Notes under the pieces: model-generated
What the model saw: the letters and a program-made list of their open reading frames with translations, nothing else
The model's database searches: none
Told to the model about the DNA's origin: nothing
Position numbers and translations under genes: made by a program
Assembly: GCA_030694985.1 (NCBI GenBank)
Contig: JAUYTV010000024.1
Span: forward strand, 1-64,000
Length of the DNA stretch: 64,000 nt
Origin: Methanoregula sp.
Lineage (GTDB): Archaea > Halobacteriota > Methanomicrobia > Methanomicrobiales > Methanospirillaceae
Reading direction: 5' to 3'
Part shown: positions 1 to 64,000 of the stretch, in pieces
How positions within the stretch are numbered: the stretch's first letter is position 1
Layout of the letters: each line of letters begins with the position of its first letter

Positions 1-253
1 ACTGTACCCCGTTCTCGGTGAAGTAGGCCCGGAGAATAGTTAGTTTCTGTCGGATTGTCAGCCCCGTATGTCCTTTTAACGAACCCACATACTTGATCAG
101 AGTTTCCGATGAAAGATGATTATGCACCTCATCCAGCGGCACATCTAAAAAACGTGCAAATGATCTGAAAATGTTACGATATGACGCGATAGTGGATGGC
201 TGCCGACCCGCTGCAACCATCATCCCCAGATATTCCTCAACAGTATAACCCAT
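1..253 (-). CDS. Tyrosine recombinase / integrase, N-terminal part (runs off left edge)
   Basis: Reading the minus strand from the ATG at 253 (an in-frame ATG also lies at 259) gives an open frame to the window edge, about 84 residues. It begins MGYTVEEYLGMMVAAGRQPS and continues with ...TIASYRNIFRSFARFLDVPLDEV..., ending in a segment like LTIRQKLTILRAYFTENG. The pattern of a short helix, 'ST+.Y......F..FL', then a second helical pair matches the N-terminal SAM-like core-binding domain of phage-type integrases and XerC/D-like recombinases. The catalytic domain (R..HxxR..Y) would lie outside the window, so activity cannot be judged. The gene is divergent from, and almost abuts, a ferredoxin gene that has lost its N-terminal half, which fits an integration or rearrangement edge (inference). 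Confidence 0.6.
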   Translation of the reverse strand, partial: MGYTVEEYLGMMVAAGRQPSTIASYRNIFRSFARFLDVPLDEVHNHLSSETLIKYVGSLKGHTGLTIRQKLTILRAYFTENGVQ

Positions 254-257
254 ATTC

Positions 258-575
258 ATGTATTTGGCGTTCCGAATATTTAAATTTACATGCGAGACCA
301 TAGGTTTTATCAAAAATCTGCATGGGAGTGACAAGGCATTCATTGCCAATGAAAAATGCACATCGTGCGGTATCTGCGCCAGAGTCTGTCCTGTGCAGAA
401 TATAATTATCGAAAATGAAAAACCGTCATGGAAGCACCGCTGCGAACTCTGCCTGGCCTGCCTGCATTTCTGCCCGGTTGCTGCGATCCAGATGGGATCC
501 AAGACTGCAAAACGGGGACGATATAAAAATCCGTCCGTAACTATTGCGGATATGAAAAAACAGCGCGGTGAATGA
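258..575 (+). pseudogene. EFR1-type ferredoxin, flavodoxin domain missing (likely truncated remnant)
   Basis: The 105-residue product carries two [4Fe-4S] motifs: CTSCGICARVCP at about residues 34-45 and CELCLACLHFCP further on. These are followed by a VAAIQMG...T..RGRYKNP tail typical of EFR1-family ferrodoxins (flavodoxin fold plus 2x[4Fe-4S], about 250-270 aa). Only the C-terminal ferredoxin part and a little linker remain; the roughly 150-residue flavodoxin domain is absent. The frame is closed by a stop at 246-248, and upstream lies the divergent integrase gene. No clear ribosome binding site precedes the ATG at 258. The iron-sulfur half is intact, so a stand-alone ferredoxin could still be made, but a gene truncated by rearrangement is more likely. 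Confidence 0.6.
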
Positions 576-606
576 GCGGTTAATTTTTTTTCGGTCTGAT
601 TGCAAT

Positions 607-2526
607 TCAGAAACGAGGTTGTTGCTGGGTTCCGCAGTGGAATGTACCGAATCCTTCTACCATGGCCCGGGCATTGATCCCGATCACTTCTCTGTCCGGG
701 AAGAGCTTTCTTATGATCTTGAGTGCTTCAGCATCGTGCGGATCCTTAAACACAGGAACGATCACAACAGAGTTCCCGATATAGAAATTTGTATAACTTG
801 CCGGATAACGCTCGTCGCCATCCACCACGGGTGCCGGCATGGGCAGTTTTACAACAGTTAATGGTTGTCCGCTCTGGTCAGAGGACTGCCTGAGGATCTC
901 ATAATTGTCATGCAGGGCCGGGAAATTTGCATCTGCGATATCCATTTCATAGGCACAGACAACTGTTGACGGGCCGACAAACCGGGCAATATCATCAATA
1001 TGCCCATCGGTATCGTCACCTACAATCCCGTCATTTAGCCAGATCACCTTCTCGACACCGAGATATTCTTTGAGCTTTTCTTCGATCTGATCGGCTGACA
1101 AGCCCGGGTTACGGTTGGGGTTTAAGAGGCAGGCACGGGTTGTCAGTACCGTTCCTTTACCATTCACATCAATAGAACCGCCTTCAAGCACAACACCTGG
1201 AGTGAAGATAGGAAGGTTGAGCCTGCGATTCATCATGAGCGGGATCCTCCCATCCGAAATTTGGGCCTCATATTTTCCGCCCCATGCATTGAAGTTCCAG
1301 TGGACAATGGCAGTCTTTTGCAAGGTACGGTTCACAATAAATGTCGGGCCATAATCGCGGATCCAGACATCGGAATACTCACTGGTATGCAGGATGATCC
1401 GGTCGAGATCTGCGCCTGCTTCCCTGAGTCGTGCCCTGACTTTGCGATGGATAACTGCGGTGGGAACAAAGAGTTCAACCCTTTCTGATGTATGGATTGC
1501 CCGTATGAACTCATAGTATGCCTCTTCCACTGCACTGAGATGGGGAAATGTCATGCTGTTGTGCGGCCACGAGAGCCAGACAGCATCATGAGGTTCCCAT
1601 TCTGCTGGCATGTGAAACCCGCGGTTCTGTGGTGTATCTTCTTTTCTCAAAGCCGGAAAAATCCCACTCTCCCCGGGGAAAGCAACCCCGATCCTGCCGT
1701 ACGTTTCCGGACGACGATTCCGGAAAAACCCCCAGGAATCCTGAACCGTGTGGTTCATGGAGAGATCGAGGGAGGCAATTACTGTCTCTTCGCCATCACC
1801 GGCCTTTGAGAGGATCTTACCAAAGGCATCGCAGACAAATGATCCCCCGAAGAACCGGCAGTTCTCCTCCAGGCCCGACCGGTTCACAGCTGCAATATGG
1901 ATACTGTTTGCCACCGCGTGACTCCGCTGGATCAGTTCCCATGCTTCATGCCAGTCACCTTCAGCCGGCTCATCTCCCCCGGGATGGCCGATTGCAGTCG
2001 GGTAAAAGATGATCTCTGCCCCATCAAGTGCAACACACCGCGCAGCCTCCGGAAACCACTGGTCAAAACAGATAAGGACTGCGATCCGCCCGTGCCGGGT
2101 ATCAAAAACCCGGTAGCCCTCTCCGGGATAGAAGTATCCCTTCTCAAAGAATCCTGGGTCCTGTGGTATGTGCACCTTGCGGTAGGGGGGGTAAATCGTG
2201 CCATCGGCATCGATCACTACAGCAGTATTATAGAAACGGCCCTCAGTCGTTTTCTCGTAGAGCGGAACAATGATCACGACATTGTGTGCCTTGGCCAGCT
2301 CGGAAAAAATATGGGTGGTTGCACCGGGGACCGTCTCTGCAAATGTGGATGCATCGACACCGATATGCTTTGGGAAGTAGCGGGTTTTAAAAAGTTCCGG
2401 AAGGCAGATGATCTGTGCGCCAGCTTTTGCTGCCAGCTCCACCTTGTCCTGCGCCTTTTTAAGCATCACATCCGGGTCATTTCCGACTGCCATCTGGATG
2501 AGCCCGATAATTACTGTACCCTGCAT
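607..2526 (-). CDS. Fused N-carbamoylputrescine amidase / agmatine deiminase (AguB-AguA)
   Basis: A 639-residue protein with two complete enzyme domains. Residues 1 to about 290 are a nitrilase-superfamily N-carbamoylputrescine amidase with the Glu-Lys-Cys triad visible at E44 (LPELF), K117 (YRKVHIP) and C153 (LICFDQW). Residues about 302-639 are an agmatine deiminase: MPAEWEPHDAVWLSWPHN entry, WNFNAWGGKY, LEGGSIDVNG, GDDTDGHIDD, and the catalytic Cys at about 631 in FHCGTQQQP. Together they would convert agmatine to N-carbamoylputrescine and then to putrescine, CO2 and ammonia, an alternative to agmatinase. In most organisms these are separate adjacent genes (aguA, aguB); here they are one polypeptide in reaction-reversed order. 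RBS-like GAAGGAT precedes the ATG. It appears to be transcribed alone. Confidence 0.9.
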   Translation of the reverse strand: MQGTVIIGLIQMAVGNDPDVMLKKAQDKVELAAKAGAQIICLPELFKTRYFPKHIGVDASTFAETVPGATTHIFSELAKAHNVVIIVPLYEKTTEGRFYNTAVVIDADGTIYPPYRKVHIPQDPGFFEKGYFYPGEGYRVFDTRHGRIAVLICFDQWFPEAARCVALDGAEIIFYPTAIGHPGGDEPAEGDWHEAWELIQRSHAVANSIHIAAVNRSGLEENCRFFGGSFVCDAFGKILSKAGDGEETVIASLDLSMNHTVQDSWGFFRNRRPETYGRIGVAFPGESGIFPALRKEDTPQNRGFHMPAEWEPHDAVWLSWPHNSMTFPHLSAVEEAYYEFIRAIHTSERVELFVPTAVIHRKVRARLREAGADLDRIILHTSEYSDVWIRDYGPTFIVNRTLQKTAIVHWNFNAWGGKYEAQISDGRIPLMMNRRLNLPIFTPGVVLEGGSIDVNGKGTVLTTRACLLNPNRNPGLSADQIEEKLKEYLGVEKVIWLNDGIVGDDTDGHIDDIARFVGPSTVVCAYEMDIADANFPALHDNYEILRQSSDQSGQPLTVVKLPMPAPVVDGDERYPASYTNFYIGNSVVIVPVFKDPHDAEALKIIRKLFPDREVIGINARAMVEGFGTFHCGTQQQPRF

Positions 2527-2700
2527 ATCCTTCGTGCTATACGGGTTTTTTTTACTGGGATATCATGCTATCCAAAGATTACCTGATCCATAAGGGTCGT
2601 GTATGGGACTTGTGTGGCTGAACCTGTTGTGGGTTCCTGATCGCTGTTTTATCCAGTATTAGTAAAATATATATTCCAAAAAGTTAAAAATACTTATTAA

Positions 2701-2722
2701 AATGTAAATGGTAGTTTACATT
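2701..2722. promoter_or_regulatory. Perfect 8-bp inverted repeat, candidate operator
   Basis: The arms AATGTAAA (2701-2708) and TTTACATT (2715-2722) are perfectly complementary with a 6-bp spacer. They lie just after an AT-rich TATA-like stretch (about 2691-2702) and about 30 bp before the ATG of the small membrane protein at 2751. This is where an archaeal repressor would block polymerase loading. The HTH gene two positions downstream is the obvious candidate to bind it (inference). Confidence 0.5.
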
Positions 2723-2750
2723 ATCTATCATTTTGTGGAGTTGTACGAGT

Positions 2751-3104
2751 ATGATTAAGAGAACCTTTTTGTCATCCGTTTCAACGTTCTCTACTGAACG
2801 TGAGAAAAAAGAGATGGGAATCGGTCATAGTCTTGGGGATGGGAGAATCCGGTTTGCCTTAACTGCAGGCGCCTGTCTTTTAGCACTGGTGATCGTGTTA
2901 AAAAATATCCTTAATGTTCCTGAAAGCAGGCTTTTTTCGGATATTGTCGTATACATCGGCATCTATACCGGCTTTTCACTAGTCTATCCTGTGACAATAC
3001 ATGAGCGGCATTCTCATAAGATCAATAACCCGTCCCTCTGGTGTGCACTCATTGTGGTCATGACACTTGCAATCATTGTCTTTTATGCAATCAGAAATGG
3101 GTAG
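2751..3104 (+). CDS. Small membrane protein (DUF2178-like?), partner of HTH regulator
   Basis: A 117-residue protein from the ATG at 2751, preceded by GGAG at 2736-2739; a TTG at 2733 would add six residues and is less likely. There are three or four hydrophobic segments: FALTAGACLLALVIVLKNIL, a segment around VVYIGIYTGFSLVYPV, and a C-terminal CALIVVMTLAIIVFYAI. A charged loop HERHSHKINN lies between the last two. Small membrane proteins paired with a 70-residue Cro/CI regulator are common in archaea and are often annotated DUF2178; assignment to that family is by context and general look only. The function is unknown. It probably forms a two-gene unit with the regulator at 3225. Confidence 0.65.
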   Translation: MIKRTFLSSVSTFSTEREKKEMGIGHSLGDGRIRFALTAGACLLALVIVLKNILNVPESRLFSDIVVYIGIYTGFSLVYPVTIHERHSHKINNPSLWCALIVVMTLAIIVFYAIRNG

Positions 3105-3224
3105 GAATATTATGGACCGGAACCCTGCCCATATCATTGTAAATCAGTGCCCATTAAAAATTTGCATACTCCGCATGATGCCATTACCCCCAATAAAATT
3201 TTTAAGCAAGAGGTTCAGGGCAGG

Positions 3225-3449
3225 ATGAAGAACAGGATCAAGGTCTACCGGGCGCTGCACGAACTCACCCAGGAAGCACTAGCTGACAAACTGGCGGTGA
3301 CCCGGCAGACAATCCTTGCCATAGAGAAAGGAAAATATGATCCCTCCCTTGATCTTGCATTCCGGATCTCGGAATTATTTGGTATACCGATTGAGAAGAT
3401 ATTTCTCCGCAGTTCGGGTGGAGAAGATAACCCGCAGTTTGAGGATTGA
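3225..3449 (+). CDS. HTH (Cro/CI, XRE) transcriptional regulator
   Basis: From ATG 3225, with AGG/CAGG just upstream, a 74-residue protein beginning MKNRIKVYRALHELTQEALA. It contains the classic XRE helix-turn-helix (LTQEALADKLAVTRQTILAIEKGKYDPSLDLAFRISELFGIPIEKIF). An upstream in-frame start at 3147 would add 26 poorly conserved residues. Almost the whole protein is the DNA-binding domain, typical of single-domain repressors of small membrane-protein operons. It follows the membrane protein by 120 bp in the same direction. The palindrome at 2701-2722 is a plausible target, so autoregulation is inferred. Confidence 0.88.
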   Translation: MKNRIKVYRALHELTQEALADKLAVTRQTILAIEKGKYDPSLDLAFRISELFGIPIEKIFLRSSGGEDNPQFED

Positions 3450-4071
3450 CAGCAAGGTATTCCGGCAATATCTTTTAAGTTTTTAAAGGAACGGATCAAG
3501 TAAGCATTTAAGCTGGATCTTTACTTGCTCTTCGCTTTTTTGAATGGGTAATGCAGAAATTGATTAGATTACAATGATGGTGGTTGATGTCCCCTTATCC
3601 CAAAATAGGATGAACGCCGCCGCACCAAAAAGGGACGCCCCCGCGGCGGTTTTAATGACTAAAATGTTGAAACCGTCTTGCCCCGCCGTGCCTAAAGAGA
3701 GGCCCTGAGGCTGGGGAACATCACAACTAATTTTTGATAACAGGTCTTACCCACATAAAGTAGCGGCGAGCCTCTTTCCTGTTGATGAAACACCTCTCAA
3801 TGCTATTATTAAAAAAGATCTTCATCATCAAATGTGGTGCAGACAATGTTTAAAAATTCCACGGAGTGGTGCGAATTGTTTAAATGTCCACACTCCAACC
3901 GTACATAGTAGTACACGTTTAACGTATGTGTGCACCACATTGGCTGCTGTATCACCTCTTTTCAAGGGTGCACAGGGATCTATTTTAGCCGGGTACTAAC
4001 GAGCAGGCAAAGTGATCCCGTGTGCAGTCAGAAAAGGGATCTGCACCAGAGAATAAAAAAGAGATGATTCA
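3450..4071. other. 622-bp intergenic region with hairpins and repeats
   Basis: No convincing gene. It holds a GC-rich hairpin at 3617-3649 (7-bp perfect stem CCGCCGC/GCGGCGG followed by TTTT), a second one at 3681-3716 (CCCCGCC pairing with GGCTGGGG with one bulge), and a cluster of gtggtgc/gcaccac repeats at 3834-3938. A 6-bp hairpin GTGCAG/CTGCAC at 4022-4046 lies just before the acetate transporter. A minus-strand reading at about 3731-3822 is faintly transposase-like but too weak to call. Confidence 0.6.
3834..3938. repeat. gtggtgc repeats around TTTAAA boxes, candidate operator cluster
   Basis: GTGGTGC occurs at 3834-3840 and again exactly 32 bp later at 3866-3872; the inverted copy GCACCAC is at 3932-3938. 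Between each direct copy and a following CCAC lies a TTTAAA box. Around the second copy GGAGTG (3863-3868) is also complementary to CACTCC (3891-3896). The arrangement looks like duplicated promoter/operator units for the downstream acetate transporter, whose start is about 135-200 bp further on. Confidence 0.4.
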
Positions 4072-4662
4072 ATGGAACATATTGAAGAAAAGAACAGGAA
4101 CAATCTCTTCCTGATGGATAATTCAGCTAACCCGGCACCGCTGGGACTGTGCGCATTTGGCTTAACAACCGTCTTACTCAGTCTTCACAATGCCGGATTC
4201 ACCCCACTTGGGAGCCCCATCCTTGCAATGGCGATCTTCTATGGCGGACTTGCACAGGTGATGGTCGGGCTGATGGAGTGGAAGAAGAACAACACGTTTG
4301 GGATGCTCACGTTTGGGAGTTTTGGTTTTTTCTGGATCTCGTTTGCCACGCTTCTCATTCTTCCAGTGCTTGGCCTTACAAAAGCGCCCACTCCGATTGA
4401 TCTCGCAGCATTCCTTGGGGTCTGGACACTTCTCATCTTTGGCCTGTTTATCTGCACATTAAAGATGCACCGTCTCCTTGCGTTCACCCTCTTTATGGTC
4501 CTGCTCCTGGCACTTTTGCTTGTCGCAGCGCAACTCACGGGCAGCACGCTCATCTTAAACCTTGGGGGATTTGCCGGTCTTGTTGCCGGTCTGCTCGCGC
4601 TTTACATGGGACTTGGGCAGGTTATCAATGAGATATATGGCAGCCGGGTTCTCCCGGTGTAA
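4072..4662 (+). CDS. GPR1/FUN34/YaaH (SatP-type) acetate uptake transporter
   Basis: A 196-residue membrane protein with six hydrophobic segments. It carries the family signature NPAPLGL at about residues 21-27 and a conserved FYGGLAQVMVGLMEWKKNNTFG stretch. Members of this family move acetate (or succinate) with protons across the cytoplasmic membrane. Hydrogenotrophic Methanomicrobiales commonly need acetate as a carbon source, so an import role is reasonable (inference from family and lifestyle). The length is normal for the family. The gene stands alone behind a long, repeat-containing leader; GAGATGAT a few bases upstream may serve as RBS. Confidence 0.9.
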   Translation: MEHIEEKNRNNLFLMDNSANPAPLGLCAFGLTTVLLSLHNAGFTPLGSPILAMAIFYGGLAQVMVGLMEWKKNNTFGMLTFGSFGFFWISFATLLILPVLGLTKAPTPIDLAAFLGVWTLLIFGLFICTLKMHRLLAFTLFMVLLLALLLVAAQLTGSTLILNLGGFAGLVAGLLALYMGLGQVINEIYGSRVLPV

Positions 4663-4757
4663 TTTTCCTTTTTTACACAAAACCGTTTTTTCAATAGTTC
4701 CGGGTATTTCCTCTGACGGATAAGAGTTGTTAAATTTTCATCGGTAAAAGATTCATT

Positions 4758-5270
4758 ATGAGTATTATGGAAATTCTCTGGGCGCTTATGTTTCCGCTTC
4801 TTGGGGCAATAATTGCCCTTATACATATCACAAAAGAGAGAAACACCGCTGACACGCACCGAAAACTCGAAATTATCCTGATGTGGCAGCTCGGCTGCGG
4901 GCTTGGCCTGTCCCTGATCTGGGGTGGAATCGGCCACCTGCTCCTTCCTGATCAGGTAGCCCAATCGATCGGCTGGGCAACCGGTAGTCCCTTCCAGCGG
5001 GAAGTAGGTATGTGGGATGTATCGATCGGTATTGTGGCCCTCCTCTGCCTGAAGTACCATGATCATTTCTGGCTTGCCACGATCATCGGCGGAGGTTTGT
5101 TCCTGTTCGGTGCCGGTCTTGGCCATTTATACGAGTTCATTGCGCACGGGGATATCTCTCCTAACAATATTGGCGGGGTGTTATGGGTAGATCTCCTTTT
5201 TCCGATCCTCCTAGCTGTGCTGTACCTGCTCTACCATAAAGAGAAAGCTGATATTCACACTCTTAAGTAA
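4758..5270 (+). CDS. DUF6790-like integral membrane protein
   Basis: A 170-residue protein with four predicted membrane segments. Its conserved-looking loop DQVAQSIGWATGSPFQREVG is followed by MWDVSIGIVALL. The 'IGW..GSPFQ.EVG' signature and the GHLYEFI.HGD segment agree with the DUF6790 family of uncharacterised membrane proteins. No enzymatic motif is visible. It follows the acetate transporter on the same strand after 95 bp that include a T-rich stretch, so co-transcription is uncertain. Function unknown. Confidence 0.7.
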   Translation: MSIMEILWALMFPLLGAIIALIHITKERNTADTHRKLEIILMWQLGCGLGLSLIWGGIGHLLLPDQVAQSIGWATGSPFQREVGMWDVSIGIVALLCLKYHDHFWLATIIGGGLFLFGAGLGHLYEFIAHGDISPNNIGGVLWVDLLFPILLAVLYLLYHKEKADIHTLK

Positions 5271-5439
5271 AAGCCTGTTGTTCCGGAAGAATAGACCTGC
5301 AAAGATCTCGTGCCCAGAGGTGCGGCAGCTGAAAATCAAAGAGTATACCAGATTCGGCAATATGTGTTTAAGGCTGCGGCAATGAAGACCCGTGATGGTT
5401 TACCCTCTGGCTCATTTTTTTACCTCTTTACGATTATGG

Positions 5440-5765
5440 CAGTCAGAAAGCCCACAATCTTTAGTCGTGGGATGAATGCCGTACAGCCTACCAACAAATA
5501 GGTTTATTTGATATCTGATGCTATAATATTTGTCCCGTGTATAGACGAGAGATCGTGCTGCGTGGTACGCTAAGTTATTTCCTTGTGAAAGAACGCAGGT
5601 TATAGCGGTTGTAATGTTGGCATCTTGACAAAACACCGTTGCTATAACCGCTCGTACGCAGAAAGAGATGTGTACGATGGGAGCACTGATCCCCCACAAC
5701 GACGCACTGCCGGAATGCCCCGGTAACGTTAAGAACCCCACCGGATTTATCCGTGGGAGTAGGTC
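5440..5765. mobile_element. Degenerate IS200/IS605-type element remnant (no transposase ORF)
   Basis: The left part has an imperfect hairpin CCCAC(5451-5455)...GTGGG(5467-5471) followed by GATGAATGCC. The right part has GAATGCC (5713-5719), a GTTAAGAA link, and a hairpin in which CCCA(C)CGGAT pairs with ATCCGTGGG (about 5737-5757), followed by AGTAGGTCA. Such imperfect palindromes with 'tttag/ttta' loops are typical of IS200/IS605 ends, and the right end resembles the 3' end/guide-RNA (omega RNA) region of tnpB elements. The 240 bp between has no TnpA or TnpB, only a GGTTATAGC...GCTATAACC inverted repeat. It looks like an internally deleted or MITE-like copy. Exact ends are uncertain. Confidence 0.5.
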
Positions 5766-5883
5766 AGAATCATGAGATCTCTCAGTTGGCCCCTCTGTCT
5801 GTCAAAAGCAGTAAGGACCGTCATAATTTTTGCCTGTCACGCTTAACAAGGAGAGTGATAACCGGAAATCCTGGGGGGGGTTT

Positions 5884-6951
5884 ATGCTTTTTCTTTCAAC
5901 ACAGGAAAAAAACCAATGGGCCCAATATGCCAAAGATATCGTTAAGAATGATTTAAAGCCCGTATCTTATGGAGCAAAGATTCGAAAAAACCTGTTCTCT
6001 CCATTCTGTTTTTACATCGGCACCCTGCTTGCTGCACAGGGTCATCACCATCGCTGTATTGAATGGATCAAGGCGGGTACGATTTGCGAAGAGGATGGTC
6101 TGTTCTCGTCCACATTTCTCATGGGTTTTTTACAGCGGCATGGCGGGAAAATGATCATACCTGCAGTTGCGTTTCGAGATCCACGACCGTTTGTTCATTT
6201 CTCGAATGTGCCAAATATAAAAAATGCGCGAAAACAGCTGGTGCACCAGTGCGCCCAAACCCTGCCATCATTCGATAAACCTGTGCGCTTTATGGATATC
6301 GGATGCGGGGACGGGGCGCTTACTGTAATGATCCTTTCACATCTTTTGGAGTCTAAGAAGGTTTCTGAACTATCAGAAATTCATCTGGTGGACCCGTCTC
6401 CTGCCATGATTTCGCTTGCAAAAAAATCGGTTGGTGATGCATTTCCTGGCATCTCCATCACTACTGAAAATGCATGCATCCAGGATTGTTCAGCAGGAAT
6501 CTGCCAACACTATGATATCGCGTTTTCTTCGCTGGCATATCACCACATGCCCATTGAAGACAAACGTATCCATCTCGCCAGGTTAAAACCATGGATCGAT
6601 CACTTCGTGCTCTTTGAGATGGATGCAAATAATGATACCCCTGACCTGTTCTCTCCCGATCTGGCGTTCTCAGTATACCAGTCCTACGGGCGGATCATCG
6701 ACTTTGTCTTTGCCCATGATGCACCGCTCGATGTGGTAACTGATTGTGTAGATTCCTTTCTCATGACCGAGCTGGTCTCAATTCTGACCCAGCCGCGTGG
6801 TGAGAGGACGGATTATCACATGCTCCGCACCCAGTGGAATGATCTTTTTAAGACGGTGCTGGGGCCGGAATTTTTGCTCCAGTGTGACTCTGCCTGCTAT
6901 GCGGATGAGTATATGGCCCTGTTTACCATGCACTACGGGCGGGGTGAATAA
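5884..6951 (+). CDS. Class I SAM-dependent methyltransferase, substrate unknown
   Basis: A 355-residue protein from ATG 5884, chosen because a G-run (5873-5880) sits at SD distance; an in-frame ATG at 5830 lacks one. Roughly the first 135 residues are an unrecognised helical domain. Then comes a Rossmann methyltransferase core: motif I FMDIGCGDGALTV, acidic motif II IHLVDPSPAMISLA, and a FSSLAYHHMPIEDK motif like other small-molecule methyltransferases. A C-terminal region of about 100 residues follows. The gene starts just after the IS605-like remnant and its 3' end overlaps the convergent Trm5-like gene by 19 bp. Substrate cannot be inferred. Confidence 0.75.
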   Translation: MLFLSTQEKNQWAQYAKDIVKNDLKPVSYGAKIRKNLFSPFCFYIGTLLAAQGHHHRCIEWIKAGTICEEDGLFSSTFLMGFLQRHGGKMIIPAVAFRDPRPFVHFSNVPNIKNARKQLVHQCAQTLPSFDKPVRFMDIGCGDGALTVMILSHLLESKKVSELSEIHLVDPSPAMISLAKKSVGDAFPGISITTENACIQDCSAGICQHYDIAFSSLAYHHMPIEDKRIHLARLKPWIDHFVLFEMDANNDTPDLFSPDLAFSVYQSYGRIIDFVFAHDAPLDVVTDCVDSFLMTELVSILTQPRGERTDYHMLRTQWNDLFKTVLGPEFLLQCDSACYADEYMALFTMHYGRGE

Positions 6952-7739
6952 ATCAAGTCGAACACAAAGCGGCTCACGCCCGGTGCAACGTTGCCGCAGG
7001 AGTTGTAATACGTGAGTGTGAATCCTTTATGTGTATATTTTTCTATGAGTGCGGGAATCTCGTTTCGGGTTTTGAATGTGTAGAGATGAATCATTCCACC
7101 TTGTTCCATGAGCGGTGAGAGGATGTCGAGAACTCCGTCCATGCCATAGGGTGCCGGAATGATCAGCCGGTCGAACTTCCGGTGCGGGATAAGACTTATG
7201 TCGCAAGCATCCCCAAGGATGGGAGTAATATTTTTTCTTACCTTGTTGAGGCTGATATTTTCTTCAAGCCAGAAGAACGCATCAGGATTCTGCTCTACTG
7301 CTACTACATGGGCCCCTTTTGCTGCTGCAGGAATAGCAAACGGACCCACACCACAGAACGGTACAAGGATTCTTTCGCCGCACTCTGCCTGATCTGCAAC
7401 CCGCATCCGTTCATAAGAGAGATGTGTATTAAAAAAGACCCTGCTCACATCGAGGCGGTAAGAAAAACCAAATTCGTGATGCCGCGTAACTGTAGTGTCT
7501 CCAGCGAGAATTTCATAGCGGGCAGTTCTTTTCTCTCCGGTTACTTTGGCTACCTTGTTGAGTACTGTGTAGATATTTTTGCGATGGGAGATGATCACAT
7601 GTGCGATTATCTGCTTAAACTCAGAGAGTTCCTGCGGGACTGAAATGATGGCGATATCTCCAATCACATCAAAATGATCTGAGATAAGGCAAAGTGCATT
7701 ATCCGGAATTATCCCGCGCAACTGCTCTTTGAGCCCCAT
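6933..7739 (-). CDS. Trm5-like class I methyltransferase (tRNA G37 N1 family), short form
   Basis: 268 residues. The core matches the Trm5/Met-10 family: NTHLSYERMRVADQ, SAM motif VPFCGVGPFAIPAAAKGAHVVAVEQNP, then RLIIPAPYGMDGVLDIL and a GGMIHLYTFK segment corresponding to Trm5's 'RI.MPLP....FL' and 'HLYTFK'. Full-length archaeal Trm5b proteins are about 330-345 aa; this one lacks most of the N-terminal D1 domain used for tRNA elbow recognition. It may be a paralogue with altered substrate rather than the main m1G37 enzyme. It is divergent from the pirin gene (about 100 bp apart) and convergent with the preceding methyltransferase. Confidence 0.72.
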   Translation of the reverse strand: MGLKEQLRGIIPDNALCLISDHFDVIGDIAIISVPQELSEFKQIIAHVIISHRKNIYTVLNKVAKVTGEKRTARYEILAGDTTVTRHHEFGFSYRLDVSRVFFNTHLSYERMRVADQAECGERILVPFCGVGPFAIPAAAKGAHVVAVEQNPDAFFWLEENISLNKVRKNITPILGDACDISLIPHRKFDRLIIPAPYGMDGVLDILSPLMEQGGMIHLYTFKTRNEIPALIEKYTHKGFTLTYYNSCGNVAPGVSRFVFDLIYSPRP

Positions 7740-7841
7740 GATTACCGGAATGTAGGTATGCAGTGCGGATAAACGCGATCGTTTGTGGATTTTAGTTTTT
7801 GACCCATACCTTAATGTGCCATTACTTCCTCTTCCTCTCTA

Positions 7842-8699
7842 ATGACTCGGGTTCGTGGGGTTGAAAGAATCCTTTCAGCGTATGCAACGGTGGAAGGTGC
7901 GGGTGTGCGTCTGCACCGGGCATTCGGGTATTACGAGGTTCCGCAGTTTGACCCGTTCCTGATGCTGGATGATTTCCGCTCGCCCCGCAATGAAGACTAT
8001 CTGGCAGGATTCCCCTCGCACCCGCACCGTGGTATAGAAACTGTTACGTACATGCTCAAAGGTTGCATTGAACATGCGGACAGCATGGGAAAATCAGGCA
8101 TTATCAACGCCGGGGATGTCCAGTGGATGACCGCGGGATCGGGCATTATCCATTCAGAGATGCCAAAAGCGGTGGATGGCCGGATGGGCGGGTTCCAGCT
8201 ATGGGTGAACCTGCCGCGGGCAAACAAGATGATGAAACCCCGGTACCAGGAGATCAGGAGCAAGGCGATTCCCACAGTTTCTCCGCGCAAGGATGTCAGC
8301 ATTAAAGTGATCTGCGGAGAGGTCAATGGAGTTAAAGGGCCGGTGAAAGATATTGTGGCAGACCCCCAGTATCTTGATATAACTCTTGAACCGGACACCA
8401 CTTTTTCCCTTCCGGTTAAGGAGGGTTATACAGCTTTTGCCTATGTGATCAGCGGCGAAGGAAGCTTTGATGGCAAAGAAGAATACCGGATAAGCAACCG
8501 TGATCTGATCCTGTTCAGTGACGGAAGTTCAATCTGGGTACAATCGTTTGGCAAAGGTTTCCGTTTCCTCTTTATCGCAGGAAAACCCCTTCGTGAGCCA
8601 GTTTCATGGCGCGGACCGATTGTGATGAATTCAAGTGAAGAGATTCAGAAGGCTTTCGCTGAGTATGAGGCAGGGACTTTTATCAAGAAGAATGCATAA
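7842..8699 (+). CDS. Pirin family protein
   Basis: 285 residues, the normal length for pirins. It has a cupin with metal ligands visible as HPHRGIET in FPSHPHRGIETVTYML and a further His in GSGIIHSEMP. The C-terminal cupin half carries YVISGEG and a PLREPV..GPIVMN...EI..A..EY..GTF ending, all pirin hallmarks. Pirins bind Fe/Mn/Ni; some have quercetin dioxygenase or redox-sensing roles, and the role in methanogens is unknown. Start ATG at 7842 has an AT-rich promoter shortly upstream. The FkbM-like gene follows after 8 bp, suggesting co-transcription. Confidence 0.92.
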   Translation: MTRVRGVERILSAYATVEGAGVRLHRAFGYYEVPQFDPFLMLDDFRSPRNEDYLAGFPSHPHRGIETVTYMLKGCIEHADSMGKSGIINAGDVQWMTAGSGIIHSEMPKAVDGRMGGFQLWVNLPRANKMMKPRYQEIRSKAIPTVSPRKDVSIKVICGEVNGVKGPVKDIVADPQYLDITLEPDTTFSLPVKEGYTAFAYVISGEGSFDGKEEYRISNRDLILFSDGSSIWVQSFGKGFRFLFIAGKPLREPVSWRGPIVMNSSEEIQKAFAEYEAGTFIKKNA

Positions 8700-8707
8700 T
8701 ATCCGGG

Positions 8708-9322
8708 ATGTCAAGGCGCTGTCCAGTGTGTCTTATTTTCCTCTCACTTGATGATGAACCTGTCACGTTTATCTTAGAAGACGCGCCGTTTCGCCAGATC
8801 ACTGATGTGTCCGAGTACCGGTTTGATGATATCTGCCATGAGGATGTGGTGGTGGATATCGGTGCCAATATAGGGGCGTTTTGTATCCGCGCAGCCCGCA
8901 TATCCTGTAATGTGACTGCTGTAGAGCCAGTGACTGCGGGCCTGCTAAAAAATAATATCCGAACAAACGGCGTTTCAGTTCAGGTAATTGACGGAGCTTT
9001 AGGCGATGGGAAACCTGCTGAGATTTGTTGGGATGATTGCCGGGTTTTCACCCCCACATACACACTGCACAGGATTTTTGAACTGGCTGGTGGCTGTGAT
9101 TTTTTAAAATGCGATTGTGAGGGAGCTGAGTGGCTGATCCACCCCGCAGAGCTTGCGGGCGTAAGGAGGATTGAGATGGAACTGCACCAGCCGCCGATCG
9201 GAGGGCGCCCTAACCCAGCTCTCCTTGATTATATTGGGAAACACTATGATTTTGAGATTGAAAGAAAACCTGTGCATGCTGCGCTTGGTTTGATGGGCGT
9301 GCTGCATGCTGTGCGCCGATAA
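8708..9322 (+). CDS. FkbM family methyltransferase
   Basis: 204 residues. It shows the FkbM-type SAM core: VVVDIGANIGAFCIRAARI, acidic VTAVEPV, and the family signature FLKCDCEGAEWLI ('L.K.D.EG.E..v..g'). FkbM enzymes O-methylate sugars or small molecules; the target is not evident. It begins 8 bp after the pirin stop and is probably in the same transcript. Confidence 0.85.
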   Translation: MSRRCPVCLIFLSLDDEPVTFILEDAPFRQITDVSEYRFDDICHEDVVVDIGANIGAFCIRAARISCNVTAVEPVTAGLLKNNIRTNGVSVQVIDGALGDGKPAEICWDDCRVFTPTYTLHRIFELAGGCDFLKCDCEGAEWLIHPAELAGVRRIEMELHQPPIGGRPNPALLDYIGKHYDFEIERKPVHAALGLMGVLHAVRR

Positions 9323-9407
9323 AACGTAAGTAATAAACCTCTTGTTTTTTTTATAATCGGCAAGATTTAAAAAGCCCCTGTCACAAACATCCCTTAAAGG
9401 AATTATC

Positions 9408-10073
9408 ATGTGCTATGATGTTGTTGAACAGAAAAATGTGTACCTTGACCAGATTCTTGCAGACCGCCGATCCTACCGGATGTTTACAGCTGCAATTCCG
9501 CAAGAGGATCAGATTCGACGGATCCTTCATGCAGGACTGCTTGCCCCATATGCGGCGGCATCAGTGGGGGGATCGAAGGATTACTTCCGGCGTTTCTTTG
9601 TAATAAAGAAGGGAACGCAGAGTATGGATGCGGCCATTCCCCTCGTAATGGAACAGGTGAATGTGATGGCGCAGGGACTTCAGAAGGAGATGGAAACCAA
9701 TCCCACCCTCCGAAAGAAAGCAGTAATGTTTGTTCAGCGCATGGAAATGATCAGGAAGGCCGGCCGGGTGCCCGGTGTGGGAAATGCCCCGTATTTTATT
9801 GTGGTGGCTGAGCGCAAAGGTTTCCCGCCCGCTGAACTCCAGTCATTAGCGCACTGTCTGGAGAACATGTGGCTGAAAGCAACTGCCCTTGAACTGGGAT
9901 TCCAGCTTGTTTCGATCACTTCCCGGATGTCTGACAATAAGGAGTTCTGCAAAATACTGGGAATTTTAGCAGGTGAATGGGAACTGATGGGGTGCGCTGT
10001 CGGGTTTCCGGCTGATGAACTCTCTCCTTCCATCCGTCCCCCCGTGGAAGATGTGACCCGGTGGCTGGAGTAA
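9408..10073 (+). CDS. Nitroreductase family FMN-dependent oxidoreductase
   Basis: 221 residues. It begins with the typical ILADRRSYRMF ('I..RrS.R.f') FMN-contact segment and has A..APYAAAS, APYFIVVAE, LENMWLKATALELGFQLV and a C-terminal VGFP (cf. 'iGyp') turn. Members use FMN and NAD(P)H to reduce nitro compounds, quinones or enones; the physiological substrate is unknown. A TATA-like TTTAAAAAG lies about 35 bp upstream and AAGGAATT precedes the start. Monocistronic. Confidence 0.88.
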   Translation: MCYDVVEQKNVYLDQILADRRSYRMFTAAIPQEDQIRRILHAGLLAPYAAASVGGSKDYFRRFFVIKKGTQSMDAAIPLVMEQVNVMAQGLQKEMETNPTLRKKAVMFVQRMEMIRKAGRVPGVGNAPYFIVVAERKGFPPAELQSLAHCLENMWLKATALELGFQLVSITSRMSDNKEFCKILGILAGEWELMGCAVGFPADELSPSIRPPVEDVTRWLE

Positions 10074-10197
10074 ATGATTGATCATTGAGCCCATTTTTTT
10101 AATACGACCAATCTTTTTTTTACTAAAATCTGATAATGTGTCTTTAACTCAGTACCTCGACCGGATTGATTGCTCTTATCTGACTAATCGTAGTAAG

Positions 10198-10407
10198 TCA
10201 TGAAACCATATACCATGCCAGTCCGGCAATGCACACCGCAGAAAAAAAGAGCACGAGTGCGATATTGATGGTCTTTTCCTTTTGGGTCATGGCAGACCAT
10301 TCACTTTTCTGTTGTTTTGCCGCAAACCCGATGAACAGGCCAATTACTGTCCCGGCCAAGGCACCGAGTGCCACTGCCATCAGCATCCCAAACACACTCA
10401 GACTCAT
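10198..10407 (-). CDS. Small two-TM membrane protein, hypothetical
   Basis: 69 residues with two hydrophobic helices (about residues 5-28 and 48-67) separated by a charged loop KQQKSEWSAMTQKEKT. The first helix is Gly/Ala-rich (GALAGTVIGLFIGFAA), suggesting helix packing or oligomerisation. No family recognised. It stands alone between the nitroreductase and PEGA genes; the coding call rests on a clean start and a membrane-protein-like amino acid pattern. Confidence 0.6.
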   Translation of the reverse strand: MSLSVFGMLMAVALGALAGTVIGLFIGFAAKQQKSEWSAMTQKEKTINIALVLFFSAVCIAGLAWYMVS

Positions 10408-10510
10408 GAATCTTCTCCCCTTTACGGTTACCCATTGATCGATATAAATTACCCTGCGTTCAACGAACTTCTATCTCATTTTTTTGTATGCTGGCTAAAA
10501 AACACTCTGC

Positions 10511-11473
10511 TTAACGTCTGCGTACATATTGTATGAGGAGCATTATTGCCACAAACCCTGCAATCAGGGTCACGACTTTAAATTCTGCTGTATGTGTTGT
10601 TACGGTTTTTTGCATGAGTGCGGGTGAAAGACCAATAGTGGCCGTCAGGGTCTGGCCCGGAACGACCATCAATGTCTGTTGCAGGGGCATGTAGCCATCC
10701 AATGAAACTGCGACCGTGTGATTTCCCATGGTGAGATTTCCGATTGTGACCGGTGCAATACCGGAATTCTTTCCATCCACCAGCACGATCCCACCTGCAG
10801 GAACAGATGTGATCGCAAGCGCTCCTGTATCCGGAACCAGTGTTGCGGAAACTTCACTGATCCTGCCCGCTTCTACCGGGACCCGGGTTGAAAACTTCTG
10901 GTATCCGAACTGCGAGAAGATGACGTCATAGGTGCCGGGCGAAAGATCTGAAACTTTCATCGGTGTCTTTCCTAAGTATTTTTCACCCATCACAACGGAT
11001 GCACCATCGGGAATGGATCGAAGGTCCATTGAACCAGATTGTAGAGGTGTATTGATGGAGATCGAAGGTTTTTTAAGTGTGACTGAGATCGTACTGTAAT
11101 CCGCCTGACTCAAATGGGACCGGTCATTAGGCCCGTTCACCACCCAGATTGTGTAGGTGCCTTCATCAAGCCGTCCCCCGATGCTTCCTGTACCCCATTT
11201 GTAGCTCCAGTGATCATTGCTGTCGACCTGCACCTGCGTGAAACCACCATCTTCAGCCCGCTTCGAGATATCATTCAGCGCAACACCGTTTACCGGAAGA
11301 TTGGGCCCGGTTACGTAGAGATAGACCGTCTGGCTGCTATAGGAATAGCCAGAGAGCGGGATGATGTCTCCAAAGGATGCCTGTATTCCCGGTGCGGCTG
11401 ACACACTGGGGATGAGCAGGAGGCATGCAAGGGCAAGTATGCAGGATGCGATGATGGGATGATGAGTCAGCAT
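10511..11473 (-). CDS. Surface-anchored PEGA-domain protein
   Basis: 320 residues. Signal peptide at residues 1 to about 26 (IIASCILALACLLLIPSVSA). An N-terminal beta-rich domain of about 125 residues (YTIWVVNGPNDRSHLS). Two PEGA repeats: SGSMDLRSIPDGASVVMGEKYLGKTPMKVSDLSPGTY... and TGALAITSVPAGGIVLVDGKNSGIAPVTIGNLTMGNHTV.... Near the C-terminus a hydrophobic anchor (VVTLIAGFVAIMLLIQYV) ends in basic RRR. The layout says extracellular with a C-terminal membrane anchor. PEGA proteins of this kind are abundant on Methanomicrobiales cell surfaces; binding partners are unknown. Confidence 0.85.
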   Translation of the reverse strand: MLTHHPIIASCILALACLLLIPSVSAAPGIQASFGDIIPLSGYSYSSQTVYLYVTGPNLPVNGVALNDISKRAEDGGFTQVQVDSNDHWSYKWGTGSIGGRLDEGTYTIWVVNGPNDRSHLSQADYSTISVTLKKPSISINTPLQSGSMDLRSIPDGASVVMGEKYLGKTPMKVSDLSPGTYDVIFSQFGYQKFSTRVPVEAGRISEVSATLVPDTGALAITSVPAGGIVLVDGKNSGIAPVTIGNLTMGNHTVAVSLDGYMPLQQTLMVVPGQTLTATIGLSPALMQKTVTTHTAEFKVVTLIAGFVAIMLLIQYVRRR

Positions 11474-11689
11474 AGTGGTACTGCCGTTTATGTTCAGGAA
11501 CCTCTTTTAGTCTTTGGTTGTGGGATTAAAAAAAAAATCCACACGGATTATTCCCTCATTGGTGATTGCGCAATTCTAACCTATTTTACCACAGTGTATA
11601 TAACGGAACCTTCGCATTTCACAAAAAACAAAGTGGTCGCGAGGGGATAGGATAAAAAACCTGTTAACGGATCGCTGTCACCAGCAGTA

Positions 11690-11815
11690 CTAGAGCCCCT
11701 GCTCCCATGTGTGTTTGCAGTCATTGCAGACAACGACAACGATCGTCTTGTCATTGACGGTTTTACAGTCCGTCCACTCGGTATTTTTTGAACCACACTT
11801 CGGACAGTTTGACAT
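11690..11815 (-). CDS. 41-aa zinc-ribbon protein
   Basis: The minus strand from ATG at 11815 to TAG at 11690 encodes 41 residues. There are two CxxC pairs, NCPKCGS near the start and VCNDCKHTW near the end, separated by a stretch TEWTDCKTVNDKTIVVVV. This is a textbook zinc ribbon similar to those of TFIIS/TFB-type or rubredoxin-like small proteins. A TATA-like sequence (TATATAAAAATTT on the + strand, about 11863-11875) lies upstream on the minus strand. Role unknown; likely nucleic-acid or protein binding. Confidence 0.7.
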   Translation of the reverse strand: MSNCPKCGSKNTEWTDCKTVNDKTIVVVVCNDCKHTWEQGL

Positions 11816-11915
11816 AGTGATACAACAGGCAGGTATTGGTTGTGGAACTCATCATCACCGTACTATATAAAAATTTCACATTCCCCGAATACCAAATTCA
11901 CATAAGAAAATAAGA

Positions 11916-12578
11916 TCACGAGCCGGTTTGCATACTCTCACCCGGCATTAACACCTGCACTTTGATGTCAGTTGTCCGCTCGATCGCTTTTTTGAACTGC
12001 TTGGGGTCGGCATTGATCCTGTCCCAGGTATTGTAATGGATCGGTATAACTGTCTTTGCCCCAATGAAATTTACCGCCATCATTGCTTCTGCAATCCCCA
12101 TAGTAAAGCGCCCGCCAATCGGGATCAGCGCGATGTCCGGGTGATAGAGTTCGCCAATAAGTTTCATGTCCGAAAAAAGAGCAGTGTCCCCAGCATGGTA
12201 GACTTTCACGCCATCCATGCTAATAACAAATCCTGCGGCAGTTCCGGCAGAAGAACCTGGTCCTGCCTCTTCGATTGCACTCGAATGCACCGCAACAGTC
12301 ATGGTAAAAGATACCCCTTCAACCATGATAGTACCTCCGATGTTCATACTTTCGACAGGTAAACCCTTTGCCTTTAGGTATCTGGCTATCTCTGTGATTG
12401 CAACCGTCTTCCGGTTGAGTGCAACAGTCTCACCCATATGATCCGCATGACCGTGCGTGACTGCGACAATATCCGGATTTGTTCCCTGAACGCTGCCGCC
12501 TTCAATGAAGGGATCGATGAGCACTTTCTTTGAACCGGTAAGCAGCACGCATGAGTGCCCGAGCCAGGTGAGTTGCAT
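11916..12578 (-). CDS. UPF0173 metal-dependent hydrolase (metallo-beta-lactamase fold)
   Basis: 220 residues, the usual length for UPF0173. Metal motif HGHADHMG at about residue 62, plus downstream ligands in AVHSS, YHAGDTALFSDM and PIHYNTW. The opening MQLTWLGHSCVLL is characteristic of the family. The exact substrate is unknown. An AT-rich region and the upstream HTH gene (same strand, 116 bp away) make an operon possible but not certain. Confidence 0.9.
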   Translation of the reverse strand: MQLTWLGHSCVLLTGSKKVLIDPFIEGGSVQGTNPDIVAVTHGHADHMGETVALNRKTVAITEIARYLKAKGLPVESMNIGGTIMVEGVSFTMTVAVHSSAIEEAGPGSSAGTAAGFVISMDGVKVYHAGDTALFSDMKLIGELYHPDIALIPIGGRFTMGIAEAMMAVNFIGAKTVIPIHYNTWDRINADPKQFKKAIERTTDIKVQVLMPGESMQTGS

Positions 12579-12694
12579 ATATGCAGATCTTCTTCTGATT
12601 GTATGAAATTTGCCCTTTTGTATTAAGGCAGGATAAGCACAGAGAGCGCACCATGGCTAAAAAAAAGGTCTGATGTGGGGTAAAGGATGAACCT

Positions 12695-13303
12695 TTACGT
12701 TACATCAATCAGTTCTGCTTCTGTGATATCTATGGAATCTCCAAGGCTGTCTGCAGTTGCGCTTCGGGTCATCTGCTCGGAAAGATCGCGATCTTCCATA
12801 ACGTCCCGGATACGATCGATATACAGATCAATTGTCGGGTCTTCCTGCTCTTCGATCACATGGCGGTATTCTCGAAGCGTTGAAGGGCTGATTCCCAGCT
12901 CATCGGACACTTCTTTCATGGTCTTGCCGGATATGATCAGTTCTTCCATCTTCACTTTGTCAAAGGGCATCTTGAAGTCTAGCTCCCTAAAGAGCTTGAG
13001 CCGAACCCTTGCCCGTGCCACTGTCTTTGACAGCTTCTCATCACCAAGTTCTCTGGCGATCTCGGTGTCATTTTTGCCAGCGTAGAACAACGTGACGAGT
13101 TTGGCGAGCTGGATCGGCTTTAATGAGGTCTTGAAGATTCCCTGTTCTGTGATCCCTCTCATGACGAGAGCGACCTCGCGTTCGATCGCGTCGCTGTCTC
13201 TCAAAGTACCATGGATATTTTTCATGGGCTCGACAATCTTCGTCTTGCCCGACATGGAGCTGAAGAGTTTTAAGAGCTGTGCCTTACGTTTGTCTTCGGT
13301 CAT
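12695..13303 (-). CDS. HTH regulator resembling archaeal conditioned-medium-induced protein 4
   Basis: 202 residues with two helix-turn-helix-like segments. The first is about residues 64-95 (IQLAKLVTLFYAGKNDTEIA followed by RELGDEK). The second is about 120-147 (LIISGKTMKEVSDELGISPS followed by TLREYRHV), like sigma-factor/LuxR-type HTHs. The acidic C-terminus lacks recognisable domains. The organisation resembles the Cmi4 proteins annotated in haloarchaea and methanogens; this family link is from memory and should be treated as tentative. The promoter lies in the 13304-13350 region (TTAAATAG on the minus strand). Confidence 0.6.
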   Translation of the reverse strand: MTEDKRKAQLLKLFSSMSGKTKIVEPMKNIHGTLRDSDAIEREVALVMRGITEQGIFKTSLKPIQLAKLVTLFYAGKNDTEIARELGDEKLSKTVARARVRLKLFRELDFKMPFDKVKMEELIISGKTMKEVSDELGISPSTLREYRHVIEEQEDPTIDLYIDRIRDVMEDRDLSEQMTRSATADSLGDSIDITEAELIDVT

Positions 13304-13622
13304 TGCATACCCCGTATTGGGATTAGGATATACAATACTTCGTCAACTATTTAACCCTATCTTAACGCGTTGTTTGACCAAAAGACCTTTAAATTGGAGT
13401 TCGAATGCATTTAAAACATAGTGCTGTTTCGCATGCAAACCGCTAAAAATGGTGTGCATTTTTTCGATTTATGATCTGAATTAAAACAGTAATAACCGGA
13501 AGCCAGAATGCTGAATGTACACAAATTTGTAACCACTCCGCCATATACCGAAATAGTTACAAATAAAAAAATCACGCACCGCATGTGGAGGTGATCTTTT
13601 ACAACCGGCACCATCTGGCTAC
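13304..13622. other. 319-bp intergenic region
   Basis: Between the HTH gene start and the ftr stop. It holds the minus-strand TATA-like element for the HTH gene (TTAAATAG, complement around 13345-13352) and several ATTTAAAA/GCATGC motifs. No convincing small gene or RNA was seen. Confidence 0.5.
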
Positions 13623-14510
13623 TTAAAAAAGGTCATGAAGGGAAAACCTGTACTGGCCAAGTTTTCCATTAAAATTTGATGCCCCGATATACAAGATTCT
13701 TCCCGTTTCCGTGGCAGCCTGTATACCCACTTTCATGGCATTCCGGATTGAGATCTCATCAACACCGTTAATAACGATCTCATACACTGATGCCACACCA
13801 TCAGGTACTTTAGAATCAGAAACTTTTCCTTTCAGGCTCGGACACCAGAGATGATTTGTGCTTGCAGGCATGGGGAAGTGATAATTGTTACACCCAACCT
13901 TTGAGCCGCTCGCAACAATGCCCCCGGCAAAACTGGTAATTATCCCTTGCATTCCTGTGATTGCCTCTGCTGCTGCTTCTGCCGCAAAAAGAGCGGACTG
14001 CTGATTTTTTCCCATAACAAGGAAATTGCCACCGGCAATACCCTTTACGGTTCCAAAGCGCTCCTCCCCAATATAGTCTCCTTCCATGATTGGGATCTTC
14101 CAGCATTTTCTGCCACCAATTGTGCATTGTTCCTCAAAGGTATCCCCAAAATAGTGCATTCGTGTAAAGAAACGAAATTTAGCTTCAGGAAACCCGTCAA
14201 AGGCTGATGCCGTGGGAGCAGGAAGAATACACTGAGAGATTCGTGAAGAAACAATTGATCTCATGTTTTTCTTTTCTGCACAAATCAGGATGGAAACTCC
14301 TGCCCGGCCATCCGGTGTCTCTTTTTTTGTGAGATTTCTTTCTATTCCTGCCTCACAGGGACATCCAATTTTTGATGTGGCAAATCCAGTGGCCTCCATT
14401 GCAGTTTTATAGGCCCATTTCTTTGTCGCTGCCGTGATAATTATCCTTGAAAGCCAGACCGGGAACGCTTCTGCGTAGGTATCAAGAATCTTTGTCCCGT
14501 TGATCTCCAC
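13623..14510 (-). CDS. ftr: Formylmethanofuran--tetrahydromethanopterin formyltransferase
   Basis: Second step of CO2 reduction in hydrogenotrophic methanogenesis: transfers the formyl group from formylmethanofuran to N5 of tetrahydromethanopterin in the cytoplasm. The sequence VEINGTKILDTYAEAFPVWL, TAATKKWAYKTAMEATGFATS, and the C-terminal CNNYHFPMPASTNHLWCPSL / GRILYIGASNFNGKLGQYRFSLHDLF are typical Ftr. A GTG start at 14510 gives 295 residues, matching the family (about 297), and is preceded by GGAAGTGA; the TTG at 14537 would add nine residues. It overlaps the end of the upstream cyclo-ligase homologue by 29 bp, so the two are translationally linked. Confidence 0.95.
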   Translation of the reverse strand: MEINGTKILDTYAEAFPVWLSRIIITAATKKWAYKTAMEATGFATSKIGCPCEAGIERNLTKKETPDGRAGVSILICAEKKNMRSIVSSRISQCILPAPTASAFDGFPEAKFRFFTRMHYFGDTFEEQCTIGGRKCWKIPIMEGDYIGEERFGTVKGIAGGNFLVMGKNQQSALFAAEAAAEAITGMQGIITSFAGGIVASGSKVGCNNYHFPMPASTNHLWCPSLKGKVSDSKVPDGVASVYEIVINGVDEISIRNAMKVGIQAATETGRILYIGASNFNGKLGQYRFSLHDLF

Positions 14511-15084
14511 AGTTCTCACTTCCTTTTGAATAGACAATTCCCTCTTCGGTTATAATAAAGTCCATTGGGATATCATTCTCATCAACCGGCAGGTGATCAT
14601 ATTCCTGGCAGGCGAATGCAATTCCGATCTTTTGGATATTTGTGTTTTTCGCTAAGAACCGGTCATAATAGCCGGCACCATACCCCATTCTCCCGCCCGT
14701 CCGGTCAAATCCCAGCATGGGAAGGATAATCGTGTCCACATTTTTTCCTGTTGCAGGGATTTCATTTCCTATTGGTTCCGGGACGCCAAACGTACTTGGA
14801 ATAAGTACCGAAAAATCCCGTATATAGGACAGCCGCAGGCTTACATCTTCTTTTACAATAATCGGAACAATGACCGGGTTCCCTTGTTTAAAAAGTGCAG
14901 TAATAAGCGGGATTGTATTGACCTCTTTTTCCTTTGAGGTATACACCATAACCGTCTCATCATTACGGATAAGTTTCATGAGGTGGTAGCTGATCCTCTT
15001 ACTTTTTTCCAACCGGTCTATCGGCATCATATCATCTTTACGCTGACGCAGGATATACCGTATGCTATTTTTTAGCTCCCTCAT
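14482..15084 (-). CDS. 5-formyltetrahydrofolate cyclo-ligase family protein
   Basis: 200 residues. The ATP-binding/cyclo-ligase signature GFDRTGGRMGYGAGYYDRFLA is present ('G.R.G.G.GyYDr.L') together with IILPMLGFD and an N-terminal helical RYILRQRKD...RISYHLM. The known enzyme uses ATP to convert 5-formyl-THF to 5,10-methenyl-THF. Methanogens use tetrahydromethanopterin, and the gene overlaps ftr, whose product is 5-formyl-H4MPT, so an H4MPT-related role is suggested by context (inference). An AT-rich promoter region lies upstream of 15084. Confidence 0.85.
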   Translation of the reverse strand: MRELKNSIRYILRQRKDDMMPIDRLEKSKRISYHLMKLIRNDETVMVYTSKEKEVNTIPLITALFKQGNPVIVPIIVKEDVSLRLSYIRDFSVLIPSTFGVPEPIGNEIPATGKNVDTIILPMLGFDRTGGRMGYGAGYYDRFLAKNTNIQKIGIAFACQEYDHLPVDENDIPMDFIITEEGIVYSKGSENCGDQRDKDS

Positions 15085-15409
15085 GAGCAGTAATATAGGA
15101 TATCAATATTTATTTTTGGTGATGACTTATTTGTTTTCTGCCAAAATTACGATACGTCCCCGTCAGGTGGTCTTATGCAGAAATATTGAACAGTCAGTAA
15201 AAAACATAAAAAAATGACTCTGCTAAATTTATTTTATGCGGAACCATAAGATTGAGCCACGGTAACAAATTTATTGGCAGATATCATTCGTGACTGGAGA
15301 ATAACGGCAAATGCAAACAGAACCGGTCTCTCCCATAAAAACGAGAGGTATAATACCTGTCCGGAATAATGGGTATTGAGATTTTTAAAATAAAACGAAG
15401 TGATAGATA
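15085..15409. other. 325-bp divergent intergenic region
   Basis: Divergent promoters for the cyclo-ligase/ftr unit (AAATAAATATTG on the minus strand near 15100-15113) and for GlyRS (TTTTTAAAATAAAAC at 15382-15396, rather near the start). One GTGATGA at 15119 resembles a C box but no matching D box was found. No gene seen. Confidence 0.5.
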
Positions 15410-17140
15410 GTGATACAAGGTTCTAATGACGTCTTTGAAAAAGTGATGGATCTTGCCAAGCGCCGCGGTTTCATCTGGCCCACGTCCGAGTGCTACGGGG
15501 CTGTGGCAGGTTTCATTGATTACGGCCCGCTGGGCGCGATGATGAAGCGTCGGGTTGAAGATATCTGGCGGGATTTTTACGTTATTCAGGAAGGCTACTA
15601 TGAGATTGAGTGCCCGACGATTGCACAGGAATCTGTTTTCATTGCATCAGGGCATGTGAAGGGATTTTCTGACAAGATGTGCCAGTGCCCACACTGCAAG
15701 GAATTCCTCAGGGCAGACCATGTGGCAGAAGCTGGCGGCATAAAAAATCCGTCCATTATGAAAAATGAGGAACTCGCAGCGGCAATCGCCTCTTGTACAT
15801 GTGCTGCCTGTGATGAGGTGCTCGGAATCGTTGAAGTCTTTAACTTCAACCTCATGTTCCAGACAACAATCGGCCCCGGCTCGCAGCGTATTGGTTACCT
15901 GCGCCCTGAAACCGCACAGGGTATGTTTGTGGATTTTTCCCGGCTGCTCAGGTTCTACCGGGACAAGCTGCCATTTGGCGCAGTGCAGATCGGCAAATCC
16001 TACAGGAACGAGATATCGCCCAGGCAGGGTATGATCCGGCTCCGCGAGTTCACGCAGGCAGAAGCCGAGATTTTTGTCCACCCGAACGAGAAAAATCACC
16101 ACCCCTCTTTCAAACGCTATGCCGACTATACGATGCCGCTGCTCACGTATATCCAACAGGAGAAATGCGAAGATGCAGTCCCGATGTCGATGCAGGAAGC
16201 TGTGGACAAGGGCGTTATCGCCAATGAATACCTCGCCTACTACGTAGCTCTCACCCACCATCTTCTTGTCACTATTGGTATCAAGCCTGAGCGGCTCCGC
16301 TTCCGGCAGCACCTGCCCGATGAACGGGCACACTATGCCACTGACTGCTGGGATGCAGAGATCCGGTCAGAGCGGTTTGGCTGGGTCGAGACGGTTGGGC
16401 TTGCCGACCGCACGGATTACGATTTACACGCCCATGCCAAAGAGAGCGGGACTGCAATGACAGTTTTCATCCAGTATGATGAGCCAAAGAAAGTTGCACG
16501 CCGTAGGATCATCCCTAACATGAGTGTGCTGGGCAAGCAATACCGAACGAAAGCAAAAGCGATCTTTGAAGCGCTGGCAAATGCAACGCCAACCTCAGAG
16601 GGCGCTGATGTGGAAGTTGAGGGTGAAAAGTTCCACATTCCTGCAAACCTGTTTGAAGTCCGTGATGAAATTGTTGATATCCGTGGAGAGGAGGTCGTAC
16701 CGCACGTCATTGAACCCTCGTATGGAATTGACCGTATGTGTTACGCGGTGCTCGAACAGGCGTACGATGAAGATGTCGCAGACGGTGAAGCCCGCACCGT
16801 GATGCGCTTCTCTCCCAATGTTGCGCCCATACAGGTTGCCGTCTTCCCGCTCATGACCCGGGACGAACTCGATACGATAGCCCATGAGATCGCCCGCTCA
16901 CTTCAAAAGACTGGCATACTTGCCGAATACGATGACAGTGGAGCGATAGGCAGGCGCTACCGGAGGCAGGACGAGATTGGGACGCCGTTTGCAATCACGG
17001 TTGATTACGACACGAAAGAGGACCGGACCGTCACCATCAGGGACCGGGACAGCATGAAGCAGGTCAGGATCGCGATCGACAAGGTTCCGTCCACAGTCAG
17101 CGCCCTTGTCGATGGCAGCCTGAAGTTTGCACAACTTTGA
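15410..17140 (+). CDS. glyS: Glycyl-tRNA synthetase (archaeal/eukaryotic dimeric type)
   Basis: 576 residues, the size of archaeal homodimeric GlyRS. Class II features: KRRGFIWPTSECYGAVAGFIDYGPLG at the N-terminus, a Zn-ribbon-like insert CQCPHCKEF...CTCAACDEV, RPETAQGMFVDF, the motif 2 region YRNEISPRQGMIRLREFTQAEAE, and motif 3 EPSYGIDRMCYAVLE. A C-terminal anticodon-binding domain follows (APIQVAVFPLM, GRRYRRQDEIGTPFAITVDYD). Start is GTG at 15410 with GAAGTGAT upstream. The Hef gene follows on the same strand after 26 bp. Confidence 0.96.
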   Translation: MIQGSNDVFEKVMDLAKRRGFIWPTSECYGAVAGFIDYGPLGAMMKRRVEDIWRDFYVIQEGYYEIECPTIAQESVFIASGHVKGFSDKMCQCPHCKEFLRADHVAEAGGIKNPSIMKNEELAAAIASCTCAACDEVLGIVEVFNFNLMFQTTIGPGSQRIGYLRPETAQGMFVDFSRLLRFYRDKLPFGAVQIGKSYRNEISPRQGMIRLREFTQAEAEIFVHPNEKNHHPSFKRYADYTMPLLTYIQQEKCEDAVPMSMQEAVDKGVIANEYLAYYVALTHHLLVTIGIKPERLRFRQHLPDERAHYATDCWDAEIRSERFGWVETVGLADRTDYDLHAHAKESGTAMTVFIQYDEPKKVARRRIIPNMSVLGKQYRTKAKAIFEALANATPTSEGADVEVEGEKFHIPANLFEVRDEIVDIRGEEVVPHVIEPSYGIDRMCYAVLEQAYDEDVADGEARTVMRFSPNVAPIQVAVFPLMTRDELDTIAHEIARSLQKTGILAEYDDSGAIGRRYRRQDEIGTPFAITVDYDTKEDRTVTIRDRDSMKQVRIAIDKVPSTVSALVDGSLKFAQL

Positions 17141-17166
17141 ATTGTAACCTGATATAAAAAAAACCC

Positions 17167-19410
17167 ATGAGCGAATACATCAGCCATCCCCTGGTCAAGC
17201 CGGACAGCATCGAGAAACGGGAGTACCAGCTCTCGATAGCGATGAAAGCGCTGGATGTCAATACAATGGTGATCCTGCCTACAGGGCTTGGAAAGACCGC
17301 AGTTGCCCTGATCGTTGCCGCATCCCGGCTCTATAACGAGGGTGGCAGGATCTTAATGCTGGCCCCAACCAAACCGCTCGTGGAGCAGCACCTCCGCTAT
17401 TTTGAAAAATACCTGCTGGTAAAACCGAAGGAAGGTAGTCTGGCCTCCCCGTTTGTGATGTTCACCGGTGAAGCCCCCCCTGCTGAACGCACAGAGGACT
17501 GGAACAAGGCTACCGTGATTCTTGCAACCCCGCAGGTGATAAAAAACGATCTCATTGCGGGGCGGTACACCTTAAACGATGTCACGCTGCTGATCGTAGA
17601 TGAGTGCCACCGGGCAGTGGGCAACTATGCGTATGTTTTTTTGGCCCAGCGGTATATGAGCAGCGCAGAAAAACCTCTCCTCCTTGCGATGACGGCATCC
17701 CCCGGCAGCGTGCAGGAGAAGGTGCAGGATGTCTGCTCGAATCTTGGTATTGCCCATATCGAGAACCGGACCGAGAACGATCCGGATGTCCGCCCGTATG
17801 TATTTGAGCGCGAGGTAGAGTACCTCTCAGTTGATCTACCCCCCGACATAAAAGCGGCTATCAACTCTATAAATACACTCCTTGAGGATCGGCTTGCACT
17901 CCTGGGTTCGCTTCACTTCACCGTGCCCAAACGTGAGAAGCTCTCAATGAAGGAGCTCAATACGATCAATGCCCAGATCCAGCAACGGATCAAGAACCAG
18001 GACCCGACTGCATACTCGGCTGCTTCGGTGTACGCGGAATTAATGAAACTGCGGCATGCCGTCACCCTTGCAGAGTCGCAGGGCAGTGAAGTGCTCAAAG
18101 GATATCTGGCAAAGCTTGTTGCTGAAGGCACGGGTGCGGGTGGGAGCAAGGCCAGCCAGCGGCTGGTAAAAGACCCGGTATTCCAGGAACTTTTCGATCG
18201 CACTCTCGGTTGGACAAAAGAAATGCACCCGAAACCCGAGATTGCACTGGGAATTGTCCGCGACCAGCTCGAGTCTCATCCCGACAGCCGGATCATTCTC
18301 TTTGCCACGTACCGCGATACTGTGCAGCTCCTTGTCGATCATCTCACGAAACAAGGGATCTCCTGCGAACGGTTTGTCGGGCAAGCGACAAAGGATGCCG
18401 AAAAAGGGCTTTCACAGAAGAAGCAGATCGCTGCCCTGACCCGGTTCCGCGAAGGGGAGTTCAAGGTTTTAATCGCTACATCAGTTGGTGAAGAAGGTCT
18501 TGATGTGCCTGCAACCGACATGGTGATCTTCTACGAGGCCGTGCCTTCAGAGATCCGGTCCATCCAGCGCCGTGGTCGTACGGGAAGATCCGGGGCAGGA
18601 AAGATCGTAGTCATGGTGACGAAAGGGACTTCAGATGAGGTGTTCCGTCACGTAAGTGTGGCAAAAGAAAAACAGATGCACAAGAGCATGCGTACTATGG
18701 GCGGTTTTTCTTCTGCTGCTAGACAGCAACCGCTTGTGGTGGAGCCAGAGACCGTCGAGGCGTTCACCCCCCAAGGCCCAAAGATAATCATCGATGACCG
18801 CGAGACCTCATCAAAAGTAGTAGAAGTCCTCTCCAACATGGGAGCTGTAATCCGTATTGAGCGTCTCCCGCATGGGGATTACGCGATCGGTGACCGGATT
18901 CTTGTCGAGCGAAAGACTGCACGGGACTTTGTCGATACCCTGATCAACCGCGATCTGCTGGGTCAGGTAAAGGTGATGGCAGAGTCAGCTCCCCGCTCGG
19001 TGATGATCATCGAAGGCGGAGATCTTTACGCCCAGCGCGACATGCACCCGAATGCGATCAAAGGCGTGCTCGTTGCCCTCTCCGTGGATATGGGAGTTTC
19101 GATTCTTTTCACCCGCGATGAGCAGGACACTGCCCAGATGCTCTTTGTGCTTTCGAAACGCGAGGACAGTGAGCGGGGCGAACGCAAGGTTCACCCGAAC
19201 AAGTCCCACCACTCCCAGCGCGAGGAACAGGAGTATATTATATCAGCATTTCCGGAGATTGGTCTTAAGAATGCCCGGTTGTTGCTGGCACATTTCGGCT
19301 CAATACAGGGGATTGTAAATGCTTCCTCTGAAGAACTTGCTGCGGTAAAGGGGATTGGGGAAAAGACGGCGGGAAAGATTTACGATCTTTGTCGGTGGAC
19401 ATATAGTTAA
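17167..19410 (+). CDS. hef: Hef helicase/nuclease (archaeal XPF/FANCM family)
   Basis: 747 residues with the full archaeal Hef plan. SF2 helicase N-terminal half: Walker A LPTGLGKTA, box DECHRA, motif III AMTASPG, motifs V/VI ATSVGEEGLDVP and QRRGRTGRSG, with a helical insertion between the RecA lobes. C-terminal ERCC4 nuclease: IIIDDRETSSK, GDYAIGDRILVERKTARDF containing the 'GD..VERK' catalytic signature. Finally tandem helix-hairpin-helix motifs (FPEIGLKNARLLLAHF, AVKGIGEKTAGKIY). Hef processes stalled replication forks. All key motifs are intact. It lies directly downstream of glyS and is probably co-transcribed. Confidence 0.96.
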   Translation: MSEYISHPLVKPDSIEKREYQLSIAMKALDVNTMVILPTGLGKTAVALIVAASRLYNEGGRILMLAPTKPLVEQHLRYFEKYLLVKPKEGSLASPFVMFTGEAPPAERTEDWNKATVILATPQVIKNDLIAGRYTLNDVTLLIVDECHRAVGNYAYVFLAQRYMSSAEKPLLLAMTASPGSVQEKVQDVCSNLGIAHIENRTENDPDVRPYVFEREVEYLSVDLPPDIKAAINSINTLLEDRLALLGSLHFTVPKREKLSMKELNTINAQIQQRIKNQDPTAYSAASVYAELMKLRHAVTLAESQGSEVLKGYLAKLVAEGTGAGGSKASQRLVKDPVFQELFDRTLGWTKEMHPKPEIALGIVRDQLESHPDSRIILFATYRDTVQLLVDHLTKQGISCERFVGQATKDAEKGLSQKKQIAALTRFREGEFKVLIATSVGEEGLDVPATDMVIFYEAVPSEIRSIQRRGRTGRSGAGKIVVMVTKGTSDEVFRHVSVAKEKQMHKSMRTMGGFSSAARQQPLVVEPETVEAFTPQGPKIIIDDRETSSKVVEVLSNMGAVIRIERLPHGDYAIGDRILVERKTARDFVDTLINRDLLGQVKVMAESAPRSVMIIEGGDLYAQRDMHPNAIKGVLVALSVDMGVSILFTRDEQDTAQMLFVLSKREDSERGERKVHPNKSHHSQREEQEYIISAFPEIGLKNARLLLAHFGSIQGIVNASSEELAAVKGIGEKTAGKIYDLCRWTYS

Positions 19411-19610
19411 AAACCAGTTCCTGAGAACAATTGCCAGTTTTTTTCTGACACAATTTTTGAAAATATTCCATCTCCTACATTCACCGCATCCTATTGTGAG
19501 GACTGCTCGTTGAGATGGGCAGGCTTCACGTCCGTCAAGGTGCAAGTTGTGAAAAAGAATTTTCAATGAGTTTTTTTGATGAGCCAAAAAAAGGTAGGGG
19601 GGCTTCTTTG

Positions 19611-20039
19611 TTACAGCCTGCAGAGAATCTCTAACGATTTCGTGCCGGCTTTCACTGCATTCATCAGGATAAGCACGTTCTCAGGATCCTTCTCGTTCTG
19701 GATGCGCTCACAGAGCGAAAAGATGGTCATCGCAAGTTCATCGGTGAGCATTCCACCATCTTCATTGCAGGAGCAGGAGGCCTCGTCATGATCTACACCG
19801 CAGCCACAGGTAGCGCCGTGATCGTGAGCGTGGTGCACTCCCATCTGTTCATCAGGAGTATTAGATCCTGTACTCTTTGCAGTCTTTTCAACAGTTGCAT
19901 TCTCCGCACAGACGACACAGAATGTCTTTCCTTTGACTTCAAAGAGCGGGCACCCGCAGGTTTTGCAGGCTTTTTCGAGCATTTTACCTCCTTTAAGAAG
20001 GTATTCAGCCATTATTTCATCTTCTTTGCGCACTGGCAT
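19611..20039 (-). CDS. Sjogren's/scleroderma autoantigen 1 (UPF0148-like) zinc protein
   Basis: 142 residues. The N-terminal MAEYLLKGGKMLEKACKTCGCPLFEVKGKTFCVVCA gives the 'mLe..Cp.C..PLf..kg..fC..C' zinc-ribbon signature of the Sjogren's autoantigen p27 family found in archaea. A helical C-terminus follows. Unusually, a His/Cys/Asp-rich insert (HHAHDHGATCGCGVDHDEASCSC) occupies residues of about 69-91 between the ribbon and the helices, suggesting extra metal binding. Function of the family in archaea is unknown. It is divergent from the UPF0147 gene. Confidence 0.8.
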   Translation of the reverse strand: MPVRKEDEIMAEYLLKGGKMLEKACKTCGCPLFEVKGKTFCVVCAENATVEKTAKSTGSNTPDEQMGVHHAHDHGATCGCGVDHDEASCSCNEDGGMLTDELAMTIFSLCERIQNEKDPENVLILMNAVKAGTKSLEILCRL

Positions 20040-20118
20040 GTGTTCACCGTCGATTTGATATTTAACCTATATATGCCGGTTCCACATATTAACTACAGGT
20101 ACACAGGTAGGTGTTCCC

Positions 20119-20382
20119 ATGCCAAACCCTGAAAAAACAATGGAAAACTGTATCCTGATGTTGCAGCACATTCAGGAGGACAGCTCGATCCCCAGAAATA
20201 TCCGGCGCGTAGCAGACGAGACCCGGACGCTGCTTATGAACAATACCAAGGCGATGGGTCTGCGCGCAGCCGAAGCCATATCAAAAGTAGATGAAATCTC
20301 AAATGATCCCAATATGCCGATCCATGCAAGGACGAGGATCTGGGAGCTGGTGTCGCAGCTCGAGCAAATCCCACTGGATTAG
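20119..20382 (+). CDS. UPF0147 family protein
   Basis: 87 residues, all-helical, matching the archaeal UPF0147 family: [52 protein letters not shown]. The family is nearly universal in euryarchaea and has no assigned function. GGTAGGTGTTCCC upstream provides an SD (AGGTG) for the ATG at 20119. It shares a divergent promoter region with the autoantigen-like gene. Confidence 0.92.
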
Positions 20383-20499
20383 AATTCACAAACTCTTCTT
20401 CTCATTTTAGCATTCATTTGCACTCAGCCCAATCTGGTTCAGGCTATGATAGTAAAACCGAAATACGGGTTGGACCTTACATGGATATGAGTATTTTTT

Positions 20500-20853
20500 A
20501 TGGCGATTGAATGGGATCTGATTCTTTTTGTGAATCTGGTATTGTGCATCATCATTGTACTGCTCGGCACTCTCTGCTATTGGAGAAGTCATGAGTCCCT
20601 GCCACTGTTTATCGGTGCCGCGTTCGGCCTTTTTGGCGTTTCGCATGCCGCAACCCTGCTCGGGTTTAAGATACCTCTCACCCTCCCGCTCATTGTGATC
20701 CGGGCCCTTGCATATATTCTGGTGATCTATGCACTCGTGATGCACCTCAGGACCAGCATGATTGCAAAAGAGACCCAGCAGGCATGGGTTGATTTTTTTA
20801 AAGAAGAGTCCCGGCAGTCTGAGGATGACGGGAAAAATCCGGAGCAGAAGTAA
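20500..20853 (+). CDS. Hypothetical membrane protein, three TM segments
   Basis: 117 residues. Hydrophobic segments at about residues 7-27 (ILFVNLVLCIIIVLLGTLCY), 34-54 and 59-82 (LPLIVIRALAYILVIYALVM), then a charged cytoplasmic tail rich in Glu, Gln and Lys. No family recognised with confidence; similar small proteins occur near signal-transduction genes in Methanomicrobiales. A T-run directly after the stop (20857-20868) could terminate transcription. Confidence 0.6.
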   Translation: MAIEWDLILFVNLVLCIIIVLLGTLCYWRSHESLPLFIGAAFGLFGVSHAATLLGFKIPLTLPLIVIRALAYILVIYALVMHLRTSMIAKETQQAWVDFFKEESRQSEDDGKNPEQK

Positions 20854-21470
20854 TTTTCTTTTTTTTAAGAAACCCATACGCACTAAAAATTATTCCGGAA
20901 ACATTCCTACAGAATAGTAAAACCGTTCTTCACCCGCCATCCCACCCCATCCCTATACCCTTTTTCCATAGATATCCCGTTAACCCCCGGTTAATCACCA
21001 TTTATCTCAGCGAATAACGCCCCAAACGCCAAAATACCCGCAAATTGAGGTGCATATAATGCGTTCTGATGCACCTTATAGTGGTTTGGCGGCCCTTTAA
21101 TTCCGATCCGCTACCTACCGTTGAATTATAGATTTAAAGCGGAAACTCACGCAGCTCCTGAAAATGGTAAAATGAACTCCTTTTGCGGTTTCCTTTCACA
21201 TATCAGTCCCGATGGAATCCGGGCGTTTTGCGGGGTTTTTTAAAAAGGCCCCGTTTGGCAAACCGGGGGTTTTACGGGGTTTTAGGGGTTTCAGACCCCC
21301 CTTTTTCATGACCCCCCCCGACTGTCTGGCGAAAGAGGGTTTGGGGGATTATCCGGGAGTGGAACGAGAGGAACCGATATGAGTGGGGCGGGGATTGATG
21401 GATGGGATGCCGGACCGGCCTGACCTGATTGTTGATAAAAAAAAAGTTGCCACAAAAAAAAAGATTTCCA
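20854..21470. other. 617-bp non-coding region with nested palindromes and G-tracts
   Basis: No gene found. Two structural blocks stand out. One is a nested perfect inverted repeat at 21027-21091 (outer arms CGCCAAA/TTTGGCG, inner arms AGGTGCA/TGCACCT). The other is a block at about 21230-21320 with several G-tracts spaced by TTTT (GGGG at 21232, 21276, 21285; GGGGG at 21265) and matching C-tracts that allow competing hairpins. It lies between convergent genes (membrane protein and STAS), so terminators are expected, but the amount of structure exceeds that. Confidence 0.6.
21027..21091. repeat. Nested perfect inverted repeats
   Basis: Outer arms CGCCAAA (21027-21033) and TTTGGCG (21085-21091); inner arms AGGTGCA (21048-21054) and TGCACCT (21070-21076), loop of 15 nt. 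As RNA this gives a two-stem hairpin with an internal loop. No ACA, C/D or T-run signature follows, so the class is unknown. Confidence 0.5.
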
Positions 21471-21812
21471 TTATTTTTTCTGCAGGTTTTGTAATGCCTC
21501 ATCCCGGGAACCATAGACGGTAAATATTTTTGTGAATCCTGCGATCTCAAACACCTGCCTGACCTGCGGTGAGAGGGATGACAGGGCGACTTTGCTTCCC
21601 GCTTTCATGAGCGTACGCGTGCTGCTGAGAAGCACCCTCAGCCCGGCGCTTGCGATATACCCGGTATTAGAAAAATCAAAGAGAACGGATTCCGGGCTTT
21701 GTTCAATAACTTTTTTTAATTCCGTCTCAACTTCCGGTGCACTGTCCGAATCAAAACGACGGGCAAGAGTGATCGTTGTTGTGCCATTAATAGTGGAAAT
21801 CTCAAGAGCCAT
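21471..21812 (-). CDS. STAS-domain anti-sigma-factor-antagonist-like protein
   Basis: 113 residues forming a single STAS domain: ISTINGTTTITLARRFDSDSA, VLFDFSNTGYIASAGLRVLLS, and C-terminal VRQVFEIAGFTKIFTVYGSRDEAL. The Ser in YIASAGLR matches the phosphorylated Ser of SpoIIAA-type antagonists. In archaea without sigma factors such proteins probably act in partner-switching signalling with HPK-like kinases/phosphatases, none of which are adjacent here. Monocistronic. Confidence 0.9.
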   Translation of the reverse strand: MALEISTINGTTTITLARRFDSDSAPEVETELKKVIEQSPESVLFDFSNTGYIASAGLRVLLSSTRTLMKAGSKVALSSLSPQVRQVFEIAGFTKIFTVYGSRDEALQNLQKK

Positions 21813-22031
21813 GCAATCCCAATTCCTGTATCTGATATTTACATCATGTAGTTATGTAGTGTCTGATGCATTTGCTGTTTTTTATGTATCTGTTCAACTG
21901 AGACAGTAAGGGTCTGATGGAATGATCGGTGCCTTCAGCAGCACCGGAAAGCGTTACTAAAACCGCTTGGGGTTTTTTTAAAGGCAATATATTTTGTAAC
22001 TGTCGTCTTTTAACCTGTAAGCGAAATTGAT

Positions 22032-22667
22032 ATGTGGAGACAAAATAGCGTGAGAGATGGGTCCGGCGCCTGGGAAAAGGAGTATCTCAGCAAGGGAGCT
22101 GTCTGGGGTGGGGCAGTACATCATCTGCCGGCATTACCGCAAGGTTCACGCGTGCTTGAACTGGGTTGCGGAAATGGAAAGACACTGTCTGCCATGATCG
22201 GGCGAAACTGGAATGTAACTGCAATTGATTTCTCTTTTAGTGCTGTTGCGATGAGCAGGATGAACGACACTCAGCAAAAAGCAGAAATCTGTGTGGCAGA
22301 TGCCCGCAGTCTGCCATTTGCTCATGGGAGGTTCGATGCAGTATTTGCCATCCACATCCTTTCGCACCTAAAGAAAACTGATCGCACGCGAGCGGTAAAA
22401 GAAGCTGTGCGGGTGTTGAAAAACGGTGGAATCCTGTATTTTTCTGGTTTCTCTACGGAAGATTTCCGATCCGGCAAAGGTTCTGCTGTTGAAGAGGGAA
22501 CTGTTAAGAGGGGTTATGGGATCTGCACTCATTATTTTACTGAACCAGAAGCGCACGAGCTGTTTAGCAATCTTACTTTAGAAACGATCACAACAAAACG
22601 ATGGTACATGCGTGTCCGTGGACAGGATTTCCCCCGGGCTGAAGTTCATGCTGTTTTTATCAAATAA
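22032..22667 (+). CDS. Class I SAM-dependent methyltransferase
   Basis: 211 residues. Rossmann core: VLELGCGNGKTLSAMIGRNWNVTAIDFSFSAVAM (motifs I and II), ICVADARSLPFAHGRFDAVFAIHILSHL (motif IV region) and AVRVLKNGGILYFSGF (motif V/VI). It resembles UbiE/Methyltransf_11 enzymes acting on small molecules; the substrate is not identifiable. Convergent with trmJ, with an ORF-free gap of 64 bp. Confidence 0.85.
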   Translation: MWRQNSVRDGSGAWEKEYLSKGAVWGGAVHHLPALPQGSRVLELGCGNGKTLSAMIGRNWNVTAIDFSFSAVAMSRMNDTQQKAEICVADARSLPFAHGRFDAVFAIHILSHLKKTDRTRAVKEAVRVLKNGGILYFSGFSTEDFRSGKGSAVEEGTVKRGYGICTHYFTEPEAHELFSNLTLETITTKRWYMRVRGQDFPRAEVHAVFIK

Positions 22668-22731
22668 TATGCCGGGAGTTTTTAACGGAACAAAAAAATC
22701 CCCGCAGGAAAATGGGTGTATCTCTTACCAC

Positions 22732-23475
22732 TTACTCATCATCCTCAAGATTCTTCCTGCCCGTCTTATCCCGGTCCAGCAGCGCCGGGTCGATATGCCA
22801 TTCGCTCCTGCGCAGCAGTCCGTGCAGGGTGCTCGCCTCGCGGATGGTTAAGTTAGTCCGCCCGAGAATCCGCCGGATGAGGATCATCGTATTCTCCCGC
22901 TTGAAATCAGGATGATGGATCTCGTCTAAGTACCGGTCGATATGCTGGTACAGGTGCTCCATATCCTGGGGCGGGCAGAGAGCAAAGCTGGGTAACGGCA
23001 GGTTTGAGAGTTCATAGCAGACAACCCCGACAGCGTGCGAGAGATTGAGGATCGGGTACTCTTCCATAGTCGGGATCGTACAGATCATATCGCTGCGTTT
23101 CACCTCTTCGTTGTTGAGCCCCCAGTTCTCCCGCCCGAACAGGATCGAGATTCGCCCATCGGTGTCCTTTATCCGCTCACGAATCTCTTTTGGGGAATAA
23201 AACGGCATCCGCATGGCGCGGCATACGGATTTGCTCACCGTGCCGGTTGCAGCAATGACGATATTACTCCGGGCAAACACGTCTTCAATCGTGCAGACTT
23301 CAGCGCTGTGGAGGACATCATACGCATGCGATGCCCGGGCATCCGCTTCATTACCCAGCTTGCAGGGATTGATGAGTACTAGCCGACAAAACCCGAAGTT
23401 TTTCATCACCCGTGCGGAAAAACCCACGTTGCCCTCATAGATGGGTTCGACAAGGACGATATCAATCTCGGGCAT
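22732..23475 (-). CDS. trmJ: tRNA 2'-O-methyltransferase TrmJ (SPOUT family)
   Basis: 247 residues from the ATG at 23475 (an ATG at 23496 would add seven residues and overlap the upstream gene). SPOUT/TrmH-like motifs: IDIVLVEPIYEGNVGFSARVMKNFGF, ILFGRENWGLNNEEVKRSDM and YPILNLSHAVGVVCYEL, the last with the knot signature 'p.LNLs.AV....YE'. The C-terminal helical extension (HHPDFKRENTMILIRRILGRTNLTIREASTLHGLLRR) is specific to TrmJ. It would methylate nucleotide 32 of tRNAs. It follows GGGP synthase by only 7 bp and is likely co-transcribed. Confidence 0.9.
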   Translation of the reverse strand: MPEIDIVLVEPIYEGNVGFSARVMKNFGFCRLVLINPCKLGNEADARASHAYDVLHSAEVCTIEDVFARSNIVIAATGTVSKSVCRAMRMPFYSPKEIRERIKDTDGRISILFGRENWGLNNEEVKRSDMICTIPTMEEYPILNLSHAVGVVCYELSNLPLPSFALCPPQDMEHLYQHIDRYLDEIHHPDFKRENTMILIRRILGRTNLTIREASTLHGLLRRSEWHIDPALLDRDKTGRKNLEDDE

Positions 23476-23482
23476 AACAAAA

Positions 23483-24172
23483 TTACTGGATGGCATCCAC
23501 GGTTGCTTTTAAAACCGCAGCACCCTGATCGTAGACTGCATTACCGACAACAATCGTATCTGCGTATTTACTCATCTGTGCAGCCTTCTCGGCAGAGTTG
23601 ATCCCGCCACCGTAGTAGAGGATAGAATTATCCAGCGCATCCGATGCAGCTTTAACAACAATCGGATCGCCAAACGTACCGCTGTATTCAATATAGACAA
23701 TCGGGAAATGGAAGTAGTGGTCAGCAACAGCCGCATAGGCTGCAACTTCCTCTGCTTTGAGATCACAGACAGATTTTGTGACTTTTCCGACTGAGGAGTT
23801 CGGGTTGAGCACAATGTAGGCCTCAGGAACCAGATACTCCCATGGAATCTTTCCTTTCTGCTGCTGCACCCAGAGCTGGTGCTTGCCCACAATCCACTGG
23901 ACATCCATTGAATTCAGCACGCTGGGAACAAAAACATAGTCAATCCCCTGCATGAGCACGGCTTCTGGCCCTGCCGGCTCCATAACGAGCGGCAGGTCGT
24001 AGGCCTTCAGCTGTTTTTGCAAGGCAGCGAGATTCTCTTTGGTCACGTTGAGGGTGCCCGATAGCATCAGCGCATCGGTGCCGCTTGCAGCAATCGCCTC
24101 AATATCTCCGGGTTTCAACTGCTTGTCAGGATCGAGTTTGGTCACATGCACCCAGTCTTTCCACTTCATCAT
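23483..24172 (-). CDS. Geranylgeranylglyceryl phosphate synthase
   Basis: Catalyses the first ether bond of archaeal lipids, joining geranylgeranyl diphosphate to sn-glycerol-1-phosphate. The TIM-barrel PcrB/GGGPS pattern is clear: HVTKLDPDKQLKPGDIEAIAASGTDALMLSGT, LPLVMEPAGPEAV, DYVFVPSVLNS, FPIVYIEYSGTFGD and LYYGGGINSAEKAAQMSKYADTIVVGNAVY. The ATG at 24172 (229 aa) gives the family's usual length; an ATG at 24214 would add 14 residues. Cluster I-like length. It is upstream of trmJ in the same unit. Confidence 0.95.
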   Translation of the reverse strand: MMKWKDWVHVTKLDPDKQLKPGDIEAIAASGTDALMLSGTLNVTKENLAALQKQLKAYDLPLVMEPAGPEAVLMQGIDYVFVPSVLNSMDVQWIVGKHQLWVQQQKGKIPWEYLVPEAYIVLNPNSSVGKVTKSVCDLKAEEVAAYAAVADHYFHFPIVYIEYSGTFGDPIVVKAASDALDNSILYYGGGINSAEKAAQMSKYADTIVVGNAVYDQGAAVLKATVDAIQ

Positions 24173-24346
24173 ATTCCATTTGTCCTGCTTCCCCATAAAC
24201 CGGTGACATTCCAAAATGATCGGACATTAAACGGTTTGTTCCTGAGTTAATCCTCTGGGGGATAAAAAATATGTACATCCAATGCTTATCGTAAATCCGA
24301 TACATTATATCGATGAACTGGATCTGAAAAGATACATAGTTTTTTT

Positions 24347-27175
24347 TTAGATCTGGATAACGGACGTATCCTTCTTTTTCTGGATCGCTGCCTGTAATTC
24401 CTTAATCTTTAATGTCGCAATACCTGAATTGCGGGCAACGGTTTCTGCATCTGCCAAAAGCAGGGCCGATGTATTGGCAATTCCTGCATGGGAGAGTTTC
24501 TCTATCATGGACTCAGTAACTCCCTTAATTGCGAGCAGTTCCCTTTTTCCTTTTTCTGCGCTGGCTTTCGGTATTTTTTTTACCGCCGGTTTGTTTAAGA
24601 ATATGCAGACCAGGTCCACATGGCGTTGCACTGTGGCAGCTGACATACCGGTGAGTTTACATAATGTGGCAGTGGGACGATTGCAAAACATCTCGGGATC
24701 TGTTATTCCCGCTGCAAGGTATTTTTTTAAGCTGACCGCAGGAATGCCGATCTCTTTTAGCTTCTGACCATAGTACATGATCTTTGCTTCTGTGAGGATC
24801 TGTTCTGTCTCCACATCACTGATGCCTGCTTTTTTCAGGGTTGCAGCATCAGTGTGTGCGAGTCCTGAAAGTTCAGTGATTCCCATCTCCTTAAGGGTGG
24901 TAAGAATCTTTGCAGAGCTGCGGCCCTTTCTTGGGACAAGACGCTCACGCATGAACTTGCGGCACTCTGAGCGGCGGCGCAGTTTATCGAGAACAGACCC
25001 GGCATCTGAGATGAGTTTTTGTGCTGCATCAAGTGAAAGATCAAGACGTTTTTCCAATATTTCAGGAGTACTGCGGGCAATCTCTGCAACCGTGTAGATG
25101 TGCTGCGAGAGGATCTTTGCTGCGAGTTTTTCGTTCATGGACGGGATCTCTGCTAAGGATTCTTTGTTAGAGCCGATCTGGTGGCAGAGCGGACATCCGA
25201 TATCCCACGGGCGGGCGCCTTTTCTCACGAGCCTGACCGAGTTGAGCTGGTGCTTTTCGCAGATATCATCGGTGCGGACGGCAAAACCCCACTGGGCATT
25301 GGGAAGACCAATATTAAACCCGCATGTCGGATACCGGGAACATCCGATGAACTGAGAATTTCCCCGCATGTGTTTGATCGCAATCGTGCCAGCGCAGACA
25401 GGGCATTTTCCCAGGTTCATCTCTTCAGCTGTTCTGTTACGGATATCTTCTCCAATCACTACCTCATTTGCTTCCAGCTGATCGAATGCCCGGTGGAGCA
25501 TAGCCTGCGATTCCTTGATCACATCCTCGCGTGTCCGGTTGCTCTCCTTGATCTGCTGCATGTGCGATTCGAGCGTCTGGGTCATGTCAGGTTTTGTGAT
25601 CATGTCCGCATGCTGCTCTAAAGATTCGATCACCGCTCTTCCGACAAGTGTGGGGCGCAGGGGAGTGCCTTCCACGTACTTGCGCGATACAAGTTTTGCA
25701 ATCACCTCGTGGCGGGTACTCTTGGTGCCAAGACCGAGCTCTTCCATCATCTGGATAAGTTTGCTCTGCGTAAAGCGGGCGGGGGGCTGCGTCTCTTTCT
25801 CATCGAGAGCAACTTTTTTGATCGGAAGGTGTTCTCCGACAATAAACTCCGGCAGGATCCTCTCTTTGGCCTCTGAAAACGGGTAGACGGTGTGCCAGCC
25901 GTGTTCGATAAGTTGTCCCCCGGTTGCGGTGTACTCCTCCCCACCGGCAACAAAGAGGATCTTTAAAGTCTTCCAGAGTGCGTCAGGAGAGAGCGTAGCA
26001 AGGAAGCGGCGTAGGACAAGTTCGTAGATCCTAAACGCATCGTCTCCAATCGCTTCGCGGGTTGCCGGGCCGGCAGGGTGGATTGGCGGGTGATCGGTGG
26101 AGGATTTCTTGCCCCGTGTCGGGACTGCCCGGCGATTTGCCATGGTCCATTCCACATCTTTTTTGAACGGCGAATTCCTGATATCTTTTAAGATTCCATC
26201 CAGGTTCAGAGATGGGGGGTAAACGGTATTGTCCGTCCTTGGATAGGAGATGTAACCGTTCATGTACAGGTCTTCTGCAATCCGCATGGCATTGGCAGCA
26301 GAAAACCCAAGGTGAGCAGCAGCTACTATGTAACTGGTGGTATCAAACGGCGAAGGAGATCTGTCCTGCTTGGTGCCGCTTTTTACATCCGTAACAACGA
26401 GCGGAGCTTTAGTCCGGTCATGGGCGAGTTGCGCTGCGGGTTTTTCATGGAAACGTCCATGGGTATGCCGGGCTTCGATTAACTCTCCTGATTTCTCGGT
26501 ATCGAGAGAGAGTTGCCAGTATTTTTCCGGTACAAACGCTTCGATTGCTTTTTCCCTGTCCACGATCATCGTTAATGTCGGGCTCTGCACCCGTCCAACT
26601 GAGAGAATATTCTGTCCCCCACGGCGTGCGGCAAGCGATATGAAACGTGTTAATGATGCACCCCACATGAGATCAATGGATTGCCGGGCCTCTCCGGCAG
26701 CTGCAAGGGCGAAGTCGAGATCTGTGGTGTGGGAAAACGCATGAGTAAGCTCCTGTGAAGTGATGGCAGAGAAGCGTGCCCGGTCAATGATCACTTTAGG
26801 GTTGACCGCACGGACAAGCTCGTACGCTTCTTTACCGATTAATTCCCCTTCAGTATCAAAATCCGTTGCAATGGTGATGCGTTCTGCTTTTTTTGCCAGC
26901 TTCTGGAGGAGTGAGACGATCTTTTTTTCTGTAGGAATTTTGATCGTTTTTGCATCGATTAAGCTTCGGGGCGTGTATTCTGCACTTCGCCAGTTGCTGT
27001 ATCCCTCAACAAAATCGATCTCTACAACATGCCCTCTAAGACCAACGGTAGTGGTTTTTCCAAAACTGTAGGTTGAAACACCGGCATCCTTATTCTCAAC
27101 AATCCTTATTCCATGCCCCAAAATCTCTGCAATACGGCGTGCCGAGATATTCTTTTCAGCAACAATAAGATGCAC
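24347..27175 (-). CDS. topA: DNA topoisomerase I (type IA) with HhH-rich C-terminal extension
   Basis: 942 residues. Toprim at the N-terminus (MHLIVAEKNISARRIAEILG; ATDFDTEGELIGKEAYELV with the acidic D.D.EGE pattern). The active-site Tyr is in GYISYPRTDNT, followed by QPPARFTQSKLIQMMEELGLGTKSTRHEVI. One CPVC...CSRYPTC zinc finger near residues 605-640 and a second C..H...CPLC element follow. The last 260 or so residues contain about four helix-hairpin-helix-like repeats (LKEMGITELSGLA, LAAGITDP, LLAIKGVTESMIEKLSHAGI, etc.), probably DNA-binding. It starts 5 bp after gatB and is the last gene of the asn-like/gatCAB operon. Confidence 0.93.
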   Translation of the reverse strand: MHLIVAEKNISARRIAEILGHGIRIVENKDAGVSTYSFGKTTTVGLRGHVVEIDFVEGYSNWRSAEYTPRSLIDAKTIKIPTEKKIVSLLQKLAKKAERITIATDFDTEGELIGKEAYELVRAVNPKVIIDRARFSAITSQELTHAFSHTTDLDFALAAAGEARQSIDLMWGASLTRFISLAARRGGQNILSVGRVQSPTLTMIVDREKAIEAFVPEKYWQLSLDTEKSGELIEARHTHGRFHEKPAAQLAHDRTKAPLVVTDVKSGTKQDRSPSPFDTTSYIVAAAHLGFSAANAMRIAEDLYMNGYISYPRTDNTVYPPSLNLDGILKDIRNSPFKKDVEWTMANRRAVPTRGKKSSTDHPPIHPAGPATREAIGDDAFRIYELVLRRFLATLSPDALWKTLKILFVAGGEEYTATGGQLIEHGWHTVYPFSEAKERILPEFIVGEHLPIKKVALDEKETQPPARFTQSKLIQMMEELGLGTKSTRHEVIAKLVSRKYVEGTPLRPTLVGRAVIESLEQHADMITKPDMTQTLESHMQQIKESNRTREDVIKESQAMLHRAFDQLEANEVVIGEDIRNRTAEEMNLGKCPVCAGTIAIKHMRGNSQFIGCSRYPTCGFNIGLPNAQWGFAVRTDDICEKHQLNSVRLVRKGARPWDIGCPLCHQIGSNKESLAEIPSMNEKLAAKILSQHIYTVAEIARSTPEILEKRLDLSLDAAQKLISDAGSVLDKLRRRSECRKFMRERLVPRKGRSSAKILTTLKEMGITELSGLAHTDAATLKKAGISDVETEQILTEAKIMYYGQKLKEIGIPAVSLKKYLAAGITDPEMFCNRPTATLCKLTGMSAATVQRHVDLVCIFLNKPAVKKIPKASAEKGKRELLAIKGVTESMIEKLSHAGIANTSALLLADAETVARNSGIATLKIKELQAAIQKKKDTSVIQI

Positions 27176-27180
27176 GGTGT

Positions 27181-28632
27181 TTATGCCTCCTTTTTCTTTA
27201 ACGCTTCGATCAGCATCCGGTTCAACTCGCCAGGGTCGGCTTTTCCCCGCGTCTTTTTCATAACCTGTCCTACAAGGAAGTTGAGCGCTCCGCCTTTTCC
27301 TGCATAATAATCTTCAAGCGCTTTTGGGTTCTCATTTATTGCTTCTGTGATGGCAGCGGTGATGGCGCCGGTATCGCCAGAATTTTTTGCCAGATTCAGG
27401 AGTGAAACAATTACTGTGGGAGTTTCAGTTGGCTCATTTTTCAGGCGCTGGTCGAGCATGACTCTTAACACTTCAATTCCGCTCTTATCCGTGATGATAC
27501 CCTGTTTCAGGATGCCAATAAGTTCAGTAAACCCTGCAGCATCCACACGGTCAAGGTTCATACTGCGGAAATTCAGTTCGCCAATCAGGGTATCAGCAAT
27601 CCAGGTGGCAGCAAGAGTTGAGAGCCCTTTTGGATCCGCAGCAACTACGCCTTCAAAGAAGTTAGCGAGTTTTAACTCACCGGTTAAGGTGCGGGCGTGG
27701 TTCAATGAACAGCCATATTGTAAAACGAACCGTTCCCTGCGGGCATCGGGCAGTTCCGGTAGCACAATGCCTTCTACCCATGACTGCACCTGCAGCGGGC
27801 GAAGGTCCGGTTCGGGGAAGTAGCGGTAATCATGCTCCTGCTCTTTTGAGCGGGAAGACTGCGTGATCCCGGTTGATTCAATGAAGTGCCGGGTCTCGCG
27901 CTCGATCCTTTGTCCCCGTCGTATCTGGTTCTTCTGCCGGGTGACTTCATAGGTAAGGGCCTTTTCTACTCCTTTATAGGAAGTGATATTCTTGACTTCC
28001 ACACGTTCATTGCCTTTGATCGAGATGTTTGCATCCACTCTTAACGATCCCTCTTTATCGCTGTCAAAGACATTGAGATATTCGAGTGTGGCGCGGAGTT
28101 TGTTTAAGAATTTCCGGGCCTCTTTAGGGGATCGCATATCCGGCTCTGAAACGATCTCGATCAACGGGATGCCGGCACGGTTATAATCCACAAGCGAATA
28201 CTTGCCCCGCTCGGCATTACCCATATGAACGAGCCTGCCCGGATCTTCTTCAACATGGATGCGGGTGAGCCGGATACGTCTTTCTCCCCCCTCATCACTT
28301 TCGATCTCGAGGTAGCCACCTTCTGCAAGCGGCTTATCGTATTGGGTGATCTGGTATGCCTTGTCAAGGTCCGGGTAAAAATAATTTTTACGCGAAAATT
28401 CGGATTCTTGGAGCACAGTGCAATTGAGTGCCTTTGCCACTTTCATTGCATACTCAATTGACCGCTTGTTGAGTACCGGCATAGCGCCGGGAAGACCGAG
28501 GCAGACGGGACATACGTGGGTGTTAGGGCCATCGCTCCGGTAATCGGTTGAGCAACCGCAGAAGAGTTTACTCTTGGTGTCAAGCTGGCAGTGCACTTCG
28601 AGCCCGACTATCACCTGATCTTCTGCCATCAT
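27181..28632 (-). CDS. gatB: Aspartyl/glutamyl-tRNA amidotransferase subunit B
   Basis: 483 residues. It begins VIVGLEVHCQLDTKSKLFCGCSTDYRSDGPNTHVCPVCLGLPGAMPVLNKR with the GatB Zn/Cys motif. It continues with FYPDLDKAYQITQYDKPLAEGG, HVEEDPGRL, DYNRAGIPLIEIVSEPDMRSP and a C-terminal YqeY-like tail. It activates Asp-/Glu-tRNA by phosphorylation and receives ammonia from GatA. Its start overlaps the gatA stop by 4 bp. Length and motifs are normal. Confidence 0.97.
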   Translation of the reverse strand: MMAEDQVIVGLEVHCQLDTKSKLFCGCSTDYRSDGPNTHVCPVCLGLPGAMPVLNKRSIEYAMKVAKALNCTVLQESEFSRKNYFYPDLDKAYQITQYDKPLAEGGYLEIESDEGGERRIRLTRIHVEEDPGRLVHMGNAERGKYSLVDYNRAGIPLIEIVSEPDMRSPKEARKFLNKLRATLEYLNVFDSDKEGSLRVDANISIKGNERVEVKNITSYKGVEKALTYEVTRQKNQIRRGQRIERETRHFIESTGITQSSRSKEQEHDYRYFPEPDLRPLQVQSWVEGIVLPELPDARRERFVLQYGCSLNHARTLTGELKLANFFEGVVAADPKGLSTLAATWIADTLIGELNFRSMNLDRVDAAGFTELIGILKQGIITDKSGIEVLRVMLDQRLKNEPTETPTVIVSLLNLAKNSGDTGAITAAITEAINENPKALEDYYAGKGGALNFLVGQVMKKTRGKADPGELNRMLIEALKKKEA

Positions 28633-29930
28633 TTCACCGCCTGCTCGTATGCATAGGCCGCATCGATCACGCGCTCGTCTTCAAATGGTCTGCCCATGAT
28701 CTGGAGTCCGACAGGCATACCGTTAACTTTTCCGCAGGGAACAGAGATTGCAGGGATACCGGCAAGGTTTGCCGGGACGGTCAGGATATCGGAAAGATAC
28801 ATGGAGAGCGGATCGCTCTTTTCCTTAAGCTTAAACGCGATCGTGGGCATGGTGGGCCCTGCGATCAGATCGACTTCTGAGAAGATACGGGCAAAATCGG
28901 CTTTCACATTCTCGCGCGCAACCTGTGCCTTTGTGTAGTACTTGCCATAATATCCCGATGAGAGGGCAAAAGTACCCAGCATGATCCTGCGGCGCACTTC
29001 GGGACCAAATCCTGCTTTTCGGACTTCCCTGTAGGCCTCGTGCCAGGATTTTTTCGTATCTGCGGCCGGGCCATATCGCACACCGTCAAACCGGGCGAGA
29101 TTGGAACTGGCCTCGCACGTGCAGGTGACATAGTAAGCGGCAAGCGCAAACTTCATCGAAGGGATGCTGCACGAAACGGTGGTTGCGCCGAGTTCTTTAA
29201 GCCTGATGATAGCGGTTTTGACAACCCCTGCAACCTTCGGGTCAACTCCCTCGCCAAAATATTCCTCAGGTATACCGATCTTTAATCCTTTAACATCTGC
29301 AACCGGAGTGTGGGAATAGGGCCGGTCATAGGTGGTGGAATCGTGGCGGTCTTTTCCTGCGATCACCTGCATGAGGGTAGAGACATCGTTTACGGTACGT
29401 CCCATCGGACCGATCTGCTCTAAGGAATTTGCGTACGCGATCAATCCATAGCGAGAGACCCTGCCATAGGTAGGTTTGAGCCCGACAATTCCGCAGAATG
29501 CGGCCGGGCACCGGATAGAACCGCCGGTATCCGTCCCAAGAGCCATCTTAACCATATTACCGGCAACTGCGGCAGCACTTCCTCCTGAGGATCCTCCGGG
29601 AACGCGGCCGGTATCGCAGGGATTGAGGGTGGGGCCAAACGCAGAGTTCTCGGTCGTTGTTCCCATACCGAACTCGTCCATGTTTGTCTTGCCCACAATT
29701 GCTGCGCCGGCATGCCTGAGCAGTTCTACTACGTGGGCATCATAGGGGGGAACATAACCTTTGAGAATTTTTGAAGCACAGGTAGTCTCGATTCCTTTTG
29801 TGGAGATATTATCTTTCACCGCAATGGCCATACCGGATAGTTTTCCCTTCCCATAGGGGGCTTTTTTGCAGACGGTAAGAAACGCATTGTACCGGTCATT
29901 TGGTTCAAATGAGAGTTCGTTTACTTCCAC
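28629..29930 (-). CDS. gatA: Aspartyl/glutamyl-tRNA amidotransferase subunit A
   Basis: 433 residues of the amidase-signature family: the Ser-cisSer-Lys triad can be seen in AIAVKDNIS (Lys) and in [53 protein letters not shown] (the two Ser). It hydrolyses glutamine and channels ammonia to GatB. The start is GTG at 29930, overlapping the gatC stop (TAGTG). It is shorter at the N-terminus than bacterial GatA (about 485 aa), as in many archaea. Confidence 0.96.
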
Positions 29931-30199
29931 TACATCACCCGCGGTGCTTTGATAAAACCGTCTTCCTGTGCTGGTGCGTTTTTCAATACCTCATCCCGGG
30001 GAAGGGACGGTTCGACTATATCTTCGCGCATGATATTGGTAAGATCGCGCGTGACGGTTGTATCTCCCTTAACCTGGTCAAGCACGTCAAAATAGTCAAG
30101 AATTGCATTAAACTGGTGTGTAAAGGTTACCAGTTCTCCACTATTGATGCCGATATCGGCAAGTTCTGCGATATGTTCTACGTCTTTTTCAGTGACCAT
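29930..30199 (-). CDS. gatC: Aspartyl/glutamyl-tRNA amidotransferase subunit C
   Basis: 89 residues: MVTEKDVEHIAELADIGINSGELVTFTHQFNAILDYFDVLDQVKGDTT followed by a proline-rich wrapping tail (EPSLPRDEVLKNAPAQEDGFIKAPRVM), both typical of GatC, which clamps GatA to GatB. Its start overlaps the preceding asparagine-synthetase-like stop by 11 bp. Confidence 0.96.
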   Translation of the reverse strand: MVTEKDVEHIAELADIGINSGELVTFTHQFNAILDYFDVLDQVKGDTTVTRDLTNIMREDIVEPSLPRDEVLKNAPAQEDGFIKAPRVM

Positions 30200-31193
30200 G
30201 TTCCACCCTGTTTATCTGGTCTATGTAATCTTGCACAGATGTTTTATAACCATTTTTTCGGGCAAGCCTTGAGAGTTCCTTTGCAACCCCGCTCCCGTAC
30301 TGCATGGCTTTCTTCTCGTACCACGCGAGTTCCGGGCCAATATGGCGTTCTGCAACCTTCCTTAATGGTACTTTACGGAGTTGCCCCAGCACTTTTTCCG
30401 CAGCCGGGATCTTACGCGCCGCGCGCACAACCCGCAGGTCCAGGTACGGCATTGAAAGGTAAGTGCCATGCAGGGCGGCGATCGACTGGTCGCGTTCTGC
30501 CTGCTGTTCGAGGCCGGCAAAGTCCCGGGCAAGATCTTCTTCGAGTGTTTTAGTTTCAAGATAGCGGGAATATCCGCCGAAGATTTCGTCAGCAGCCTGA
30601 CCGGTGATGATGCGATGATAGCCGTGTTCATCCGCCCAGCGCGTAATAAAATACTGGGTAAGAGCGATGCCGGTATTGACCGGGTCTTTTTTTTGGATTG
30701 CACCAATTACGATCGGAAGTGCATCAGCGATTTCTGGCGGGGTAATCTCTACGCACGTGCAGGAAAGACTGAGCATATCAGCGGCATGCTTTGCCTGCCG
30801 GAGATCATGGGATCCTGCGAGACCTACTGCCACACATTCCCGCCCGGCAAGGTGGGCGACAAGGGTTGAGTCCACCCCTCCTGAAAGTGCAATCACTCCT
30901 TCATCGCTGCGCAGCCTGACTGCAGTGATGATTGCTTCTTCAAGCGGCAGATCAGTAACCGTTGGCATAATATCTCCGGTTATCCCGCTCTCACAGGTGA
31001 GTGTTCCTTTCATACAGTTCCCCTGCATTACCCCAAAATGGTCCCGGGCACGACATCCGTTTCCGGATAAAAAGAACTCTCCTCCAAACCAAAGGATGTC
31101 TTTCGGACGCTCATTAAGGATTGTCTGAATATCTGGCAGGGTAAGACGTACTCCATTAAGTTCAATCCATCCCGCCAGTTTAAGTTCAGTCAT
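30189..31193 (-). CDS. Asparagine-synthetase-like PP-loop protein lacking the glutaminase domain
   Basis: 334 residues from ATG 31193 (an ATG at 31316 would add 41 weakly supported residues). The synthetase domain starts around residue 95 with VIALSGGVDSTLVAHLAG (PP-loop SGGVDS) and includes RIITGQAADEIFGGYSRYL and MPYLDLRVVRAARKIP, as in AsnB. There is no N-terminal Ntn glutaminase with its essential Cys2; instead about 90 unrelated residues (GWIELNGVRLTLPDIQTILN). It heads the gatC-gatA-gatB-topA operon with overlapping junctions. Possible roles are ammonia-dependent asparagine synthesis, or amidation with ammonia from a partner. Not a regular AsnB. Confidence 0.8.
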   Translation of the reverse strand: MTELKLAGWIELNGVRLTLPDIQTILNERPKDILWFGGEFFLSGNGCRARDHFGVMQGNCMKGTLTCESGITGDIMPTVTDLPLEEAIITAVRLRSDEGVIALSGGVDSTLVAHLAGRECVAVGLAGSHDLRQAKHAADMLSLSCTCVEITPPEIADALPIVIGAIQKKDPVNTGIALTQYFITRWADEHGYHRIITGQAADEIFGGYSRYLETKTLEEDLARDFAGLEQQAERDQSIAALHGTYLSMPYLDLRVVRAARKIPAAEKVLGQLRKVPLRKVAERHIGPELAWYEKKAMQYGSGVAKELSRLARKNGYKTSVQDYIDQINRVEHGH

Positions 31194-31394
31194 CGGCAAC
31201 TCTTCATTATTTGATAGTTCATCTTCAAGAGCTCTTGCGCTCAGGCAGATTCGTTTTAGCTTTGACCAGTGTCTCCTTTTTTTAGGAAACATCTCTCCGA
31301 TGAGTTTATACTTCAACTTAAAAAAAATACGGTATATTTTGGATGCCGGGTATGCGATCCTTTTTTTTAAGTTGGGCGATGATTACTATACCGC

Positions 31395-31479
31395 GCGAGG
31401 GTAGCCAAGCTCGGCCAACGGCGCTGGACTTAAGATCCAGTCCCGCAGGGGTTCATGCGTTCGAATCGCATCCCTCGCA
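31395..31479 (+). tRNA. tRNA-Leu (UAA anticodon)
   Basis: An 85-nt type II tRNA. The acceptor GCGAGGG (31395-31401) pairs with CCCTCGC (31472-31478), discriminator A. The anticodon loop CTTAAGA carries TAA, there is a long variable arm (CCCGCAGGGG region), and the T loop GTTCGAATC is canonical. CCA is not encoded. There is no intron. An AT-rich TATA-like stretch lies at about 31330-31340. It is divergent from the asparagine-synthetase-like gene. Confidence 0.96.
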
Positions 31480-31594
31480 TAATTCAATTCCGTCTCTTCC
31501 TGATGTTTTTATAAAAAAAGTCTGCTTTGATAATTCTGGCTGTATTGCAGGCATCTGGTGTAAAAAAAGATAAATGAGACAAATTTTTTCCTGC

Positions 31595-32119
31595 TTACCA
31601 CTCCACAGCCGTGAGGGCATGGACGATTTCAGCGGCAAATGCTTTTGAAGCGGGCGGGCCATTTGCAGTGATTATCCGTGCATCCTTAACAACCGGAGCG
31701 TTTGTGATTACTGCCCCACCGATCTTCATTTCCCTGAATGATGCTGGACTTTCATAATAGGTTGCTTTTTTCCCTTTTAAGATACCTGCACGGGCAAGCA
31801 CTACAGTTGCAAGACATATTGCAGCTACAACCTTTCCGGATTGGTGAAACATTTTAACAATCGGAATGAGCATTTCATCATCCCAGAGGTGTGTCTGGGA
31901 GCCGGAACCTCCGACAATCACCAGACCTTCATATCTTTTGGGATCAATATCATCAAAGGATAGTGTTGCTGTAGTTTTTGCCCCAAGCATTCCTGTACAG
32001 GGGCCACGGCGTGTGGAAGCGATCTCGAATTCGATACCCGCCTTCTGTAATGCAGCTACAGGTTCTGCCAGTTCCTCGTCCCTGAATTTTTCCGGTGCAA
32101 TTGCAATAAGTATCTTCAT
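31595..32119 (-). CDS. DJ-1/PfpI family protein
   Basis: 174 residues. The nucleophile elbow Cys is in VVAAICLATVVLARAGILKGKKAT, Glu near the N-terminus is in IAPEKFRDEEL, and YEGLVIVGGSG..THLWDDE is typical of the DJ-1/PfpI superfamily. Members are proteases, deglycases or stress proteins; a specific activity cannot be assigned. A minus-strand TATA-like TTATATAAAC lies just upstream of 32119 (about 32138-32150). Confidence 0.9.
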   Translation of the reverse strand: MKILIAIAPEKFRDEELAEPVAALQKAGIEFEIASTRRGPCTGMLGAKTTATLSFDDIDPKRYEGLVIVGGSGSQTHLWDDEMLIPIVKMFHQSGKVVAAICLATVVLARAGILKGKKATYYESPASFREMKIGGAVITNAPVVKDARIITANGPPASKAFAAEIVHALTAVEW

Positions 32120-32328
32120 ACTATTCGAAGAGGCATCTGTTTATATAATTGTTTTGGCTTTGTTCGGTCGGACAACCGGTATTGCATGACTGGAAAATAT
32201 GGGATCTTGTCCTCAATGGCAGAGCGAAGTGATCCCTTTGGCATTTAAAACCAGATAATGGTATTTTTTTAAGAGTTCATCGACACGAACAGCCTTTTTT
32301 TAAGGATATCGAAGTGAGAATCTTTTTT

Positions 32329-32553
32329 TTATGCCCCATCTGATTTAATGATCTCTGTGACCCTTCCCACGCAACCATCTTTGAGCCGCACTTTTATCCC
32401 GTGGGGGTGGGTTGGTGAGTTGGTTAAGATCTCCTGAACAATGCCGCGCGTCTTTTTTCCAGTGCGCTGATCTTGCTTCTGGATAATATCCACCGTGCAA
32501 CCGGGTTGTATCGACAGACGGTTTCTTCCCTCATTTTGATTCGGCATCGGCAT
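32329..32553 (-). CDS. YwbE family protein (DUF2196)
   Basis: 74 residues: IQPGCTVDIIQKQDQRTGKKTRGIVQEILTNSPTHPHGIKVRLKDGCVGRVTEI matches the small YwbE family almost end to end ('G..V.I..K.DQRTGk.T.G.V..ILT.s..Hp.GIkVrL.dG.vGRV'). It is a small beta-barrel protein of unknown function, found in many bacteria and methanogens. Confidence 0.92.
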   Translation of the reverse strand: MPMPNQNEGRNRLSIQPGCTVDIIQKQDQRTGKKTRGIVQEILTNSPTHPHGIKVRLKDGCVGRVTEIIKSDGA

Positions 32554-32624
32554 AAAAATATTCCGGATTTTCTTTTCAGGTGAAAGAAACTTTTAAGTTG
32601 AGCGGGTGGACTATTTAAAAAAAA

Positions 32625-33368
32625 TCATGAGGGAGATGCCGGCACATTGTATGCCCCAATGTTACTCTCAAGCGTTCCTTTCATTACCGTCCAGCCATGA
32701 TTATCACCAAACATCAGGATACTGATCTCTGCCTGGTACTCATTGAATTGTGGTTCAAATATCTTCCAGCTGTTCTTTCCCTGCAGGGTGGACTCGATGC
32801 GGACAGATGCATTCATCGGTGCCTGGTAATCTGCATACAAGGGAATAAGATACCGGTAACACGTGGGGTCACCAATAACTGCGGTGCTTTTGACAGGGCA
32901 AGTTACTTTCTGCAGGTCCTGAACCGGGCGGAACATAACTCCCTGTTCAATGGGAGAGACCGTATTGATCACTTCTTTTGAACCCTTGTTGATCGAGAGC
33001 CTGATGATAAATGGGTGCGCAGGGCTGGTTCCTGGTGGGGGGATAATTGCCGGGGTGGTGATCTTTGCAAGGGTTGCTTTTCCGGTATCGAACAGGGTAA
33101 CTTCCCAGTCAGCCGGGCGGCCAACAATTTCCTGTGCACTGTATTGCGCCACAATCGGGGAATTTCCCACATAATCAGAAGGAACCGGAATGAAAAGTGT
33201 TACATTGGTGAGCTGTGAATCTGTGGTGATCGTGCAGCTGTAGTCATAAGTACTGGATAACGATGTCCGATACGCGTGTTCCACAAATCCTGTGTAGGTC
33301 ACAACGGCAACAAATGCGACCAGAAGAACAATGATTAATCCTAACGTGATCCTGATGATCTTATCCAT
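32625..33368 (-). CDS. Membrane-anchored extracellular protein, hypothetical
   Basis: 247 residues. An N-terminal hydrophobic anchor (residues about 5-26, ITLGLIIVLLVAFVAVVTYTG) is followed by a beta-rich domain with SLSSTYDYSCTITTDSQLTNVTLFIPVP and later STAVIGDPTCYRYLIPLYADYQAPMNASVRIE. Several N-glycosylation-like N-x-S/T sites and two or three Cys suggest an exterior location. No family recognised; similar proteins occur in Methanomicrobiales. It is divergent from pyrC. Confidence 0.65.
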   Translation of the reverse strand: MDKIIRITLGLIIVLLVAFVAVVTYTGFVEHAYRTSLSSTYDYSCTITTDSQLTNVTLFIPVPSDYVGNSPIVAQYSAQEIVGRPADWEVTLFDTGKATLAKITTPAIIPPPGTSPAHPFIIRLSINKGSKEVINTVSPIEQGVMFRPVQDLQKVTCPVKSTAVIGDPTCYRYLIPLYADYQAPMNASVRIESTLQGKNSWKIFEPQFNEYQAEISILMFGDNHGWTVMKGTLESNIGAYNVPASPS

Positions 33369-33570
33369 TTTTTACAACTCCGTATCCGGCAAGTGCACGG
33401 GAATCATTTTTTTTTAAAAGATCCCCTGAGGTGCTCCTGCCAGAATTACTGTAATGAAGTATTGAACTAATCAGATTGAATACCTGCCGCAGAAAATTTC
33501 TATGCATGCTGCCAGTCAGTAATGGGTAAAGATCATCACACCTTTATGGTTGTGCGAAAAAGTGAGTACT

Positions 33571-34833
33571 ATGGCGCCGCCTCCAACTCTTGTACTTCAG
33601 AATGTCAGGTTACCCTCAGGGCGTGTAGCGGATCTCACACTCGCTGCCGGGAAAGTTTCCCATGTGGGTGCGTATAAGGGTACTGCAGAACTCTGCGATT
33701 GCAGGGGCTGTATTGTCATACCGGCTGCAGTTGATATGCATGTTCATATGCGGGGCGGTGTGCAATCAGCTAAAGAGGACTGGGGGAGTGGAAGTATGAG
33801 CGCTATTGCCGGGGGTGTAACCGTAGTTGTTGACCAGCCCAACACCATTCCCCCTCTCACCACCCCTCATGCATTGGCGGATCGCGTACAGGATGCAAAA
33901 AGCCATTCGTACTGCAACTTTGCTGTCAACAGCGGGGTGACTCCTGAAACCCCCCTGGAATCTATGTGGGATGCAGGAGCTATGGCATTTGGTGAAATCT
34001 TTCATGCCCCCTCCAGTTATGGCGATGCAATTGACGGGGTAGCATTGGGAGCGGCATTTGATCGAATTTTTAAACTTGGCGGGCTTGCAACCATCCACGC
34101 TGAACGTACCAATACTTCTCCCGATACAGATCTTGTATCGCATGATCTGGTCCGCTCTTCTTTGGGAGAATCAGAAGCAGTTCGAACCGTACAGTTCCTG
34201 AATCGCAGTGACTGCCGGCTTCATTTCTGCCATATGAGCTCCGCCCGTTCTGTTGATGCCGCCTCAGGTTCGGTTGAAGTAACTCCCCATCACCTGTTCC
34301 TTTCGTCAGAGCAGTTCGATAAAAGCGATACCTGCGGGAAGGTAAATCCGCCTCTCCGTACAGAAGCGGAGCGAATGGGGCTCTGGGGGCGATGGAGCCG
34401 GATAGATGTGATTGCATCCGATCACGCCCCCCACACGAGAGAAGAGAAAAAACAGGATTTTCCCGGCGCCCCCTCTGGGATTCCGGGTGTCGAAACCATG
34501 GTGCCCCTTCTGCTCGCACAGGTCCTTGCCAAAAAGATCGATCTGGCATCTGTTATTGACAAGACTTCGTATGCCCCCGCCCGGTTGCTGGGAATTCCCT
34601 GCGCGGGATTTGATATTGGGGACCGGGCAGACTTTGCCATCTACTCTAAAAAGCCTGAGCTCATAAAGGCCGAATCTCTCCACAGCAGGTGCGGGTGGAC
34701 GCCCTTTGAAGGACAGAAAGCCATCTTTCCAAACATGGTTGTGATGAATGGTTCTATTACATATCTTGGAGGAGAATTCTACCGCCAGGAGCCAACATGG
34801 TTTGCGGGAAAAGGTTACAATGGAAATCATTGA
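33571..34833 (+). CDS. pyrC: Dihydroorotase
   Basis: 420 residues from ATG 33571 (AAAGTGAG upstream); a start at 33550 would add seven residues. Third step of pyrimidine synthesis, closing carbamoyl aspartate to dihydroorotate. Metal ligands: DMHVHMRGG (the HxH), RLHFCHMSSARSVD, and VIASDHAPHTREEK (the catalytic Asp region). VVVDQPNT corresponds to the 'DMPNT' motif with Gln in place of Met. C-terminal PARLLGIP....GDRADFAIY is also typical. pyrE is in the window at 40.4 kb, and carAB at 50-54 kb. Confidence 0.93.
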   Translation: MAPPPTLVLQNVRLPSGRVADLTLAAGKVSHVGAYKGTAELCDCRGCIVIPAAVDMHVHMRGGVQSAKEDWGSGSMSAIAGGVTVVVDQPNTIPPLTTPHALADRVQDAKSHSYCNFAVNSGVTPETPLESMWDAGAMAFGEIFHAPSSYGDAIDGVALGAAFDRIFKLGGLATIHAERTNTSPDTDLVSHDLVRSSLGESEAVRTVQFLNRSDCRLHFCHMSSARSVDAASGSVEVTPHHLFLSSEQFDKSDTCGKVNPPLRTEAERMGLWGRWSRIDVIASDHAPHTREEKKQDFPGAPSGIPGVETMVPLLLAQVLAKKIDLASVIDKTSYAPARLLGIPCAGFDIGDRADFAIYSKKPELIKAESLHSRCGWTPFEGQKAIFPNMVVMNGSITYLGGEFYRQEPTWFAGKGYNGNH

Positions 34834-34919
34834 TAAAAAAAAAGTTGACCGCCTCACCATACATTGTTGGTTTTTTGTCCCTTCCCCAAGTGCTAAATAT
34901 CTAAAAACATGATGTATCT

Positions 34920-35090
34920 GGTGCCAAGACAGCGCAGCCATAGGTCCCCGGGTGATCGATTGACAAGCGTCTGGATATGATCCATGGGACAACCCGGTTG
35001 CGCGACAGGCATACGCCCGGCAAGGGTTTAAACACAGGTGAAGAACGGCAGCAGCCACTGGTGATCCATGTGCGTTTATGCCGGGCAACA
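34920..35090 (+). ncRNA. Candidate double-hairpin H/ACA guide RNA (pseudouridylation)
   Basis: Two hairpins, each ending in an ACA box one base after the stem. Hairpin 1: GCGCAGCC (34932-34939) with GGTTGCGC (34996-35003), then G and ACA (35005-35007); inner stem GTCCC/GGGAC (34944-34948/34986-34990), giving 14 nt from pocket top to ACA. Hairpin 2: GCCCGGCA (35015-35022) with TGCCGGGC (35079-35086), then A and ACA (35088-35090); inner stem CACA-GG/CC-TGTG, 15 nt to ACA. Both contain the same kink-turn-like motif, GGTGA (34951; 35037) and TGATCC (34978; 35062), expected to bind L7Ae. A TATA-like CTAAATATCTAAAA lies at 34893-34906 and a T-run at 35104-35110. Targets were not predicted. 5' end approximate. 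Confidence 0.7.
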
Positions 35091-35112
35091 TTCTTATTAG
35101 CGGTTTTTTTCA

Positions 35113-35430
35113 ATGCCCGATATTTCTGAGGCTCTGTTGGAGGAGCGGAACGGTACGATTATCTCAATCGATGTTACGGCCGGCTCAAAGGCAGAGCTCT
35201 TTCCTGCAGGATACAATGAATGGCGAAAAGCCATCGGTTGTCGGGTTACTGCCCCTGCGCTTGAGGGGCGGGCAAACAAAGCCGTCATTACCCTGATTGC
35301 TGAAACGCTCGATCTTCCGGTATCTGCAATCAGCATCCAGTCCGGTGCAACATCATCCCAGAAACGTGTGCTGGTTGCTGGTGTTGCGAAAAACGATCTT
35401 CTTTTACGGCTCAATTCACACAACATGTGA
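35113..35430 (+). CDS. UPF0235 (YggU/DUF167) family protein
   Basis: 105 residues: ISIDVTAGSKAELFPAGYNEWRKAIGCRVTAPALEGRANKAVITLIAETLDLPVSAISIQSGATSSQKRVLV matches the DUF167 family signature ('v.V.P.A....v.....rl.v.v.apP.dGkAN.alikfla..l.v....v.i..G..sR.K.v.'). It is a small alpha/beta protein of unknown function. ATG 35113 is 23 bp after the last ACA of the RNA candidate. Confidence 0.92.
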   Translation: MPDISEALLEERNGTIISIDVTAGSKAELFPAGYNEWRKAIGCRVTAPALEGRANKAVITLIAETLDLPVSAISIQSGATSSQKRVLVAGVAKNDLLLRLNSHNM

Positions 35431-35618
35431 ATGAGTTACTTGTGAATATCCCGATAAAATCGAAATTTCATACCCGCGCTTGGCATTATCAATTATTCAC
35501 CCTTGACTTTTCTGGTGAGTTTAAAAGCATGCCCTTTAAGTAATTTTACATGATATATATAACGTATACCTATGATCAGGCATTACATTCATCGCATGAT
35601 ACATGGGGGTGCGTTTAC

Positions 35619-36851
35619 ATGTATTCACCGGATACTACCAAGTACCTTATTCACATCAGCCTCACAGCAGAGGGGGTGGTCGAGAAACCCGATGTAGTTG
35701 GTGCCATTTTTGGGCAGACTGAAGGGTTACTCGGCGAAGACCTGGATCTGCGGGATCTTCAGAGAACAGGACGTGTCGGACGAATTGATGTCCAGATAAC
35801 GAGCAAAAAAGGCGAGACCAAGGGAGAGATTCTGATCTCTTCTTCACTCGACCGTGCGGAAACGGCAATCCTTGCCGCATCGCTAGAGACGATCGACCGT
35901 GTCGGTCCATGCGTAGCGCATATTGTAGTCGAGTCTATTGAGGATATTCGCGTCAGCAAGCGAAAGTTGATAGTCGAAAGGGCAAAGGTGCTGTTAATCG
36001 AGCGGTTTGATGACGGCACTATCGATAGTGACGAGTTGTTAGACGATGTCCGCGAGAGTCTCCGCATGGAAAAGATTGGTTCCATTGGCGAAGAGAAAGT
36101 GCCAGCAGGTCCAAATGTGCTGGAATCTGATGCAATCATTGTTGTTGAGGGCCGGGCAGATGTGTTAAACCTTCTGCGTTACGGTATAAAAAATGCCGTT
36201 GCTGTTGAAGGGACCAATATTCCAAAGACTGTTGTTGATCTCTGCGAGAAGAAAACGGCTACTGCCTTTTTCGATGGTGACCGTGGCGGCGAACTAATTC
36301 TTCGGGAGCTGTTGCAGGTTGTAGACATCGATTTTGTTGCATTTTCGCCCAAGGGAAAGAGCGTCGAGGACATGACAAGAAAAGAGGTGATCAAGACGCT
36401 GAGAAACAAGGTGCCTGTGGAGTATGTCCGTGACCAGTACTTTGAAGATGCAGCGGAACTTCCGGCCGAACTACGAATTACACGGGGCAGTGGGGATGAG
36501 CCGGATTCATCCGGCAAAAAGACCCGTCATGCATCTCCAGCAAAGCGCACATCTGACGGCACAAAAGGGCCCCTGACGCTCCGTGACCATATCGATGATG
36601 TAAAAGGCCACAGTCTTGCCCGCTTTCTTACCGATGACCTGAACGTGGTAAAAGAACTGCGCCCGGATGAAGTTGAAAAAGCGATAGAAACCCTTGATGG
36701 CACGGTTAGTGGTCTTGTAGTTGATCGCCCGGTTGACCAGAAACTGCTGGACCGGCTGGTCTGGAAAGGTCTCTCCTATGTAGCGGCAAAAGACTTTAAG
36801 GGCGTTATAAAACGACCGCTATCCATCCAGTTACTGAAAATGGGTACTTAA
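35619..36851 (+). CDS. dnaG: Archaeal DnaG primase-like protein
   Basis: 410 residues from ATG 35619, preceded by GGGGGTG; a start at 35550 would add 23 residues. N-terminal [52 protein letters not shown]-like segment (here TKYLIH...). A central Toprim domain ([50 protein letters not shown]) contains the conserved EGR and DGD acidic motifs. C-terminal helical regions follow. In archaea DnaG associates with the exosome and can make RNA primers. TATA-like TATATATAACG at about 35552-35564 precedes it. Confidence 0.94.
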
Positions 36852-36912
36852 ATTACCCCCACGCAAATTTATTTATCCTGCATAAAACCATGATACTGTC
36901 TGGAGTCGTCAC

Positions 36913-37194
36913 ATGCACAAAGAGGAACTGATCAATCTTCATAAGATGCTCTCTGAAGTCAAAGACTATTTTGAAGAGATCAATCCAGAACTGAAATTTT
37001 CCCAGTACACGTCATTGAAGATTACTCCATCCCAACAGCACAAGAGCAAGATGGAGCACAAGTACGCAATATTTGTGCTGGGGACTGAAATTGCCAATGC
37101 AATGAAGGAAATTGATTATTCTTCTTCAAACCGGATATCAGCACGTATGAAAGAACTCGCTGATAAGACTCTTAAAGAGATGGATGAGTCTTAA
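36913..37194 (+). CDS. UPF0058 family protein
   Basis: 93 residues, helical: MHKEELINLHKMLSEVKDYFEEI, then FSQYTSLKITPSQQHKSKMEHKYAIFVLGTEIANAM, which matches the archaeal UPF0058 family ('y..l.i.P.hvhrsK.eHk.Ai..Lg.el'). Unknown function. A clear TATA-like element (AATTTATTTA, about 36864-36875) precedes the gene, so it has its own promoter; a T-run after the stop probably terminates. Confidence 0.93.
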   Translation: MHKEELINLHKMLSEVKDYFEEINPELKFSQYTSLKITPSQQHKSKMEHKYAIFVLGTEIANAMKEIDYSSSNRISARMKELADKTLKEMDES

Positions 37195-37324
37195 TTTTTT
37201 CTTTTTTTTCTCCGCTTGTTTTGCTGGTGAGGTTATATTCTTTGTTCATCACTTCTTACTTCATCTTTTGAAGTGAATATCCAGTGAAGAAATATTGAAA
37301 TTCCATAAGGGCGGATGATCGCAC

Positions 37325-38260
37325 ATGCAGTACTTTACCGATACCGACAAATCCATTGATCTTAAAGAAGTGAATCGGGCAATCGAAACTGCATTTGCTG
37401 ATCACGGAAGGGGGGAAGTGCAGATGCCTCCGAAAGTCTATATCACCCTCCTTAAAGGGGACTTCCGGACCATGCCAGCATATCTCCCGTCCCTCTCGCT
37501 TGCCGGAGTAAAGGTAGTCAATGTACATCCCGGTAACCCGGCACGCGGACTTCCAACGGTAATGGCCCTTACGATAATTCTCGATATCGCAACCGGTGCT
37601 CCCGTAGCAATTCTCAATGCAACAAAACTGACTGACATGCGTACCGGTGCCGCGGGTGCCGTTGCGGCAAAATACCTCTCAAAAAAAAAAGATATTGTCC
37701 TTGGATTGATTGGTACAGGGAGGCAGGCAGAAGCACAATACCATGCAATTTCCCAGGAACTCGATATTTGTGAGATCAAATGCTGGAGCCGGAATTCCCT
37801 TCACGCAGAAAAATTTGTACAGTCAATTACAGATCATGATGCCCGCAGCGTTCCACTGGAAAAAGCCTGTAACTGCGATCTCCTTGTTACAACAACTCCC
37901 TCGCGCCTGCCGGTTGTCAGGAGCGAGTGGGTGCAGGAAGGAACCCACATCAATGCGATTGGCGCTGATGCACCGGGTAAACAGGAACTCGATCCTCTCC
38001 TGCTCAAACGGGGTCTGGTCTTTGTTGACGATTTATCTCAGGCGCTTCACTCAGGGGAGATTAATGTGCCAATAAGTAATGGGATTTTTACGCCAGAAGA
38101 GATCACTGGCACGCTTGGTGAAGTTGTTATCGGCATGAAGCAACGCGCGAGTCCGGACCAGATCACAATATTTGACTCCACGGGACTTGCAATCCAGGAT
38201 CTTGCAATTGCGGCGATCGCAATGCGCAATGGACGGGCAATCGAACTTCCGTTTCCCTGA
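37325..38260 (+). CDS. Ornithine cyclodeaminase / archaeal alanine dehydrogenase family
   Basis: 311 residues: MPPKVYITLLKGDFRTMPAYLP, VNVHPGNPARGLPTVMALTIILDIATGAPVAILNATKLTDMRTGAAGAVAAKYLSKK with the conserved Lys, a Rossmann glycine motif LGLIGTGRQAEAQ, and HINAIGADAPGKQELDP. The family (mu-crystallin) includes NAD-dependent alanine dehydrogenase of archaea (Archaeoglobus type) and ornithine cyclodeaminase. In a methanogen alanine dehydrogenase is the more usual call; the substrate cannot be read from the sequence. Confidence 0.88.
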   Translation: MQYFTDTDKSIDLKEVNRAIETAFADHGRGEVQMPPKVYITLLKGDFRTMPAYLPSLSLAGVKVVNVHPGNPARGLPTVMALTIILDIATGAPVAILNATKLTDMRTGAAGAVAAKYLSKKKDIVLGLIGTGRQAEAQYHAISQELDICEIKCWSRNSLHAEKFVQSITDHDARSVPLEKACNCDLLVTTTPSRLPVVRSEWVQEGTHINAIGADAPGKQELDPLLLKRGLVFVDDLSQALHSGEINVPISNGIFTPEEITGTLGEVVIGMKQRASPDQITIFDSTGLAIQDLAIAAIAMRNGRAIELPFP

Positions 38261-38294
38261 TACATCCGATTAAAAAAGTGCGGGTAGAAAATTT

Positions 38295-39761
38295 CTACTC
38301 ATCAGGTTTTTTTGCATGTTTCTTCCAGATCTTTTCACGGTACACAGGGCCGCTGTTGTAAGTACAGAATGGGATAAGGGTCCCGTCAGGTGTTGCATAG
38401 TGTATGCAGCAGCGCTGGACACGGTCAAGATCGTAATTATACCGGTCCATGAAATGCATAGTGCCTATAAAGAGTGTGTTCCAGTGGAATTCCCTAAGAG
38501 CATCAAAGTTCTGCCCGATCAGTGTTTTTCCTATGATCTTCCAGAACTCGGCAGTGTTACCATGCTCTCCCTTCTGCACGGAATCATGCATGCATTTGAC
38601 ACCCTCTAACAATGCCTTGTATTTGTTGATGGCGCCGCCTTTTTTTATGGTCTCTGTCATCTGTTCGATTGATTTAAAGAAACTCTCCACATCAACCATA
38701 CGGTTTACCGGAACTATACCTGCTTCCTGTACGAACACATACGTGGCAGCACCGCAGTGTGGGTGGGCAGTGAAACGCACCTGAGGTTTTCCTGTGTAGG
38801 CTTCAACCAGATCAGAGAACGGTAGCACACAGGGTATAGGATAAAAATCATCTTTTTTAATAATTCCCTGCGTCTGTTCTTCGATATCAGCCAGGACTTC
38901 AGGAATGGTAATACGGGATTTTTTAATATCGTCATCACTTGCTGCACCGGTAAATGCCACTGGCTGGAAATTTACACCACGGATTACTGAAATATTTTCT
39001 ACAGCAAACCTGATGATGTCACCAATCTCATGATCATTTTTACCTCGTATTATTGTAGGTACAAGAACAATACCAAGTTTCACTTCGTTTAAATTCTCCA
39101 CAGCTTTCTTGTGAATTGCTAAAAACGGGTTTGTTTTTTGGGTGACTCCGTCAAAGTGCAGGTATACCGTGTTAAGTCCGGCATCCTTGAGCTCCTTTGC
39201 GTACTCCGGCTCCTTTGCAAGACGCACACCATTAGAAGCTATCTGCACTTGTGGAAAGCCAACCTCTTTTGCCTTGCTGATGATCTTTGCCAGATCACTT
39301 CTCATCGTAGGCTCGCCCCCGGAAAACTGTACTGCTGGAGCGGGAACAGGCTTTTGATCTCTAAGAAGCGTTAACATCTTTACGATCTCATCAAAATTTG
39401 GCTCATAGATAAACCCGCAGGCACGGGCATTTGCAAAACAGAATTCACAGTCCAGGTTGCAGCGGTTGGTGAGATCGATATTGGCAAGCAGAGTCTGGGA
39501 GTGGTGGTTATTACAGAGTCCGCAGGACGATGGGCAGTTTTCTTTCGGAGCAATTTTCTGGGGATTTGATATCCCTGCGCCTATAGTATCATACTTTTCA
39601 AACCTGCGATACATCACGGGATCTGACCAGTAGAGATTCTTAAAATCCCCGTGCTCTTTACACGTCCTTTTCAGCCAGATTTTCCCCTCCTCTTCTACTA
39701 TCTCCGCATCAATTACGGTATTGCATGAGGGGCAAAGAGTTCGGGTTTTTTTTATCAGCAT
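38295..39761 (-). CDS. tes: Radical SAM protein, tetraether lipid synthase (Tes)-like
   Basis: 488 residues from ATG 39761 (GGTGAT upstream; a TTG at 39767 is also possible). Rubredoxin-like Cys set near the start (C10xxC13, C34), then C76PSSCGLC83, then the radical SAM cluster CNLDCEFC (C101, C105, C108), GGEPTMRSDL for SAM binding, and further Cys near CGAATYVF and HRVQRCCIHY-like C-terminal segments. This Cys layout fits Tes, the enzyme that couples two archaeol phytanyl chains into tetraether (GDGT-type) lipids. It is divergent from carS, an ether-lipid gene, which supports the lipid role. Other radical SAM functions remain possible. Confidence 0.82.
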   Translation of the reverse strand: MLIKKTRTLCPSCNTVIDAEIVEEEGKIWLKRTCKEHGDFKNLYWSDPVMYRRFEKYDTIGAGISNPQKIAPKENCPSSCGLCNNHHSQTLLANIDLTNRCNLDCEFCFANARACGFIYEPNFDEIVKMLTLLRDQKPVPAPAVQFSGGEPTMRSDLAKIISKAKEVGFPQVQIASNGVRLAKEPEYAKELKDAGLNTVYLHFDGVTQKTNPFLAIHKKAVENLNEVKLGIVLVPTIIRGKNDHEIGDIIRFAVENISVIRGVNFQPVAFTGAASDDDIKKSRITIPEVLADIEEQTQGIIKKDDFYPIPCVLPFSDLVEAYTGKPQVRFTAHPHCGAATYVFVQEAGIVPVNRMVDVESFFKSIEQMTETIKKGGAINKYKALLEGVKCMHDSVQKGEHGNTAEFWKIIGKTLIGQNFDALREFHWNTLFIGTMHFMDRYNYDLDRVQRCCIHYATPDGTLIPFCTYNSGPVYREKIWKKHAKKPDE

Positions 39762-39857
39762 TAACAATCACCGGGTACTCACAGTTTTTAGTTATCCCGC
39801 TTTTGAGCTACCTTAATGTTTTTATCTGCTCTTTATTAGAGGTATTGGAGTGCACCA

Positions 39858-40409
39858 TTGATTAGTATCGACTTTTTCATAATACTTTTGCTATCTGCGG
39901 TCTGGATCATGCTTCCTGCGTATATCCCAAATCCAATGGCAGCTCTGCTCGGGGGAGGCACTCCTATAGACTTAGGAAGGAATTATTCTGACGGGCACAG
40001 GATATTTGGTGATGGCAAAACATACCGGGGCCTGTTTTTTGGGGTGCTTGCCGGTATAATCACCGGCTTAATCCTTATCTGGCTGTCGTCAACATTTACC
40101 TTGACATTCCTGCCCCGGCACACCTTAACATCGGTATCGCTCCTTGCGCTTGGAGCCCTGCTCGGCGATCTCGGTAAGAGTTTTTTAAAGCGCAGGATGG
40201 GAAAAGTGCGGGGTGAAAAGTGGCCGGTTGCCGACCAGCTCGATCTGGTTGTCGGGGCATTTATCCTCATGCTCATATTTGATCCCGCGTGGCTGTTTGC
40301 ATATGTTACCCTCCCCATCCTTATCATTATAGTGATCCTCACAATCATTCTTCACCGTGTGGTCAATATCATCGGTTATTTTATGGGCGTCAAGGAGGTC
40401 CCATGGTAA
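39858..40409 (+). CDS. carS: CDP-archaeol synthase
   Basis: 183 residues with about five membrane segments. The CarS signature is clear: LPAYIPNPMAALLGGGTPIDLG, GHRIFGDGKTYRGLFFGVLAG, LGALLGDLGKSFLKRRMGKVRGEKWPVADQLDLVVGA. It activates unsaturated archaetidic acid with CTP for polar head-group attachment. Start is TTG at 39858 with GGAGTG (39847-39852) 5 bp upstream. It overlaps pyrE by 7 bp and is divergent from tes. Confidence 0.94.
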   Translation: MISIDFFIILLLSAVWIMLPAYIPNPMAALLGGGTPIDLGRNYSDGHRIFGDGKTYRGLFFGVLAGIITGLILIWLSSTFTLTFLPRHTLTSVSLLALGALLGDLGKSFLKRRMGKVRGEKWPVADQLDLVVGAFILMLIFDPAWLFAYVTLPILIIIVILTIILHRVVNIIGYFMGVKEVPW

Positions 40410-40918
40410 ATCCTATTGCTGAACTGCTTATACAATTCAAAGCAATTGAGACGGGTGACTTTACACTGGCATCCGGTGCAAAAAGTACGTATTACATTGA
40501 TGTGAAAACAGCTGTAACCCATCCCGATTTGCTCAATGCCATTGCAACACTTGTTGCAGAGTCACATGAGTTCGATGTTGTAGCGGGTGTCGCTGTCGGA
40601 GGAGTTCCACTTGCGGTTGCAACCGCACTTGCAGCAAAAAAACCTTATGCGATCATCAGGGCAGCAGAGAAGAGTCATGGCAAAAAAGAGATGATCATCG
40701 GTCACGTCCGGAATAAGCGAGTCCTCCTTATTGAAGATGTGACCACTTCGGGTGGATCTGCGCTGTATGGTATAAAAACCCTTCGCACCGCAGGGGCGCA
40801 GGCTGACTGCGTTGTTACGGTTGTAGATCGGGAACAGGGGGCAGAAACGCTTCTCAGCCAACAGGGCATTGAGTTCATGCCTCTTGTCAGAGTGAGTGAA
40901 CTGCTAAAAGAGAAGTAA
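40403..40918 (+). CDS. pyrE: Orotate phosphoribosyltransferase
   Basis: 171 residues from ATG 40403, with AAGGAGGT at about 40392-40399; the longer upstream frame overlaps carS and is a shadow. [64 protein letters not shown], and the PRPP-binding loop [15 protein letters not shown] are all present. It transfers the ribose phosphate of PRPP to orotate. It is in the middle of a carS-pyrE-purD-argF run, mostly with short spacing. Confidence 0.95.
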
Positions 40919-40943
40919 TTTTTACGGCCAGCGTACATTAGAG

Positions 40944-42236
40944 ATGGACATGAAGATACTTGTTGTGGGGGGAGGTGGAAGGGAGCATGCAATAGCATCT
41001 GCACTTGCCCGCAACCGGAAAACCGTAATCTATTCCGTGATGGCAAAGAAAAATCCCGGGATTGCAAAACTTGCCAAAAAGGTTCTGCTGTGCAGGGAAA
41101 CAGACGTGCCCCGTATTGTTGCCTTTGCACAGGAGAACGGTATAAAATATGCTTTTATCGGTCCAGAATCCCCGTTAGAAGCCGGTATTGTTGATGCTTT
41201 GGAATCAGAAAATATTCCCTGTGTCGGACCATCCAGAGCGGCCGCACGAATTGAGACTGACAAAGGTTTCTGTCGCGGACTGATGGAAGAGCACCAGATC
41301 GATGGTTGCCCGAAGTACAGGCTCTGCCAGAACAGCGCTGAGGCGATCGCGTTCATCAAAGACCATGATGGAGATCTGGTGATAAAACCCATCGGGCTGA
41401 CCGGAGGAAAAGGGGTCAAGATTATGGGCGAGCAGGTTGATCGGGATGGTGCTATTGCGTATGCATCACAGATCAAGGGCTCCATCATTCTCGAAGAGCG
41501 CCTTATCGGAGAGGAGTTCACCCTTCAGGCCTTTGTCGATGGTACCCACCTTATTCCCATGCCCCTTGTCCAGGATCACAAGCGGGCATTTGATGGGGAT
41601 GCAGGGCCTAACACCGGGGGCATGGGTTCGTATACCATGCCTGACCATATGCTTCCCTTTGTCACAAAAACAGAGTACACGCGCGCGTTTGAGATTATGC
41701 AGGCGATAGTTGTTGCACTTGCAAAAGCCAGACACCCTTACAAGGGCATTCTCTATGGCCAGTTCATGAATACAGCAAAGGGCATCAAAGTGATAGAGTT
41801 TAATGCCCGGTTTGGCGATCCCGAAGCAATGAATGTTCTGTCGCTGCTCACCTCAGACCTTTCAGAAATCATGGTGAGGATTACCAGAGGAACTCTATCC
41901 TCTGCACAAGTCACATTTGAAAAGAAAGCTACGGTCTGTAAATATCTGGTACCGGAAGGTTACCCTGATGCTCCTCATACCGGGGATCCGATCCATGTCG
42001 GTGAAATGAATGAGGCACTCATTTATTATGCAAATGTTGAAGAGCGTGACGGTTCGCTCGTCACTTTAACATCCCGCACACTTGCGTTTGTTGGAAAAGG
42101 CGATACGTTGGAAGCGGCTGAACGTATTGCAGAGCAGGCAGCAGCATCAGTCAAGGGGCTCGTGCGATATCGGAAAGATATCGGGACTGATAAGTTACTA
42201 AACCAGCGTATCGCGCACATGAAGGAGTTACGATGA
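40944..42236 (+). CDS. purD: Phosphoribosylamine--glycine ligase
   Basis: 430 residues. ATP-grasp enzyme of purine synthesis: [69 protein letters not shown] and the metal/ATP motif [18 protein letters not shown]. Start ATG 40944 (or 40950). Its stop overlaps the argF start by 4 bp (ATGA), so translation is probably coupled. Confidence 0.96.
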
Positions 42237-43144
42237 ATAAGGATTTTCTTTCAATTCTTGATATCAACAAAATCGAGATGGAACAGATTCTATCAGAAGC
42301 AAAACATCTCAAGACCTTGAAGAAACAGGGAGTGGTTCACGATGTATTGCGGGGAAAGAACCTTGCCATGATCTTTGAAAAGTCATCTACCCGTACGCAT
42401 ATCTCGTTTGAAGTTGGTATGAACGAGCTGGGTGGCCATGCCCTGTTCTTAAACGCACGGGATATGCAGATCTGGCGGGGCGAAGAGATCCGGGATACTG
42501 CAAGGGCAGCTTCGCGTTATGTATCCGGCATCATGATCCGGGCCTACAAACACAGCACGATTGAGGAATTTGCCAGGTTTTCCACAATTCCGGTGATCAA
42601 CGGGCTCTCCGATCTCGAACATCCCTGCCAGTTACTTGCAGATATCATGACTATGCAGGAGCATTTCGGCTCAACAAACGATCTGAAGGTGGCATGGGTT
42701 GGCGATGGGAATAATGTCTGTAATTCACTGATCCTTTCGACAGTCCTTACCGGGTATTCCGTAACTGTTGCAACCCCACAAGGTTACGAACCCTCAGAAG
42801 AGATCGTGAAAAAGGCACGAGCTCTTGGCGGAAAAGTGACATTGGTTAAAAGTCCTGAAATGGCTGTCAAGGATTCGCATGTCATTGTTACAGATACCTG
42901 GGTTTCCATGGGCGATGATGCGGAGAGAGAAGAGCGTCTTAAAACCTTCTCGGGTTATACGGTTGATTCAGGACTCATGCGACACGCGTCACCGGACGCA
43001 AGGGTGCTCCACTGTCTTCCTGCACACCGGGGCGAAGAGATTGCTGATGAAGTGATGGAAGGCGGCCAGAGCCTTGTCTGGGATGAAGCGGAGAACCGGC
43101 TGCACGCCCAGAAAGCATTGCTGGTGCGACTGCTTAAAAAATAA
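42233..43144 (+). CDS. argF: Ornithine carbamoyltransferase
   Basis: 303 residues. Carbamoyl-phosphate loop [28 protein letters not shown], and the ornithine loop [18 protein letters not shown] establish OTC. It converts ornithine and carbamoyl phosphate to citrulline, the step before argG (46.3 kb) and after carAB (50-54 kb). It overlaps purD by 4 bp. Confidence 0.96.
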
Positions 43145-43162
43145 AAAAATGTTTTTTTCTTG

Positions 43163-43402
43163 TTACTTACCATTAACAAATGCATTCAGTTGTTCACGCA
43201 TATAGATCTCAACTTTCTGCATTACCTCAAATTTACCACGGAACGCTAAGAGATCCCGTTCATCCCCTTCCATATTGGCAAATTTGATCTTCTCTCTCCG
43301 GTCAACAACTTCCACTTCGAATTTGTTCGAGATATCAAAAATGATCTTCTGGGGAACTCCGGGGGGGATAACAATATCGAATAACTGTTCTTCATCGGTC
43401 AT
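43163..43402 (-). CDS. Hypothetical 79-aa protein linked to marker 14 gene
   Basis: 79 residues from ATG 43402, preceded by GAGGT (about 43408-43412); the longer frame to 43453 runs into the upstream gene. Sequence MTDEEQLFDIVIPPGVPQKI then IFDISNKFEVEVVDRREKIKFANMEGDERDLLAFRGKFEVMQKVEIYMREQLNAF suggests a small alpha/beta domain, reminiscent of NIL/ACT-like ferredoxin folds (GKFEVMQK). It follows the marker 14 gene by 14 bp, so they are almost certainly co-transcribed. Function unknown. Confidence 0.75.
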   Translation of the reverse strand: MTDEEQLFDIVIPPGVPQKIIFDISNKFEVEVVDRREKIKFANMEGDERDLLAFRGKFEVMQKVEIYMREQLNAFVNGK

Positions 43403-43416
43403 AAGTACCTCACTAT

Positions 43417-44982
43417 TCACTTTCCTATTTTGATCCGCCGGCTCATAATACATGGGCCCCCGCGTACGCCACCGATAGGGTTCTTGGGCTTTCCAAGCGA
43501 GTTCATGCAGCGGCCCATCAGCGCCGCGCCCCGTGCAAGCCCGTCATCGACAAATACGAGATGGTCTCTTGGATCATCAAAAAGTTCACGTTCGGTGATC
43601 CCTTCGAGTATATATTCCGGTTTTCTTCCGGAGATTGCTGCTCTTCCCGTAAATCCAATCGAGGAATTCTTTGGAACAAGTTTTTGTTCAACGGCCACAT
43701 CGATCAGGCGCAGGGCCATAGTGGCGCAGACACGGTCTATCACTTCGTTGAGCATGGCAAGATTATGTTTTTTGTGAATCTCTTTTCCAATTTCTAACAG
43801 TTTATCGAGATCGCTGCTGTTCTTCCCACAATCACAACCGATCATGGCAATGCCGGATTCTAACGCCAGCTTTGCATTCACAGGAACCCTGCCAAACCGG
43901 TCACGTTCCGCAGGAACAATCCGTATGTCAATATGTTCATGACACCGCTCTACAAAACCATCAATTACTTTGCGGTTTCCCCCGCCAAACAAACCACCGG
44001 TAACACTGTGCTCACCGAAAATGTCAAGAGCAGTACCGGTCCGTTGCTGCACAAGACCGGTTCCCCGCACAATTGCATCAGGTATTGCACCGGCAAGGCC
44101 GCAGAAGTTCCCCACGGTTTTTGCAAACGGGTTCAGATCATCAGCGCCCACATCGCTTGTGATCCTGCCATCGAGTGTAGTGCCAAAATCAATCGATATG
44201 CAGGGGTTGCGAAAATCAACCGGTGTCCACTTCGCCCCCTCCTTGATCCCCGCCATGGCAAGTTCGCCTTCCATCTCGTTTGCAACCATCTCCACCCCCG
44301 TTGATCCTACCGGAGGGATGACTCCGGCAACCGCCCCCACAAACACAACCTTATCGGCAAAACTGAACGGCTGGAGTTTCTGTGGCTGGTTCTCTTTAGA
44401 CATGGGAGGTGTCATCTTGCGGGGCGGGACACCTGCGTTCAGACAACCGTTTGCAAGGGCAATCACAAAATCACCGATCTGATCCGGTGACTCCATCTCG
44501 GCAACTACACCGGTACTCCGGACAACAAAATCCAGTTCTTTCAAAACATCGAGATGAGCATCCTTATGGCACTTGAGCAGTGTATCCCGCACAAGCTCGG
44601 TCACCGCCTCACGGGTGAGTTCGGTACCGTCAAGTGTTGCACCAAATATCGTTTCTCCGGGTTTCGGGGGGCGTATATCGCGGCTCATGCTCACGGTTTT
44701 ATTGATCACATATGACATACCGGTTTCAAGGCTTACCCCGGTTAAGATACACTTCGTGGTGGTGTTTCCCATCTCTACAGAAGCCACGATAAAATATGGT
44801 TTGTTCTTGTATTCAGGGAACCGCATCCCGGCCCCATGAGTTATTGAGGGTGGGGGCGGGCTTTCCACAATATGGGGTTTTTGTTTTATAAAGCGGGAAA
44901 AAAAATTAGCGCACATGTTGATCGATTCTTCAATGCGACAATCCTTATAATTTTCTATTTTGTTGCAGGTGTCAGTCGCCAT
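43417..44982 (-). CDS. Methanogenesis marker protein 14 (ASKHA-fold ATPase-like)
   Basis: Up to 521 residues; in-frame ATGs at 44916 and 44826 would give 499 and 469 aa, and the family is shorter than 521, so the N-terminus is uncertain. ASKHA-type phosphate loops can be seen: VASVEMGNTTTKCILTGV, and CISIDFGTTLDGRITSD. GFTGRAAISGRKPEYILEGI and VFVDDGLARGAALMGRCMNSLG complete the pattern. Marker 14 proteins are found in essentially all methanogens. Their relation to ATP-dependent reactivation enzymes suggests a role in methanogenesis enzyme activation or assembly (inference). Confidence 0.82.
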   Translation of the reverse strand: MATDTCNKIENYKDCRIEESINMCANFFSRFIKQKPHIVESPPPPSITHGAGMRFPEYKNKPYFIVASVEMGNTTTKCILTGVSLETGMSYVINKTVSMSRDIRPPKPGETIFGATLDGTELTREAVTELVRDTLLKCHKDAHLDVLKELDFVVRSTGVVAEMESPDQIGDFVIALANGCLNAGVPPRKMTPPMSKENQPQKLQPFSFADKVVFVGAVAGVIPPVGSTGVEMVANEMEGELAMAGIKEGAKWTPVDFRNPCISIDFGTTLDGRITSDVGADDLNPFAKTVGNFCGLAGAIPDAIVRGTGLVQQRTGTALDIFGEHSVTGGLFGGGNRKVIDGFVERCHEHIDIRIVPAERDRFGRVPVNAKLALESGIAMIGCDCGKNSSDLDKLLEIGKEIHKKHNLAMLNEVIDRVCATMALRLIDVAVEQKLVPKNSSIGFTGRAAISGRKPEYILEGITERELFDDPRDHLVFVDDGLARGAALMGRCMNSLGKPKNPIGGVRGGPCIMSRRIKIGK

Positions 44983-45120
44983 TGAAAGATCTTATCATTT
45001 CCAGGTCAGTGTGATCGAAATAATGGATAGATTGATGGTTCTCATCGTTTATAGGATTTTTTTAATACGCATTCTGCATAGACTTTTTTTTATTGGAAAA
45101 ATTAAAAATCCCAAAAAAAG

Positions 45121-46329
45121 TTACTTTTTTGATTTTGAGTTCTTCTTCGTTTTTATAGCGTGGACCATACGTGCCTGTATACCAAAATACTCTGAAACAC
45201 CAATCGCGTGACACTGGTCAATGGATGCGCTGTCAAAAGAGACCAGATCCTCTGAATATATGGCATCCGGTGAACTGCGCCCGAGCACGCGCACCGCTCC
45301 CTTGTAGATTTCAAGATCCACCTGACCATTAACCCGTTCCTGTGTGGTGTCAATAAATGCGTTCAGGGCTGCATACAATGGTTCATACACCAGTCCTTTG
45401 TAGGCTAACTCCGACCATTTGTCATCTACAGTGCGCTTGAATACCAGTTCCTGCCGGGTGAGGACAAGCGCCTCAAGATCCCGGTGTGCAGTGAGAATTA
45501 CGGTTGCTGCCGGGTGCTCATAATTCTCACGGGCTTTAATCCCAAGGATTCGGTCCTCGATGATATCATTGCGACCAACCCCGTGCTTTCCTGCAAGTAC
45601 ATTCAGTTTCTGTATCAGATCATAGCCTTGCATCTTTTTACCATTGACTGCCACCGGGATGCCGGCCCTGAATTCCAGTGTGATTTTTTCGGGTTTTGCC
45701 GGTGCTTTTTCAGGAGATACTGTCCAGAGGTAGATCTCTTCAGGGGGATGGTATGCAGGGTCTTCCAGTTTACCCCCTTCGATGCTACGGCTCCAGCAGT
45801 TCTCATCCATGCTCCAGGGTTTGTCCTTTTTTACCGGGACAGGGATTTTATGCTTTTTTGCATAATCGATCTCCCAGTCACGGGTCAGGTTAAGTTCGCG
45901 AATCGGGGCTACGACTTCAAGACCCGCACTGCGGATGATGAAATCAAACCTGAGCTGGTCATTGCCTTTACCCGTACAGCCATGCCCGATTGCTTTTGCA
46001 CCTTCTTTTTTCGCAATCTTTACAACTTCTTCTGCTATCAGGGGACGGGCAAGAGAGGTTCCCATTGGGTAGCCCTCGTATGAACCGTTTGCCTTGATCG
46101 CCGGAAAGATGTGGTTGTTCACAAACGCTTCACGGGCATCAATGGTGTAGTGCTTATCAGCGAATTTTTTCCCTTTTTGTGTGGCGACACCGATCTCTTC
46201 ATCCCGCTGTCCGACATTCACAGCAACGGTTATCACGCGATCGTAATCATATCTTTCTTTTAAAAGGGGGATGCAGATGGAGGTATCAAGCCCTCCGGAA
46301 TATGCAAGAACAATTGTACCTTTTCCCAT
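45121..46329 (-). CDS. argG: Argininosuccinate synthase
   Basis: 402 residues from ATG 46329 with AGAGGAT just upstream; the frame continues to 46377 but without support. PP-loop [28 protein letters not shown], and [32 protein letters not shown] are typical. It condenses citrulline and aspartate with ATP. Monocistronic, between the marker 14 gene and the first cupredoxin-like lipoprotein. Confidence 0.96.
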
Positions 46330-46450
46330 GGTTATCCTCTTGTTAAATTCTGAAATATCTGTTTGCGGTTTCAGCATATATTTTCAGGGGAATTATGCAG
46401 AAAAAAAATCATGGGGATAGCAAAAAATTTTCTTTGGACTCTTGAAGAAC

Positions 46451-46482
46451 GAAAAAAAGGTTGTTCAGGCTTTTTCCTGAAC
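46451..46482 (-). terminator. Intrinsic-type hairpin terminator of first lipoprotein
   Basis: Stem GTTCAGG (46463-46469)/CCTGAAC (46476-46482), with an A-run at 46452-46458 on the plus strand, i.e. a U-run in the minus-strand transcript. It follows the lipoprotein stop. The same hairpin with the same flank recurs at 48974-49004 downstream of the paralogue. Confidence 0.7.
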
Positions 46483-46500
46483 TTGTGTATCGTTCTGGAA

Positions 46501-47010
46501 TTACGCGGTTACAACAATCTTTCCTTGCATTGCGGGCTGGAAGGGACCCGTAGTGTAATCATATGCGCCTACCTGATCAAATATAACTTCGTAGGTTTTT
46601 CCGTACGGGATCTCAACAGTGTTAATTCCTCCAAAGTATTTTTGAGTTTGGACATTGTCAGACATTATGCTGTGGGGCTTAAACGGATCTGCATTCAACC
46701 AGATCACTTTAGTGCCAACCTTAACATTTGCTGTTGCACTGGGGATAATTGTCAAATCCTGTGTAAAGGTGATGGTATACGTTGGCACAGGAGTTGGTAC
46801 AGGAGTTGGTGTTGGGGTTGGTGTTGCGGTCTTGTTCACAACAATAACAACAATTTCTTTTGTCGGTACCGTGGTAGGGGGAATGGTTACAACCGTGGTA
46901 GGAACCGCAGTAGGTACCGGGGTGGCCACAGGAGCTGCAGGCTGGGATGTGCATCCCGCAAGCAGGATCCCGATGAACAGGATCGCAAGAACAACAAAAA
47001 TTTTCTTCAT
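46501..47010 (-). CDS. Cupredoxin-like lipoprotein lacking two copper ligands (paralogue A)
   Basis: 169 residues. Lipobox LLAGC at residues 16-20 after a hydrophobic signal, then a Thr/Pro-rich linker (ATPTPTPTPVPTPVPT), then a plastocyanin-like domain: VKVGTKVIWLNADPFKPHSI and FDQVGAYDYTTGPFQPAMQGKIVV. The second half of a type 1 copper site normally reads Y.Y.C..H....M; here Cys and His are replaced by Thr and Phe, with only the first His and the Met kept. Probably a membrane-anchored external protein that no longer binds copper as a blue-copper protein. The promoter is the same as that of the paralogue (GGTATATAAG/TATATAAG). Confidence 0.78.
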   Translation of the reverse strand: MKKIFVVLAILFIGILLAGCTSQPAAPVATPVPTAVPTTVVTIPPTTVPTKEIVVIVVNKTATPTPTPTPVPTPVPTYTITFTQDLTIIPSATANVKVGTKVIWLNADPFKPHSIMSDNVQTQKYFGGINTVEIPYGKTYEVIFDQVGAYDYTTGPFQPAMQGKIVVTA

Positions 47011-47240
47011 GCATCATTTTTTGTTATTTCGGTATATAAGGATATTCAATTATTTTGTAGGTGGGATCTCTCATGTAAATTACCTAATGGGAATGACCCT
47101 TGTCGATCGCAGAGGAAGTTGTAAAATATTGTATGAAAATATGATGAGCAAGCAATCCTGCACGTATGTAGCATTTCTAAACCGTTTGAAATTGTTTAAA
47201 AAAGGTTATACGATTTTTACCTTATGGGTATAAAAAAAGA

Positions 47241-48575
47241 TTATTTTCTGTTTGCAACCGCAATAACAAGCAGACCCATAACAGAGCCAACAATTGTCAC
47301 AATGGGTGACATGGATGCCTTTGTGGTTGTCGGCGGTGCAACGGTTGTTACTGTTGTCTTAACGATCGCTGGTGCCTGAGTAACAACTACAGTTGGCTGA
47401 ACCGTTGGTGTTGCTACAGTTTCGGATAGACTGGTCTTGTATACGGTGCTGCTTCCGTTTTCGTTAGATACTGTAAGCTTCACATCATATGCTCCTGCAG
47501 TTGGGTATGTGTGGCTGGGGTTCTGTTCGGATGATGTTGTGCTGTCGCCAAATTCCCAGCTCCATTTTGTCGGGTTGTTGGTTGAGAGATCCTTGAACTG
47601 AACGATGAAGGGTGCCTTTCCTGTGCGCTGGTCAACCTTAAAGTTTGCCACTGGTGTAACCGAAGCAGAGATAAATGCTTCTTTTGAGGTGACATCCTGT
47701 CCATTTGCATTTGATACGGTCAGGGAAACGGTGTAGGTTCCCGGAGTGGTATACGTGTGAGTCGGGTTCTGTTCTGTGGATACTGCCCCACCATCGCCAA
47801 AGTTCCATTTCCAAGAGGTGGGTGCACCCAGGGATTTATCCGTGAACTGAACATTCAAAGGCACTTTGCCACTGGTCTTATCTGCCACAAAAGCGGCACG
47901 CGGGAGGTTGATTACGGTGATGTACTGGTTTTTTGTCTGGCTGCTGGATAATGTCGGGTTAGACGCAGTCAGCGTAACCGTATATACACCGGTTTTCCGG
48001 TATACATGATCAGGTTTTTGTCCGGTTCCAACAGATCCATCACCAAATTCCCAGATCCAGGTATTGGGTGAGTTTGTGGAAAGATCGGTAAAGCTAACAA
48101 CTCTGCCTACACCGGCAGTTGTTTTATCTGCGGTAAAGTCAACGCCCGGGCCTCTGCCGACTTTAATGAGATCCTTCATTACTCTGGTATCCGTTCCGAA
48201 ATTATTTTTGACAATAAGAGTGACGGTATACGTTCCATCTTTTACATAGTTATGAATAGGGTTCTGCTCGCTTGAAGTCTGTCCATCGCCAAAATCCCAC
48301 TGCCATGAACTTGGCAGGTTTTCTGACTGGTCGATGAACATGACTTTTTGTGGTACTGTGTTGATTTCAAAGGGTGCAATGGCAGTCCTGAAATCGGCCA
48401 CTGGTGCAAGACCAACAACAATATAACTTGGCTTGATTGTTGGGATTATCGTAATCGGTGCTGGACCTGATACTGTCGAATCATATGGATTTACTACGGC
48501 AGTCGCCCCTGGAATTATCAGGGCAAGGAGCAGGACCATTATTCCTGCAATTACAATGCATGATTTGCGTGTCAT
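47241..48575 (-). CDS. Surface protein with four PKD domains and C-terminal anchor
   Basis: 444 residues. Signal peptide at residues 1-26 (VIAGIMVLLLALIIPGATA). Four PKD repeats with WxFGDG cores (WQWDFGDGQTSSEQNP, WIWEFGDGSVGTGQKP, WKWNFGDGGAVSTEQNP, WSWEFGDSTTSSEQNP), each ending in Y.V.L.V.N. A Pro/Thr/Val-rich linker and a C-terminal hydrophobic helix (IVTIVGSVMGLLVIAVA) with RK end. Such proteins are part of archaeal cell-surface layers or adhesion. The gene lies between the two cupredoxin-like lipoproteins on the same strand but has its own promoter (TATATAAAATTG, 48610-48621). Confidence 0.88.
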   Translation of the reverse strand: MTRKSCIVIAGIMVLLLALIIPGATAVVNPYDSTVSGPAPITIIPTIKPSYIVVGLAPVADFRTAIAPFEINTVPQKVMFIDQSENLPSSWQWDFGDGQTSSEQNPIHNYVKDGTYTVTLIVKNNFGTDTRVMKDLIKVGRGPGVDFTADKTTAGVGRVVSFTDLSTNSPNTWIWEFGDGSVGTGQKPDHVYRKTGVYTVTLTASNPTLSSSQTKNQYITVINLPRAAFVADKTSGKVPLNVQFTDKSLGAPTSWKWNFGDGGAVSTEQNPTHTYTTPGTYTVSLTVSNANGQDVTSKEAFISASVTPVANFKVDQRTGKAPFIVQFKDLSTNNPTKWSWEFGDSTTSSEQNPSHTYPTAGAYDVKLTVSNENGSSTVYKTSLSETVATPTVQPTVVVTQAPAIVKTTVTTVAPPTTTKASMSPIVTIVGSVMGLLVIAVANRK

Positions 48576-49020
48576 AATGATAACAATTTATGATATGGAA
48601 TCTTGTAATATATAAAATTGTAATGTTTGAGTTTGATTGAAGGGGGCTGTCCAAGGTACCGTGAAAAATAAAGGACTGCCAAACCTGAAAAATATATATG
48701 TATAATTTCATTGCAACAACTTAAAATGCACAACACATTACATAACTTTTAATTTTGGCGATTAATGTTCATACCTTTAAATGTCCAGATTATTTTAGTC
48801 ATGAAAATTTTGAAATCTCCCGACGATAGAGCAGACAAATGGAAATTGAGTTTGGAGAGCTAAATTTTCATCGCTTTGGTGTGAAGTCTTTGACTTCATG
48901 CGGATTTTTTTAGCGAAATGCTAAATGGATAATTCAGGTAATTACAATCATTTTCTTTGAAGATAATTTAACGAAAAAAAGGTTGTTCAGGCATTTTCCT
49001 GAACTTTTGGATCGTTGGAA
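48576..49020. other. 445-bp intergenic region
   Basis: Holds the PKD gene promoter (TATATAAAATTG, complement on the minus strand), a perfect 7-bp hairpin TGAAGTC/GACTTCA at 48882-48898 followed by a T-run, and the terminator of the second lipoprotein (48974-49004). The stretch 48660-48850 is AT-rich with no gene. No RNA class recognised. Confidence 0.5.
48974..49004 (-). terminator. Intrinsic-type hairpin terminator of second lipoprotein
   Basis: Stem GTTCAGG (48985-48991)/CCTGAAC (48998-49004) with an A-run at 48974-48980 on the plus strand. Nearly identical to the terminator at 46451-46482, indicating that the duplicated unit includes its terminator. Confidence 0.7.
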
Positions 49021-49602
49021 TCAAGCAATTACAATAATTTTTCCTTGTTCCTGAGGCTGGAAGGGACCTGTTGTGTAATCGTATGAGCCCACTTTGTCAA
49101 ATATGATTGCAAGGGGTTTATATGGAGTTCCCAGAGGGCTCTGACCTATTCCCGAGTCTGCAGTGATTAACCCTGTCGGTGAATTTACGTATGGAACTGC
49201 TAAAGGATTCATACCCCCGAAGTACTGAGCGGTCTGGACATTGCTTGCCTGTATACTGTGGGGTTTCCACGGATCAACACTTTCCCAGATTACTTTAGTA
49301 CCCACCTTGACAGTTGCTGTTGCGCTGGGGGTGATCGTCAAATGGTCAGTGAATGTGATGACATACGTTGGCACAGGTGTTGGTGTTGGGGTTGCGGTCA
49401 CATCTGCGGTCTTATTCACAACTACAACAACTATTTCCTTTGTCGGTACAGGTACCGGGGTTGGTGGAACTGTTGTTACAACAGTGGTTGGCACGTGTGT
49501 CGGTACTGGTGTGGCCACAGGAGCTGCTGGCTGGGATGTGCATCCCGCTACGAGCAGGATCCCAATGGTAAGGATTGCAAGAACAACAAAAATTTTCTTC
49601 AT
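49021..49602 (-). CDS. Cupredoxin-like lipoprotein lacking two copper ligands (paralogue B)
   Basis: 193 residues, paralogue of the protein at 46501-47010. Lipobox LLVAGC, Thr/Pro linker, then the cupredoxin-like domain: VKVGTKVIWESVDPWKPHSIQ and FDKVGSYDYTTGPFQPQEQGKIIV. The Cys/His pair of the copper site is replaced by Thr/Phe, as in paralogue A, and the Met is replaced by Gln/Glu. About 24 extra residues (PYVNSPTGLITADSGIGQSP) sit before the last strands. Upstream about 50 bp (CATCATTTTTTGTTATTTCG then GTATATAAG) match paralogue A, with the TATA-like box about 25 bp from the start codon, consistent with a short-leader or leaderless mRNA. Confidence 0.78.
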   Translation of the reverse strand: MKKIFVVLAILTIGILLVAGCTSQPAAPVATPVPTHVPTTVVTTVPPTPVPVPTKEIVVVVVNKTADVTATPTPTPVPTYVITFTDHLTITPSATATVKVGTKVIWESVDPWKPHSIQASNVQTAQYFGGMNPLAVPYVNSPTGLITADSGIGQSPLGTPYKPLAIIFDKVGSYDYTTGPFQPQEQGKIIVIA

Positions 49603-49740
49603 GCATCATTTTTTGTTATTTCGGTATATAAGTATATTCAATTATTTTTATGATTATTGCAGTGCACACGATACGATCACTTGATCTGATATTATGAAGG
49701 ATACACCAAAAAAGGAAATATTGGTGGTTTTACGCCGATA

Positions 49741-52700
49741 TTACTTCAGATAATGGCTGATTGGCTCAAGGGTCATCTTCTCGCGCTTGATTGCATCAAT
49801 GGCAAGAGCCGCTGCACGCGCCGCTTGCAGGGTGGTAATGTAGGGAATCGAGAAGTCCACTGCCGCACGCATGATCTGGTAATGATCCTGACGGGACTGG
49901 CGGTCCTGCGGGGTGTTGATGATTAGACGTATCTCTCCGTGCCGCATCATGTCCAGTACATTGGGTGAACCTTCCTGAACTTTTCTTATGAGGTGTGCTT
50001 CAATGCCCGCTTCAGACAGGTAGTCCACTGTGCCCTCAGTTCCATATAATACGAGCCCGAGATCTCGAAGCTGCCGCGCGATTGGGATTACCTCTCCTTT
50101 TTGTTGCATATTGACCGAGATGAAGATGGAACCTTTCAGCGGAAGTTCATTGTCAGCAGATATACATGCCTTGTAGAATGCAAGCCCGAAATCATAATCA
50201 ATTCCCATCACTTCACCGGTGCTCTTCATCTCGGGTCCGAGCATGGTATCTACACCGGCCAGTTTGTTGAACGGGAGCAGTACCTCTTTGACCGCGATGT
50301 GTTCTATCTCGCGTTCCTTATATCCAAGATCTCTGAGTTTCCTGCCAACCATTACTTTAGCAGCGATCTTTGCAACCGGAATGCCGGTTGCCTTAGAGAC
50401 AAACGGCACTGTACGACTGGCGCGCGGATTTGCTTCGAGCACATAGACAATATTATCCTTGACTGCAAGCTGGAAATTAACCAGCCCAATCACGCCAAGA
50501 CCAAGTGCCAGCCTGCGGGCATAATCCCTGACCATGTCAACGACTGCCGGAGTGAGTGACTGGGTTGGGATCACACACGCTGAATCCCCGGAATGGATAC
50601 CTGCCTGTTCGATATGCTCCATGATGCCCCCAATCAGGACATCATGCCCGTCGCAGACTGCATCGACATCGAGTTCGATTGCGTTCTGGAGGTAAGAATC
50701 GATCAGTACCGGGTGATTTTTACTGACCCGGACTGCTTCTTTCATATAGGTCTCAAGATCCCGTTCATCGTGGACGATCTCCATTGCCCTGCCTCCGAGA
50801 ACATAGGATGGTCGCACAAGAACCGGGTAACCTATCTGTTCTGCCATTGCCTTTGCTTCGCCCTCTGAGTATGCGGAACTGTTCGTGGGGCAGGGAATAT
50901 TGAGCTTTTTTAAGAGCACGCTAAACCGGTCACGATCTTCTGCAATATCCATAGCATCCGGACTGGTTCCAAGGATTTTTGTAAAAAGGCCAAGGCGCTT
51001 GATCTCATTTTCAATAGGTACTGCAAGATTAACGGCATTCTGCCCGCCAAACTGGACCATAACGCCAAAATAATTATCTGTTTTTAAGATATTGACAATA
51101 TCTTCGAGCTGCATTGGTTCAAAGAAGAGCCGGTCTGAAGTATCAAAATCCGTAGACACGGTTTCGGGATTGTTGTTCACGATATGGACTTCAATTCCCT
51201 CTTCCTCGCGCAGTGCCTGAACAGCATGAACGGTACAGTAATCGAATTCAATTCCCTGCCCGATCCTGATGGGTCCGGACCCTAATATGAGTACTTTCTT
51301 ACTTTTTGTAGGTACAATTTCACAGTCCGTCTCATAAGTTGAGTAGAAATATGGGGTGTTTGCCGGGAATTCTGCTGCACATGTATCAACCACCTTATAT
51401 GATGGTGCAGCAGTGACTGCTTCGATCTCCCTAATGTTTTTCCCGCTTATCTGTGCGATCTCGGTATTGGAAAAACCATAGCGCCTCGCACTGTTGAAAT
51501 CTTCAATACTGCATGCACCATCAGCAAGGCGTTTTTCCATATTGACAATATTTCTAATTTTCTCTAAAAAGAACGGAGTTATTGAGGTGAGCTGGGCAAT
51601 CTCTTCTAAGGTGAAGTTTTGCCGGAATGCATCAAAAAGGCAGTGGAATCGCTCATCTGTAGGACGTGAGAGAATCATCCGGATTTCGCTGTGACTTGTA
51701 TGCAGCTGGATGTCGGTATCAAGTGACCTCTTTGCCTTCATGAACGCTTCTTCAACCGTCCGCCCGATCGCCATGACTTCTCCGGTGCTCTTCATTGCAG
51801 TTGAAAGTGTCCGGTCTGCTCCTTTGAATTTGTCAAAAGGCCAGCGAGGGACTTTGACCACGATATAATCTATCGAGGGTTCAAACGATGCCGGGGTGCA
51901 ACCAGTCACTGTATTCGTGATCTCATCCAGCCGCAGCCCAATTGCGATCTTTGCCGCCACCCGCGCAATAGGATAACCGGTTGCTTTTGATGCGAGCGCG
52001 GATGAGCGGGAAACCCGTGGATTGACCTCAATCACCCGATAGTTTCCGTCATGGTAAGCAAACTGGACATTACATCCCCCCTGAACATCCAGCGCCCTTA
52101 TGATCTTGATAGCAGCGCTTCGCAGCATCTGGAATTCATCGTCACGCAGTGTCAGGATAGGGGCAACTACGACACTTTCCCCTGTATGGATGCCCATCGG
52201 GTCCACATTTTCCATACCGCATATGATAATACAGGTATCTGCAGAATCGCGCATCACCTCAAATTCAATCTCTTTCCAGCCGAGCACGCTCTCTTCAATG
52301 AGTACCTGATGGATACGTGAACGCGCGAGCCCGAGTTCAACTGTACGGAGAAGTTCTTCCCGTGTCCGTGCTATGCCGCCCCCCGCGCCCCCGAGGGTGT
52401 AGGCCGGGCGCACAACCGCCGGAAGCCCGATTGCCTTTATCGCATCATCAACCTGGCTCAAACTTGTCAGGATAGTGCTATTGGGGACCGGTTCGCCTAT
52501 CTCGAGCATGAGGTTCCGGAACTTCTCCCGGTCTTCGCCTTTGTAAATTGCTTCGAGAGGTGTACCAAGGATTTCGACATTCTTGAGTGCACCTTTTTCT
52601 GCTAGCTCTGCAGTCATATTGAGACCCGTCTGGCCACCCATGCCGGAAAGGACTCCGTCCGGCTTTTCTTTATCTATAATCTTTGTAATGACGTCGGCCC

Positions 52701-52908
52701 GGATGGGTTCGATATAGATGGTATCTGCCATTTCGGGATCGGTCTGTATGGTAGCAGGATTTGAATTAATTAATACGACCTTGACCCCTTCTTCCCGCAT
52801 GGCTCTGCATGCCTGGCTTCCGGAGAAATCGAATTCTGCACCCTGCCCGATCTGGATTGGACCGGATCCAATGATCAAAACCTTTTTTATGTGCTCTTTT
52901 TTAGGCAT
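49741..52908 (-). CDS. carB: Carbamoyl-phosphate synthase large subunit
   Basis: 1055 residues, full length. Two ATP-grasp halves (VLIIGSGPIQIGQGAEFDFSGSQA and VLILGSGPIRIGQGIEFDYCTVHA), VVRPAYTLGGAGGGIA and VLVRPSYVLGGRAM, an oligomerisation region, and a C-terminal MGS-like allosteric domain (KGSIFISVNMQQKGEVIPIARQLRDLGLVLYGTEGTVDYL). It makes carbamoyl phosphate for pyrimidine (pyrC, pyrE) and arginine (argF) synthesis. The start overlaps the carA stop (TAATG). Confidence 0.97.
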   Translation of the reverse strand: MPKKEHIKKVLIIGSGPIQIGQGAEFDFSGSQACRAMREEGVKVVLINSNPATIQTDPEMADTIYIEPIRADVITKIIDKEKPDGVLSGMGGQTGLNMTAELAEKGALKNVEILGTPLEAIYKGEDREKFRNLMLEIGEPVPNSTILTSLSQVDDAIKAIGLPAVVRPAYTLGGAGGGIARTREELLRTVELGLARSRIHQVLIEESVLGWKEIEFEVMRDSADTCIIICGMENVDPMGIHTGESVVVAPILTLRDDEFQMLRSAAIKIIRALDVQGGCNVQFAYHDGNYRVIEVNPRVSRSSALASKATGYPIARVAAKIAIGLRLDEITNTVTGCTPASFEPSIDYIVVKVPRWPFDKFKGADRTLSTAMKSTGEVMAIGRTVEEAFMKAKRSLDTDIQLHTSHSEIRMILSRPTDERFHCLFDAFRQNFTLEEIAQLTSITPFFLEKIRNIVNMEKRLADGACSIEDFNSARRYGFSNTEIAQISGKNIREIEAVTAAPSYKVVDTCAAEFPANTPYFYSTYETDCEIVPTKSKKVLILGSGPIRIGQGIEFDYCTVHAVQALREEEGIEVHIVNNNPETVSTDFDTSDRLFFEPMQLEDIVNILKTDNYFGVMVQFGGQNAVNLAVPIENEIKRLGLFTKILGTSPDAMDIAEDRDRFSVLLKKLNIPCPTNSSAYSEGEAKAMAEQIGYPVLVRPSYVLGGRAMEIVHDERDLETYMKEAVRVSKNHPVLIDSYLQNAIELDVDAVCDGHDVLIGGIMEHIEQAGIHSGDSACVIPTQSLTPAVVDMVRDYARRLALGLGVIGLVNFQLAVKDNIVYVLEANPRASRTVPFVSKATGIPVAKIAAKVMVGRKLRDLGYKEREIEHIAVKEVLLPFNKLAGVDTMLGPEMKSTGEVMGIDYDFGLAFYKACISADNELPLKGSIFISVNMQQKGEVIPIARQLRDLGLVLYGTEGTVDYLSEAGIEAHLIRKVQEGSPNVLDMMRHGEIRLIINTPQDRQSRQDHYQIMRAAVDFSIPYITTLQAARAAALAIDAIKREKMTLEPISHYLK

Positions 52909-53963
52909 TATGAAATCCTCCGGAAAAGGCCGTCAAAGTAGTGACATTCGGTGTCCATTGGACCTGCGTGAGCTTCGGGATGGAACTGGACACAATTGAT
53001 CTTCAGGTCTTCATTTTCAAATCCTTCAACAGTCTTGTCGTTTGCATTAACAAAAGTGACTTCACATCCTTCCGGTAGCGAATCACCATTGACAGCAAAC
53101 CCGTGATTCTGGGTGGTGATAAAGATCCTGCCGTCATGATAACGGACCGGCTGGTTTGCTCCGCGGTGGCCAAACTTGAGTTTGAAGGTGTCTCCTCCAA
53201 GCGCGAGTGCTGCGATCTGGTTGCCCATGCAGATCCCAAACAGGGGGAGTTCCCCTATACATTTTTTCACGGTGTCAATGGTCTGGACGGCTCTCTTGGG
53301 GTCACCCGGCCCGTTGGTAATAAAGAGGCAGTCCGGTTCAATGGCAAAGATATCTTCAGGAACTGCATTGTGGGGAAAAATATAGAGATCTCCTTTACGG
53401 CGGGAAAGGCTGGTGATCATATTGGTCTTGAGCCCGAGGTCGATGATGGCAATCCGTTTACCTTTTCCCGGGATGCGGTAGGGAGCTTTACATGAGACTT
53501 CAGGTATGGGGTCGCAATCTGATATGGAAGGAGCCTTTTTTGCAAGTTTCACTGCATATTCACCATCCTCGCTTCCAACAACAAGGGCAGACCTTAGAGT
53601 ACCCTTGACTCGTGTTTTGATGGTCAGACTCCTTGTGTCAACACCACATATTCCCAGAAGTTTTTTCTGTTCGAAATATTGCCGTATGGTTGGTTTCACA
53701 TCAGGGGCATCACAAATTTCACGGCATATAATCCCGCGAGCTTTAATGTTCTGGCTCTGCATGTTCTGCACATCAACCCCGTAATTGCCAATCGTTGGGA
53801 ATGTGAACATCAGTATCTGGCCATAATAACTGGGATCGCTCAATGCCTCCATGTATCCCGTCATTAATGTGTTGAATACCAGTTCACCGGAACATTCGCC
53901 TTCAACCCCGAAACCCTCACCGACAACAAATTGCCCGTCTTCAAGACCCAGAACCGCCTTCAT
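52908..53963 (-). CDS. carA: Carbamoyl-phosphate synthase small subunit
   Basis: 351 residues from ATG 53963, with GGAAGATT upstream; the longer frame to 54050 has no such support. Glutamine amidotransferase class I triad: Cys in LPLFGICMGNQIAAL, the Asn/His region KTVEGFENEDLKINCVQFHPEAHAGPMDTE (HPE). N-terminal CPSase_sm domain (FNTLMTGYMEALSDPSYYGQILMFTFPTIGNYG). Supplies ammonia to CarB. Confidence 0.96.
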   Translation of the reverse strand: MKAVLGLEDGQFVVGEGFGVEGECSGELVFNTLMTGYMEALSDPSYYGQILMFTFPTIGNYGVDVQNMQSQNIKARGIICREICDAPDVKPTIRQYFEQKKLLGICGVDTRSLTIKTRVKGTLRSALVVGSEDGEYAVKLAKKAPSISDCDPIPEVSCKAPYRIPGKGKRIAIIDLGLKTNMITSLSRRKGDLYIFPHNAVPEDIFAIEPDCLFITNGPGDPKRAVQTIDTVKKCIGELPLFGICMGNQIAALALGGDTFKLKFGHRGANQPVRYHDGRIFITTQNHGFAVNGDSLPEGCEVTFVNANDKTVEGFENEDLKINCVQFHPEAHAGPMDTECHYFDGLFRRIS

Positions 53964-54197
53964 AATCTTCCATATTAGATTTGGCTGAAGGGTTATTAAC
54001 GATAGTGCAGGTGATTGAAAGGTCTGGATGCGTGCGCTTTTTTTAGACATTTTTATATCAGGACCCTGTCAGGAAAGAATGGAGACAATTTGGGTTTGTT
54101 CTGAATCCAGAATCAAAATTACTGCTGTTAACACGGATACAGATAAAAAGAAGAAGTGTCGATATTCACATGTCGTAAAAAGACGAGGTGTATGAAT

Positions 54198-54695
54198 ATG
54201 GGAACGTTTGGAAGAAAAATTGTTGATACCGATGTTGCAGAGCTTGTCAAGCTCCTCAACAAGGCATTTTCCGATGAATGGCTTGCATACTACCAGTACT
54301 GGGTTGGCGCAAAAGTAGTAAAGGGGCCCAACAAGGAGGCGGTTATTGCCGAACTCACACTCCACGCTACTGAAGAGTTAGGGCATGCAGTCCTGCTAAC
54401 AACGCGGATTATTCAGCTGGGTGGAACCCCCGTAACCAATCCCCAGCAATGGTTCAAGCTCACCAACTGCGGGTACGATGCGCCGGATGATCCGTTCATT
54501 GTCAAGATACTTGAACAGAATATCAAAGGTGAGCAATGCGCAATTAAATCGTATAACAGCCTGCTTAAAAAGACAAAGGACAAGGATCCGGTTACCTACA
54601 ACATCGTGCTTGGGATCCTCCAGATGGAAGTTGAGCACGAAGAAGATCTTCAGGCATTGCTTGAGGATGTTAACATTATTATGGAAAACAAATAA
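54198..54695 (+). CDS. Ferritin-like protein (Dps-like/thioferritin type)
   Basis: 165 residues from ATG 54198, chosen because GAGGTG (54185-54190) is 7 bp away, whereas ATG 54192 is only 1 bp from it. Four-helix bundle with diiron ligands: FSDEWLAYYQYWVGA (Glu), ELTLHATEELGHAVLL (E..H), and later MEVEHEEDLQAL (E..H). Two Cys in NCGYD and EQCAIKSY could correspond to the thiol pair of DPSL/thioferritins (tentative). Likely protects against peroxide/iron in this strict anaerobe. Divergent from carA. Confidence 0.85.
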   Translation: MGTFGRKIVDTDVAELVKLLNKAFSDEWLAYYQYWVGAKVVKGPNKEAVIAELTLHATEELGHAVLLTTRIIQLGGTPVTNPQQWFKLTNCGYDAPDDPFIVKILEQNIKGEQCAIKSYNSLLKKTKDKDPVTYNIVLGILQMEVEHEEDLQALLEDVNIIMENK

Positions 54696-54877
54696 TTTTT
54701 TCATTCTTTTCTTTGTTGAGCATCGCAGAGTTTTCCTCTGATTTTTTTGCCACACGTTTCGTTTTTTATGGTGGGGACTGATGTATCTACAGGCTTCTGA
54801 TTATCGGGATTTGTTGTCGCAATCCCCATAATTAAATACTACTTACCTCAATTTCCCTGTAGTAGCTGGAGTTTTTT

Positions 54878-55156
54878 ATGGATATTGAACATGTCAGCGG
54901 AAAAAACAAGGGCACCGTCATGCTCTATGCACTGAGCACCTGCGGGTGGTGCGCAAAGACAAAAGAACTCCTGCGGGAGCTGGGTATCGAATTCGATTAC
55001 ACGTTTGTCGATCTCCTTGAAGGAAAGGAGCAGGACGATGCCATGAATACGGTCGAACGCTTTAATCCTTCAGGTTCGTTTCCCACCCTTGTCATCAATA
55101 ATAAAAAAGGTGTTGTTGGTTTTAAGGAGCAGGAGATCCGGGAGGCATTCCGGTAA
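54878..55156 (+). CDS. Glutaredoxin-like protein
   Basis: 92 residues. Thioredoxin-fold redox centre CGWC in MLYALSTCGWCAKTKELLRELG, then FDYTFVDLLEGKEQ, and the cis-Pro and GG-like region SFPTLVINNKKGVVGF. It is directly followed by the FTR-rubredoxin gene with no gap (stop at 55156, start at 55157), so the two form a redox pair. A TATA-like AATTAAATACT lies at about 54831-54840. Confidence 0.92.
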   Translation: MDIEHVSGKNKGTVMLYALSTCGWCAKTKELLRELGIEFDYTFVDLLEGKEQDDAMNTVERFNPSGSFPTLVINNKKGVVGFKEQEIREAFR

Positions 55157-55678
55157 ATGGCATTCATTGAGATTAAGCCAGAGGACGTGGAAACATTCTA
55201 TCGTATCCTGCAAAAAGAGGCAAAAGATGGAGGCTACCAGCTGAACACGGATGCAGAATTTACAAAGAACCTTATTGCTGGTCTTATGAAAAATGAGCAG
55301 CGCTATGGTTACCGCGCCTGCCCGTGCCGGCTTGCGTCCGGGAAAAAAGAGCAGGATCTTGACATCATCTGCCCATGCGATTACCGGGATCCGGATCTCA
55401 ATGACTATGGGGCATGCTACTGCGCCCTGTATGTCAGTGAAGAGATCGCAACCGGCAGCAAAACTATCGCACCCGTTCCCGAACGCCGTCCACCGCGAGC
55501 AGAGCGCGGAAATCAAGCGGTAAAACAGGCGTTTTCCCTCACATCGTCACCAGTTGCGGCTCTTGCATTTCCGGTCTGGCGCTGCAAAGTCTGTGGCTAT
55601 CTCTGTGCGCGTGATCAACCCCCGGATATCTGCCCAATCTGCAAAGCGACAAAAGAGCGGTTTGAACGGTTCATGTAA
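55157..55678 (+). CDS. Ferredoxin:thioredoxin/disulfide reductase catalytic subunit fused to rubredoxin
   Basis: 173 residues. N-terminal FTR catalytic domain with its [4Fe-4S]/disulfide Cys pattern ([34 protein letters not shown]). A linker rich in Pro and Ala follows, then a C-terminal rubredoxin-like domain [24 protein letters not shown] with two CxxC pairs. The combination is known as FDR, described in Methanosarcina. It would take electrons from ferredoxin and reduce the neighbouring glutaredoxin-like protein's disulfide (inference from context). Confidence 0.92.
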
Positions 55679-55697
55679 TTTTTTTTAAAAAAACCCC

Positions 55698-57512
55698 TTA
55701 CATATCCACTCGTGTCACCACACCATGGATCTTATCTGATGGCAGCTTGTAGAACTGGACAACAGATGGAGAGAGGCGCTTGATTGCTGCAAAGATGCGC
55801 CAGACAACATGGGTTGTAATAATATCTTCCATACCATAGAAGATCGTCTTTTCATCAATCTCTGCCTCTTTTAAGATTTTACTGATATCTACGATCTCCA
55901 TATAGCCAAGATAAATTTCAAAGATCGAAAAGCCCTTTGTGATCTCGCGAGTGAAACCCCATGTCACACCAAACGGTTGTTCGGTTCTGATGATCGATAC
56001 GATGATGTTGTCGTCATAGACGATATTATTTGTAAACATGATGCGGGAAACATATTGCGGTAATTTGCGGAAGTCTCTGGCAAAGTATAACGCAGTACCA
56101 GAAATCCTGTTCACCGAATTGTAAACATCATTAAATTTGAGTAAAAAATCATCGAGAGGAATAGGGCTTAATGTAGCGGCGAGTTTCTTTTGGCCCATCA
56201 CATAAATCATGATGATACAGAAAGGGATGAATGCGATTATCAGGGACCAGTAACCCCCATAGGGAATCTTGTGGAAGTTAGCGAGCAGGAATATAATATT
56301 AATACAAAAGAGACTTCCTGCCAACAGCGTCTTGACAATATCTCCTCTTTTTAGCAGTATCCATGTAATCAGCAACCCGGTGATCGCCATGTCAGCGCTC
56401 ACTGCCAGTCCATAAGCGAGGGTGAGATTATTGGATGACTTAAAGATCATAATAACGATCAGCACCGAAAACAAAAGGAGCCAGTTTACAATATCAATAT
56501 AGATCTGTGAGCGGAGTTGGGGTGAAGTATATTCAATCCTCAGCAGCGGCATGATACGGGTGGTGATACCCTGGTACACAATGGAGAACAAGCCGGATAT
56601 CATTGCCTGGGAAGCGATTACCGTTGCTGCAATACTCAGGATAAGGAATGGGATATAGAGCAACTGTGCATTTGCAAACACCATCTCAAAAAGAATATTT
56701 TTCGCTTCAGGGTGGTTCATAATAAATGCCCCCTGTCCAAGGTAGTTACACGCGAGTGCAACAAAAACAATATACCATGCCTTGATAATCGGTTCTCTGC
56801 CCAGGTGTCCCATATCAGCGTAGAGTGCCTCAGTACCGGTTGCGCACAGGATCACAGAAGACAGGATAAGAAATCCTTCAAGCCCGTGATGGAGCAGGTA
56901 TGATATTCCGTACATCGGGTTAATGGCAAGAAGTACTGATGGTGCAGAGAATATTGAGAACAGACCAAAACCCGCAAGAGCGATAAACCATAACCCCATT
57001 ATCGGGCCAAAGGCAAATGCAACCCGTTCAGTACCCCGTGCCTGGAGCATGAAAAGACCGATTGCAATAACGGCAGCAATCAGCATAATGGTCATCTGGG
57101 TTGTATTCTGGAATCCCGGAACCAGATGCAAACCTTCGACTGCTGAAAGAATGCTGATTGCCGGGGTGATAACACCGTCTCCAATAAAAAGAGAGATGCC
57201 AACAATCGCAATAAGTGAGACAAAAGCGATCTGGTTTCCCGATTTTAACATCGGAAGCAGGATCTCCTTGAGCACGATAGTCCCCCCTTCACCTTTTTTA
57301 CCAAGGTGCATTGCAAGATATGTGTATTCAAAGGTGACCAGAAGCGTGAGTGTCCAGATGATCAATGACAGGATGCCCATGATATTTTGCTGGGTTGGGG
57401 GAATAAGAAAAAATATTGCGGTGAGTGCATAAATGGGGCTCGTCCCGATATCACCAAACACAAGCCCCATAGACTTGAGTATTCCGGAAAATGTTACAGG
57501 AGCAGTTGTCAT
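55698..57512 (-). CDS. kup: Potassium transporter of the KUP/HAK family
   Basis: 604 residues, about 12 membrane segments and a roughly 150-residue C-terminal cytoplasmic part. Signature FGDIGTSPIYALTAIFF and, later, FIGDGVITPAISILSAVEGLH and ATGTEALYADMGHLG are typical of Kup K+/H+ symporters. The length is near the family's norm (about 620). Convergent with the FTR-rubredoxin gene; a T-run at 55679-55686 separates them. Confidence 0.95.
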   Translation of the reverse strand: MTTAPVTFSGILKSMGLVFGDIGTSPIYALTAIFFLIPPTQQNIMGILSLIIWTLTLLVTFEYTYLAMHLGKKGEGGTIVLKEILLPMLKSGNQIAFVSLIAIVGISLFIGDGVITPAISILSAVEGLHLVPGFQNTTQMTIMLIAAVIAIGLFMLQARGTERVAFAFGPIMGLWFIALAGFGLFSIFSAPSVLLAINPMYGISYLLHHGLEGFLILSSVILCATGTEALYADMGHLGREPIIKAWYIVFVALACNYLGQGAFIMNHPEAKNILFEMVFANAQLLYIPFLILSIAATVIASQAMISGLFSIVYQGITTRIMPLLRIEYTSPQLRSQIYIDIVNWLLLFSVLIVIMIFKSSNNLTLAYGLAVSADMAITGLLITWILLKRGDIVKTLLAGSLFCINIIFLLANFHKIPYGGYWSLIIAFIPFCIIMIYVMGQKKLAATLSPIPLDDFLLKFNDVYNSVNRISGTALYFARDFRKLPQYVSRIMFTNNIVYDDNIIVSIIRTEQPFGVTWGFTREITKGFSIFEIYLGYMEIVDISKILKEAEIDEKTIFYGMEDIITTHVVWRIFAAIKRLSPSVVQFYKLPSDKIHGVVTRVDM

Positions 57513-57589
57513 TCTTTATTACCTGTCGTCGGAAATAGGGTATAAGGCTTTCTCTTTTTATTGCAATGGACACGTATTACGGCAAAGTG

Positions 57590-58618
57590 TCAATCCTTAA
57601 CTGTTAATGACGGGTTACAACCCTTTTTCTCTTCAGTGTACATGCGGTAACTGGTAATAACCAGCACAATGATGAGCGGGCCAAGTACAAAACCGGCAAG
57701 CCCCATGGTCAGAATTCCCCCGACAATCCCGATGAACATTATAACCGGGTGAACTTTTACCCTTCTGCCGATAAGGACCGGGCGGACATATATCTCCGGG
57801 ACAAGTGACACAATCAGGTACCCTAAAAAAAATAGGATCAATACCCCACGGGTATCTCCCAAGGCCTGTGCATAAGCGCCAATAAGAATGAACGCGGCAG
57901 ATGATCCGATGATGGGGATAAGTTCACAGAACGCAGCAAAATATGCATAAAAAATGATATCTCCGTACCCGAGCAGGTAAAAGACCGGAATTGCCATGAA
58001 GAAAGTAAGAACCGCAACAGCAATCTGGACATAGTAGATTGCATATAAGGTGTCACTGGTGGCATCGGAAAGCCGGTTGATATATTTTTTCAATGATGCT
58101 GGCACATGTCCGATAATTTTTGTCCTGAGTTCTTCTCCTTTGAAAAACAGTATAAACAGGGTTGCGAAGAAAACAAACATCTTGAACAGGATTAACGGGA
58201 GATAAGTGATGAGGGTCTTTTGGTAATCGACAAAAACTGATGTCCCGTCCTGCAACAGGTTCATAAGACTTGTTTTACTAAATGGAACTCCATATGCCAT
58301 AGGATTAGTCATGGGATCGTTGAGCCAGTTTCCAATCGTTGAAAACATCTGGTTGAGTACACTGGAATTTGCAGAAAAGATCGCAAGGGTGATAAGTCCC
58401 ATAGCGCTAAAAAACCCCAGCACTGCAAAAGTCAGAACCAGTGCAGAAATCCATGGCCGCATGTGGGTTGAAAGGCGGTGATGGAGCGGAATGAGCACAA
58501 TTGCTAAAGATGCTCCAAGAAGCACCATATCCATAATTGACCAGAATATGGCAAATGCAAGTATGATGAGAAGGAGTAAAAGAATTGACGGAAACTGATC
58601 TGCACGAATCCGGATCAT
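57590..58618 (-). CDS. AI-2E family (UPF0118) transporter
   Basis: 342 residues with about seven to eight membrane segments and the family's central YINRLSDATSDTLYAIYYVQ, FFMAIPVFYLLGYGDIIFYAYFAAFCELIPIIGSSAAFI and YVRPVLIGRRVKVHPVIMFIGIVGGILTMGLAGFVLGPLI motifs (PxxIP, GP). Members transport small molecules or act as Na+/H+ antiporters; the substrate is unclear. Upstream of kup on the same strand (77 bp); divergent from trkH. Confidence 0.9.
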   Translation of the reverse strand: MIRIRADQFPSILLLLLIILAFAIFWSIMDMVLLGASLAIVLIPLHHRLSTHMRPWISALVLTFAVLGFFSAMGLITLAIFSANSSVLNQMFSTIGNWLNDPMTNPMAYGVPFSKTSLMNLLQDGTSVFVDYQKTLITYLPLILFKMFVFFATLFILFFKGEELRTKIIGHVPASLKKYINRLSDATSDTLYAIYYVQIAVAVLTFFMAIPVFYLLGYGDIIFYAYFAAFCELIPIIGSSAAFILIGAYAQALGDTRGVLILFFLGYLIVSLVPEIYVRPVLIGRRVKVHPVIMFIGIVGGILTMGLAGFVLGPLIIVLVITSYRMYTEEKKGCNPSLTVKD

Positions 58619-58740
58619 GAATGAATATTAATTGTACAGGATTGGGGATTAATAACTACGTCTGTTTTATTTCGCATCCGCATCCTGATAAAAAACGATA
58701 CCCATAACACTAATAACCACAAAATCACCTTGGTTATCAG

Positions 58741-60240
58741 ATGAAGCGCATCGAGCATATCGCCATGATCGCGCACGACATGGGGCTGATCTTTGAGTTC
58801 CTTGGTGTCGTATCACTTCTGCCGTTTCTGGTGCTCATCATCTTTCACGAGTGGTCTTTAATCCTCCCGATGGCAACTGCCCCGCTCGTCTTCATACTGC
58901 TGGGATATGTGATCTCCCACATACCTCACCAGGATCTCGAACCTTCTTCATCCATCACCATTGCTGCAATAGCACTCTCGTGGCTTGCGATTGCACTTAT
59001 CGGGGCACTCCCGTTTGTCTTTGGGTTGCACATGAACTATGTTGACAGTGTTTTTGAGGCAATGTCCGGATGGACGGGCACCGGGTTTACCATGATCACT
59101 TCGCTCGATACAACGCCAAAAACGCTTCTCTTCTGGCGTTCATTAACCCAATGGATTGGCGGTATCGGAATCATTGTATTTGGGATATCCCTGCGCAGGA
59201 AGACCCGGATATCGTTATTCCGTCTCTATCGCGCTGAAGGCCGGGAAGAGGAACTGGTTCCAGCCTCAGTATCTTCCAGTCGGCGCATGTGGATGATCTA
59301 TCTCGTTCTTACCTTTGCGTTTACCGGGCTTGTCATGCTCAGTGGAATACCGCTCTGGGATTCGCTTAACCTTGTTATGGTTGCAATAGCTACCGGAGGA
59401 TTTACCGTTCATGCGGGGGGTCTTAGCTATTATAACAATCCGCTGCTTGAAGCCCTGCTCATTCCGGTCATGCTTGCTGGAGCAATCCCGTTTAAGGTCT
59501 TCTTTTTCCTGTACCATGGAAAGGTGATAAATATGTTCCGGGACCAGACGGTCAGAATATTGTTGCTCATCGTACTGGTAGGATCGCTCATCACGTCACT
59601 GGATCTGTTTATCTTTGGAAACCTGCCCCTCACTACGGCGTTTCGTCAGGGTGTCTTTACTGCGGTCTCTGGTATGGCCACCTGCGGTTTGCAGAATTCA
59701 AATCCCCATTACTGGACGGCAATTCCGATTGCAGTTGTTACCATGCTGATGTTCATTGGTGGAGCCATGGGCAGTTCTGCCGGGGGGGTAAAAGTAAATC
59801 GCGTGATGCTTGTCTACGATGGTGTGAAATGGTGGTTCCGCAGGTTTTTTGTGAGCAGTCGCGTGCTCATCCCGCTAAAATCCGGTGGGCATACTATCTC
59901 AAAAGAGATCTCTGAACTGGCGATATCAAAAAATCTGCTGGTCATTGTCATGTATGTCATTACCATCTTTATTGCAACCATTGTCACCCTTCACCTGTAC
60001 ATCACTTCATTCCGGCTTGAAGAGGTGGTCTTTGAACTGGTCTCTGCTTTGAGCAACGTAGGACTCAGCGTTGGTTTTATCAGTGCTGCAAGTCCTGTCT
60101 CGATAAAATGGATATTTATACTGCTTATGTGGCTGGGACGGATTGAGATTGTACCTGTGATTATTATTATCATTGGTATTGCACGGGAGATTGAGATGGA
60201 CACGCGCAACTCTCCACCGGATCGGGATCATTTACCGTGA
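58741..60240 (+). CDS. trkH: TrkH-family potassium uptake protein
   Basis: 499 residues with four repeated membrane-P-loop-membrane units. Filter-like sequences: MSGWTGTGFTM, IATGGFTVHAG, VSGMATCGLQNSN and ALSNVGLSVGF. Also GGIGIIVFGISL. It uptakes K+ together with a Trk-A-type regulatory partner; none is in this window. It lies beside kup, so two K+ uptake types are encoded within 5 kb. ATG 58741 is the plausible start. Confidence 0.95.
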   Translation: MKRIEHIAMIAHDMGLIFEFLGVVSLLPFLVLIIFHEWSLILPMATAPLVFILLGYVISHIPHQDLEPSSSITIAAIALSWLAIALIGALPFVFGLHMNYVDSVFEAMSGWTGTGFTMITSLDTTPKTLLFWRSLTQWIGGIGIIVFGISLRRKTRISLFRLYRAEGREEELVPASVSSSRRMWMIYLVLTFAFTGLVMLSGIPLWDSLNLVMVAIATGGFTVHAGGLSYYNNPLLEALLIPVMLAGAIPFKVFFFLYHGKVINMFRDQTVRILLLIVLVGSLITSLDLFIFGNLPLTTAFRQGVFTAVSGMATCGLQNSNPHYWTAIPIAVVTMLMFIGGAMGSSAGGVKVNRVMLVYDGVKWWFRRFFVSSRVLIPLKSGGHTISKEISELAISKNLLVIVMYVITIFIATIVTLHLYITSFRLEEVVFELVSALSNVGLSVGFISAASPVSIKWIFILLMWLGRIEIVPVIIIIIGIAREIEMDTRNSPPDRDHLP

Positions 60241-60503
60241 AATTAATGCTGTGGGTAAAGGAGCATTTTGGCTGTGTCATATACCCGTTGGTTATGGTAC
60301 TTTTCAACATTGAAACGACCATTTTTTTGATCCGTAACACCGATTGTGCTTTACTTAATATTCCTGCGCGTAACTTAAATGGCTGAAATTTTTTTATGGC
60401 AGAATTGAGGATGAGAAAATTTAAGTGGTGCCAAATTTTTTTATTTACACCCCCATTCTTAATTAAGTCCCCAGTGCCAACATAAGTGGCATAACGGTGA
60501 TTA

Positions 60504-61709
60504 ATGGCTGAGATAAAGATCGTCGGAACAGCGCATGTATCGCAACAGAGTGTCGATGAGGTAAGAGAGGCTATCGACGCATATCAACCGGATATTGTTG
60601 CCATTGAACTCGACCAGTCGCGCTATGCGGCCTTAAAAAAGCAGGGGCGTGATCCTTCGGTTGATGATGTCCTTGAAGTTAAAAATTTTAATACACTTCT
60701 TGTCCAGTGGCTGATGGCATATCTCCAGCGCAAGATCGGTTTTGATGTCGGTGTCGAGCCTGGCGCCGAGATGAAAGCGGCAATTGAGGAAGCAGAGAAA
60801 CGCGGCATTCCTATCGGGCTTGTCGACCGGGACATCCGGCTCACCCTCCTGCGGTTCTGGAACGCAATGGGTTTTTTAGAAAAATTAAAGATGTTCTGGG
60901 CTCTAGTCATCTCGATTGCTGAAGTGGACAACGGAGAGCAGATCGATATCGAGTCGCTCAAGCAGCAGGATATCATTGATATGGTGATGCTGGAGTTCCG
61001 CAAATTCTCTCCTAACGGTGCCCGTGCATTGATCGACGAGCGCGACGCGTATATCGCTCACCAGTTAGTGCTGTTAAAAGTGCAGCGTCCAGAAGGGCGC
61101 ATCCTTGCAATTGTTGGCGCCGGGCACAGGCAGGGCATTGAGAATTTTCTGGAAAACCCAACGAGTCTGCCCCCATTCGATTCGCTCACGCGGGAACCGA
61201 AATCATTTCCCTGGGCTAAAATCTTCGGGTTTACGGTCACTGCGTTGTTTGTATTCCTGCTCGCGGCAATTGCATTTTCCGGAGTTGGCTTAGACGTCTT
61301 ACTCTATGCATTCATCTTCTGGGTGGTTATCCATGGAGTGCTGGCGGCACTGGGTACTCTTTTAGCAGGAGGACATCCCTATTCTGCACTCACCAGTTTT
61401 GCCGTAGCATGGATGACTTCGTTAAATCCTATGCTTCAGTCAGGGTGGATTGCAGCATTTGTTGAAGCAAAAGTGAGAAAACCGCCCATGTCGGATTTCA
61501 GGAAAATCTATGATGCGCAATCTCTTACAGAGATGGCCCGTATCCCTCTCTTTAAAGTGGTACTGGTAGCTGCCCTTACCAATCTTGGAAGTCTGCTGGG
61601 TACAGTCCTGTATTTTATCTTTGTATTTCCCGTTCTTGGGATTGATCCGGGGGTAGTAATCTCTACAGGTATCCAGAATATGTGGACCTGGATCACCCAC
61701 ATACTGTGA
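60504..61709 (+). CDS. TraB/PrgY family protein
   Basis: 401 residues. The N-terminal TraB domain begins MAEIKIVGTAHVSQQSVDEVREAI, then VAIELDQSRYAAL, PGAEMKAAIEEAEKRGIPIGLVDRDIRLTLLRF, and RILAIVGAGHRQGIENFL (GxGH). The C-terminal part carries four hydrophobic segments. The family is related to pheromone shutdown and possibly metalloproteases; in archaea it is of unknown function. GGTGAT upstream provides the RBS. The 263-bp gap before it has only AT-rich promoter-like sequence. Confidence 0.88.
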   Translation: MAEIKIVGTAHVSQQSVDEVREAIDAYQPDIVAIELDQSRYAALKKQGRDPSVDDVLEVKNFNTLLVQWLMAYLQRKIGFDVGVEPGAEMKAAIEEAEKRGIPIGLVDRDIRLTLLRFWNAMGFLEKLKMFWALVISIAEVDNGEQIDIESLKQQDIIDMVMLEFRKFSPNGARALIDERDAYIAHQLVLLKVQRPEGRILAIVGAGHRQGIENFLENPTSLPPFDSLTREPKSFPWAKIFGFTVTALFVFLLAAIAFSGVGLDVLLYAFIFWVVIHGVLAALGTLLAGGHPYSALTSFAVAWMTSLNPMLQSGWIAAFVEAKVRKPPMSDFRKIYDAQSLTEMARIPLFKVVLVAALTNLGSLLGTVLYFIFVFPVLGIDPGVVISTGIQNMWTWITHIL

Positions 61710-61891
61710 TTTTTTTACGGTTGTTTCATACGGAACAATATTTCGCATTTTTTTGATAAAATCAAAGATTGAAAAGTTCCTGTCAGTTTAAAAAAACCAT
61801 CATCAGAAATATTGACTCGTATCGTTTTTGTGTTGAGCGCATGACATTCCTGTTTTTTTACGGAAAAATAAAACAGGGAAACTTACTGTGA

Positions 61892-64000
61892 CTAAGTAAA
61901 CCGGTATGCTCCTTTCGTTACGATAATTTCGAAGCGGGCACCTTTGCCGGGTATGCCGTTCTCGTTGATCGTGATACCGGTAATTGAAAGAATCTCTCGT
62001 GATAAAAAGAGCCCAAGACCGGTGTTTTTCCCAAAACCCCGGGTAAAGAGGCGTTTTTTGTCTTTATCTGAAATCCCTGTACCATCATCCTCACAGACAA
62101 GCGTTAGATGACCATCAGATTCCTGTGATGAAATCCTTATGGTCTTCAACTGGTCACCCCCGTAACGGAGAGCGTTGTCAATCAGGTTGTAGAACACCTT
62201 TTCAAAAAGTCGATCAGCAAAAATTTCGAGATCAGTGCGGTCAACGTCAACACGGATTTTTTGTACCGGGATCATCGTTAGCGCTTTTTGAATGCTTGCA
62301 TTCACGTTCTGCCATGTGGGAGCCGTAACACCCAACTCCTGGTAGTCTCTTGTAAAGGTGATCTGGTTCTGGATGGCATGTGCGGCGAGTTGTTCTTTTT
62401 TGATGTACCCTGAAAGAATTTCGGGTTTGTCAATTACTTCCTGTGACAGTTCGAGATACCCTTTGAGCACCATCAGTTGGTTGAGGATGTCGTGTCGGGT
62501 GATACTTGAGAGTAAATTTATCTGCTTGTTTGCCTGCCGTAATGCATCTTCGGCGCGTTTGCGCTCTGTAATGTCCCGTATGGAAAGGAGGATTGAAGGT
62601 GCCTTGTGAAAATTAATTACTTTTCCAATGCTTTCCACCCAGAATTTGTTTCCTTTTGATGAGATTGTATTATATTGTGCAAGGTATGCATCGTGACCCT
62701 TAGAAACCTGCATAAAGTCATAAATAGCATTCTCCCGGGACTCCGGTGCAATGAATTCAAGTACATTCCTGCCAACAAATTCTGTAGAGTAATCAGCTTC
62801 TATCAAGCGAACCGCTGCGCGGTTATTAAAAAGGATAGTTCCCTGAAAATCAAGGATCAGGATGCCGTCAAGGGCATACTCAACAAGAGAACGGAATTTC
62901 TCCTCGCTCTCAAGCAATGCTGTCTCAGCCTGCTTGCGTTCGATCTCCGCAGAAGCTTTCACGGCAATAATCTCCATGATCTCCTGCATTGATGGGGAAG
63001 ATTGGATCGGACTACGGAAAAGTGCACAGAGGATCCCACAAACCTGTCCACTGGAATTCCGCAGGGGTGCTCCGATGTATCCCCGGATATTGAGCTCTAC
63101 AAGGTCTTTGCTCTCCGGGAAGAGCTTGATGGCATTATCGGGATACAGGCAGAACCCCCGCTCTGCGACATTGTCGCAGGGTGTGCCTTTGAGGGTGTAG
63201 GTAAAATCAAAAATCTCCTTTCCGTCAAGAAGCATGGACAGGACTTTGACCGTCTGGTTGTCCGGCTGAATCTCACCAACCATGACGCAATCAGCTCCCA
63301 GCCAGGAACTGAGATTTTCTGTAATTTTCCGGAAAGAATTGTGTCCGGTTGAACCAACCATACTCCAGACTATTGCCTGGAAAGCAGACTCCGTGGCCTT
63401 GCGTTCAGTGATATCTGAGAGGAGGACAAGGACTGCTGCTCGCCCTTTCCATGAAATCCGGCTTGCACTGATTTTCATCCAGAATACTGATCCGTCTTTG
63501 GATATTATCCGGAATGAGTAGTCTTCTTTCAGAGGTTCTCCCAAAAGACGCTGTTTGTGTTGTTCTGCAACTAATGTACGGTCGTCAGGGTAAACAAATT
63601 CCAGGAATGATTTTTGCGAAAGTTCTTCCAGTGTATACTTGCCAATCTGTTCGAGTTTTGGGTTTGCAAAGCATATCCTTCCATCCTGGATTACAAAAAT
63701 AGCCTCATTTGCATTTTCAACCAGCATCCTATACCGGTCTTCACTCTCCTGCAGTGCTTCTTCTGCTCTCTTCCGGTCAGATATGTCAACAAAGGTCTCG
63801 ATCAAAACCTCCTGATCGTTCAGGTTCGCCCGGGTAACTGACTTGATGATGTTGATCTGTTCACCAGAAGTATTCAGCAGGATTCGTTCGGACTTGTCAA
63901 TGTGCATCCCTTTGTCTGAGATAGGACAATGACCATTTGCTGTCGGACAGATGAAATTATGGCAGATTTTGCCAAGAACATATTCGGCTGAGGCGCCGAA
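61892..64000 (-). CDS. Multi-PAS/GAF sensor histidine kinase (5' end outside window)
   Basis: The frame is open to the right edge and continues beyond; at least 702 residues are here. In order: end of a PAS domain with a Cys-rich stretch (CHNFICP...GHCPISDKG, residues just before the ATG at 63907) and DKSERILLNTSGE; a PAS-PAC (ESEDRYRMLVENANEAIFVI ... SDITERK); a GAF (RKITENLSSWLGADCVMVGE); a third PAS; then RHDILNQLMVLKGYLELSQE (H-box) and HATPase (NLIDNALRYGG, DDGTGISDKDKKRLFTRGFGKNTGLGLFLSREIL). The kinase is of the methanogen-type PAS-rich family, likely cytoplasmic. The signal is unknown; no response regulator is beside it. Confidence 0.88.
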   Translation of the reverse strand, partial: FGASAEYVLGKICHNFICPTANGHCPISDKGMHIDKSERILLNTSGEQINIIKSVTRANLNDQEVLIETFVDISDRKRAEEALQESEDRYRMLVENANEAIFVIQDGRICFANPKLEQIGKYTLEELSQKSFLEFVYPDDRTLVAEQHKQRLLGEPLKEDYSFRIISKDGSVFWMKISASRISWKGRAAVLVLLSDITERKATESAFQAIVWSMVGSTGHNSFRKITENLSSWLGADCVMVGEIQPDNQTVKVLSMLLDGKEIFDFTYTLKGTPCDNVAERGFCLYPDNAIKLFPESKDLVELNIRGYIGAPLRNSSGQVCGILCALFRSPIQSSPSMQEIMEIIAVKASAEIERKQAETALLESEEKFRSLVEYALDGILILDFQGTILFNNRAAVRLIEADYSTEFVGRNVLEFIAPESRENAIYDFMQVSKGHDAYLAQYNTISSKGNKFWVESIGKVINFHKAPSILLSIRDITERKRAEDALRQANKQINLLSSITRHDILNQLMVLKGYLELSQEVIDKPEILSGYIKKEQLAAHAIQNQITFTRDYQELGVTAPTWQNVNASIQKALTMIPVQKIRVDVDRTDLEIFADRLFEKVFYNLIDNALRYGGDQLKTIRISSQESDGHLTLVCEDDGTGISDKDKKRLFTRGFGKNTGLGLFLSREILSITGITINENGIPGKGARFEIIVTKGAYRFT

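Follow-up and report, generated by a model that had tools for sequence, protein, structure and literature searches.

The window, the 64,000-nt stretch of DNA analysed here, carries two stem-loops on its + strand in the spacer between pyrC (33550-34833) and a DUF167/UPF0235 gene (35113-35430), which is followed by archaeal dnaG. The order pyrC - H/ACA RNA - DUF167 - archaeal dnaG (33550-36851) is common to the source genus and largely to the Methanomicrobiales. An earlier note on this DNA had proposed that the stem-loops form a candidate double-hairpin H/ACA guide RNA, and covariation, conservation, rRNA-matching pockets, and calls of the HgcG family at sister loci all support that reading. Features of the locus are collected in Table 1.

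In 51 loci the conserved start of the RNA, GCCGA/GCCAA, is preceded at a constant spacing of 24-29 bases by an A+T-rich box; the A+T fraction at -29 to -24 is 0.69-0.94, versus ~0.4 further upstream. The TATA-like box reported earlier stands as such a stretch; it looks like the H/ACA RNA's own promoter, a role that is putative, and the RNA is presumably expressed. A terminal T-run, also reported earlier, is present directly before the DUF167 start codon, which comes 22 bases past the second ACA, but is not conserved among the aligned relatives.

Table 1. Features of the H/ACA RNA locus, in window positions
Feature	Positions	Strand	Evidence or remark
TATA-like promoter box TAAATA	34894..34899	+	A+T-richness in 51 loci; promoter function putative
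Double H/ACA guide sRNA, approximate transcript	34920..35092	+	conserved block and folding; ends estimated
Closing helix, 5' strand GCC	34923..34925	+	pairs with GGC 35008-35010, around hairpin 1 and its ACA
Hairpin 1 lower stem, 5' strand	34932..34939	+	7 of 8 pairs with compensatory changes
Hairpin 1, 5' guide AUAGGUC	34940..34946	+	rRNA complementarity
Hairpin 1 upper (GA) stem, kink-turn, distal stem-loop	34947..34988	+	comparative structure
Hairpin 1 kink-turn	G.A pairs 34954-34955/34979-34980; bulge UAU 34976-34978	+	
Hairpin 1, 3' guide ACAACCC	34989..34995	+	rRNA complementarity
Hairpin 1 lower stem, 3' strand	34996..35003	+	covariation
Hairpin 1 ACA box	35005..35007	+	invariant, 32-sequence alignment
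Closing helix, 3' strand GGC	35008..35010	+	partner of 34923-34925
Hairpin 2 lower stem, 5' strand	35015..35022	+	5 of 8 pairs with compensatory changes
Hairpin 2, 5' guide, conserved GGGU	35023..35032	+	rRNA complementarity
Hairpin 2 upper (GA) stem, kink-turn, distal stem-loop	35033..35072	+	comparative structure
Hairpin 2 kink-turn	G.A pairs 35040-35041/35063-35064; bulge GGU 35060-35062	+	
Hairpin 2, 3' guide	35073..35078	+	GUUUA in source genome, GUUA in most relatives
Hairpin 2 lower stem, 3' strand	35079..35086	+	covariation
Hairpin 2 ACA box	35088..35090	+	invariant, 35-sequence alignment

Architecture and covariation of the hairpins

Both hairpins follow one plan, with an 8-bp lower stem, a pocket, and an upper stem with one bulged base in its 3' strand, above which come G-G/C-C, U.U, tandem G.A/A.G pairs, a 3-nt NRU-type bulge in the 3' strand, and a covarying distal stem. 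Archaeal box H/ACA guides are expected to combine an internal pocket with a lower stem of about 8-9 bp, an ACA directly 3', and a kink-turn or kink-loop in the upper stem, and both hairpins have all of these. The earlier description of the lower stems (one G-U in hairpin 1, perfect in hairpin 2), with an ACA one base past each, is accurate. So is that of a GGTGA...TGATCC combination in both hairpins, which forms a canonical kink-turn with the tandem G.A/A.G pairs and the NRU-type bulge; by its sequence, the upper stem of either hairpin is an archaeal H/ACA kink-turn of the canonical L7Ae type. Counted from the pocket, the upper stem of both hairpins is ten positions long with non-canonical pairs included, and this matches the 10-bp GA stem of productive H/ACA guides (PMC4652768).

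The comparative register of hairpin 1 pairs CCC 34947-49 with GGG 34986-88, followed by G34950-Y34985 and one bulged base. This is one base away from the register proposed earlier for the upper stem (GUCCC/GGGAC), which was dropped, as G34950 covaries with 34985 (G-C, G-U, A-U). The pocket of hairpin 2 is as first proposed, whereas that of hairpin 1, proposed as 34940-34943/34991-34995, is corrected to 34940-34946/34989-34995. The rule for the distance from the pocket top to the ACA is 14-16 nt, with 14-15 nt in productive folds (PMC7991803, PMC4652768). The distances of 14 and 15 nt claimed for 34991-to-ACA and 35073-to-ACA are both recovered. Hairpin 2 keeps its 15 nt as stem-to-ACA distance; hairpin 1 has 14 nt when counted from an AACCC guide and 16 nt in the comparative register, which exceeds the 14-15 nt of the productive folds in PMC4652768.

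Folding of the 171-nt stretch gives -68.8 kcal/mol (z = -2.97), and none of 200 shuffles is as low; hairpin 2 alone has a folding z of -2.90. Covariation was assessed in 32 hairpin 1 sequences and 35 hairpin 2 sequences, with 500 shuffled alignments each; 94.0% of the alignment cells for hairpin 1 and 90.6% of those for hairpin 2 are paired. Compensatory changes, as the stems proposed earlier imply, are abundant in both. Changes on both sides occur in 13 pairs and 50 cells of hairpin 1 (shuffled mean 5.5 and 14.6) and in 14 pairs and 44 cells of hairpin 2 (shuffled mean 6.0 and 11.2), with 0 of 500 shuffles as high in either case. For both hairpins the comparative structure outscores every version of itself slid along the alignment.

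The closing helix can pair in 32 of 32 sequences. Because it is almost invariant, with one C-G to U-G change, its covariation says little. Four bases separate it from hairpin 2. In the Methanomicrobiales it is flanked by conserved GAUA and GACA, and a different short helix seems to replace it in some other clades.

Orthologs and membership in the HgcG/Pab40 family

Sequence conservation of the region extends to 53 of 60 relatives, which belong to six families. Covariance models for the two hairpins, R2 and R1, were built from Methanomicrobiales sequences and run with strict filters on 247 genomes of the phylum; 105 genomes gave a match to hairpin 1 and 62 a match to hairpin 2. With the filters off, a tandem pair in the same order is found in nearly all of 41 fetched loci, halophile-type loci included, and hairpin order is conserved through the Methanomicrobiales. 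The earlier note had called for a comparison across Methanomicrobiales genomes; the element keeps its neighbors throughout that order and occurs elsewhere in the phylum without them. In other clades the order pyrC - H/ACA - DUF167 is partly retained, and most of the distant orthologous loci fetched, including all halophile-type loci, have no pyrC or DUF167 match.

Nowhere in the window is an Rfam gathering threshold attained, and the one weak hit at a relaxed threshold, to sn2903 (13.8 bits versus 50), is a chance match. In five sister loci (L132, L151, L135, L117, and L118), however, RF00064 (HgcG/Pab40) covers both hairpins at its gathering score. These matches span both hairpins plus one further upstream, and models R2 and R1 place both hairpins inside them, in the same order as HgcG hairpins two and three. 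Halobacterial HP1 and HP2 are homologs of Pf7 stems II and III (PMC2584109). The sister-locus calls and this homology together indicate that the element is the Methanomicrobiales version, with hairpin 1 as HP1 and hairpin 2 as HP2. On sequence and model grounds, then, it is an ancient ortholog, with two hairpins, of Haloferax HP1/HP2 and of stems II and III of Pab40/Pf7.

In HgcG/Pab40 (Pf7, RF00064) the counterparts of hairpins 1 and 2 are the second and third motifs. HgcG/Pab40 has three hairpins, in contrast to the two of the window copy, which RF00064 does not match. Upstream of hairpin 1 no conserved block for the first HgcG hairpin (stem I) is found, and the TATA-like box occupies its place. 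Several clades outside the Methanomicrobiales have a hairpin upstream of hairpin 1 (R1 matches in L120, L121, L122, L123, L135, and L151); in some loci it falls within the HgcG match, and it appears to have been lost in the Methanomicrobiales.

Predicted rRNA targets of the two pockets

All uridines of the source genome's own 16S and 23S rRNA were scanned as targets before sites from the literature were consulted, and E. coli equivalents of large subunit (LSU) positions were taken from the numbering table in PMC2584109. As the earlier note had suggested might be found, the pockets match rRNA around uridines, and these uridines are known to be pseudouridylated in archaea. Hairpin 1 has two top LSU fits of nearly equal score. 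One is GGGUU[UA]GACC at LSU 2619, equivalent to E. coli U2586 in the peptidyl transferase center, where guide GGUC pairs with GACC 3' of the U and guide AACCC with GGGUU 5' of it, leaving guide bases 34989-34990 unpaired. The other, GGUUGU[UC]GCCUAU at LSU 2588, is equivalent to E. coli U2555 in the A-loop, where guide AUAGGU pairs with GCCUAU 3' of the U and ACAACC with GGUUGU 5' of it, for 12 bp. Of 400 shuffled pockets, 9 attained the best score and one the second-best. U401 of 16S rRNA is a further fit for hairpin 1, but its pairing with the 5' guide is interrupted, and it was set aside.

U2586 is Haloarcula pseudouridine 2621, assigned to Haloferax HP1/Hvo1 (PMC2584109, PMC4652768), and U2555 corresponds to Pyrococcus abyssi L2672, listed for Pa35.1 (PMC4652768, with the offset from PMC2584109). 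Hairpin 1 most likely guides modification of 23S U2586, as its complementarity predicts, and possibly of U2555 too. The bases that fit U2555 only, UA 34941-34942 and AC 34989-34990, do not vary in the alignment of Methanomicrobiales copies. In several other clades the U2555 match lengthens to 7-9 bp on its 5' side; the automatic guide finder was misplaced in two g13 rows (g13 being a genus of the Methanomicrobiales), two halophile-type rows, and two Methanomicrobiales rows, so that guide counts across clades are approximate. Covariation between guide and rRNA is unusable at U2555 and U1915 because the 23S rRNA is nearly invariant there.

For hairpin 2 the site with the highest mean score over relatives, by a small margin, is UAAC[UA]UGACCC at LSU 1958, which is U1915 in helix 69. 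Guide GGGU pairs with ACCC 3' of U1915/U1917, and GUUA with UAAC 5' of U1915. U1915 is the top hairpin 2 site for three relatives (L032, L039, and L150). It is not the best-scoring site for the window copy alone, whose 3' guide reads GUUUA where most relatives have GUUA. HP1 is assigned to 2621 (E. coli 2586) and HP2 to 1956/1958 (1915/1917), and the third motif of HgcG/Pab40 guides the U1915 equivalent (PMC2584109; PMC4652768). Mainly by homology to Pab40.3/HP2, hairpin 2 most likely guides U1915 and perhaps U1917 too.

Genus g13 offers a view of the hairpin 1 pocket where one target has been lost. Among the Methanomicrobiales genomes in which position 2586 can be read, all 8 of g13 have C and the remaining 78 have U; g13 is the sole genus with C2586 among the 24 read in the order and among 97 in the phylum sample. 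In five g13 hairpin 1 copies (L153, L155, L273, L274, and L275; rRNA loci L264-L272), whose guides were read by eye, GGUC has become GGCC and AACCC has become AACAC, AACAG, or AACAU, whereas GGUC and AACCC are both kept in the other copies read in the Methanomicrobiales. The g13 copies retain the bases that fit U2555, with ACAAC and UAGGC giving 5 + 5 Watson-Crick pairs. Halophile-type copies show the reverse, as GUC and AACCC are kept and the A-loop fit is lost. The decay in g13 and the reverse pattern in halophiles tie hairpin 1 to U2586 and suggest a second role at U2555 in copies whose guide permits it. As each pattern is one evolutionary event, the argument is strong for U2586, where the known halophile target adds to it, and moderate for U2555.

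Alternative readings and related guide RNAs

The stretch at 34920-35090 is, with a probability of about 0.93, a two-hairpin H/ACA guide sRNA orthologous to HgcG/Pab40 stems II-III and HP1/HP2, with targets U2586 and U1915. The source genome has a Cbf5 gene (363 bits to the NCBIfam model, cut-off 242), a Nop10 gene, and two L7Ae-family genes. By analogy with established H/ACA biology, the lower stem and ACA of each hairpin would bind Cbf5-Nop10-Gar1 and the kink-turn would bind L7Ae, while the pocket would pair with 23S rRNA, leaving U-N unpaired in the Cbf5 active site for conversion of the U to pseudouridine. The moderately unusual folding of the single sequence (z = -2.97) would also suit chance hairpins in a G+C-rich spacer, or a pyrC terminator. 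That idea carries practically no weight, as it is refuted by the compensatory changes over 32-35 sequences and sits badly with invariant pocket bases and phylum-wide conservation. Only slightly less improbable is a cis-acting structured 5' leader of the DUF167-dnaG transcript, riboswitch-like or bound by L7Ae, that guides nothing in trans. The element does lie directly upstream of DUF167, an arrangement shared by the whole of the Methanomicrobiales, and L7Ae is reported to regulate some mRNAs via kink-turns (PMC5539422). A leader would not, however, be expected to have rRNA-complementary pockets, ACA boxes, or HgcG membership at sister loci, nor to lack a DUF167 or pyrC match at most of the ortholog pairs fetched from other clades, all halophile-type loci among them. 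A guide RNA at this position may nonetheless have a regulatory side effect on DUF167.

Within the guide RNA reading, the question is how many targets hairpin 1 serves. The family, HgcG/Pab40 or HP1/HP2, is already known; what is new is a pocket that may have two targets. It is proposed, tentatively and at a little under even odds, that the pocket comprises two overlapping guides for U2555 and U2586, 31 nt apart, in which lineages have specialized: halophile-type copies would have kept the U2586 guide only, and g13, having lost U2586 (U to C), would have let that guide decay while keeping the one for U2555. A single target, either U2586 with the U2555 match as a by-product or U2555 by itself, has a comparable and likewise less than even chance. 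Halophile-type copies retain only the U2586 fit, Haloferax HP1 has U2586 as its assigned target (PMC2584109), and the bases that fit the two sites overlap. Yet U2586 alone does not account for U2555-only bases that are invariant in the Methanomicrobiales and kept in g13 without U2586, nor for the 5'-side U2555 match of 7-9 bp in several other clades, and U2555 alone leaves the g13 changes and the halophile-type copies unexplained. A pocket that fits two uridines of the catalytic center is directly testable, and g13, where U2586 and its matching guide are both gone, is a natural experiment in guide-target coevolution.

With this element, a guide RNA previously known from Thermococcales, Archaeoglobus, and halophiles is placed in a methanogen order as well, one where the Rfam model misses it. 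The alignments and models from this analysis can annotate it phylum-wide, and they yield sharp predictions of pseudouridines in the catalytic center of the methanogen ribosome. The literature searched describes no H/ACA RNAs of Methanomicrobiales and does not use the name sR-h45; an earlier annotation in other papers is possible.

Haloferax and other halobacterial HP1-HP2 RNAs (Hvo1, Hvo2) share the hairpin order and the predicted targets. They differ in that a spacer separates halophile-type hairpins, which are nearly contiguous in the window copy, and in that A-loop (U2555) complementarity, present in the window copy, is absent from halophile-type loci. Pab35.1 (HgcF motif 1) has the same predicted A-loop target as the second fit of hairpin 1 (PMC4652768); HgcF has no match in the window, so Pab35.1 is a different RNA. 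The hairpin-hinge-hairpin-ACA plan recalls eukaryotic two-hairpin H/ACA snoRNAs. In contrast to these, the window RNA has an ACA after each hairpin and has kink-turns, which eukaryotic H/ACA snoRNAs lack (PMC7991803), and the eukaryotic H box ANANNA does not occur in its hinge, which reads GACAGGCAUAC (ACAGGC).

One relative departs from this compact arrangement. In L053 (hairpin 1 at 500-590 and hairpin 2 at 200-278, - strand), ~215 extra bases lie between the hairpins, versus 6 in L152 of the same genus, which suggests that each hairpin functions as a module of its own. A hairpin is present in the insert, possibly a mobile element.
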